A stretch of DNA of 33,302 nucleotides from Candidatus Stahliibacteriota bacterium (lineage in GTDB: Bacteria; Hydrothermota; UBA3072): the NCBI GenBank assembly GCA_030668705.1, contig DAOVFB010000006.1, forward strand, positions 1 through 33,302, read 5' to 3'. The stretch's first letter is position 1. Each line of letters opens with the position of its first letter. Under the pieces are notes generated by a model, which saw only the letters and a list, made by a program, of their open reading frames with translations, was not told the origin of the DNA and searched no databases. The position numbers and the translations under genes are program-made. This document shows positions 1-33,302 of the stretch, piece after piece.

Positions 1-477
1 AAAAAGCATCCGGATAGAAGTGACATTGGTTTGCCTATTTAGTATCGGGAGAAGAAAGGGCAGGAGGGTCACCATCATAACTGCAAAGAAAATACCCCTG
101 AGGAAGATAATGAGAGTCCCCTTGCCCCAGGGTATTCCCTCTCTTTTCAAAATATATAACTGTACGGGTAGTCCACCTGTCTGAAAGGGTGTTACCGCAG
201 CCAGGAAAGCACCGGTTAGAAGTATCTCAATCCCAGCCTTCATACTTCCCCATTTGCCTGTTACCCCATGGGTTAAGAGAGAAATCCTGAAGGCATCCAA
301 TAAGAGATAAACACCCCAGAGTCCCAGGGAAAGGATAAGATATATCGGGCTCATCTTGCGAAGGGCAAAAGCAGTTTCTTTGCTGGCAGTTAGTACCAAA
401 AGTACTACCATTGTAACAACGACGAGAGCAGCAAATATTTTTAGTCCCTTTTTCATTCTTTCATCAAGGCCAGTCAT
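1..477 (-). CDS. YbhN / lysylphosphatidylglycerol synthase-type integral membrane protein, N-terminal part
   Basis: This reading frame is open from an ATG at 477 to the window edge (159 codons), so only the N-terminal half is visible. The start is preceded by AAGGAGAAGG. The translation begins MTGLDERMKKGLKIFAALVV and shows at least four hydrophobic segments. It carries the conserved TPFQTGGLPVQLYILKREG stretch (about residues 100-118), typical of the LPG_synthase_TM / UPF0104 (YbhN, AglD) family. Family members are polytopic inner-membrane proteins; some act as or beside lipid flippases or lipid-modifying enzymes. The exact substrate cannot be told from this part. It is divergent from the buk operon, with a 146-base shared upstream region. 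Confidence 0.8.
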   Translation of the reverse strand, partial: MTGLDERMKKGLKIFAALVVVTMVVLLVLTASKETAFALRKMSPIYLILSLGLWGVYLLLDAFRISLLTHGVTGKWGSMKAGIEILLTGAFLAAVTPFQTGGLPVQLYILKREGIPWGKGTLIIFLRGIFFAVMMVTLLPFLLPILNRQTNVTSIRMLF

Positions 478-512
478 ACAAAATTCCTTCTCCTTTATTT
501 TTATATAATGAG

Positions 513-540
513 ATAATAGGAAAAAAGGGGGAAAAGACAA
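513..540 (-). promoter_or_regulatory. Candidate sigma70-type promoter for the YbhN-like gene
   Basis: Read on the minus strand, TTGTCT (540-535) is followed after 16 bases by TATTAT (518-513), about 36 bases before the ATG at 477. The box quality is moderate; the spacing matches other candidate promoters in this window. Confidence 0.4.
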
Positions 541-574
541 GGCTATTCTGACTTCTTTCCTTCGGGTTTTAGTA

Positions 575-602
575 TTGACTTTTCTTGCGCCCAGGATAAT
601 AT
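575..602 (+). promoter_or_regulatory. Candidate sigma70-type promoter for the buk-ptb-fabH-oxidoreductase operon
   Basis: TTGACT (575-580), 16 bases, then TAATAT (597-602). The predicted start falls about 15 bases before the buk ATG at 624, just ahead of the AGGAGG at 614-619. TATAGT at 600-605 is an alternative -10 but would need a 19-base spacer. Confidence 0.45.
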
Positions 603-623
603 AGTGGAGAGAAAGGAGGGTAT

Positions 624-1688
624 ATGTATGAGATTTTTGTTATAAATCCGGGCTCAACTTCAACTAAAGTTGGGTGGTTTGAGGACGATAAAAAAATTTT
701 TACCAAAAATATTTTACACCCAAAAGAAGAGATCCAATCCTTTAAACAAATCAATGATCAATTGGGCTTTCGCAGGGATGCAATACTCAATGCACTCAAA
801 GAAAAAAACAAAAAAATTGAGGACTTTGATGTAATTGTTGGAAGAGGAGGGCTCCTCCGACCTATCGAAAGTGGAACATACAGTGTAAATGAAAGGATGC
901 TTAGAGACCTCCATAAGGGGTATCAAGGGGAGCATGCCTCGAACTTAGGAGGAATACTCGCATCAGAACTTGCAAAGAGAGCCTCTATCCCCGCCTTTAT
1001 TGTAGACCCTGTGACTGTTGATGAAATGGATCCTGTAGCAAAGATAACAGGTAGACCAGAGATAAAGAGGAGAAGTATATTCCATGCCTTAAATCATAAA
1101 ACTCAAGCAAGAGACATAGCAAAGGAAATAGGTAAAGATTATACCGATTTAAATCTTATTATAGCCCATCTTGGAGGAGGTATCTCCATAGGAGCTCATA
1201 AGAAGGGCAGGGTCGTGGATATCAACAACGCATTAAACGGAGATGGCCCCTTTGCTCCAGAGAGAGCAGGAGGATTACCCGTCTGGGATACTATAAATTA
1301 TTTCTTATCCAACAATTTTAGTCCGGAGGAGATAAAAAAGAAAATAACCGGCGATGCAGGAGTGGTAGCCTATCTGGGAACCAATGATATGAGAGAGGTA
1401 GAAAAAAGAATTAAGGAAGGAGATAAAAAAGCGAAAGAGATATTCAACGCGCTCATCTACCAGGTATCAAAGGAGATAGGAAAATTAGCTCCTGTATTCT
1501 ATGGTAAGGTAGATGCGATTGTCCTGACCGGAGGTCTTGCCAGGGATGAAAAATTCACAGATGGGGTTAAAAAAAGAGTAGAATTTATCGCCCCTGTGTA
1601 TATTTCTCCAGGTGAAGACGAAATGAAGGCACTGGCTCTTGGTGCCCTTCGGGTACTCAAAAGTGAAGAAAAAGTAAAGGAATATTAG
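624..1688 (+). CDS. buk: Butyrate kinase (branched-chain/butyryl acylate kinase)
   Basis: A 354-residue cytoplasmic enzyme of the ASKHA acetate/butyrate kinase family, at the normal length for Buk (about 355). It converts acyl phosphate plus ADP into the free acid plus ATP. The N-terminal phosphate loop NPGSTSTK (residues 8-15), the HLGGGISIGAHKKG block and the NGDGPFAPERAGGLP block (about residues 180-218) are intact, as is the late adenosine-site LTGGLA. AGGAGG lies just upstream of the ATG. It is the first gene of an operon with ptb, fabH and a 2-oxoacid:ferredoxin oxidoreductase. In such contexts Buk often acts on isobutyryl- or isovaleryl-phosphate, so butyrate need not be the true substrate; that choice is inference. 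Confidence 0.93.
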   Translation: MYEIFVINPGSTSTKVGWFEDDKKIFTKNILHPKEEIQSFKQINDQLGFRRDAILNALKEKNKKIEDFDVIVGRGGLLRPIESGTYSVNERMLRDLHKGYQGEHASNLGGILASELAKRASIPAFIVDPVTVDEMDPVAKITGRPEIKRRSIFHALNHKTQARDIAKEIGKDYTDLNLIIAHLGGGISIGAHKKGRVVDINNALNGDGPFAPERAGGLPVWDTINYFLSNNFSPEEIKKKITGDAGVVAYLGTNDMREVEKRIKEGDKKAKEIFNALIYQVSKEIGKLAPVFYGKVDAIVLTGGLARDEKFTDGVKKRVEFIAPVYISPGEDEMKALALGALRVLKSEEKVKEY

Positions 1689-1699
1689 GAGGTACGAGC

Positions 1700-2617
1700 A
1701 TGGGACCTATAAGAAAGCTGAGTGAACTTGTCGAGACAGTAAAGAATAAGCCCTCCCGAAAACTCGCTGTGGCAAATGGACATGATCCTCATACAATACA
1801 GGCAACCTACAAGGCTGCAACAGAGAATCTCGTAGACGTGATAATAATTGGAGATAAAGACCGGGTCTTAAGTCTTGGTTCCGAGTATAATATGGATACT
1901 TCTGTATTTAAAATTATTGACAACCGCGATACAAAAGAAGCAGGACGAATTGCCAGGGATATGGTAGGATCAGGAGAGGCAGATGTTCTGATGAAGGGGC
2001 TTATGCCCTCTGATGTATATATGAAACTTATACTTGATAAAAAAGATGGCCTGCTACCAAAAGGAAACATATTGAGCCATGTTGCTGTAATGGAGGTCTC
2101 CACTTATCCAAAACTAATATTTGTCTCGGATGTGGCTGTGCTACCTTCACCGGATTTATCCCAGAAGGTAGAGATGTTAAAATACACTATTGAGGTAGCC
2201 CATTCCTTTGGTATTAAAAATCCAAAAGCCGCAATAATCGCTGCTACAGAGAAGGTATCGGATAAGATGCCTGCAACACTTGACGCAGCGACCATAGCAA
2301 AGATGGCAGCGAGAGGGCAGGTAAAGGGGGCTATTGTTGATGGACCACTTGCCCTTGATATTGCAATAAATAAAGAAGCATGTGAGATTAAGAAATTTGA
2401 GTCACCAATAAATGGTGAGGCCGATATCCTGATATTCCCAAATATAGAGTCAGGGAATATTTTTTTTAAGGTGATAACCAAACTCGCGGGAGGTTCACTT
2501 GCAGCAATGGTAGTTGGTGCGAGCGCTCCCTGCATACTTACATCAAGAGCAGACTCAGAGGATTCTAAATTCTATTCCATAGCAATGGCATCCCTTATGG
2601 GAAGCAAGAATGTTTAA
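1700..2617 (+). CDS. ptb: Phosphate butyryltransferase (phosphate acyltransferase)
   Basis: A 305-residue member of the PTA_PTB family that exchanges CoA and phosphate: acyl-CoA + Pi gives acyl-phosphate + CoA. The family block ADVLMKGLMPSDVYMKLIL, followed by SHVAVMEV, is at about residues 94-130, and a late GASAPCILTSRADS segment resembles the conserved family C-terminus. The length fits Ptb (about 300) rather than long Pta enzymes. It starts 11 bases after buk, behind TAGGAGGT. Together with Buk it forms the acyl-CoA-to-ATP substrate-level phosphorylation module. Acyl chain preference (butyryl, isobutyryl, isovaleryl) is not readable from sequence alone. Confidence 0.9.
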   Translation: MGPIRKLSELVETVKNKPSRKLAVANGHDPHTIQATYKAATENLVDVIIIGDKDRVLSLGSEYNMDTSVFKIIDNRDTKEAGRIARDMVGSGEADVLMKGLMPSDVYMKLILDKKDGLLPKGNILSHVAVMEVSTYPKLIFVSDVAVLPSPDLSQKVEMLKYTIEVAHSFGIKNPKAAIIAATEKVSDKMPATLDAATIAKMAARGQVKGAIVDGPLALDIAINKEACEIKKFESPINGEADILIFPNIESGNIFFKVITKLAGGSLAAMVVGASAPCILTSRADSEDSKFYSIAMASLMGSKNV

Positions 2618-3593
2618 GGTCAAGATAACAGGAACCGGTTCCTATCTTCCAAAAAAGGTATTGACCAATTTCGACCTTGAGAAGACGATGGACACCTCAG
2701 ATGAATGGATAAGGACAAGGACTGGAATAAGGGAACGGCATATTGCAGCGGATGATGAAGCCACATCAGATATAGTTGCAAAAGCAGCGGAGAAGGCAAT
2801 AGATATGGCAGGTATTACACCAAAGGATATCGACCTCATTATGGTTGCTACTATTACCCCTGATAACGCTTTTCCTGCGACAGCCTGCTGGGTACAGAAA
2901 CACTTAGGGATAGATACTGAAATACCAGCCTTTGACATAGGGGCAGCCTGTTCTGGCTATCTATATGGACTGATTGTGAGTGCTGGTATGATAGAAGGAG
3001 GATTGGTCGACAGGATCCTTCTCTGTGGAGCGGAGACCTTAACAAAAATAACAAACTGGGATGACCGTTCAACCTGTGTTCTCTTTGGAGATGGTGCAGG
3101 CTGCACAGTAGTCGAAAAATCGGATGGTGACTCAGCAATACTTTCAAGTTACTGGGGTGCTGATGGTCGCCTTGGAGATCTCCTGATTCAGCCAGCAGGG
3201 GGTTCAAGGATGCCCGCATCTCATAAAACAGTCGATGAAAATCTTCATACGGTATCGATGGCAGGGAATGATGTTTACAAATACGCTGTTTCAAAGATGA
3301 AGGAATCGGCAATGGAAGCGCTGAGGCGAGCAAATCTAACCGGAGATGATGTGGACCTCTATATACCACATCAGGCTAATATTAGAATCATAGAAGCAAC
3401 AATAAAGAGAGCAGGCATTCCAATGGAAAAGACCTCTGTAACAATAGATCACATTGCAAATATCTCAGCAGCAACTGTACCTATTTCTTTAGATGAAGCA
3501 GTAAGAGAAGGAAGATTAAATAGAGGAGATATATTACTTCTTACGGTGTTTGGCGGAGGATTCACCTGGGGTGGTGCAGTCCTAAAATGGTAA
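2610..3593 (+). CDS. fabH: Beta-ketoacyl-ACP synthase III
   Basis: A 327-residue FabH that condenses a starter acyl-CoA with malonyl-ACP to begin fatty acid synthesis. The triad is complete: Cys114 in DIGAACSGYL, His254 in IPHQAN and Asn284 in HIANISAATVP; the C-terminal GGGFTWGGAVL is present. The loop around the Asn differs slightly from the common GNTSAASIP. It overlaps the end of ptb by 8 bases, so the two are probably translationally coupled. Sitting between ptb/buk and the oxidoreductase, it is well placed to use the same short or branched acyl-CoA pool as primer. It is unlikely to be HMG-CoA synthase given the length and motifs. Confidence 0.92.
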   Translation: MFKVKITGTGSYLPKKVLTNFDLEKTMDTSDEWIRTRTGIRERHIAADDEATSDIVAKAAEKAIDMAGITPKDIDLIMVATITPDNAFPATACWVQKHLGIDTEIPAFDIGAACSGYLYGLIVSAGMIEGGLVDRILLCGAETLTKITNWDDRSTCVLFGDGAGCTVVEKSDGDSAILSSYWGADGRLGDLLIQPAGGSRMPASHKTVDENLHTVSMAGNDVYKYAVSKMKESAMEALRRANLTGDDVDLYIPHQANIRIIEATIKRAGIPMEKTSVTIDHIANISAATVPISLDEAVREGRLNRGDILLLTVFGGGFTWGGAVLKW

Positions 3594-3606
3594 CGAAGGA
3601 GGGTAA

Positions 3607-4161
3607 ATGGTAGAGATTAGATTACATGGTAGAGGTGGACAGGGAACAGTGATTGCTGCAAAAATCCTCGCGGATGCCGCAGCAAGGGAGGGAAAATTTG
3701 TTCAGGCTTTTCCTGAATACGGCGTAGAAAGGCGCGGTGCTCCGGTCAAGGCATTCTTGCGAATCGACGATGATGTCATCTATATAAAGTCCAAGATATA
3801 TGAACCAGACCACCTGGTAATACTTGAACCGGCACTAATCGGAGTTATAGACCTAACCTACGGATTGAAGGAGGGCGGATGGATTATTGTGAATAGCAAT
3901 AAAAACCCTGAGGAGATGAAATTCGACGGCAACTATAGAATTGCTACAGTTCCAGCTACAAAGATAGCATTGAAACACCGTCTTGGCTCTCAAGCTTCTC
4001 CTATTGTTAATACAGCAATCCTTGGTGGTGTGGCCAAGATACTCGGACTGTTCAAACTTGAAACACTCACAGAAACCGTCAAGGATTTAGTGCCGATAAA
4101 AGAAGATGAGAATGTTGCTGCAACGATGGAGGCTTTCGAATTGACAAAAGGAGGTGAGTAG
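3607..4161 (+). CDS. 2-oxoacid:ferredoxin oxidoreductase, gamma subunit
   Basis: A 184-residue gamma subunit of the four-subunit archaeal/thermophile type 2-oxoacid:ferredoxin oxidoreductase. The N-terminus RLHGRGGQGTVIAAKILADA (about residues 5-24) and the FPEYGVERRGAPVKAFLRI block are diagnostic of the POR/VOR gamma domain. The enzyme decarboxylates a 2-oxoacid, forms acyl-CoA and reduces ferredoxin in the cytoplasm. AAGGAGGG precedes the ATG. The gamma-delta-alpha-beta order here matches porCDAB/vorCDAB clusters. Whether the substrate is pyruvate or a branched-chain oxoacid is unresolved; the ptb/buk/fabH neighbours favour branched-chain (VorC). Confidence 0.88.
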   Translation: MVEIRLHGRGGQGTVIAAKILADAAAREGKFVQAFPEYGVERRGAPVKAFLRIDDDVIYIKSKIYEPDHLVILEPALIGVIDLTYGLKEGGWIIVNSNKNPEEMKFDGNYRIATVPATKIALKHRLGSQASPIVNTAILGGVAKILGLFKLETLTETVKDLVPIKEDENVAATMEAFELTKGGE

Positions 4162-4484
4162 TGCCAGAGAAAACCGAAAAACAGATTGTATTCGATAAGG
4201 TAAAAGATACTCCTCCACTTGCTGTTTCCCTGTACACGATGGATTATAACAAGACAGGGAGTTGGAGGAATGTTCGACCGGTAATCGACTACGAAAAATG
4301 CACCGGTTGTATGACCTGCTGGAAATTCTGTCCTGAACCTGCTATAGATGCAGAGAAATATGAAGAAGATGGAAAAGAGAAATACAAACCTGTAATAGAC
4401 TATGAATACTGCAAGGGATGTGGTATATGCTGGGTTGAATGTCCTGTTGAAGGTGCAATTTATACGGAAGAGGAGGGAGAATGA
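4161..4484 (+). CDS. 2-oxoacid:ferredoxin oxidoreductase, delta (2x[4Fe-4S] ferredoxin) subunit
   Basis: A 107-residue iron-sulfur subunit. Two complete cluster motifs are visible: CTGCMTCWKFCPE and CKGCGICWVECPV, each CxxCxxCxxxCP, as in bacterial-type two-cluster ferredoxins. It carries electrons from the TPP site to external ferredoxin. The start is a GTG sharing one base with the stop of the gamma gene, after the SD-like GGAGGTGA at 4150-4157; the end overlaps the alpha gene by 4 bases. This tight coupling fits one-to-one subunit production. Confidence 0.9.
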   Translation: MPEKTEKQIVFDKVKDTPPLAVSLYTMDYNKTGSWRNVRPVIDYEKCTGCMTCWKFCPEPAIDAEKYEEDGKEKYKPVIDYEYCKGCGICWVECPVEGAIYTEEEGE

Positions 4485-5635
4485 GAAAGGTAATGATTGG
4501 CAACCATGCACTTTCCTATGGGGCAAAGATTTCGAGGGCTCAGGTGATACCCGCTTATCCGATTACCCCTCAGACAGAGGTTGTGGAACTCTTAAGCGAG
4601 ATGTGCGCTAATGGAGAAATGGATGCCAAGTTTATTAAGGTGGAGTCCGAACATTCAGCAATGACTGCCTCTATAGGGGCATCAGCCACCGGAGCCAGGG
4701 TCTTTACCGCCACTTCTGCTCAGGGTCTTGCCCTTATGCATGAGGTTTTGCACTGGGCTGTTGGTGCAAGAACTCCAATAGTTATGGGGAATATAAATAG
4801 AGCTATGGCTCCTCCCTGGACGATATGGACAGAACAAACTGATTCCCTGGCTCAACGAGATACTGGTTGGATGCAGCTCTATGCACAGAATAGCCAGGAG
4901 GTTCTTGACTCTGTTATACAGGCATATAAGGTAGCAGAAGCAGTTCAAATCCCTGCTATGGTAATCCTTGCAGCATTTGTCCTGTCGCATACATCAGAGG
5001 CTGTTGAGTTGCCTGAACAGGGAAAGGTTGATGAATTCCTTCCTCCTTATGAGCCTGAGTACAGGATTGACCCTGCAAACCCTCATGCTTTTGGAGGACT
5101 TACAGGACCCGATGGATATTTTGAACTGCGTTATCAGATTCAAAAGGCTATAGAGGATTCATTGCCGAAATGGGATGAAGTGGGTCGTGAATTTGGAGAG
5201 TTATTCGGTCGTAAATATGGATTGATAGAGACCTATAAGGTTGAAGATGCAAAGAATTTGATCATATCCAGTGCTACATTGGCTTCAACAGCACGGACTG
5301 CAGTGGATGCTCTACGTGAAAAAGGGGAAAAGGTAGGACTGCTCAGAATAAGGGTCTTCAGACCATTCCCATCAGCTCAAATCAGGTCAATCCTTTCGTC
5401 AGTGGATAGAGCAGTGGTAGTAGATAGGAACATATCCTTTGGTGCTTCGGGCATCTTTTATCAGGAGGTAAAGGCGGCCGTATATAATGAAAAGAACCCA
5501 CCTCCAATATTCGGAGTAATTGCCGGAATAGGTGGCAGAGATGTTACGAAAAAGGATATAATAGATATATACGAAGATATAATGAGAATGGATGAGCCGA
5601 AATCAGATATTATCTGGAAGGGGGTAAGACTATGA
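4481..5635 (+). CDS. 2-oxoacid:ferredoxin oxidoreductase, alpha subunit
   Basis: A 384-residue alpha subunit carrying the pyrimidine-binding half of the TPP site. The N-terminal GNHALSYGAKISRAQ and AYPITPQTEVVELL stretches (about residues 5-35) are the family signature. A second conserved block is TDSLAQRDTGWMQLYAQNSQE, and the C-terminal half (about residues 250-350) is the transketolase C-like domain with LRIRVFRPFP. It overlaps delta by ATGA at 4481-4484 and beta by 4 bases at 5632-5635. It pairs with the beta subunit encoded next. Substrate assignment (pyruvate or branched-chain) is left open. Confidence 0.9.
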   Translation: MRKVMIGNHALSYGAKISRAQVIPAYPITPQTEVVELLSEMCANGEMDAKFIKVESEHSAMTASIGASATGARVFTATSAQGLALMHEVLHWAVGARTPIVMGNINRAMAPPWTIWTEQTDSLAQRDTGWMQLYAQNSQEVLDSVIQAYKVAEAVQIPAMVILAAFVLSHTSEAVELPEQGKVDEFLPPYEPEYRIDPANPHAFGGLTGPDGYFELRYQIQKAIEDSLPKWDEVGREFGELFGRKYGLIETYKVEDAKNLIISSATLASTARTAVDALREKGEKVGLLRIRVFRPFPSAQIRSILSSVDRAVVVDRNISFGASGIFYQEVKAAVYNEKNPPPIFGVIAGIGGRDVTKKDIIDIYEDIMRMDEPKSDIIWKGVRL

Positions 5636-6507
5636 AATTAACCATACCAGAAGAAGAGGTAATGGGTCATGGTCACCTTGCCTGTCAGGGCTGTGGTGGC
5701 GCACTCGCTATGAGATATACCTTAAAGACACTGGGGAGGAATACGGTATTGAGCGTTCCAGCCTGCTGTTGGTCGGTAATAGATGGCCCATTCCCCCATT
5801 CTGCTGTCAATATCCCTGTATTCCATACTGCATTTGAGGCTGCTGCATCTACTGCATCAGGAATTAAAGCAGGCTTTGAGATTCAGGGTAAGGATGTGAA
5901 TGTCGTTGCGTGGGCTGGAGATGGAGGAACCTACGATATAGGTATCCAGGCCCTCTCAGGTGCTGCCGAGAGGAACGATGATATTTTTTATATCTGTTAT
6001 GACAATGAAGCCTATATGAATACAGGCGTGCAGAGAAGTGGCTCAACCCCCTTGAAGGCATGGACGACAACGACACCTGTTGCACATCCAAAGGATAGGC
6101 CAAAAAAGGATTTGATCTCCATTATGGCTGCTCACAGGATACCTTATATTGCAACCGCTTCTGTTGCATACCCTGAGGATCTGACGGCAAAACTTGAAAA
6201 AGCAAAGAACATCAAAGGGACGCGTTTCTTACTTATCTTTTCGCCCTGCCCTCCGGGTTGGAAAGCAGATCCAAAGAATACAATAAAGCTTGCAAGACTT
6301 GCCGTCGAGACAAAGGTATTTAACTTACTTGAGATTGAGAATGGATTGGACTGGAGAATTACAAAGAAGATACGGAAGCCAAAACCTGTGATTGAATATC
6401 TCAAACTTCAGGGGCGTTTTAGACACCTTACAGAAGACGATGTCTCTCTGATACAGGAAAATGTGGAAAAGGAATGGAATATCCTGATGAATAAGGTAGG
6501 CGAATAG
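5632..6507 (+). CDS. 2-oxoacid:ferredoxin oxidoreductase, beta (TPP-binding) subunit
   Basis: A 291-residue beta subunit. The TPP/Mg motif is WAGDGGTYDIGIQALSGAAE (about residues 93-112), followed by the usual YDNEAYMNTGVQRSGSTP. Cysteines for the proximal [4Fe-4S] cluster appear in HLACQGCGGALA near the N-terminus, in VPACCWS, and later in FSPCPPGW. The C-terminal KLQGRFRHL is shared with POR/VOR beta chains. It is the last gene of the operon that begins at buk; no clear terminator follows, and the next 368 bases hold a structured repeat element. It acts with the three preceding genes as one enzyme. Confidence 0.9.
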   Translation: MKLTIPEEEVMGHGHLACQGCGGALAMRYTLKTLGRNTVLSVPACCWSVIDGPFPHSAVNIPVFHTAFEAAASTASGIKAGFEIQGKDVNVVAWAGDGGTYDIGIQALSGAAERNDDIFYICYDNEAYMNTGVQRSGSTPLKAWTTTTPVAHPKDRPKKDLISIMAAHRIPYIATASVAYPEDLTAKLEKAKNIKGTRFLLIFSPCPPGWKADPKNTIKLARLAVETKVFNLLEIENGLDWRITKKIRKPKPVIEYLKLQGRFRHLTEDDVSLIQENVEKEWNILMNKVGE

Positions 6508-6540
6508 GAGTGTTGGTATAAACTGTTATTACAAGACAAT

Positions 6541-6793
6541 ATGTCACATTTAATTACTACGAAAAGTGCCACATTATCATCTGTCATTCGGACTTGCCAC
6601 ACGAAAAGACGCGGTCAATTTCCCCAGCGAGGAAATTGCCGCTCGGCTCTCGGGTTCGCTCTCGTGAGATTAAAATCTCACGAACCATGCCCGCTCGCCC
6701 TCCGAGACGCGCATCGGAGCAGCAAGTCCTCTGACATTGATTTTCAAAAATCTAACTCTATTTCGAAGAGTTATTGTTACCAAAATGTGACAT
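6541..6793 (+). repeat. 253-bp non-coding element with 11-bp terminal inverted repeats and nested hairpins (MITE-like)
   Basis: This fills most of the 368-base gap between the oxidoreductase and yebC. It is bounded by a perfect 11-bp inverted repeat (ATGTCACATTT at 6541-6551, AAATGTGACAT at 6783-6793). Inside, GGACTTGC (6590-6597) pairs with GCAAGTCC (6722-6729), extended by TGTCA/TGACA (6582-6586, 6732-6736). That outer stem encloses three hairpins: 6611-6642 (12 paired bases with one bulge), 6653-6686 (13 paired bases, bulged, loop AA) and 6700-6719 (6 paired). TGYCA-type motifs recur at 6542, 6567, 6582 and 6595, reminiscent of multiple transposase sites at the ends of IS21-type elements. 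The centre looks richer in G+C than the flanks. No obvious target duplication and no convincing ORF. Confidence 0.6.
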
Positions 6794-6852
6794 CTGTTTT
6801 TAGTAATCATAGATGTTTATATAACCCTAATTACCTTTATACTTATGAGGCC

Positions 6853-6858
6853 TATAAT
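6853..6858 (+). promoter_or_regulatory. Candidate -10 box upstream of yebC
   Basis: A perfect TATAAT lies 17 bases before the yebC ATG, with AGAGGAAA between them as a likely ribosome site. No good -35 is visible at 16-18 bases upstream, so this is a weak call. Confidence 0.3.
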
Positions 6859-6875
6859 AAAGAGGAAACATAATT

Positions 6876-7622
6876 ATGTCCGGACATTCTAAATGGCATC
6901 GAATAAGGAGAGACAAGGAAAAAGAGGATAAAAAAAGAGGAAAAGTATTCTCTAAACTCTCTCGAAAGATTGCTGTTGCTGCAAGGAAAGGCAAGGATCC
7001 GGAGAAAAACCCGGAACTAAAACATGTTATCGATGAGGCAAGAGCCAATAATATGCCAAAGGACAATATCGAAAGAGCAATCCTGAAAGGGAGTGGGGAG
7101 CTACCTGGAATGGAATTTGTTGAAACAACATATGAGGGATATGGACCCGGGGGAGCAGCTCTGTTTATCGAGTGTGTCACTGACAACAAGAATAGAACAA
7201 CTGCACAGATTAGACATATCTTAGAATCACACGGTGGAAAATTGGGGTCAGAAGGATGCGTTTCATATCTCTTTAAGAAGATGGGAGTGATCATCGTTCT
7301 AAAGGGAGAAATCCCTGAAATGATTATCTATGATGCAGCAATAGAAGGTGGTGCAGAGGATATAACCGAAGAGGAAGATTTATATGAAATCCTAACTGAG
7401 CCCCCTGATCTGCACAGAGTGATCAATTCCCTATCAGAGAAAAATATACCAATAGAAGAATATGAACTTGCTTATGTGCCTACCACAGAGAAAAATTTGG
7501 AAGGGAAGGAGGCACTGAAACTCTTAAAGCTCCTATCCCTTCTTGAAGATCTCGAAGACACTCAAAAAGTCTACTCCAATTTTAATATCCCAGACTCAAT
7601 AATAGAAGAGGTAGAATCTTAA
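6876..7622 (+). CDS. yebC: YebC/PmpR (TACO1-like) family protein
   Basis: A 248-residue protein of the YebC/TACO1 family, at the usual length. It opens with the family signature MSGHSKWHRIRRDKEKEDKK and continues with GKVFSKLSRKIAVAARKGKD, NNMPKDNIERAILKG and YEGYGPGGAALFIEC. The family was described as a DNA-binding transcriptional regulator (PmpR) and, for TACO1 and some bacterial members, as a translation factor; which applies here cannot be told. It heads yebC-ruvC-ruvA-ruvB, a gene order widely conserved in bacteria, with ruvC only one base away. Confidence 0.93.
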   Translation: MSGHSKWHRIRRDKEKEDKKRGKVFSKLSRKIAVAARKGKDPEKNPELKHVIDEARANNMPKDNIERAILKGSGELPGMEFVETTYEGYGPGGAALFIECVTDNKNRTTAQIRHILESHGGKLGSEGCVSYLFKKMGVIIVLKGEIPEMIIYDAAIEGGAEDITEEEDLYEILTEPPDLHRVINSLSEKNIPIEEYELAYVPTTEKNLEGKEALKLLKLLSLLEDLEDTQKVYSNFNIPDSIIEEVES

Positions 7623-7623
7623 A

Positions 7624-8103
7624 TTGAGAATATTAGGGATTGATCCTGGCCTCAGCGCAACTGGCACCGCATTGCTGGAGACGGACGGTGAGTTGAAAGT
7701 ACTGGGATGGGAAATTATAAAACATACAAAGAGTAGGGGAGGAAAAAGGATCTGTGAATACTATAAATCACTTTCACGAATTATTGATGAGGCAAAACCG
7801 GAACTCATCATAATTGAAACAACCTTTAGGGGGCCAAACTCCCAAACTCTGATAAAATTAGGAGAATTAAGAGGAGCGTATTTACTTCTTGCAGAGATAA
7901 AAGGCATTACAGTGGTTGAATTCGCGCCACGTGAAATCAAACAATCGGTAACAGGATCGGGTGCATCCTCAAAGACACAGGTCAGATATATGGTAGAGAA
8001 AATTCTTAAAATCACCGAGGAGATGCCACTGGACGTATCCGATGCCTTTGGGAGTATAATCTGCTATTTAAACAAAAGAGATAGATATGCTGGAATCCAT
8101 TAG
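7624..8103 (+). CDS. ruvC: Crossover junction endodeoxyribonuclease RuvC
   Basis: A 159-residue Holliday-junction resolvase. The acidic active-site residues can be traced: Asp in GIDPGLSATG near the N-terminus, Glu in IIIETTF, and two Asp in LDVSDAFG near the C-terminus. The start is TTG, one base after the yebC stop, so translation is probably coupled to yebC. RuvC cuts four-way DNA junctions after RuvAB branch migration. The 3' end overlaps ruvA by 17 bases. Confidence 0.93.
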   Translation: MRILGIDPGLSATGTALLETDGELKVLGWEIIKHTKSRGGKRICEYYKSLSRIIDEAKPELIIIETTFRGPNSQTLIKLGELRGAYLLLAEIKGITVVEFAPREIKQSVTGSGASSKTQVRYMVEKILKITEEMPLDVSDAFGSIICYLNKRDRYAGIH

Positions 8104-8635
8104 AGGACAAATACTCTCGATAGGCGAAGAAAGGATGACAATTGATGTCAATGGCTTTGGATTAGAGGTTAATACTCCACTTAAGAATCTCTCCTGTAAA
8201 ACAGGGGATGAAATTTCCTTACACACCCATCTTTCTATCACACAAAATGGTATAGAATTGTATGGATTTAAAGAGAGGAAAGGAAGAGACCTTTTTAAAA
8301 CAATAATCAAAGTTCCAAATGTGGGGCCAAAAACAGCGTTCTGTATAATATCGGGTTTAGGCATTGAAGGGATTAAGAAAGCGCTCGAAAACAATGATCC
8401 CGAACCAATATCCAGAGTCAAAGGCATAGGCAGTAAAACTGCAAAAAGGATAATACTGGAATTAAAAGACAGATTAAAACTAACTACACAAAAAGCCCCA
8501 CAAGAAGCAAGAAAGGCTTTAATGCACCTGGGGTTTTTGGCAGAGGAAGCAGATCGTTCTATAGAAAAAGTACTAAAAGGTTCAGCGATTCTCACACCGG
8601 AAGAAATCGTGGAGAGGGTATTAAAAGGATCGTGA
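8087..8635 (+). CDS. ruvA: Holliday junction DNA helicase subunit RuvA
   Basis: A 182-residue RuvA, slightly shorter than the common 190-205. The N-terminal OB-fold begins MLESIRGQILSIGEERMTID. The paired helix-hairpin-helix motifs are VPNVGPKTAFCIISGLGIEG and VKGIGSKTAKRIILELKD (about residues 70-128), and a short C-terminal domain follows. RuvA tetramers bind the junction and load RuvB. The ATG lies within the end of ruvC (17-base overlap); the stop overlaps the GTG of ruvB. Confidence 0.94.
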   Translation: MLESIRGQILSIGEERMTIDVNGFGLEVNTPLKNLSCKTGDEISLHTHLSITQNGIELYGFKERKGRDLFKTIIKVPNVGPKTAFCIISGLGIEGIKKALENNDPEPISRVKGIGSKTAKRIILELKDRLKLTTQKAPQEARKALMHLGFLAEEADRSIEKVLKGSAILTPEEIVERVLKGS

Positions 8636-9651
8636 GAATAACATCTCCTGCGCGCAGTCCTTCTGAAGACAAGTATGAAAGAAACCTGCGTCCTAAAACA
8701 TTCAGAGAATTTGTCAATCAGGAAAAAATAAAAGATAATCTTTTAGTCTTTACATCTGCGGCAAAGAAGAGAAAAGAACCCCTGGACCATATCCTCCTTT
8801 ATGGACCTCCAGGGCTCGGGAAGACGACGCTCGCCCACATCATAGCAATAGAGATGGACGTTGATATAACATCAGTATCCGGCCCTGTTCTCCAGAAGCC
8901 CAGAGACCTTGCGGGTATCCTCACAAAGCTGAAACACTCTGATGTCCTATTCATAGATGAAATACACCGAATAAATAAGGATGTGGAAGAATACCTTTAT
9001 CAGGGAATGGAAGACTACAGGATTGATATTATGATCGATTCGGGACCCAACGCAAGATCAATAAAGGTTAATCTCCAGCCTTTCACCATGATAGGGGCTA
9101 CCACTCGATCAGGACTGTTGAGTCCAGCCCTCCGATCAAGATTCGGATATATACCACGTCTGTCTTACTATGAACCCAAAGCCCTAAAACTTATAATAGA
9201 GCGTTCCTCTTCGATTCTTAATATTGAGATAACAGAAGAAGCAGCTCTTGAAATAGCAAAAAGGGCCCGTGGGACACCAAGGATATCCAACCGTCTAATC
9301 CGCCGTCTCAGGGATTTTGCAGAGATAAAAGGAAAAGGGGAAATAGATATTGAAATTACACGCTATGGACTGCAGCAATTAGGAGTTGATAAAATGGGAC
9401 TGGATTTAATGGATAAGGAAATCCTACATAACCTCATTGAAAAATTCAATGGAGGCCCCGTGGGATTAAAAACCCTCTCTACAGCAGTTGGAGAGAACTC
9501 GGAAACCATCGAAGAGGTCTTTGAGCCATATCTTATCCTCTCCGGACTCATCAAAAGGACACCCCAGGGAAGAAAAGCTACTGCTCTGGCCTATGAACAT
9601 TTCAAACTAACCTCACCTGATGAAAAAGAAAAAAGAAAGGGATTATTTTGA
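8632..9651 (+). CDS. ruvB: Holliday junction branch migration ATPase RuvB
   Basis: A 339-residue AAA+ motor. Walker A is GPPGLGKTTL (about residues 59-68), Walker B is LFIDEIHRI, sensor 1 is IGATTR, and the arginine finger lies in LRSRFG. The C-terminal winged-helix domain holds GGPVGLKTLSTAVGE and YLILSGLIKRTPQGR. It starts with GTG in a 4-base overlap with ruvA. With RuvA it drives branch migration for RuvC. All elements look functional. Confidence 0.96.
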   Translation: MRITSPARSPSEDKYERNLRPKTFREFVNQEKIKDNLLVFTSAAKKRKEPLDHILLYGPPGLGKTTLAHIIAIEMDVDITSVSGPVLQKPRDLAGILTKLKHSDVLFIDEIHRINKDVEEYLYQGMEDYRIDIMIDSGPNARSIKVNLQPFTMIGATTRSGLLSPALRSRFGYIPRLSYYEPKALKLIIERSSSILNIEITEEAALEIAKRARGTPRISNRLIRRLRDFAEIKGKGEIDIEITRYGLQQLGVDKMGLDLMDKEILHNLIEKFNGGPVGLKTLSTAVGENSETIEEVFEPYLILSGLIKRTPQGRKATALAYEHFKLTSPDEKEKRKGLF

Positions 9652-9725
9652 TAAAGGGTTTTAGGTACTCATTAAAAAAGCGCGAAAACCGTAAAAATAT
9701 TTTCCTACTGTCCCAAAAAATGCCC

Positions 9726-9753
9726 TTGACATAAGAAAAATACTGTATAGTAT
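9726..9753 (+). promoter_or_regulatory. Candidate promoter for the roadblock/MglA pair
   Basis: A consensus TTGACA (9726-9731) is followed after 16 bases by TAGTAT (9748-9753). The predicted leader to the TTG at 9926 is about 165 bases, unusually long for this window. The leader holds two direct TAAGAGGT copies (9823-9830 and 9853-9860), exactly 30 bases apart, and a hairpin at 9882-9906. Confidence 0.45.
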
Positions 9754-9881
9754 GAAAAAATAAGGGGGACTTTATAAGAAAGCATTTTACTAAGATAATG
9801 ACTGTTTGTAATATATTATATATAAGAGGTGCGAATTTTTTTGATGTGGGAATAAGAGGTAAAATCCAGGGATTAAGGGAT

Positions 9882-9906
9882 AAATTATGGGAAAATCCCA
9901 TAATTT
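9882..9906 (+). other. Perfect 11-bp stem-loop in the leader of the roadblock gene
   Basis: AAATTATGGGA (9882-9892) and TCCCATAATTT (9896-9906) are exact complements around an AAA loop. The stem ends 19 bases before the TTG start of the roadblock gene, which has only a weak ribosome site (AGGCAGG). It lacks a long T-run, so it is more likely a 5' leader structure or operator palindrome than a terminator. Confidence 0.5.
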
Positions 9907-9925
9907 AGAACAGGCAGGTTTGTAG

Positions 9926-10414
9926 TTGGAAACAGATAATGTAAATTCCTTTGAAAGGGAATATCAAAAGATAAAGGAAAATTTAGAGAAACTATGCAGA
10001 GAAACAAAGGCTTCATACGTTTTGCTTATCGATAAGGCAGGACAACTTATAACATCAGCAGGAGACACCTCTTCTCTTGATATACCTTCCTTTGCCACCC
10101 TTTCAGCAGCTGATTTTGCAGCCACTTCAAACCTTGCAGATCTTATTGGAGAACATGATTTTTCCACTCTATTTCACCAGGGTAAAGCAAGAAGTATTTA
10201 TGTCTCCTTGATAGCCAATCAGGTGATATTAGCCGTCATTTTCCCCCGGGAAACCACACTTGGATTGATCAGGATTAAAGTCAAGAAAGCATCAGCAGAC
10301 CTTGAGAGATTTTTCGAGAATATATTTACGCAACTTGAAAGCGAGTATGTGGGAACAGTAGACCAGGATTTTATAAAGGAAGCAGAATCAGAACTGGATA
10401 GTCTTTTTGAATAA
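9926..10414 (+). CDS. Roadblock/LC7-domain protein (MglB-like)
   Basis: A 162-residue soluble protein. The central stretch SYVLLIDKAGQLITSAGDTS, then an Ala/Ser-rich helix (FATLSAADFAATSNLADLIG), then RSIYVSLIANQVILAVIF gives the roadblock/LC7 alpha-beta pattern (about residues 28-120). In Myxococcus and other bacteria such proteins (MglB) are GTPase-activating partners of MglA. The MglA-like GTPase is encoded 15 bases downstream. TTG is taken as the start because no other start gives a full domain. The acidic C-terminal tail (AESELDSLFE) is not part of the fold. Confidence 0.8.
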   Translation: METDNVNSFEREYQKIKENLEKLCRETKASYVLLIDKAGQLITSAGDTSSLDIPSFATLSAADFAATSNLADLIGEHDFSTLFHQGKARSIYVSLIANQVILAVIFPRETTLGLIRIKVKKASADLERFFENIFTQLESEYVGTVDQDFIKEAESELDSLFE

Positions 10415-10429
10415 CGATATGGAGAGAAT

Positions 10430-11008
10430 ATGTCCCTGATTAATTACTCGTCTAAAGAGATAAACTGTAAAATTGTATATTATGGACCTGGACTCGGGGG
10501 GAAAACCACCAATATCAAGTATATCTATTCAAAGGTAAATCCTGGGAGCAGAGGCAAATTGATGAGTCTGGACACCGAACTTGACAGGACCCTCTTCTTT
10601 GACTTCCTTCCGGTAAACCTTGGCAGGGTTAAAGGGTTTTATGTCCACTTCCATCTCTACACGGTCCCCGGACAGGTATATTATAATGCCTCCCGGAAGC
10701 TTATATTGAAGGGTGTGGATGGGATAGTCTTTGTAGCTGATTCACAGATAGAACGTTTTGAAGATAATATTGAATCCCTGGAAAATCTAAAGGAGAATCT
10801 AAGCGAATACAGTAGAATACTGGAAGAGATACCTATGTCAATTCAGTATAATAAACGGGATCTTCCCAATATAGTATCAATAGCAGAATTAGAAGAAGAC
10901 CTGAATCCGAGAGTTTTATTCTCCTGTGAAGCTGTAGCAGTGGATGGAATTGGTGTATTTGAACCCCTCAAAGCTGTATCTAAAGAGGTTTTAAGAAAAC
11001 TGAAGTAG
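10430..11008 (+). CDS. MglA-like small Ras-type GTPase
   Basis: A 192-residue GTPase of the MglA branch. The P-loop is GPGLGGKTT (residues 19-27), the switch II region is TVPGQVYYN (in place of the Ras DxxG), and the base-recognition motif is NKRD (about residues 144-147). The TVPGQ form is typical of MglA, not Ras. MglA proteins set cell polarity or motility direction in several phyla. It pairs with the roadblock gene just upstream, possibly its GAP. Its 3' end overlaps the convergent glycosyltransferase gene by 18 bases. Confidence 0.87.
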   Translation: MSLINYSSKEINCKIVYYGPGLGGKTTNIKYIYSKVNPGSRGKLMSLDTELDRTLFFDFLPVNLGRVKGFYVHFHLYTVPGQVYYNASRKLILKGVDGIVFVADSQIERFEDNIESLENLKENLSEYSRILEEIPMSIQYNKRDLPNIVSIAELEEDLNPRVLFSCEAVAVDGIGVFEPLKAVSKEVLRKLK

Positions 11009-12157
11009 GTTTTTTATCTTCTCCTCATAGATCCTCTGCCAACTATAACGTTCGATTACTTTATGCCTATCCCCCAAAGCAGGGGATTTTTTTAACAGAG
11101 AAGTTATCCTATCTGCAACTCTGCCTGGGCCCTCTTCTAAATCAAAGAATATGATATTCTGAAAATCACTGGCTAATTCTCTGAGAGGGGGAATACTGGA
11201 AAGTGCGGCAGGTATTCGCATGAGTGCAGATTCAATTGCTGGCAGTCCAAATCCTTCCATCCTACTGGAAACGAGGAGAATATCCCCAAGGTAATAGAAG
11301 GGATATATTTCCTCAATAGGACAGTAGTCTGAAAAGAATAAAAGGGATACCCTTTTTTCTCGAGAAAGTTTTAGAAGTTCATTTTTATAGGAGGAGAACG
11401 CAGGGTTATGAGGATCTGGCGGGGCGGATAAAACCAATAATGGATTCCCCCCTAATTTTCCTGTTATCTCAATAGCAAATTCGAAATTCTTTCTCCTCGT
11501 TAACCTTGCAGGATATATAAGCACAGGATAATAAGACAATATATCAAACTCCCTTGCCACTTTCCTCATCCGAGGAGGGAGTGGCATATATGGGTCTATC
11601 CCGTTGGGAATAACAGTAACCCTGTCTTCATCTATGGAGAGAAAATTGACGAGTTTTTCCTTTCTGTATTGAGTGATAGTAACATATTCCAGGCCTTCCT
11701 GCAATTCGGTTATATATTTAAGTGGGGTAATTAAAGGAGAGGGTAAATTATATGTAGGGTCAATATAAGATATATCATGCACCCAGGCAATAGTTCTTAT
11801 GTCTTTTATTAAGAGCGCAAGAGCCGCCGTAGCAACGAGATTAAAATGCATGGTAAAGATGTTATGGACGATGAGAACATCAGAAGGAGATATCACCTTC
11901 CATAGTTTTTCCTTTAAACTAATAACACTACTCTTATAATTATCTGGCTCTCTCCCTTTCAGTATTTCTTCCTGGATTTTCTTATAATAGGATGCTTTAA
12001 GTTCAGGGATAAGAACATCCGGTTCCCCCTCTCCTGCTATTAATCTAACATCCATACCATCGAGTCCTAAGAGTTCTCTGTGTTTTGAAATTATAAACTC
12101 GACACCACCAATAACAGGTAAAGCGGAATAATGGACTATGGAGACTATTCTTCCCAT
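10991..12157 (-). CDS. GT4-family glycosyltransferase, resembling mannosylglucosylglycerate synthase (MggS)
   Basis: A 388-residue GT-B glycosyltransferase. The N-terminal HYSALPVIGGVEFIISKH fits the acceptor-side loop, VIPNGIDP and YPARLTRRKNFEFA mark the domain linker and donor site, and EGFGLPAIESALMRIP is the GT4 E-x7-E type motif. HNIFTMHFNLVATAAL and AWVHDISYIDP resemble a family I associate with MggS, which adds mannose from GDP-mannose to glucosylglycerate. It is the last gene of the gpgP-gpgS block, overlapping the preceding gene by 13 bases, and GDP-mannose synthesis is encoded elsewhere in the window. A role in other glycoconjugates remains possible. Confidence 0.65.
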   Translation of the reverse strand: MGRIVSIVHYSALPVIGGVEFIISKHRELLGLDGMDVRLIAGEGEPDVLIPELKASYYKKIQEEILKGREPDNYKSSVISLKEKLWKVISPSDVLIVHNIFTMHFNLVATAALALLIKDIRTIAWVHDISYIDPTYNLPSPLITPLKYITELQEGLEYVTITQYRKEKLVNFLSIDEDRVTVIPNGIDPYMPLPPRMRKVAREFDILSYYPVLIYPARLTRRKNFEFAIEITGKLGGNPLLVLSAPPDPHNPAFSSYKNELLKLSREKRVSLLFFSDYCPIEEIYPFYYLGDILLVSSRMEGFGLPAIESALMRIPAALSSIPPLRELASDFQNIIFFDLEEGPGRVADRITSLLKKSPALGDRHKVIERYSWQRIYEEKIKNLLQFS

Positions 12158-13386
12158 CGTTTGAGAAGATAATCTTTTAGTTCTTCAAACGTACCAGCAG
12201 CCTCCTCAATGAGAGATTCAAACTCATCGCTGCCCATATCTAAAGATGCATGATAGAGGGAAGCAACCCTTAGATTGTAAATAGGTAACATTGTATTTAT
12301 TAATTTTGCGTGATGACGCTTCCATTGATGAAAGGTGGATGCAAAATCATACACTATCCTTACCCAATTCTCATGGCCTAGAATAGCATAGTCCTCCTCT
12401 TTAGATATCTTCTCAAGCAATGCGAAATCTTCGGGATTGAGTATCTCCTTCCATAACGGCCTAAATTCAATATAGCCATATTTAAAGGATTCGCAGAGGG
12501 AATCAAGGTCTATATTGAATTCTTCCGGTTCAATGCCAATATCTTTACCCAGTATATCTACAGGTTTTGACCCACGAATCTCCTTCCAGACATTTTCATA
12601 ATCCTCCATCAGCTCAAAGGTAGTAATTACAACCTGACGAAACATTGGCCCCAGGTGCATAGAGGGATCCTTTACTTCATGTAATTTTGCTCCTAACCTT
12701 GCCTGCCCAAGTTTGTATCCGTTCTTCACTGCTGTGGTCGTTATCCAGGTATCGATTCCAAAACGGGCTACGTCAGTATCCCAGCGTTCATCATCCAAAA
12801 GGGATCTTACCAACCTGGAGGAGAAAGCAAAATCCCCACCTATGGGTTGTCTAATCCTTTTTCCATATAGCGCCCTGATTAACATATAGGCGATATTGTT
12901 CGTTATGGTAGCATCATATTTATATCTCTTATAATAAGGAGCAATGTAGTCATAACCTTCTTTAATGACAGGATATATAAGATTCAACATCCAATCAGGT
13001 CCAATGGAGTGAAGGTCTGAATCTACCATAATGGTAGCCCTTGCTTTCAAATGCTCGGAAGCCTCTAACAACGCCCTGACAGCTGTACCCTTTCCGGGTA
13101 ATCCCCTGTATATATAAACTGCCTTCTCTGTAAAGGGAGGTACTTCTGTAACTTTGGCGACTTCCCTTGTATCATCTACTGAACCACCATCGGATATAAG
13201 TATAAGGGTCTTTAAGCCTCCCCAGTGCTTCTTTAAGCCCTTGCCTACCTGCTCTATGACAAAGCCTACTGTTTTCTCTACATTGTAAGAGGGGATACCA
13301 ACCAAAATATCCACGTTCTCTATTTCTTCCAGTCTATTTCTCAAATCTTCTCTAATAGCAGTCAAATACTTCATTCTACCTCCCAT
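12145..13386 (-). CDS. GT-A fold glycosyltransferase (GT2/GT81-like)
   Basis: A 413-residue cytoplasmic glycosyltransferase. VGIPSYNVEKTVGFVIEQV near the N-terminus, ILISDGGSVDDT and MVDSDLHSIGPDW (a DxD metal/nucleotide-sugar site) define the GT-A core (about residues 28-130). IGGDFAFSS and a Trp-rich TWITTTAVKNGYKLGQARLG follow. The C-terminal third is helical and unassigned. It overlaps gpgS by 11 bases and the GT4 gene by 13. By position it may add a sugar to glucosyl-3-phosphoglycerate, as MggA does in the Petrotoga mannosylglucosylglycerate route; this is inference, and a second GpgS-type activity is an alternative. Confidence 0.6.
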   Translation of the reverse strand: MGGRMKYLTAIREDLRNRLEEIENVDILVGIPSYNVEKTVGFVIEQVGKGLKKHWGGLKTLILISDGGSVDDTREVAKVTEVPPFTEKAVYIYRGLPGKGTAVRALLEASEHLKARATIMVDSDLHSIGPDWMLNLIYPVIKEGYDYIAPYYKRYKYDATITNNIAYMLIRALYGKRIRQPIGGDFAFSSRLVRSLLDDERWDTDVARFGIDTWITTTAVKNGYKLGQARLGAKLHEVKDPSMHLGPMFRQVVITTFELMEDYENVWKEIRGSKPVDILGKDIGIEPEEFNIDLDSLCESFKYGYIEFRPLWKEILNPEDFALLEKISKEEDYAILGHENWVRIVYDFASTFHQWKRHHAKLINTMLPIYNLRVASLYHASLDMGSDEFESLIEEAAGTFEELKDYLLKRWEE

Positions 13387-14590
13387 TCAACCTATCGATT
13401 ATATCTGGTAGACGGCTGTTCAGTAAATCGGGTATCGCAGAATCTACCCTCCCCCACGAGGGTATCAAAAGAGAACCCATAGGATATTCACTGAATTCAT
13501 TCGCTGCAACATCGAGAGCAAATGCAAATTTCTCGACAGAGCTGGTCTCCCTGTGACTGTCATATTCAAGACCGTTGATCATTGCTTCGTTCTTATATTT
13601 CTCTACAAACCCCTTTGCTACATCGTAATATGTAAGTTTAAGTGTCCTTATAAGATTAGGTGTCAGGATTATACCTTCCTGGGAGAGTATCCTGAAGAAT
13701 GTCCTCGCTATATCGATTGCCATCCTCATAATCCCTGAATGCATATCTTCCTTCTTGAATTCCTGGTGTTTATGATCGTACTGATCAACAAGATCTACCT
13801 GGCAGATGTGGGAAAGATTTGTAGAGGCATATACCTCTCGGAGTAAACCTACTTCCAGACCCCAGTCAGAGGGTAGGTGTATGCGTCTCGAAAGCTCGGT
13901 TACCATTGCAACCTCACCGGAGAGGGGATAACGGAAAGAATCCAAATACTCAAAAAATTCACGGTTCCCAAACATCCTTTTAAATGCCTTTATGAGAGGG
14001 GTAAAGAATAAACGCACCACCCTCCCATGCAAGACATCGGTTACCCGAGCATAATAACCCTTTGCGAAATCATAATGCAGGCGTTTTGAAAGCACTGGAT
14101 AGACGAGACGAGCTAATATATCCCTGGTGTATGTCAGAATATCACAATCATGAAGGGCAACCATATAAAACTCACCCTTTGAAAGGATGTAACCAAAAGC
14201 AGTCCAAACCCCCCTACCTTTACCCTGGGATCCTGGATCCAATCCAACCTCTCTCAATTCTTCATATATATCCTGGATCTCGGGAGAATCATTCCATATC
14301 ACAGTAGTCTTTACTGGAAGGACAGAAAAGAAACCCCTTGCATATTCAAATTGTTCCCTATCCGCCCTATCAAGGCTTACAACAACTTCGGGGATATAAT
14401 CTGCGCCTTTCAATTCCTCTATTATCCCTGGAACCGCCTCCCCTTCTATTTCAGTAAATAGGGAAGGAAGTAAGAGCGCAAATTTTCTCTCCTTTACGAT
14501 CGAACGGATTTTATTCTCTACATCTTCCAGTTTATAACCGGGTAACTTATGCAGGGTTGTTATAATACCATTCTGGAAAAAATCACCCAT
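13376..14590 (-). CDS. gpgS: Glucosyl-3-phosphoglycerate synthase
   Basis: A 404-residue GT81-type enzyme. The start MGDFFQNGIITTLHKL is characteristic of bacterial GpgS of the longer type, followed by LLLPSLFTEIEGEAVPGIIE. The nucleotide-sugar/metal site is ALHDCDILTY, preceded by a GKGRGVWTAFGY segment, and LSGEVAMVTELSRRIHLPSDW, split by conserved LPSDWGLEVG, is also typical. It joins glucose from NDP-glucose to 3-phosphoglycerate, the first step of glucosylglycerate, a compatible solute. The neighbouring HAD phosphatase would remove the phosphate. The ATG at 14590 lies 8 bases inside the phosphatase gene. Confidence 0.82.
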   Translation of the reverse strand: MGDFFQNGIITTLHKLPGYKLEDVENKIRSIVKERKFALLLPSLFTEIEGEAVPGIIEELKGADYIPEVVVSLDRADREQFEYARGFFSVLPVKTTVIWNDSPEIQDIYEELREVGLDPGSQGKGRGVWTAFGYILSKGEFYMVALHDCDILTYTRDILARLVYPVLSKRLHYDFAKGYYARVTDVLHGRVVRLFFTPLIKAFKRMFGNREFFEYLDSFRYPLSGEVAMVTELSRRIHLPSDWGLEVGLLREVYASTNLSHICQVDLVDQYDHKHQEFKKEDMHSGIMRMAIDIARTFFRILSQEGIILTPNLIRTLKLTYYDVAKGFVEKYKNEAMINGLEYDSHRETSSVEKFAFALDVAANEFSEYPMGSLLIPSWGRVDSAIPDLLNSRLPDIIDRLNGR

Positions 14591-15296
14591 TTATCTCCTC
14601 TATTGCTTTTTTGACTGCTTTCTCCCATACCTTAGGACCATACTGCTTATAATTCTTATACCTGGAGTCGTTATTACTATTAAGTATAATAGGATAATCG
14701 CATTCGTCAAGCATAGGATAATCGTTCTCGCTGTCTCCAATACCAATCGCATACTCACTTGTGTATTCCCGGATTAGCCTCACAGCCCTTCCCTTCGAAC
14801 ACCCCCTTGAAATCTGGTAGAACTTTCCTCCCCATCTAATGGAATAACCACGGGAGTTCAGTCCCTCCAGGAAACCTCTGGAATCCCCAGAAACAATCCT
14901 GAAGGGCTCTGAGAAAAATCTTTCCCTGGCAAGTGGTATTAGATGTTCGGGAAGATTCGTGATTTTTTTTATCTCCTTATCGGACATCTCGCTAAGGAGT
15001 TCAATATCAACCTCGAATTTTTTAAAAGAATCCCGCAGGACATCTTTAATGACTTTTGATTTTGTCCCCAATTCATACCTATTTCCACCAACCACAACAA
15101 GGCAACCGTTCTCTGCCCCATAGGAAGCCTTTATACCTAACTCCCCCAGATGATACAGAATCTCTTTTTCGGTCTTACTGGAAATAACGGAAAGCTCTAT
15201 CCCTTTACTTATTAAACCTCTGATGAAATCACGCAACACTGAAGCTGAGTACCCGGAGTCGAGTATACAGTTATCGAGATCAGTAAATACAATCAA
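14583..15296 (-). CDS. HAD-superfamily glucosyl/mannosyl-3-phosphoglycerate phosphatase
   Basis: A 237-residue HAD (Cof/MpgP subfamily) phosphatase. Motif I is FTDLDNCILDS (residues 4-14, nucleophile and acid Asp), motif II is the Ser in VISSKTEKE, and motif IV is GIGDSENDYPML. The cap holds GAENGCLVVVGGN and WGGKFYQISRGCSKGRAV, as in MpgP/GpgP proteins. It should dephosphorylate glucosyl- (or mannosyl-) 3-phosphoglycerate made by the next gene. The start is TTG, overlapping the purB stop by 4 bases; the end overlaps gpgS by 8. Sugar specificity is inferred from gpgS. Confidence 0.8.
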   Translation of the reverse strand: MIVFTDLDNCILDSGYSASVLRDFIRGLISKGIELSVISSKTEKEILYHLGELGIKASYGAENGCLVVVGGNRYELGTKSKVIKDVLRDSFKKFEVDIELLSEMSDKEIKKITNLPEHLIPLARERFFSEPFRIVSGDSRGFLEGLNSRGYSIRWGGKFYQISRGCSKGRAVRLIREYTSEYAIGIGDSENDYPMLDECDYPIILNSNNDSRYKNYKQYGPKVWEKAVKKAIEEING

Positions 15297-16582
15297 GTAA
15301 GTACCCTTCTAAATATCTTATCCTCATTCACGAGATAAAATTCCACATTAAAGAGGGAATTTATCTCATCTTCTGTCAAGAAATCTGATAACCTCTTATC
15401 CCCCTTTAATTTATCCCTAAAATTCCCTCCCTTTTGCCAGACTTCCATTGCATATCCCTGAACAACTCTATATGCCTCCTTGCGATTCATACCTTTGTCA
15501 AGGAGAGCAATGAGAACCCTCTGAGAGAATATAAGTCCATTTGTACACTCTAAGTTCCTTCTTAAATTCTCCTTATAAACCCTGATATTCTCCACCACAA
15601 AGACCAGTTTCCGTAGCATATAAAGAGTGAGTTCTGTTGCATCCGGGAAATACAGTCTTTCTGCGGATGAATGGGATATATCCCTTTCATTCCAGAGAGG
15701 GATATTCGAAAAGGCGACCATGAGATAGGAACGAAGTAATCTGCTCATCCCTGTGAGACGCTCACAGATAATGGGATTCCTCTTATGGGGCATCGCAGAG
15801 GAACCCTTCTGTCCCTCCCTGAAGGGTTCTTCCAGTTCCCTTATCTCTGTTCTTTGCAAATGCCTTATCTCCATAGATATATGTTCAATAGCAGATCCTA
15901 TCATCGCAAGGGCAAACTGATATTCTGCATATCTATCCCTGGGGATTACCTGAGTAGAAATTGGTTCCGGGTTTAACCTTAGTTTCTCCAAAGCTATTTC
16001 CTCTATTCTAGGATCCAGATGGGCGAAATTTCCTACAGCCCCGGAAAGTTTACCATATCTCATTCCCTCTGACGCTCGCAGGAACCTGTCTTTTGCCCTT
16101 TTCATCTCGGAAAACCAGGAAAGTATCTTTAAGCCCAATGATATTGGTTCAGCGTGAACCCCATGAGTTCTCCCTATCATAGGAAGCCCTTTATACTGTA
16201 GTGCCTTTTCTTTTAAGACCTGAAGGGCTCTTTCCAGTTCTTCTCCAATAATATGAGATACCTTACTAACAAGGAGAGCAAAAGCTGTATCCACAATATC
16301 GGAAGAAGTGAGCCCCTGATGAAGAAAACGCGCCTCATCCCCACTATTTTCCCCTACAGCCTCTAAGAATGCAATAACATCGTGATGGGTCTCTTTTTCT
16401 ATCTCCTTTATTCGAGAAACAGTAAACTCTGTTCTCTTTAAGCGTTCTGTAATACCTTTGGGTATATCACCTAGTTCTTCTCTCGCAGAGAGGACTGCAA
16501 GTTCTACCTCAAACCACTTATTATACTTATTCTCATCCGACCAGATCTTGTGTATCTCTTCTATTCTATATCTCTCTATCAC
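15293..16582 (-). CDS. purB: Adenylosuccinate lyase
   Basis: A 429-residue fumarase/aspartase-superfamily enzyme acting twice in purine synthesis (SAICAR to AICAR, adenylosuccinate to AMP). The superfamily signature GSSAMPHKRNPI is present with its catalytic Ser. The general acid/base region is MIGRTHGVHAEPIS, and TSSDIVDTAFAL is the first conserved block. Length is normal. It starts with GTG in a 4-base overlap with the PLD lipoprotein gene and overlaps the HAD phosphatase gene by 4. A purine gene wedged between an envelope nuclease-like gene and solute synthesis has no clear functional logic; shared transcription may be the only link. Confidence 0.94.
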   Translation of the reverse strand: MIERYRIEEIHKIWSDENKYNKWFEVELAVLSAREELGDIPKGITERLKRTEFTVSRIKEIEKETHHDVIAFLEAVGENSGDEARFLHQGLTSSDIVDTAFALLVSKVSHIIGEELERALQVLKEKALQYKGLPMIGRTHGVHAEPISLGLKILSWFSEMKRAKDRFLRASEGMRYGKLSGAVGNFAHLDPRIEEIALEKLRLNPEPISTQVIPRDRYAEYQFALAMIGSAIEHISMEIRHLQRTEIRELEEPFREGQKGSSAMPHKRNPIICERLTGMSRLLRSYLMVAFSNIPLWNERDISHSSAERLYFPDATELTLYMLRKLVFVVENIRVYKENLRRNLECTNGLIFSQRVLIALLDKGMNRKEAYRVVQGYAMEVWQKGGNFRDKLKGDKRLSDFLTEDEINSLFNVEFYLVNEDKIFRRVLT

Positions 16583-17130
16583 TTACCCTCCCATAGAGTA
16601 TTAATATATTCCTCTATCTCTCCACATATCGTCTTGTCATGGAGTTCAATATTTACCTCATTATTCCGTTCAAGGGCAGAAGTAGTCCAGTTCGTAGAGC
16701 CAAAAAGAGCTACCTCCCCATCGAAAACAACACATTTTGCATGAGTGGTAACATTCAAGTCATCAAAAGAAGCAATAATACCATGGCTCTCAAGGGAGTC
16801 TATGAATTCTTGATTATAACTGTTAAGACTGGAATCCCAGTAACTCTTTTCGAGAAGAATACGGACACTAAGCCCTCTTTCTTTAGCGGAAACTAGGTCC
16901 TCAAGAATCATATTAACCTCTGTTTCTTCTTCTCTATGGAACTTTGCAAGATAAATAACTGCCAGGATTCTATCATCTGCTCTTAACGCAAGTCTGTGGA
17001 ATACGGGATAATAATCTCTGTTGGATACAAACCGTGCCTCGGGACACTCGCTCTCATTCTTCCAGCACCCACTAATTCCCACTCCCACAAAGAAGATAAA
17101 CAAACCAGAAGCTATGGGAAATCTTTTCAT
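16579..17130 (-). CDS. PLD-superfamily (single HKD) lipoprotein, putative nuclease/phosphodiesterase
   Basis: A 183-residue protein with a lipoprotein signal: hydrophobic residues 7-20, then ISGC with the lipid Cys at residue 22. One HKD motif is complete: His130-Ala-Lys132 with Asp137, followed by the GSTNWTTSALERNNE block. A single HKD in a chain this short resembles Nuc-type endonucleases and bacterial PLD-like proteins that act as dimers. As an exported lipoprotein it would work in the periplasm or at the surface. Substrate (nucleic acid or phospholipid) is unknown. It lies 20 bases after a secreted hypothetical and overlaps purB by 4. Confidence 0.8.
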   Translation of the reverse strand: MKRFPIASGLFIFFVGVGISGCWKNESECPEARFVSNRDYYPVFHRLALRADDRILAVIYLAKFHREEETEVNMILEDLVSAKERGLSVRILLEKSYWDSSLNSYNQEFIDSLESHGIIASFDDLNVTTHAKCVVFDGEVALFGSTNWTTSALERNNEVNIELHDKTICGEIEEYINTLWEGK

Positions 17131-17150
17131 AAAATAATTATAATCAAAAC

Positions 17151-17696
17151 CTACTCAAACGCAATCCTTACCCTATTCTTCTCATCATTAATCTCGATAA
17201 GCGTAAAACCCCCCTCCAGTTCTTCTACCCTGGAAACAACCTCCCTAACGAGCTCCTTTGCCTTCTTTACTTCCTCAGCATTCTCACCCGTTGCTATTAC
17301 AAAGGAAGGTAGAGTCCTGGCAAGCCACAAGGGTACCCGAAGACATAAAGAATTATCTTCCCCCTCTATATCGATGAGCAATTTACTTGGCTTTTTAGAA
17401 GATTTTACTATCTTTTCCCCTTCGTTAACCCAGAATGTAACAACCTCTCCATCCTCTTCTATTTCAAGAATAGGTTCATCACTCGTACCTGCATCTTGTA
17501 ACAATTTTAACAGGCTATCCGGAGGAATTTCCATATCATTAATCCTAAAACTACACTCACTACTCTCCCTTGCATATTCCAACCCAAGCTCTGCAAGCTC
17601 TTTAGGAACATTTATTGTCACTTTATCTCTATCTTCTCCGGCGACCTCAATTGTCAAAAACTGCCCAACTAAAGACAACAATAACAGAATGCACAT
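17151..17696 (-). CDS. Secreted hypothetical protein
   Basis: A 181-residue protein I do not recognise. It begins with a short signal-like hydrophobic stretch (MCILLLLSLVGQFLTIEVAG). The rest is acidic, with two possible repeats of a pattern of a beta-rich segment followed by a segment mentioning amphipathic leucines: VTINVPKELAELGLEYARES (residues 26-45) and LCLRVPLWLARTLPSF (residues 117-132). These 'V-x-V-P-x-x-L-A-x' lines recall the repeated motif of some SHOCT/YvlB-type bacterial proteins, but that is weak. AAGGAGGT precedes the ATG and a promoter lies just upstream, so it opens the operon leading to purB and gpgS. Confidence 0.6.
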   Translation of the reverse strand: MCILLLLSLVGQFLTIEVAGEDRDKVTINVPKELAELGLEYARESSECSFRINDMEIPPDSLLKLLQDAGTSDEPILEIEEDGEVVTFWVNEGEKIVKSSKKPSKLLIDIEGEDNSLCLRVPLWLARTLPSFVIATGENAEEVKKAKELVREVVSRVEELEGGFTLIEINDEKNRVRIAFE

Positions 17697-17719
17697 AATA
17701 CCTCCTTTTATATTGTATT

Positions 17720-17750
17720 ATTATACTAATACAAAATAACTACTTGTCAA
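17720..17750 (-). promoter_or_regulatory. Promoter of the hypothetical-PLD-purB-gpgS operon
   Basis: On the minus strand TTGACA (17750-17745) is followed by TAGTAT (17728-17723) after 16 bases, or by a perfect TATAAT (17725-17720) after 19. TTGACA-N16-TAGTAT is identical in form to the candidate promoter before the roadblock gene. AAGGAGGT and the ATG at 17696 follow. Confidence 0.6.
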
Positions 17751-17811
17751 GGGGGGAATTACAAAGCTCAAAAATATGGGATAGCCACTCCAAGAGGGTA
17801 TGTTCCCTACC

Positions 17812-17839
17812 TTGACAAATAGTTTTAATATGATAGATA
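17812..17839 (+). promoter_or_regulatory. Candidate promoter for the LKR/SDH genes
   Basis: TTGACA (17812-17817), 16 bases, TAGATA (17834-17839). The ATG judged best by homology is at 17851, giving a leader of about 5 bases and no room for a ribosome site. This argues against the upstream ATG at 17800, which would place the promoter inside the coding region. Confidence 0.45.
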
Positions 17840-17850
17840 TATGGATATTC

Positions 17851-19161
17851 ATGGAGAGAACATTTGGAATCAAGCGCGAGGATAAGAGCGAGTGGGAAAG
17901 GAGAGCACCTATTACTCCTCTGGATGTGCTTTATTTAGATTCCACTCATTCTATTAAAACAATAATTCAACCCTCTAAATTCAGAGTATTCTCCGATAAA
18001 GAATATGATAAGGTAGGAGCTCTTGTATCAGAAAATCTTGATGCTCCGGTAATATTAGGGATAAAAGAAATACACCCGGACTTCTTTGAAGAAGATAAAA
18101 TCTACGTCTTCTTCTCCCACACTATTAAAGGTCAGGAATACAATATGCCTATGTTAAAGAGAATGATGGAAAAGGGGGATACACTTATCGATTATGAATG
18201 CATAAAGGACGAGAATAAGAATCGCCTGATTGCCTTTGGCAAGCACGCGGGTATTGCGGGAATGATTGAATCGCTCCACACAGCGGGTAAACGATTAAAG
18301 TGGGAAGGTTATTTAACTCCTCTCCTTCATCTAAAACGCCCTATAAGTTACCATTCGCTATCTCTTTTGGAGAAAGATAGCGCAAAGATAGGAAGAGAAA
18401 TAATACAAAATGGTTTTCCGGAAGAGCTCACTCCCTTTGTTATAGGGATTGCCGGGTATGGTCATGTTTCGGGAGGTGCACAGGAGTTACTTCATTACTT
18501 TCCTGTTACGGAAATTAAGCCGGAGGACTTAGAGACTCTCGAAGATAATCCCCATACACTTTATAAGGTTGTATTTAGAGAAGAGCATCTCATGCGAAGA
18601 AAGGATGGCGGAAAATTCAACCTTCAGGATTATTATGATAATCCTGAAAATTACACAGGAGCTTTTCCTGAATACTTACCTTACATTTCTATACTTATAA
18701 ATGCGATCTACTGGGAGGAAAAGTATCCAAGACTCGTAACAAAGAAATGGTTGAAAGAGAACTATAATAAGCCTGTAGGGGAAAGGAATACCTATCGCCT
18801 GCGAGTCATTGGAGACATTAGTTGTGACATCGAAGGTTCGATAGAGTGCACCGTCAGAAGCACAGGACCGGAAAATCCGGTATACGTTTATAATCCAGAT
18901 ACCGAGGAAATAAAATTTGGAGTAGAGGGAAAAGGCCCTGTGATTATGGCAGTAGACATACTACCCTCCGAGCTTCCTCATGAATCCTCAAATTACTTCA
19001 GCAACATACTTAAACGTTTCATCCCCGAGATAATTAATGCTTCTTATCCAACTGATTTTGATAAATGCACATTACCGGATCCTATAAAGAGAGCTGTTAT
19101 TCTTTATAAGGGCAAATTGACTCCTCGTTATAAATACATTAAAAAATACATAAGGAGGTAG
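17851..19161 (+). CDS. Lysine-ketoglutarate reductase-like (saccharopine-forming) protein, AlaDH/PNT N-terminal family
   Basis: A 436-residue protein matching the LKR half of the eukaryotic LKR/SDH (AASS) enzyme. The N-terminal FGIKREDKSEWERRAPITP is the AlaDH/PNT signature found at the start of LKR, followed by GIKEIH, YVFFSHTIKGQEYNMPML (family hallmark) and IGIAGYGHVSGGAQELL as the nucleotide loop. LKR joins lysine and 2-oxoglutarate to saccharopine with NAD(P)H. The frame opens at an ATG at 17800, but I start at 17851 because the homology begins there and a promoter overlaps the extra part. The saccharopine dehydrogenase partner starts 6 bases downstream. Confidence 0.78.
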   Translation: MERTFGIKREDKSEWERRAPITPLDVLYLDSTHSIKTIIQPSKFRVFSDKEYDKVGALVSENLDAPVILGIKEIHPDFFEEDKIYVFFSHTIKGQEYNMPMLKRMMEKGDTLIDYECIKDENKNRLIAFGKHAGIAGMIESLHTAGKRLKWEGYLTPLLHLKRPISYHSLSLLEKDSAKIGREIIQNGFPEELTPFVIGIAGYGHVSGGAQELLHYFPVTEIKPEDLETLEDNPHTLYKVVFREEHLMRRKDGGKFNLQDYYDNPENYTGAFPEYLPYISILINAIYWEEKYPRLVTKKWLKENYNKPVGERNTYRLRVIGDISCDIEGSIECTVRSTGPENPVYVYNPDTEEIKFGVEGKGPVIMAVDILPSELPHESSNYFSNILKRFIPEIINASYPTDFDKCTLPDPIKRAVILYKGKLTPRYKYIKKYIRR

Positions 19162-19167
19162 GATTAA

Positions 19168-20526
19168 ATGAAAAAGGTTCTTATTCTTGGTGCTGGAATG
19201 GTTGCAAAACCAATGGTTAGATACTTACTCGAGAAAGGTATTAAAGTTATAGTGGCAAGTAGAACACTCAAAAAAGCAGAAAAATTAATAGAAGGATACC
19301 CCAATGGAAAAGCTCTTCAATGGACCGTTGATAAGGAAAATGCCCTTCGCGAGTTGGTAGTTGATTCGGATTGCGTGGTGAGCCTCCTACCCTATACCTA
19401 CCATGTAAAAGTGGCAACTATTTGCCTCGAATACAAAACTCACCTGGTTACCACTTCATATGTAAGCGATAATATGCAAAACCTCCACGATAGGGCTAAA
19501 GACATGGGAGTCCTTCTACTTAATGAGATAGGGTTAGACCCTGGCATTGATCACATGTCGGCTCAGAATACAATCGACCATATACACAGGGAAGGCGGCA
19601 AAGTGATTGCCTTTCATTCCTATTGTGGGTCTCTCCCTGCTCCAGATTACAGTGATAATCCCTTTAGATACAAGGTCGGATGGAGTCCTAAAGGGGTCGC
19701 ACTGGCAGGAAGGAATAACGCAAAATACTTGAAAAATGGAGAGGAAATTATAATCACTTCCGAAAATCTCTTCAGACACTATTTCCATATGGATATAGAA
19801 GGTATTGGTAAGATGGAGGTCTATCCGAATCGGGACTCAATCCAATATTTACCCAGGTATAATATAAAAGAGGCAGATGAGATATTCAGGGGAACGATAA
19901 GATACCCAAAGTGGTGTGATCTCTGGTTTGCTATCTCGAAACTTGGACTTCTTGAAACTAAAGAAAAAAACCTATCAAATCTCACATACTCTGAATTCAT
20001 TAAGGGTTTAGTGCACTCCGATAAAGATAACCCCAAAATGGCAGTAGTGGATTATCTCGATTATAGTCTATCCGAAGAAGTGCTTGATAAAATGGAGTGG
20101 CTGGGGCTATTCTCGGAAGAAAAAATCCCGATAGACGCTGGTGGGAATATAGATGTTCTGGTTCGCTTAATGATTGACAAACTCGCATATAAAGAGGGCG
20201 AAAAAGATATGGTTATCCTCAGGGATGAGGTTGTGTCCGAAAAAGACGGAAAGAAAGAAATCTTTACTTCAAAGCTAATCGATTATGGAACCATAGGGGA
20301 TGACACCGCAATAGCCAGAACAGTTAGTCTTCCTGCTGCCTGTGCTGTGCATTTGATACTTGAAGGAAAAATAAACGAAAGGGGAGTATACATCCCAACT
20401 TCACCAGATATTTATAGACCTGTCTTATCTGAATTGGAAAACGTGGGGATAAAAATGGAGGAGAAAAGAGAACCGGCAGGAAAGGAATTTGGCCTTGACA
20501 CAAAGAATTTTATGAATCGAGGTTAA
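19168..20526 (+). CDS. Saccharopine dehydrogenase (SDH-type)
   Basis: A 452-residue NAD(P)-dependent enzyme of the saccharopine dehydrogenase/reductase family. The Rossmann loop is ILGAGMVAKPMVRYL (residues 5-19), then VSLLPYTYHVKVA, NEIGLDPGIDHMSA and the FHSYCGSLPAPDYSDNPFRY stretch, which match the SDH half of AASS and Lys9. It splits saccharopine into glutamate and 2-aminoadipate semialdehyde (or the reverse). AAGGAGGT lies upstream of the ATG. Next to LKR it forms a two-gene version of the bifunctional eukaryotic enzyme, most likely for lysine breakdown. Confidence 0.85.
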   Translation: MKKVLILGAGMVAKPMVRYLLEKGIKVIVASRTLKKAEKLIEGYPNGKALQWTVDKENALRELVVDSDCVVSLLPYTYHVKVATICLEYKTHLVTTSYVSDNMQNLHDRAKDMGVLLLNEIGLDPGIDHMSAQNTIDHIHREGGKVIAFHSYCGSLPAPDYSDNPFRYKVGWSPKGVALAGRNNAKYLKNGEEIIITSENLFRHYFHMDIEGIGKMEVYPNRDSIQYLPRYNIKEADEIFRGTIRYPKWCDLWFAISKLGLLETKEKNLSNLTYSEFIKGLVHSDKDNPKMAVVDYLDYSLSEEVLDKMEWLGLFSEEKIPIDAGGNIDVLVRLMIDKLAYKEGEKDMVILRDEVVSEKDGKKEIFTSKLIDYGTIGDDTAIARTVSLPAACAVHLILEGKINERGVYIPTSPDIYRPVLSELENVGIKMEEKREPAGKEFGLDTKNFMNRG

Positions 20527-20576
20527 ACTATTAGCGGATCTAACTCACAGGATTTCTCTACAACAATAAACAGTTA

Positions 20577-20600
20577 CGCAGATTCACGATAATATCTGCG
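20577..20600 (+). repeat. Intergenic hairpin with CGCAGAT arms
   Basis: CGCAGAT (20577-20583) pairs with ATCTGCG (20594-20600) across a 10-base loop, in the 99-base gap between the saccharopine dehydrogenase and NYN genes. The arm resembles the CGCAGATGAACGCAGA-type repeat at 32959-32973 near the window end. No T-run follows, so it is not a standard terminator. Confidence 0.45.
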
Positions 20601-20625
20601 CACCTCAACTATTAAAGGAGGAATT

Positions 20626-21123
20626 ATGAAAAAGGTTGCTGTATTCATTGATGTTCAGAATATACAACAGGTATTCGAAAAACAGGGTGCTGAAATCAGG
20701 TATGATAAATTAAAGGAATACTTAACCGAAAGATATCAGAAAGAAAATGGGGAGATAATAAAATTCTCCGCATTTATTCCATTTAAACAACAGGATGAAA
20801 ACAGGTTAAAACTTATAGACGCTATTTCACTTATAGGCTATAGGGTTCTAAGTAAACAAGCAAAAGAGAGGCCCGACGGTTCCGTAAAAGCGAACATGGA
20901 TATTGAGATGGCTTTAGAAATCGTATCACTCTCATCTGAAATTGATGAATTCGTCATAATTACAGGGGACAGTGACTTTGAACCACTTATTGATTTTCTG
21001 AGCAGAAAAGGGAAAAGGGTCCTGCTAATAGGACCGGGAAGGGGTCCAACCGCAATTGAGATAATAAGAGCGACGGATGAGTTTGAGAACTTGGACGAAA
21101 TAGAAGACGTTGTTCTAAAATAA
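20626..21123 (+). CDS. NYN (LabA/DUF88, PIN-like) domain protein
   Basis: A 165-residue single-domain NYN protein. The acidic residues of the PIN-like site are visible: Asp9 with Asn12 in FIDVQN, Asp92 in NMDIEMALE, and Asp115/Asp117 in TGDSDFEPL. KGKRVLLIGPGRGPTAIEII near the end is typical of LabA-like members. NYN domains are predicted, and in some cases shown, to be metal-dependent RNases. AAGGAGGAA precedes the ATG. It stands alone in its transcription unit, with a promoter and tRNA-Asn just downstream, so its target RNA is unknown. Confidence 0.87.
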   Translation: MKKVAVFIDVQNIQQVFEKQGAEIRYDKLKEYLTERYQKENGEIIKFSAFIPFKQQDENRLKLIDAISLIGYRVLSKQAKERPDGSVKANMDIEMALEIVSLSSEIDEFVIITGDSDFEPLIDFLSRKGKRVLLIGPGRGPTAIEIIRATDEFENLDEIEDVVLK

Positions 21124-21125
21124 AC

Positions 21126-21153
21126 TTGACAAAACCGAAGAACTCATTATGAT
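21126..21153 (+). promoter_or_regulatory. Promoter of tRNA-Asn
   Basis: TTGACA (21126-21131), 16 bases, TATGAT (21148-21153). The mature tRNA begins 9 bases after the -10, so transcription would start almost at its 5' end. Confidence 0.6.
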
Positions 21154-21161
21154 AATATTGT

Positions 21162-21233
21162 TCCTCGGTAGCTCAAAGGAAGAGCATCTGACTGTTAATC
21201 AGGTGGTTGCAGGTTCGAGTCCTGCCCGAGGAG
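21162..21233 (+). tRNA. tRNA-Asn(GTT)
   Basis: Full cloverleaf: acceptor TCCTCGG/CCGAGGA, D stem GCTC/GAGC, anticodon stem TCTGA/TCAGG with loop CTGTTAA (anticodon GTT), T arm GCAGG-TTCGAGT-CCTGC, discriminator G. The CCA end is not encoded. Confidence 0.97.
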
Positions 21234-21263
21234 AATTTAATTGCAAAAATAAGGATGTAACGG

Positions 21264-22364
21264 GTGGAATCCGAGAAATACCCAAAATTCCTTAAGGTAT
21301 TCATAAATACTTTCCTGGCTCTTCTCTATCTCTATCTATTCCTGTTGGGAGTGAATCTCTTTGGAGCTTCGCTCAAAGGGTTTGGAACGGGGTTTGCCAT
21401 GGCCTTGATAAAGACCACGAACAATCCATTTATTGGCCTCTTAATCGGGCTATTCTCCACAACTATAATCCAGTCGAGCTCTGTTACTACTTCCCTGACT
21501 GTGGGTTTTGTTGCAGGAGGGACTCTGACGGTAGCCAATGCTATACCAATAATTATGGGAGCAAATATCGGAACAACGATAACAAATATAATTGCATCAT
21601 TAGGGCACTTTTCGGTTGAAAGGGAATTTCTTAAGGCATTCCCGGCAGCAATCGTTCATGATATCTTCAACCTCCTCACGGTAGCCGTATTGTTGCCACT
21701 TGAAGTTCTATTTCATCCTATAGAACGAATATCAGGATTTCTAATAGATTTTCTGCTCGGCAAAGGAGGAGTTACCTTCCAGTCTCCTTTTGAATTCCTG
21801 ATTAAACCCGTCTCCCACAGGATAATATCCTTAGCAGGTGAGAATTACACTCTGGCTGCCATAATTGCTTTCTTTCTTATTATCCTCGCTATAACTTTAT
21901 TCGTCAAAACACTCAGAAAGGCCTCGGCCGGTAAATTTGAAACACTTATTGACCAATACCTTTTCAGGAATGCATTTACAGCAGGGATACTTGGTTTAGG
22001 ACTCACAGCATTTGTTCAATCCAGTTCTGTGGTGACTTCCATTGCAGTTCCTCTTGCCGGGGCAGGTATAATCAGTATAGAACAGATATATCCCTACACC
22101 CTGGGTGCAAACCTGGGAACAACCGTAACAACCATTTTAGCAGCACTCGTTACAGGTAATGTGAATGCTATTAGAGTTGCACTCTGTCATTCCCTCTTTA
22201 ATACAATGGGTATAGCAATATGGTACCCTCTCAGGCGTATACCTATTAACCTCGCAAAAAAGGTGGGTCACCTACAGGGAAAGAAAAGATTCCTTGCATT
22301 TATTTACATATTACTTATATTCATAATAATACCTGGAGCGTTTATCTTAATACTCAGGAGGTAA
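21264..22364 (+). CDS. Na+/phosphate symporter (NptA family)
   Basis: A 366-residue polytopic membrane protein of the Na/Pi cotransporter (PF02690) family. The internal duplication is clear: QSSSVTTSLTVG with ANIGTTITNIIASL in the first half, and VQSSSVVTSIAVPLAGAGI with ANLGTTVTTILAAL in the second. These QSSS repeats form the phosphate/sodium site. Start is GTG at 21264 behind AAGGA at 21251-21255. Many bacterial relatives carry a fused C-terminal PhoU domain; here it is a separate gene one base downstream. It would import phosphate using the sodium gradient. Confidence 0.9.
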   Translation: MESEKYPKFLKVFINTFLALLYLYLFLLGVNLFGASLKGFGTGFAMALIKTTNNPFIGLLIGLFSTTIIQSSSVTTSLTVGFVAGGTLTVANAIPIIMGANIGTTITNIIASLGHFSVEREFLKAFPAAIVHDIFNLLTVAVLLPLEVLFHPIERISGFLIDFLLGKGGVTFQSPFEFLIKPVSHRIISLAGENYTLAAIIAFFLIILAITLFVKTLRKASAGKFETLIDQYLFRNAFTAGILGLGLTAFVQSSSVVTSIAVPLAGAGIISIEQIYPYTLGANLGTTVTTILAALVTGNVNAIRVALCHSLFNTMGIAIWYPLRRIPINLAKKVGHLQGKKRFLAFIYILLIFIIIPGAFILILRR

Positions 22365-22365
22365 A

Positions 22366-23031
22366 ATGTTTAGGAAATTAGTGGAATTCTTCAAAAGACC
22401 CAGTTTGATGTTAGAGGCAGAAGAAATCGTTATAGATATGCTAAATATATCCTATGATATGTTTCAGTATTCAATGAGGGTCCTAATAGAGAAAGAGAAA
22501 GAAAAAGAGGACATCTACAGAATCGACAGGGAATTGAATCGCATGCAAATAAAGGTAAGAAAGAATGTATTGGAACATCTCGCCATAAATCCAGCACAGG
22601 ATATTATCCCATCACTTATATTGACTACCATCGTAATTGATATAGAGAGAATAGGTGATTTTTCAAAGAATCTGATTGAACTATCACATAAATTTCCTGC
22701 GCCACTTACGGGCAAATATATAGAAAAAATCAAGGATTTAGAGGAAAGGGTACAAAATAATTTTAGAAAGGTTATAGATGTCTATAAAGATAAAGACAAG
22801 GAACTCGGAAGTCAGGCGATGGACGAACTCATTCTTATCGCAAAGGAGTGTCATTCAATACTGGAGGGACTGATAGATAGTGAACATCTGTATTTTAGGG
22901 AGGGCATAATATATGCACTCCTCTTAAGATACTTAAAAAGGATCAGCGCCCATCTCAAGAATGTGGCTTCCAGTGTTGTAAACCCATTCCACCGACTGGG
23001 TTACAGACCAGGGGAAGAAGAGAATGTATGA
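22366..23031 (+). CDS. PhoU-like domain protein
   Basis: A 221-residue all-helical soluble protein. Residues 55-115 (RELNRMQIKVRKNVLEHLAI and TTIVIDIERIGDFSKNLIEL) and the second half (KECHSILEGLIDSE to RYLKRISAHLKNVASSVV) show two PhoU-type three-helix bundles with the E-R-x-x-D metal-binding pattern. PhoU proteins restrain phosphate uptake. It follows the NptA gene by one base and probably regulates it, standing in for the PhoU domain that other NptA homologues carry in one chain. TCAGGAGG lies upstream of the ATG. Confidence 0.85.
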   Translation: MFRKLVEFFKRPSLMLEAEEIVIDMLNISYDMFQYSMRVLIEKEKEKEDIYRIDRELNRMQIKVRKNVLEHLAINPAQDIIPSLILTTIVIDIERIGDFSKNLIELSHKFPAPLTGKYIEKIKDLEERVQNNFRKVIDVYKDKDKELGSQAMDELILIAKECHSILEGLIDSEHLYFREGIIYALLLRYLKRISAHLKNVASSVVNPFHRLGYRPGEEENV

Positions 23032-23040
23032 GGAAACGTA

Positions 23041-23730
23041 TTGTTACCGTTAATTCTTCTCTCACTCATTATTCCAATGAATGAACGATTAAACTACGGC
23101 GGTTATTACGGACTCTTAAGGGTTGGGAGTTCTTATATGGAAATAAGCGGGGTAGAAAAATTAAAAGACAGGCCTGTCTATATTATAGAGAGCAGCCAGA
23201 AGACAGAAGGTATCTTCTCATTCTTCTTTCATCTGGAGGATTATTACATTTCCTATGTTGATACTGGCTCATTCTCTACATCACGATTTATTAAAAAGAT
23301 TCATGAAGGTAATTATAAAAATGAAGTGACGCTTGATTTTGAAAGGGATTCAGTATTTTATAGTAATGGGAAAAAAGTCGATGCGAATCCCGAAGCAAAG
23401 GATATCTTTGCTTCTATATATTACATGAGGAATATAACCTTCTCTCCAGGTGATACCATAAGCATACCCTTTCACTCATCCGGGAAAAACTACGATATGA
23501 TTGTCCCTGTGTCAGGTCCCTATTGGATTACCGTACCTGCGGGAAAACACGAAACGTACTTACTCAGCCCGGTTGTCCCGAAAGGTAAGATATTCAGATC
23601 CAGTGAACCATTAAATATCTGGGTTTCCACAGACTCCCTCCACGTACCACTGAAGATAGAGAGTCATCTATCCTTTGGGACTATAAGCTTTATGCTGGAG
23701 AGCATTGAGATAGGCGGGGAGCGGAAGTGA
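23041..23730 (+). CDS. DUF3108 domain exported protein
   Basis: A 229-residue protein with a short N-terminal hydrophobic segment (MLPLILLSLIIP) read as a signal peptide. The opening RLNYGGYYGLLRVGSSYMEI and the later IYYMRNITFSPGDTISIPF match the pattern of DUF3108, a beta-rich family in the periplasm of Gram-negative-type bacteria. Its function is not established. The start is TTG after AGGAAA. It overlaps the mannose-1-phosphate guanylyltransferase gene by 4 bases and follows the PhoU-like gene by 9, so it belongs to the same run of genes. Confidence 0.75.
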   Translation: MLPLILLSLIIPMNERLNYGGYYGLLRVGSSYMEISGVEKLKDRPVYIIESSQKTEGIFSFFFHLEDYYISYVDTGSFSTSRFIKKIHEGNYKNEVTLDFERDSVFYSNGKKVDANPEAKDIFASIYYMRNITFSPGDTISIPFHSSGKNYDMIVPVSGPYWITVPAGKHETYLLSPVVPKGKIFRSSEPLNIWVSTDSLHVPLKIESHLSFGTISFMLESIEIGGERK

Positions 23731-24755
23731 TCTATTCAGTGATCCTGGCCGGAGGCAGCGGCACACGCTTCTGGCCTTTATCCAGAAGGGAAAACCCGAA
23801 ACAGTTCCTCTCTATTGTGGGTGATAAACCACTTATACTACAAACAAAGGAAAGAGCGCTGAAACTTTCCCCTTCCGAGCGCATCAGGGTTGTAACAACA
23901 GCCAATTTGGCCCAGAAGATTACATCCCTTGGCTTCAGCAAGGAGAATATAATAATAGAGCCAAAAGGAATGAACACATTATATGCTGTAGCTCTTTCAG
24001 CTGCAAAACTCCTCAGAGTTGATAGGGACGCACTTATGCTCATATTGCCTGCTGATCACTGGATAGCCGATAATGAGCAATTCCTTTCCGTGATAAAAAA
24101 GGGATTTACATGGGCAGAAAAAGGCAATCTGGTTACCTATGGAATAATACCGACAAGACCGGAAACTGGTTATGGATATATTAAAAAAGGCAAAGAACTT
24201 GAGGATGGAATCCTTAAGGTAGAACGATTCACAGAGAAGCCAAATGTAAAGAAAGCCTCCTCCTACCTTAAGAGTAATAAATTCCTGTGGAACAGTGGTA
24301 TTTTCCTCTGGAGAGCAGATACGATATTGAGTGAAATAAAGAGATATCAACCACACCTTAGAGATGCAATAGACGCTATTACCAAAGATCCTTCTAAGGA
24401 AAATATAGATTTATTCTATATGGCGGGGGCACCTATCTCTATTGATTACGGAGTATTGGAAAGAAGTAATAATGTTCTGGTAGTAATTTCCGATTTCAAG
24501 TGGGACGATATCGGAACCTGGAACTCTTTAGAACGACTATTCACAAAAGGTGATAATGGGAATATAGAAAATGGAGAGATCCATACAATCAACAGTCATA
24601 ACAATATCATTTATGCAGAGAACGGCATTATTGTAACAAAGGGTCTTGAGAGTATGATAGTAGTTCACACAAAAAGAGCAACTTTGATTATACCAAAATC
24701 AGATGCCCAGGAGGTGAAAGAAATTGTGAATCACCTTCCGGAAAAATATACATAA
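23727..24755 (+). CDS. manC: Mannose-1-phosphate guanylyltransferase
   Basis: A 342-residue nucleotidyltransferase that makes GDP-mannose from mannose-1-phosphate and GTP. The pyrophosphorylase signature LAGGSGTRFWPLSRRENPKQ is at residues 7-26, ILPADHWI is the second block, FTEKPN the zone II signature, and WNSGIFLWR follows. The chain ends without the phosphomannose isomerase domain of bifunctional ManC. Start is GTG in a 4-base overlap with the DUF3108 gene. GDP-mannose could feed the glycosyltransferases encoded at 10991-13386 as well as envelope polysaccharides. Confidence 0.93.
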   Translation: MIYSVILAGGSGTRFWPLSRRENPKQFLSIVGDKPLILQTKERALKLSPSERIRVVTTANLAQKITSLGFSKENIIIEPKGMNTLYAVALSAAKLLRVDRDALMLILPADHWIADNEQFLSVIKKGFTWAEKGNLVTYGIIPTRPETGYGYIKKGKELEDGILKVERFTEKPNVKKASSYLKSNKFLWNSGIFLWRADTILSEIKRYQPHLRDAIDAITKDPSKENIDLFYMAGAPISIDYGVLERSNNVLVVISDFKWDDIGTWNSLERLFTKGDNGNIENGEIHTINSHNNIIYAENGIIVTKGLESMIVVHTKRATLIIPKSDAQEVKEIVNHLPEKYT

Positions 24756-24766
24756 AAGGAGGCCTT

Positions 24767-25243
24767 ATGAAATATCTTGCTATTACACTTTCCGTTGTAC
24801 TCATTCTTTCTGGTTGTGCAAAACGTGAAACAGTAACCCACGAACCGACAGGGGAAGAGAATATACTATTTGAAGAAATTACCGAGGATACTACTAATAT
24901 CGGAGATATTACATTTACAGAAGTAGAGAAAGAGCCTACAGAAGAGGAAACCTCAATCTTTGAGGAAAAGGAGCCAGAAGTAGAAACTACTACACCGGAA
25001 AAGAGACAGGGCTATAGAGTTCAGATAAAGGCTTTTAAAAATGAAACCAGCGCCCAAAAAGAAGCAGAGAGAGCTCGAAATTTCCTGATGCGGGATGTAT
25101 ATGTTGAATATATTGCACCGCACTATAAGTTAAGAGTAGGAAACTTCTTACATAGAAGCGATGCGGAACACTATAGAATTCAGGTTATAAATAAGGGATA
25201 TAAAGGAGCTTTCATAGTAGAAACCACTATCGTTGTACAGTGA
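24767..25243 (+). CDS. SPOR-domain lipoprotein
   Basis: A 158-residue lipoprotein: hydrophobic residues 5-15, lipobox LSGC with Cys17. A low-complexity acidic linker rich in Glu and Thr (about residues 20-80) leads to a C-terminal SPOR domain beginning GYRVQIKAFKNETSAQKEAE and ending GYKGAFIVETTI. SPOR domains bind denuded septal peptidoglycan, so this is probably an outer-membrane-anchored septal or cell-wall-binding protein. AAAGGAGG precedes the ATG. It overlaps rdgB by 4 bases. Confidence 0.87.
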   Translation: MKYLAITLSVVLILSGCAKRETVTHEPTGEENILFEEITEDTTNIGDITFTEVEKEPTEEETSIFEEKEPEVETTTPEKRQGYRVQIKAFKNETSAQKEAERARNFLMRDVYVEYIAPHYKLRVGNFLHRSDAEHYRIQVINKGYKGAFIVETTIVVQ

Positions 25244-25833
25244 GATTGCTCGTTGCCTCAAAGAACAGGGGCAAGATAAAGGAAATCAGGTCTATTGTAG
25301 AAGGAAGTGTAAAAGTCCTATCTCCACTTGACTTATCTCTCGACCTTTCTATATTAGAGGATGGAAATACCCTTAAGGAGAATGCCATCAAGAAGGCTGT
25401 TCTGTATTTTGGGGCAACGGGTATAGTTACCCTGGGAGAAGATACAGGACTGGAAGTAGATTTTCTTCGGGGAAGACCCGGTATTTATTCAGCACGATTC
25501 AGTGGTGGCGGGGATGCAGAAAACAGAAAAAAATTATTGGATAGGTTGGGAAAAACCGAGAACAGAGCTGCTCGCTTCAGGACGGTGATGGTATTAGCAC
25601 TTAAGGATAATTGGATTGAGTGCTTTGAGGGAATTCTGGAGGGGAAAATTGGTAGGGAAGAGAGGGGAAGTGGTGGTTTCGGATATGACTCTGTATTTAT
25701 CCCTTCTGGTTTTAAGGAAACCCTCGCGGAAATGAGCTATGAAGAAAAGAATAAAATTAGCCATAGAAGGCTTGCATTAAACAAGGTTTTAGATTTTTTA
25801 GAAAGAGAACGGGAACGGGTGGAAGATTTGTGA
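25240..25833 (+). CDS. rdgB: Non-canonical purine NTP pyrophosphatase (RdgB/HAM1)
   Basis: A 197-residue house-cleaning enzyme that hydrolyses ITP, dITP and XTP to monophosphates. The substrate-binding SKNRGKIKEI (residues 5-14), the LGEDTGLEVDFLRGRPGIYSARF block with catalytic Asp, and GGFGYDSVFIP plus SHRRLAL near the C-terminus are intact. GTG start overlaps the SPOR gene stop by 4 bases. The stop lies only 9 bases before tRNA-Pro, with no visible promoter or terminator between, so the tRNAs may be cotranscribed. Confidence 0.95.
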   Translation: MRLLVASKNRGKIKEIRSIVEGSVKVLSPLDLSLDLSILEDGNTLKENAIKKAVLYFGATGIVTLGEDTGLEVDFLRGRPGIYSARFSGGGDAENRKKLLDRLGKTENRAARFRTVMVLALKDNWIECFEGILEGKIGREERGSGGFGYDSVFIPSGFKETLAEMSYEEKNKISHRRLALNKVLDFLERERERVEDL

Positions 25834-25842
25834 AAATAAATA

Positions 25843-25917
25843 CGGGGTGTAGCGCAGCCTGGATAGCGCACCTGCTTTGGGAGCAGGGGGTCGGTGGTTC
25901 AAATCCACTCACCCCGA
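25843..25917 (+). tRNA. tRNA-Pro(TGG)
   Basis: Acceptor CGGGGTG/CACCCCG, D stem GCGC/GCGC, anticodon stem CCTGC/GCAGG with loop TTTGGGA (anticodon TGG), T arm GGTGG-TTCAAAT-CCACT, discriminator A. No encoded CCA. Confidence 0.97.
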
Positions 25918-25919
25918 GA

Positions 25920-25993
25920 GCGCCTGTAGCTCAATAGGATAGAGCATCGGACTTCTAATCCGAGGGTTGGGGGTTCGATTCCTCCCAGGCGTA
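25920..25993 (+). tRNA. tRNA-Arg(TCT)
   Basis: Acceptor GCGCCTG/CAGGCGT (first pair G-U), anticodon stem TCGGA/TCCGA with loop CTTCTAA (anticodon TCT, reading AGA and AGG), T arm GGGGG-TTCGATT-CCTCC, discriminator A. It starts 2 bases after tRNA-Pro. Reads the main Arg codons used in these genes. Confidence 0.97.
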
Positions 25994-26002
25994 ATAAGAA
26001 AT

Positions 26003-26077
26003 GGTGAATGTAGCTCAATCGGTAAGAGCGCTGGACTGTGGCTCCAGAGGTTGGGGGTTCAATTCCCCTCATTCACC
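26003..26077 (+). tRNA. tRNA-His(GTG)
   Basis: Acceptor GTGAATG/CATTCAC with an encoded G-1 at 26003 facing discriminator C at 26077, as His tRNAs require. Anticodon stem CTGGA/TCCAG with loop CTGTGGC (anticodon GTG), T arm GGGGG-TTCAATT-CCCCT. Confidence 0.97.
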
Positions 26078-26084
26078 CAAGAAT

Positions 26085-26157
26085 GCGCCAGTAGCTCAGG
26101 TGGCAGAGCAGCGGACTCTTAATCCGCGGGTCGGGGGTTCAAATCCTCCCTGGCGTA
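26085..26157 (+). tRNA. tRNA-Lys(CTT)
   Basis: Acceptor GCGCCAG/CTGGCGT (first pair G-U), D stem GCTC/GAGC, anticodon stem GCGGA/TCCGC with loop CTCTTAA (anticodon CTT, reading AAG), T arm GGGGG-TTCAAAT-CCTCC, discriminator A. A TTT isoacceptor must lie elsewhere. Confidence 0.97.
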
Positions 26158-26172
26158 TTTTCCATAACACAT

Positions 26173-26204
26173 AAAAAAAACCCGGGTGAACCCGGGTTTT
26201 TTTT
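26173..26204. terminator. Bidirectional intrinsic terminator
   Basis: A 9-bp stem AACCCGGGT/ACCCGGGTT with a GA loop, flanked by an A-run before and a T-run after. It ends the tRNA transcript on the plus strand and can equally stop the convergent lipoprotein gene (ending at 26234) on the minus strand. Confidence 0.92.
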
Positions 26205-26233
26205 GTTAAAATATAAAAAGAGAAGGTATTGTT

Positions 26234-26881
26234 CTAATCCGTTCTATACAGCAAATAATCCTGGGTAACGTCGAAATCCTTTCCTTCGCCGTAATCATCT
26301 GTTCCATAGAAGTGGACTTCCACCTGAACCGTCTTCCATCCAGGGTCATTGTGGTCAACGTACATCATCTTTACCGCATCCCTTACACTAATAGCCCAGC
26401 CAAAAAGACTAACCCTAAGGGTATCCTCTCTCCTTGTGGAAGCCATGAGGCGAAGACCAATATTGGAATACCTTTGACTCTGAAACAGGAACTCATTATC
26501 TTCCCCTACTGCTCCACTCCGATAGAATTCACAGTAATAGCCATCCAGATAAGCATCTACCCCATTCCTGACCCAGAAGGTCACAGAATCAACCCCTACC
26601 TCAGACCAGTAGTGTTTCAAAGGAACTATCCATACAATATTACCATGTAAAGTATCCCTGTAGGGAAAAGCAGGGTCTAAATAATATCGCTCAGGGTCAG
26701 GATTATAGTAAGAGCCACCTCCCGGTTGTGTATCTATAACGGTCCTATCAAATTCTGCAACATCAAACCCATGGGGATTTGTGGCCCATATTTCAACCTC
26801 AGGTGCGGGGATACCATAACAAGAGAATAACATAAATATTAAGATAAGAGAAATTCCAAAAAATAGATACCTTCTCTTCAT
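26234..26881 (-). CDS. Hypothetical lipoprotein
   Basis: A 215-residue protein I do not recognise. It starts with Arg/Lys, a hydrophobic helix (residues 6-18) and lipobox LFSC with Cys21, so it should be an exported lipoprotein. The mature part is rich in Tyr, Trp and Asp, with beta-type stretches such as VEIWATNPHG, GNIVWIVPLKHYW, VTFWVRNGVDAYLDGYYCEF and KTVQVEVHFYGTDDYGEGKD. The last resembles a proline-poor immunoglobulin-like or carbohydrate-binding strand order, but no family can be named. AAGGAGGA precedes the ATG. A promoter overlaps the 3' end of the upstream DUF4388 gene, so it may have its own transcript. Confidence 0.7.
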   Translation of the reverse strand: MKRRYLFFGISLILIFMLFSCYGIPAPEVEIWATNPHGFDVAEFDRTVIDTQPGGGSYYNPDPERYYLDPAFPYRDTLHGNIVWIVPLKHYWSEVGVDSVTFWVRNGVDAYLDGYYCEFYRSGAVGEDNEFLFQSQRYSNIGLRLMASTRREDTLRVSLFGWAISVRDAVKMMYVDHNDPGWKTVQVEVHFYGTDDYGEGKDFDVTQDYLLYRTD

Positions 26882-26901
26882 ATATCCTCCTTATTTTTTA
26901 T

Positions 26902-26930
26902 ACTTTACACCATAAATCAATATTTGTCAA
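26902..26930 (-). promoter_or_regulatory. Candidate promoter of the hypothetical lipoprotein
   Basis: Minus-strand TTGACA (26930-26925) lies inside the last codons of the DUF4388 gene and is followed after 17 bases by TAAAGT (26907-26902). TATAAA further down is too far (22 bases). Confidence 0.4.
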
Positions 26931-27825
26931 CCCTTTGCACAACATTTTTTACACTACTTATGAAATCCTCAAATTTATCCAGCTTGAATCTGACGAAAAA
27001 GAATAGATTGAATAGGATGAACCCAATGAGCAAAACTTTCTTGAATATAGCCTTAAAGGGGACCCTGTATTTCCGGATTATCCTTTTATCTATCTCTATC
27101 TCAGTCCCTTTTACTCCTTCTTCTACTCTCTCAAGAAGCCCTATCTCAATGAGTTTGTATACAGCGTTATAAGTCTGAAACTTCCCGAGTCCAACCGTTT
27201 TTACGAGTTCCCCCACGGTAATACCATCGCTGAATTTCTCTAAAATCTTTCTTTCCTTATTTCCAAGTTCTACCGTTATTTCAGGTTTCTCCCTTCCCCG
27301 CAAAGCTACATTATCACCCGGAAGAACAGACCTGATCTGCGGCCATTCATCGATCCTCCTCATCCCTTCCATTACTAATGCATTGGGATCCAGCTCAACC
27401 GATACGGTAGAATGCCGATAAAGAACCTTCCCAGCATCAAATGAATACCTACCGGTTTTCCAGGTAAGAACTTCATCCATAATTTCCTGAATTTTGAACG
27501 ATATTATCTCACGAAGGTCTCCGGCTCTAATCTTATCTTCCTGGAGAAGAACCTGAAATACCGAAAGATCCAGTTCTTTTGCTCTCCCAGTGCAGCCTAT
27601 TAATTCCTCCTCGGATACCTTGCCTATGCGGATGATATATTCGTTTATAGAATGAAAGAAGTCTTCTCCTTTATAGGCTGCAGCTGCAATCTTTCCCTTC
27701 TTTAATCCGAAGCTAACTTCTTCCCTCATAGACTTCATCAGGAGGACTCCATCGGCTTCATGCAGAGATAGGAATTGTACTACCTCTGGGACAGAAAATT
27801 CCTCTATACTACCTTCCATTTCCAT
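26917..27825 (-). CDS. DUF4388-domain protein with winged-helix segment and C-terminal membrane anchor
   Basis: A 302-residue protein. Residues 1-100 (MEMEGSIEEFSVPEVVQFLS, then ADGVLLMKS and SFGLKKGKIAAAAYKGED) match DUF4388, the PatA N-terminal-like domain common near MglA/roadblock and two-component systems. The next part includes VLTWKTGRYSFDAG, another DUF4388 hallmark. Residues about 190-235 look like a winged helix (KERKILEKFSDGITVGELVK). One membrane helix (VLLIGFILFNLFFFVRF) is near the C-terminus, an unusual tail. It overlaps the upstream membrane-protein gene by 17 bases. Likely a membrane-tethered signalling protein; no ligand or target is known. Confidence 0.75.
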   Translation of the reverse strand: MEMEGSIEEFSVPEVVQFLSLHEADGVLLMKSMREEVSFGLKKGKIAAAAYKGEDFFHSINEYIIRIGKVSEEELIGCTGRAKELDLSVFQVLLQEDKIRAGDLREIISFKIQEIMDEVLTWKTGRYSFDAGKVLYRHSTVSVELDPNALVMEGMRRIDEWPQIRSVLPGDNVALRGREKPEITVELGNKERKILEKFSDGITVGELVKTVGLGKFQTYNAVYKLIEIGLLERVEEGVKGTEIEIDKRIIRKYRVPFKAIFKKVLLIGFILFNLFFFVRFKLDKFEDFISSVKNVVQRVDKY

Positions 27826-29584
27826 AAGATGTAAGCCTCCATGTCAAGATTAGCATTATGAAATAATAAAAAATAAGAGAAAATATGTATATATTATTAC
27901 CGATAAATGCCCTGTATTGAATTGTTGACCCCGCAAGAGAATAGAAGGGGCCGATATATATAGTAAGTAACAAAGAAGTCACAAAAAGAAGCCACACACC
28001 CGTGAGCCATCTTTTTCTGTATAGGTGCGCGCTTCCAGGAAGTATCATATTCATAACAAAATTACCAAACCTTGCTGTCCTATGAGATTTTTTTACTATA
28101 CGCCTCTTGAGTCTTTCTCGTATACTCTTTGACTTCGTAAGAGACAATTCCTTGACGCAAATATCACATATTATTTCCCCCTCTATCTTAATCCCTCTTA
28201 TTATAATTCTACCACAGATAGGGCAAAACTCATCTTTTGACCTCCTACTAAAAACCAACAAAAGTAAAAAGACTGCAAGAATAAAGAAATAATATACTCT
28301 ACCCTCCTTAATATATTGAATTATGCCGCTTACCCTAACTATACTCCCAAATAGCCAACCATCCGGGGGATATTGATATACCGGAGGAACCCTATCTGTA
28401 AATTCCGGACCACTTTTTGCTGCTATATCGAGATACATAGAAGCCTTTTCAAAATCAAGTTGATCGAGATATATATTGGCCATAGTCAGATTGGCTATGG
28501 GATTATGGGGTTCCATAGATATTATCTTCTTACAAAGGCTCAATGCCTCCTCATATTGCCCTTTAGAAAAATATACAGAAGATAAGTTCGTCAAGAATAT
28601 TAAGCTCTTTTTATTTTCATAGCCTTTTTGAAACAGCAACTCGGCCCGGGAAAGCTCGCCATTCCTTCCCATCTCAATACCCTTCACTGTATACCCATAT
28701 GGAGATCGTGGTTCATCTATGCCATAATTATATGGGTCATATCGCGCCTTGAATGAGTTATATATAGGACCATCCAGATCGGCATTCAATCTTACCTTAT
28801 AAGTGTATATAGTAGTCAAGGGCAAAATCACAGAGAGGAAAGCGAGCCTTATTAAAACACCTCTTGGCATCTTCGTAAGAGAGATACCTGTAAGTATTGC
28901 AAGGAATGGTAATATGGGAAGCCAGACAAAGAGGCAAAACAGTAAAGCCGGTACGCTTAACCCATTAATGCCCATCTTTACCCTCACCCACTCGGAAATG
29001 AACGGTACCGAGCGAACCAGACCTAAAATAACAAGGGCTATATATACAAGGGCGAAAAAGATAATTAAAAAAAACATAAAATTAATAAGAAGAGTGACCT
29101 TGTTATCAAAAAACCTGTAAGTAGAAAAATACCCCTTGAGACCCTCGCACACTCTCCTCCAATCTCTAATATTATATTTTAAAAGAATAAGGGGAACAAT
29201 CCTGTTGGATGGATCCAGATCCAGTGCAAATTTGAGCTCCCTCTGTCCACTCTCAATCTTATTGGCTTTTAAATCCTTTAAACCCTGTTTTAAATATTTC
29301 CCCGACAGAGTTGAGTGAGTAAACCCATTATCGCCTCTAATTACCTTAAGTAATCTGCCTTCTACAAAATCACTTTTAGAATAGAGAGAACGGGAAAGTA
29401 ATGTCGAGTCCAGCTTAAAAAGACCTTGAATAGAACTCATACTCTCTATTGATTCTTTAAAGTCCAATAAGGAATTTTTATCTTCGACTCCTATGAGTTT
29501 ATTCTGAAGAAATGAACTTAGACTCAAGTTCTCATAAGATAGAGAATAATTAAAAATGGTAAAGAAAAGAAGCGAAAATATCAT
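27809..29584 (-). CDS. Multi-pass membrane protein with TPR repeats and a zinc ribbon
   Basis: A 591-residue protein of unknown function. After an N-terminal signal-like segment (residues 1-17) come three predicted membrane helices (about 165-190, 208-235, 243-262). Next is a TPR region (about 300-390; LTNLSSVYFSKGQYEEALSL and ANLTMANIYLDQLDFEKASM), another helix (about 430-445), a four-cysteine zinc ribbon (CPICGR and, about 20 residues on, CDIC), a basic stretch, and two final helices (about 520-540, 565-585). It overlaps the upstream DUF4292-like gene by 4 bases and the DUF4388 gene by 17. The zinc ribbon on the opposite side of a membrane helix from the TPRs suggests cytoplasm-envelope linkage. 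Confidence 0.75.
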   Translation of the reverse strand: MIFSLLFFTIFNYSLSYENLSLSSFLQNKLIGVEDKNSLLDFKESIESMSSIQGLFKLDSTLLSRSLYSKSDFVEGRLLKVIRGDNGFTHSTLSGKYLKQGLKDLKANKIESGQRELKFALDLDPSNRIVPLILLKYNIRDWRRVCEGLKGYFSTYRFFDNKVTLLINFMFFLIIFFALVYIALVILGLVRSVPFISEWVRVKMGINGLSVPALLFCLFVWLPILPFLAILTGISLTKMPRGVLIRLAFLSVILPLTTIYTYKVRLNADLDGPIYNSFKARYDPYNYGIDEPRSPYGYTVKGIEMGRNGELSRAELLFQKGYENKKSLIFLTNLSSVYFSKGQYEEALSLCKKIISMEPHNPIANLTMANIYLDQLDFEKASMYLDIAAKSGPEFTDRVPPVYQYPPDGWLFGSIVRVSGIIQYIKEGRVYYFFILAVFLLLLVFSRRSKDEFCPICGRIIIRGIKIEGEIICDICVKELSLTKSKSIRERLKRRIVKKSHRTARFGNFVMNMILPGSAHLYRKRWLTGVWLLFVTSLLLTIYIGPFYSLAGSTIQYRAFIGNNIYIFSLIFYYFIMLILTWRLTSYGNGR

Positions 29585-30228
29585 TGCAATTTTAGTGTAT
29601 TATGTTCAATCTGTAGCATATTTTCATCTTTCCTTACAGTAATCCTAAAAGGCTGCTTTAACCCTCCCACTGTCTTAAAGTTGGAATATTCAATTGAAAG
29701 ACTGTTGTCTTTTCCAATCATTGCACGGGTGGGAAGAAAGTCTCGCGATAGGGAAATTTCAAGTTCACTACCGAGTAGAATCCACTCATTATCTAACGGA
29801 ATAACTCTCCAGTTAGACGAATTTGGAATATCCCAGGCAATAAATCGAGCAAGGGTTGCACAAGATAATCCTTCCAGTACAGAAAGAACTTCCCCCCTCA
29901 ATTCCTTACCCTCTCTATCTATTAGCGATATGGAATCCGGGGAAAAATAGAAATCCCCTACAACCATACCAAAGGAACCTAAAAGTTTTCCGGAAAGGAT
30001 TTTTACATCAACCTCATAATAGAAAGAAAAATACGTTGAGTAACGGAATTCTGGACCCGAAATTACCATTTCTCCCGTACCGACTTTTCCCCTAAAACTC
30101 TCCTGCCAACGGGGTATACTGCAGAGAATCTCTTCCTCGGTGAGTTGTTTTTTTATCGTCTGCCTTGCACAATTACAAAAAGAGAGTATTATTAAAAAGC
30201 TTGCAAATAAAATTTTTTCTAATCGCAT
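29581..30228 (-). CDS. Lipoprotein resembling DUF4292/LolB-like outer-membrane proteins
   Basis: A 215-residue exported protein. The frame runs back to 30315, but I start at the ATG at 30228: there the signal MRLEKILFASFLIILSFCNC begins cleanly, the upstream extension would overlap smpB and cover a consensus promoter. Cysteines 18 and 20 are lipid-attachment candidates; neither lipobox is perfect. The mature part (WQESFRGKVGTGEMVISGPE, then LLGSFGMVVGDFYFSPDSIS and FKTVGGLKQPFRITVRK) follows the DUF4292/LolB-like beta-sheet pattern. No ribosome site is visible, in line with leaderless translation. It opens the operon with the TPR/zinc-ribbon and DUF4388 genes. Confidence 0.65.
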   Translation of the reverse strand: MRLEKILFASFLIILSFCNCARQTIKKQLTEEEILCSIPRWQESFRGKVGTGEMVISGPEFRYSTYFSFYYEVDVKILSGKLLGSFGMVVGDFYFSPDSISLIDREGKELRGEVLSVLEGLSCATLARFIAWDIPNSSNWRVIPLDNEWILLGSELEISLSRDFLPTRAMIGKDNSLSIEYSNFKTVGGLKQPFRITVRKDENMLQIEHNTLKLQ

Positions 30229-30234
30229 AGAAAA

Positions 30235-30263
30235 ATTATAATTTAATGAGTAGAATATGTCAA
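30235..30263 (-). promoter_or_regulatory. Consensus sigma70 promoter of a leaderless transcript
   Basis: Minus-strand TTGACA (30263-30258), 17 bases, TATAAT (30240-30235): a perfect match to the consensus. The first base seven positions after the -10 is the A of the ATG at 30228, so transcription should start at the start codon. It lies in the 42-base gap between this gene and divergent smpB. Confidence 0.75.
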
Positions 30264-30270
30264 GACAGTT

Positions 30271-30702
30271 ATGAAAAGTATTGTAAAAAATAGAAAAGCG
30301 GGTTTCACCTATCATATATTAAAAACTTATGAAGCTGGCATTAGTCTTAAAGGGTCGGAAGTAAAATCCATTAGAGATGGAAAGGTTAATATAGAAAATT
30401 CCTATGGCCGGATAGTTGGGGGTGAGGTTTATCTATATGATATGCATATATCTCCCTATGACAAAGCATCCACAAGTATTGACCCGAAAAGGGAACGAAA
30501 AATTTTATTACACAAAGGGCAGATAAGAAAGATAGAAAGTGGTCTCCAGAATAAAGGAATGACACTTATTCCACTGGAAATATACATAGAAAAGGGATTG
30601 GTTAAGGTAAAAATCGGCCTGGCAAAAGGGAAAAGGATATATGAGAAAAGGGATAAAATCATTGAAAATGTCCAAAGAAGAGAAATAAGGAAAAATCTAT
30701 GA
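30271..30702 (+). CDS. smpB: SsrA-binding protein SmpB
   Basis: A 143-residue tmRNA-binding protein needed for trans-translation of stalled ribosomes. The conserved KNRKAGFTYHILKTYEAGIS opening, LKGSEVKSIRDGKVNIENSY, and the GLVKVKIGLAKGKRIYEKRD segment are all present, and a short basic tail (RREIRKNL) ends the chain. No ribosome site is obvious before the ATG. It overlaps the amidase gene by ATGA. The tmRNA gene itself is not in this window. Confidence 0.94.
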   Translation: MKSIVKNRKAGFTYHILKTYEAGISLKGSEVKSIRDGKVNIENSYGRIVGGEVYLYDMHISPYDKASTSIDPKRERKILLHKGQIRKIESGLQNKGMTLIPLEIYIEKGLVKVKIGLAKGKRIYEKRDKIIENVQRREIRKNL

Positions 30703-32033
30703 TTCTCCTATTATTCTCCCTTTCAATAAATCTAAGTGGCCATTTCTATACCCTCCGGGAATATAAAATTGGGAATGAGTATTATATCCTATGCGACTCA
30801 CTAACAAGAAAATTGGAATTATCCTCCCATTGGGATAACAACAAGCAGGTTTTGTCTATCCAAAAAGAAAAAGCTGTATCTATAATTCCGGATAACCCAT
30901 TCATAAAGATTGATGATAAAATATACCAATTAGTCACTCCCCCAGTAAAGATAAATGAAAAGTTGCTCTTGCCTAAATCTTCTCTGGGTCTTATTCTCAG
31001 GAGTATCCTTAACATGAACGCCTTTTTCAAAAATGGAGTTTTGGAAATAGGGACCAGAGTTAACATATACAATTTCAAATGGACAATAGAACCTTCCCTT
31101 ACCAGATATACAATAGAGTGTTCTCCCACTCTCAATCACTTCTTTAACAAGAACAACGGAGAATGGGTGCTCACCCTATTCAACCCTATCTATAACAAAG
31201 AAATACTGGACCAAACCGGAAAAGGCCTTATAGAAGAGATCGAAATCGAGGAAGGTGAAAGCTTCCTCAAATTTAGGTTCAAGACAAAAGACGACTTCCA
31301 AATGGATATAATACGAAAAGGCAAATTCCTCAATATCGAGGTACGTAAATTTGAAAAAAGGAACATACAGACCATAGTAGTTGACGCTGGACATGGCGGT
31401 AAAGATCCAGGTGCAGCTCATGCTGGTCTAAAAGAGAAAGACCTTGTTCTTGATATTTCGAAGAAGTTGGCATCAAAACTCACAGAGGATGGCTTTAATG
31501 TAATAATGACCAGAGTGAACGATGAGTTTCTTCCACTAAAGGAACGCACCTCTATAGCTGATAAAGAAAAAGCTGATTTTTTCGTTTCAATTCACTGTAA
31601 TGCAGCCTATAGTAAAAATAGCATGCATGGAGCAGAGGTGTATTTCCTGTCAGCAGCAAAAAACGACTGGGCAAGAACTGTCGAGGCAACTGAGAACTCC
31701 GCCGTCAGATTTGAATCAGAGGATAACGCTGGTATTCCTGAACTTGACTATATCCTTAACGACCTTGCTCAGACACAATTCTTAAAGGAATCTCAAGAAG
31801 CAGCCATTTATATACAGGAAAGCCTTATCCATAAGTGCGACGTTTACGACCGTGGAGTAAAACAGGCAAACTTTTATGTTCTAAGGCTTAATTATATGCC
31901 TGCCGTTCTTGTAGAAGTGGCATTCCTGACAAATCCAAATGATAGAAAAAAATTGAGAAATGAGAATTTCCTAAGGCAAGCTGCAGATGCTATTGCCGAA
32001 GGTATAAAACAGTATGCGAGAGCACATTTATAA
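30699..32033 (+). CDS. N-acetylmuramoyl-L-alanine amidase (Amidase_3) with N-terminal accessory domains
   Basis: A 444-residue exported cell-wall amidase. A short signal sequence (MILLLFSLSINLSG) is followed by a copper-amine-oxidase-N-like segment (about residues 40-110) and an AMIN-like beta region (about 120-215). The catalytic Amidase_3 domain (about 224-444) has its zinc ligands and base: His in VVDAGHGGKDPG, Glu in GLKEKDLVLD, His in SIHCNAA and Glu in VEVAFLTNP. It cleaves the amide bond between MurNAc and the peptide stem, often in daughter cell separation. It is coupled to smpB by ATGA and overlaps murI by 20 bases. Confidence 0.88.
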   Translation: MILLLFSLSINLSGHFYTLREYKIGNEYYILCDSLTRKLELSSHWDNNKQVLSIQKEKAVSIIPDNPFIKIDDKIYQLVTPPVKINEKLLLPKSSLGLILRSILNMNAFFKNGVLEIGTRVNIYNFKWTIEPSLTRYTIECSPTLNHFFNKNNGEWVLTLFNPIYNKEILDQTGKGLIEEIEIEEGESFLKFRFKTKDDFQMDIIRKGKFLNIEVRKFEKRNIQTIVVDAGHGGKDPGAAHAGLKEKDLVLDISKKLASKLTEDGFNVIMTRVNDEFLPLKERTSIADKEKADFFVSIHCNAAYSKNSMHGAEVYFLSAAKNDWARTVEATENSAVRFESEDNAGIPELDYILNDLAQTQFLKESQEAAIYIQESLIHKCDVYDRGVKQANFYVLRLNYMPAVLVEVAFLTNPNDRKKLRNENFLRQAADAIAEGIKQYARAHL

Positions 32034-32820
32034 TCAGAACCCCATTGGAGTATTTGATTCAGGGATTGGAGGACTTACTGTGGTAAGGGAAATTAGAAAA
32101 AAACTTCCCAATGAATCGATCATCTATTTTGGAGATACAGCAAGGGTCCCGTACGGAACAAAATCAAGGGAGACCATTATTAAATTCGCGAGAGAGGATA
32201 TCAAGTTTCTTCTGACTCACAATGTGAAGATAATCGTTTCTGCCTGCTTTTCTGTTTCTTCCAATGCTTTACCCAATCTTGTAAGTGAATTCGATATCCC
32301 AATAATTGGCATGATATCACCGGGCGTGGAAGCAGTAAAAGGTAAATCTTACAAGAGCATTGGTGTTATAGGAACACAGGCAACTATCGAGAGTGGAATG
32401 TTTGAGAAAAAATTAAAAGAGTCCCTTGGAACCGTCAGGATTCATTCCAGAACCTGCCCACTCTTTGTACCACTTGCAGAAGAAGGCTGGAACAGAGGCA
32501 GAGTGCCTCACCTTGTGGCAGAGGAATATCTATCCCCTTTAGTAAAAAAGGGAATAGCGGCTTTAATTCTTGGTTGTACACATTATCCCATCCTTTATTC
32601 AGTTATAAAAAAAGTTATAGGGAATGAAGTAGATATAATTGAACCTGGAAAGGTGGTAGCAAATATGATAAAAGATTTCTTGAGAGAAAATTGTATGGAA
32701 TCGCAAGGAAATGGTAGTCTTAAAATCTTTTTAAGTGATATCCCGAGAGGTTTCACCAGCGTGGCAAAAAACTTCCTCGGCCATCCAGTAGAAGATATTC
32801 ACCTCGCTTTATCAGAATGA
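32014..32820 (+). CDS. murI: Glutamate racemase (with altered first active-site loop)
   Basis: A 268-residue racemase supplying D-glutamate for peptidoglycan. FDSGIGGLTVVREI (residues 14-27), YFGDTARVPYGTKS (38-51) and the second catalytic loop LGCTHYPIL (Cys188, His190) are intact. The first catalytic loop is odd: the usual ACNTAS reads ACFSVSS, so Cys78 is kept but the substrate-binding Asn and Thr are replaced by Phe79 and Ser80. It starts 20 bases inside the amidase gene. Family membership is firm; activity should be viewed with this change in mind. Confidence 0.87.
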   Translation: MREHIYNQNPIGVFDSGIGGLTVVREIRKKLPNESIIYFGDTARVPYGTKSRETIIKFAREDIKFLLTHNVKIIVSACFSVSSNALPNLVSEFDIPIIGMISPGVEAVKGKSYKSIGVIGTQATIESGMFEKKLKESLGTVRIHSRTCPLFVPLAEEGWNRGRVPHLVAEEYLSPLVKKGIAALILGCTHYPILYSVIKKVIGNEVDIIEPGKVVANMIKDFLRENCMESQGNGSLKIFLSDIPRGFTSVAKNFLGHPVEDIHLALSE

Positions 32821-33042
32821 AACGGTTACTGCACGGTTAATTTTTTTAAACCCAACTCACCCCTGTTTTCGCCACAGAGACACAGAGAACACAGAGATTT
32901 TTTTATTTAGATCATAACCCCAAAACCCAAGACCTAAGACCAAACACCTAATAATGCCGCAGATGAACGCAGAGTAATGTAGTTGGATAGTTGAGTAGGT
33001 TGAAAAAGAACACTGACTAACCGACCAACTCCCTAATATGAA

Positions 33043-33060
33043 GCACGGTTAAAACCGTGC
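33043..33060 (+). repeat. Hairpin GCACGGTT/AACCGTGC
   Basis: Eight perfectly paired bases around an AA loop, followed by CCTAC. First of three clustered stem-loops in the region. Confidence 0.7.
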
Positions 33061-33071
33061 CTACATTGGTA

Positions 33072-33094
33072 GGGGCGGCTCGGTGAGTCGCCCC
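33072..33094 (+). repeat. GC-rich hairpin GGGGCGGCTC/GAGTCGCCCC
   Basis: Ten pairs including one G-U, with loop GGT, preceded by GGTA. Resembles the TAGGGGCG...CGCCCC stem-loops dispersed in many bacterial genomes. Confidence 0.7.
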
Positions 33095-33131
33095 ATTAAA
33101 TAGTAAACATTTCACGGGGCAAGCCCAAAAT

Positions 33132-33159
33132 GTAGGGACAAGGCATGCCTTGTCCCTAC
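33132..33159 (+). repeat. Perfect 28-base palindrome starting GTAGGGACAAGG
   Basis: The 28 bases equal their own reverse complement (GTAGGGACAAGGCA at 33132-33145 and its complement at 33146-33159). As DNA it is a dyad; as RNA a long hairpin. No T-run follows, so it is not a typical terminator. Confidence 0.8.
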
Positions 33160-33177
33160 CAAGATACCTGATAAAAT

Positions 33178-33302
33178 TTACTGAACAGAATCCAAAGCGG
33201 ATTCCTCGTTGCGGCCGCCTAAATGCCTTGTAAGGAATTTTTCCGCAGCTGCATAAAACTTTAGACGATTTTCTGGCTTTGCAAATCCATGACCCTCGTC
33301 CG
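33178..33302 (-). CDS. Prolyl-oligopeptidase-family (S9) peptidase, C-terminal fragment
   Basis: The last 40 codons and stop of a minus-strand gene whose start lies beyond the window. It reads [20 protein letters not shown] and on to a GGRNEES tail. DEGHGF with the catalytic His, followed by P-x-N-x-x-x-F-Y, is the C-terminal hallmark of S9 serine peptidases (acylaminoacyl-peptidase/dipeptidyl-peptidase type). Subfamily and location cannot be told from this part. Confidence 0.8.

Follow-up and report, generated by a model that had tools for sequence, protein, structure and literature searches.

The window analysed here is a stretch of 33,302 nt, contig C45 in a WOR-3 (now Caldifarciminota) draft genome of 1.89 Mb. 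It carries a nest of inverted repeats between a pyruvate:ferredoxin oxidoreductase beta-type gene (5632-6507) on the left and the yebC-ruvC-ruvA-ruvB genes (from 6876) on the right. The original prediction read this nest, with limits at 6541 and 6793, either as a non-autonomous mobile element or as a multi-branched structured RNA. The locus thus raises the question of what the nest is, where it ends and, if it is mobile, what determines where it lands. We consider it very likely that 6524-6811 is an old MITE of an IS1202-type IS with long TSDs, of a kind that inserts in one fixed orientation and some 16 bp upstream of the -35 box TTGAC.

Limits and ends of the element

The features of the locus are listed below in window coordinates.

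6508-6523, + strand: left flank, at the position of the left TSD (GAGTGTTGGTATAAAC); conserved at the element-free orthologous site of genome G003
6524-6811, + strand: whole MITE copy from end A to end B, 288 bp; end-B limit estimated from aligned copies
6524-6580, + strand: end A; terminus TGTTATTAC, then two direct subterminal repeats at about 6526-6551 and 6553-6579
6541-6551, + strand: inner part of the first end-A repeat, taken as the left 11-bp end by the original prediction
6587-6731, + strand: structured core, 145 nt; covariance-model match of 162.8 bits
6590-6597, + strand: outer stem P1, 5' arm (GGACTTGC)
6616-6638, + strand: hairpin P2 (CAATTTCC/GGAAATTG)
6662-6683, + strand: hairpin P4 (TCGTGAGATT/AATCTCACGA)
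6722-6729, + strand: outer stem P1, 3' arm (GCAAGTCC)
6783-6811, - strand: end B; one inverted subterminal repeat and the terminus
6812-6827, + strand: right TSD position (GATGTTTATATAACCC); eroded, resembling 6508-6523 only loosely
6853-6858, + strand: TATAAT, probably the -10 box of yebC-ruvCAB; TTGAC is missing from the expected -35 position

The perfect 11-nt inverted repeats were found as predicted at 6541-6551/6783-6793. They are, however, subterminal repeats of the kind that transposases bind, and not termini. In BLAST searches with window positions 6500-6830, the similarity between copies spans query positions 24-308, i.e. about 6523-6807, and on each side it reaches about 17 bases beyond the 11-bp repeats. 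Similarity running past the ends had been named beforehand as a point against the prediction; it tells against the ends as first given, but not against the idea of a mobile element.

The termini read TGTTATT...GTAATCATA and lie at positions 6524 (TGTT) and about 6811; in the aligned full copies the terminus is TGTTATTCC at end A and GGTAATGACA at end B. End A has two copies of a subterminal repeat resembling ATTAC-N6-10-ATGTCACATTT, and end B has one or two in inverted orientation; the second end-B unit present in several other copies is missing from the window copy. These repeats are probably the binding sites of the transposase. An open reading frame at 6541-6873 (110 aa) was rejected as a gene, as it has no Pfam match and extends across the whole element.

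Copies and duplications

The search gave 16 matches in the element's own genome, and copies were found in all six genomes of the family (its own and five others). In 54 more distant genomes there were no copies except for one weak match, and phages and plasmids gave no DNA match as a source of the MITE. Two contigs of genome G000 (C89 and C90) terminate within element copies, so the true copy number is probably higher.

Intact MITE and autonomous copies are flanked by TSDs of 15-18 bp. Among the MITEs, duplications of 15-17 bp are seen in L010 (TTACTATTTTTACCC twice), L057 (CCAAAATTTGATAAATC twice), L058 (AGAACTCCCCACCTC), L009 (ATATGTGTTGCATGGC/GTATGTGTTGCAGGGC), L065 (CAAAGGGGAGGAATAC) and further copies. 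The orthologous site in G003 is without the element: its flank is 97.2% identical over 1147 bp, and the similarity ends at GGTATAAAC/TGTT, i.e. at 6523/6524, which is the predicted boundary. TTGGTT comes after the left flank there. The same spot (L195, about 1245-1455) is filled by a few hundred bases of different, AT-rich sequence, so that the pre-insertion sequence is not cleanly visible. The non-autonomous mobile element is therefore borne out by dispersed copies with the same ends, by TSDs and by an orthologous site that lacks it; a search of related genomes for multiple same-ended copies or for an allele without the element had been proposed as the check, and both were found.

The window copy itself is an old insertion, with an eroded TSD and no adjoining TTGAC. 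Its family placement thus rests on its ends and its copies and not on its own target site. The gene downstream of the TATAAT at 6853-6858 is co-oriented with it.

We also note that the oxidoreductase gene with the left flank (5632-6523) is 97.2% identical at the DNA level to L195 (G003:C468) of another genus, and that the sequence from yebC onwards is only 73% identical to G003. Judged from these sequences, a recent transfer or recombination appears to end in the intergenic region between the oxidoreductase gene and yebC. Elsewhere, a lone end A (L079, G000:C102, 681-1425) adjoins two small overlapping genes, which by eye resemble a nucleotidyltransferase/HEPN-type pair.

The transposase

The element's own draft genome yielded no intact transposase that could be its partner. 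In a sister genus (G001), element L099 has a decayed gene matching NF033594 (transpos_ISNCY_2), with an end B on one side and an end A on the other. Compared with the MITE, end B of this element agrees at 80% over 59 nt and end A at 75% over 55 nt, and TTGACA-N16/17-TATAAT is located 16 bp outside its end B. End A of the window MITE is common to the G003 copies and to L099, and end A of L113 is likewise shared with the MITE. Intact elements were recovered from a search of 147 WOR-3 genomes. The intact related transposase of L105 scored 374.6 bits against NF033594 versus 21 bits against the IS21 model (cut-off 160). Plasmid relatives are annotated as ISNCY, ISLad2, ISKpn21 or ISEsa1/IS1202-like, which points to the IS1202 family. 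The marks of its long-TSD group are present, i.e. transposase-linked ends, TGT termini with a repeated internal TIR motif, and TSD length (16-28 bp by the membership criterion, 15-18 bp in the intact copies). The ends, the TSDs and the TTGAC rule described below are shared with IS1202-type elements, and this makes the window element a MITE of the long-TSD group.

The IS21-type origin put forward by the original prediction is extremely improbable: the TGYCA motifs behind it are real and belong to the subterminal repeats, and repeated binding-site-like motifs with TGT ends would suit it, but the TSDs are 15-18 bp long, the related transposases match ISNCY_2 and no istA/istB was seen beside MITE ends. 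The IS481/IS3 transposases of the own and sister genomes (L094, L095, L103, L104) were considered as partners and rejected, their ends and TSDs being mismatched. For IS1202-type matches in viral contigs the end finder gave no credible ends.

Four plasmid members (L133, L135, L143 and L145) have 5-bp TSDs and do not follow the TTGAC rule; L143 and L145 adjoin a dif-like sequence. In the transposase tree, whose deep order is unsure owing to some long branches, these 5-bp-TSD plasmid elements form one supported group, and the elements that abut TTGAC are scattered across the rest of the tree.

The target site

It is conspicuous that most MITE copies have TTGAC or TTGAT directly past the TSD on the end-B side, often followed by a -10 box. 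The rule was tabulated on 17 autonomous and 19 MITE elements, a few of them anchored by eye, from draft genomes with one per species; the autonomous elements carry an ISNCY_2/IS1202-type transposase and come from WOR-3, a Paenibacillus plasmid and genomes of the actinobacterial phylum. Of the 36 elements, 29 have TTGA at 15-18 bp beyond end B, namely 16/17 autonomous elements (TTGAC in all 16) and 13/19 MITE copies, as against 1/31 beyond end A. With a TTGAC background of 0.0013 per position per strand in the same loci, about 0.09 of 17 would be expected by chance over four positions (our own arithmetic). A -10 box with at least 4/6 matches at a spacing of 16-18 follows at 14/16 of the autonomous sites (a perfect TATAAT in 7), compared with 24/126 for all TTGAC in those loci. 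The TSDs of autonomous elements were found by a script that pairs inverted ends with duplications. Perfect TSDs of 15-18 bp are present in 12 autonomous copies, i.e. ten WOR-3 elements and both Paenibacillus copies, and in each of the 12 TTGAC abuts the TSD on exactly one side.

The rule is broken by the MITE copies L018, L060 and L090, by the window copy and by the autonomous element L154, which is the longest branch in the transposase tree. For L068 and L019, the anchor used places a TTGAC past the flank, at 8 and 12. Two further observations were made on single elements. L114 (G094) is an IS1202-type element that abuts TTGACA, yet has a 6-bp TSD, and L108 and L128 (G031:C127) are two different IS1202-type elements stacked apparently at the same promoter. 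We found no description of IS or MITE targeting of -35 boxes in the open-access literature.

In the mechanism that we propose, end B faces a sigma-70-type promoter and the 15-18 bp directly upstream of its -35 box are duplicated. What the transposase recognises is presumably this box or a protein that occupies it. The two ends would be joined to strands 15-18 bp apart, which would re-form the promoter and the adjacent upstream DNA downstream of the insert, and the insert would be near-neutral for the promoter. The window copy would have been mobilised in trans, and the 145-nt core would be cargo whose branched fold is maintained by selection.

A tentative alternative, to which we give roughly one chance in three, is that the promoter is recognised via the RNA polymerase holoenzyme (sigma region 4) and not via TTGAC itself, by analogy with yeast Ty/Tf elements. 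Yeast Ty1, Ty3 and Tf1 integrate upstream of promoters without destroying them; they are retroelements with other integrases and tethering proteins, and no kinship is claimed. The -10-like box 16-18 bp past TTGAC in 14 of the 16 autonomous cases agrees with holoenzyme recognition. So does a search at E 1e-40 in 394 genomes from an archaeal phylum with promoters that lack a -35 box, which yielded no match for the transposase family, although this absence has other possible causes. On the other hand, TTGAC is more sharply conserved than the -10 box, and selection against insertions within genes also enriches promoters. The sequence of TTGAC and then a -10 box could indeed derive in part from the loss of insertions inside genes. 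Random insertion without any target choice, with survival or detection limited to insertions directly upstream of promoters, is very improbable: in-gene insertions would be lost, but survival alone is no sufficient cause of the fixed distance of 15-18 bp and of the polarity (29/36 at B, 1/31 at A). We keep to target choice at the -35 box, which the transposase itself presumably reads.

A wider reading has an even chance in our judgement. In it, long-TSD IS1202-type transposases of several bacterial phyla would use the sigma-70 promoter itself (the bound polymerase or the -35 box) as a landing mark that is re-formed by the 16-bp duplication, and would make up a promoter-guided transposon family, with short hitch-hikers that carry a branched RNA or DNA fold.

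Relation to known elements

Correia elements are bacterial MITEs that are likewise small, non-autonomous and intergenic, with TIRs and TSDs; they differ in their short TSDs and in their transposases. To our knowledge, no fixed distance to a -35 box has been described for MITEs of this type.

The long-TSD IS1202 group comprises IS1202, ISTde1, ISCARN53/62/63, ISHahy13 and ISSeq2, and no target was found for it in the paper that defined the family, whereas short-TSD members insert close to dif (PMC10132070). The elements described here share with the long-TSD group the TGT ends, imperfect TIRs of about 25 bp, a second internal copy of the TIR motif (known from ISAjo2-type members), one large DDE transposase and, in many members, a TSD of 16-17 bp. 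The window copy differs in having no transposase and in having a structured core, and the target seen here is the DNA just upstream of TTGAC (-35). The short-TSD members ISAjo2 and ISAba32 are alike in transposase superfamily, in end type and in keeping a fixed distance and orientation to a protein-bound site, but their TSDs are 3-5 bp long and lie by dif/pdif, as opposed to 15-18 bp by -35 boxes. IS481EU and Banshee of Trichomonas have IS481/IS1202-like transposases, TSDs of about 4, 15 or 25 bp and TGT ends; they are eukaryotic and no promoter rule has been reported for them (PMC10045372).

The rule supplies a target for an IS group in which an earlier study found none, and makes the guidance of a bacterial transposase to promoters, as in yeast retroelements, directly testable. 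An element that is always 16 bp upstream of an intact -35 box would predictably rewire upstream regulation. It could also act as a promoter-mapping tool, flagging real promoters in uncultured genomes.

The structured core

From the inner part of the original prediction, the 8-bp stem was found at 6590-6597/6722-6729 and stem-loops at 6616-6638 and 6662-6683. The minimum free energy fold has three stems enclosed by the outer one, and a high G+C content is visible in the centre. The strand folds far more stably than dinucleotide shuffles, with a z of -8.25 over 6524-6812 and of -5.13 over the core at 6588-6731. Covariation analysis, which had been proposed as a check, detected at least one compensatory change in 33 of the 43 predicted pairs when the core was aligned with 20 others, and a larger set of 27 cores gave a similar fold. 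All 61 core copies found with the covariance model belong to the family's six genomes; the remaining 141 WOR-3 genomes, searched with stricter filters, gave none. A good core copy was seen in a contig of Candidatus Yanofskybacteria, far outside WOR-3 (L053, MGJJ01000019.1, 2641-2795), where it is present by transfer or by mis-binning. The core is a further unexplained and strongly covarying fold, confined to one bacterial family with one outside copy.

A role as a co-oriented 3'-end or leader element was rejected, as the orientations of neighbouring genes were mixed (20 loci scored). This inconstant orientation counts against a simple leader, attenuator or terminator. The remaining readings, between which we do not choose, may be a DNA-level hairpin element or a trans-acting RNA.

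One possibility, which in our estimate has slightly less than an even chance, is that the core represents a second element, either mobile or a hairpin at the DNA level (single-strand or cruciform), which nests in itself and in MITEs. This is suggested by nested or partial cores (L018, L090, L039, L052), by the varying number of hairpins (L019, L016) and by the occurrence of the core in either orientation, but for a core by itself no transposase, boundary or TSD was seen. It seems rather unlikely that the core is a functional RNA, with a regulatory or catalytic structure, that is MITE cargo or was later given MITE ends. The compensatory changes and the 61 copies speak for it, as does the occurrence of the core without these ends in G004/G005 and once in the Yanofskybacteria contig. 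Against it, the core occurs in both orientations with respect to adjacent genes and also to the MITE ends, between which it is turned round in L060 and L061 of G003, and it has no match in Rfam at the gathering threshold. Of the structured RNA first proposed, the fold with its strong compensatory change therefore stands and the RNA role is putative. Altogether, the original observation was partly confirmed and its interpretation is in part supported.

Some individual loci deserve mention. In L061 the polarity of TTGAT goes with the ends. In G005, cores at L039, L052, L171 and L184 are nested in degenerate copies of their own module, which results in two or three concentric shells. Finally, L036/L047 of G005 have the core between other inverted ends, TGCCAACCCCCCA / TGTCAACCCCCCA, which may represent a second MITE family that carries the core.
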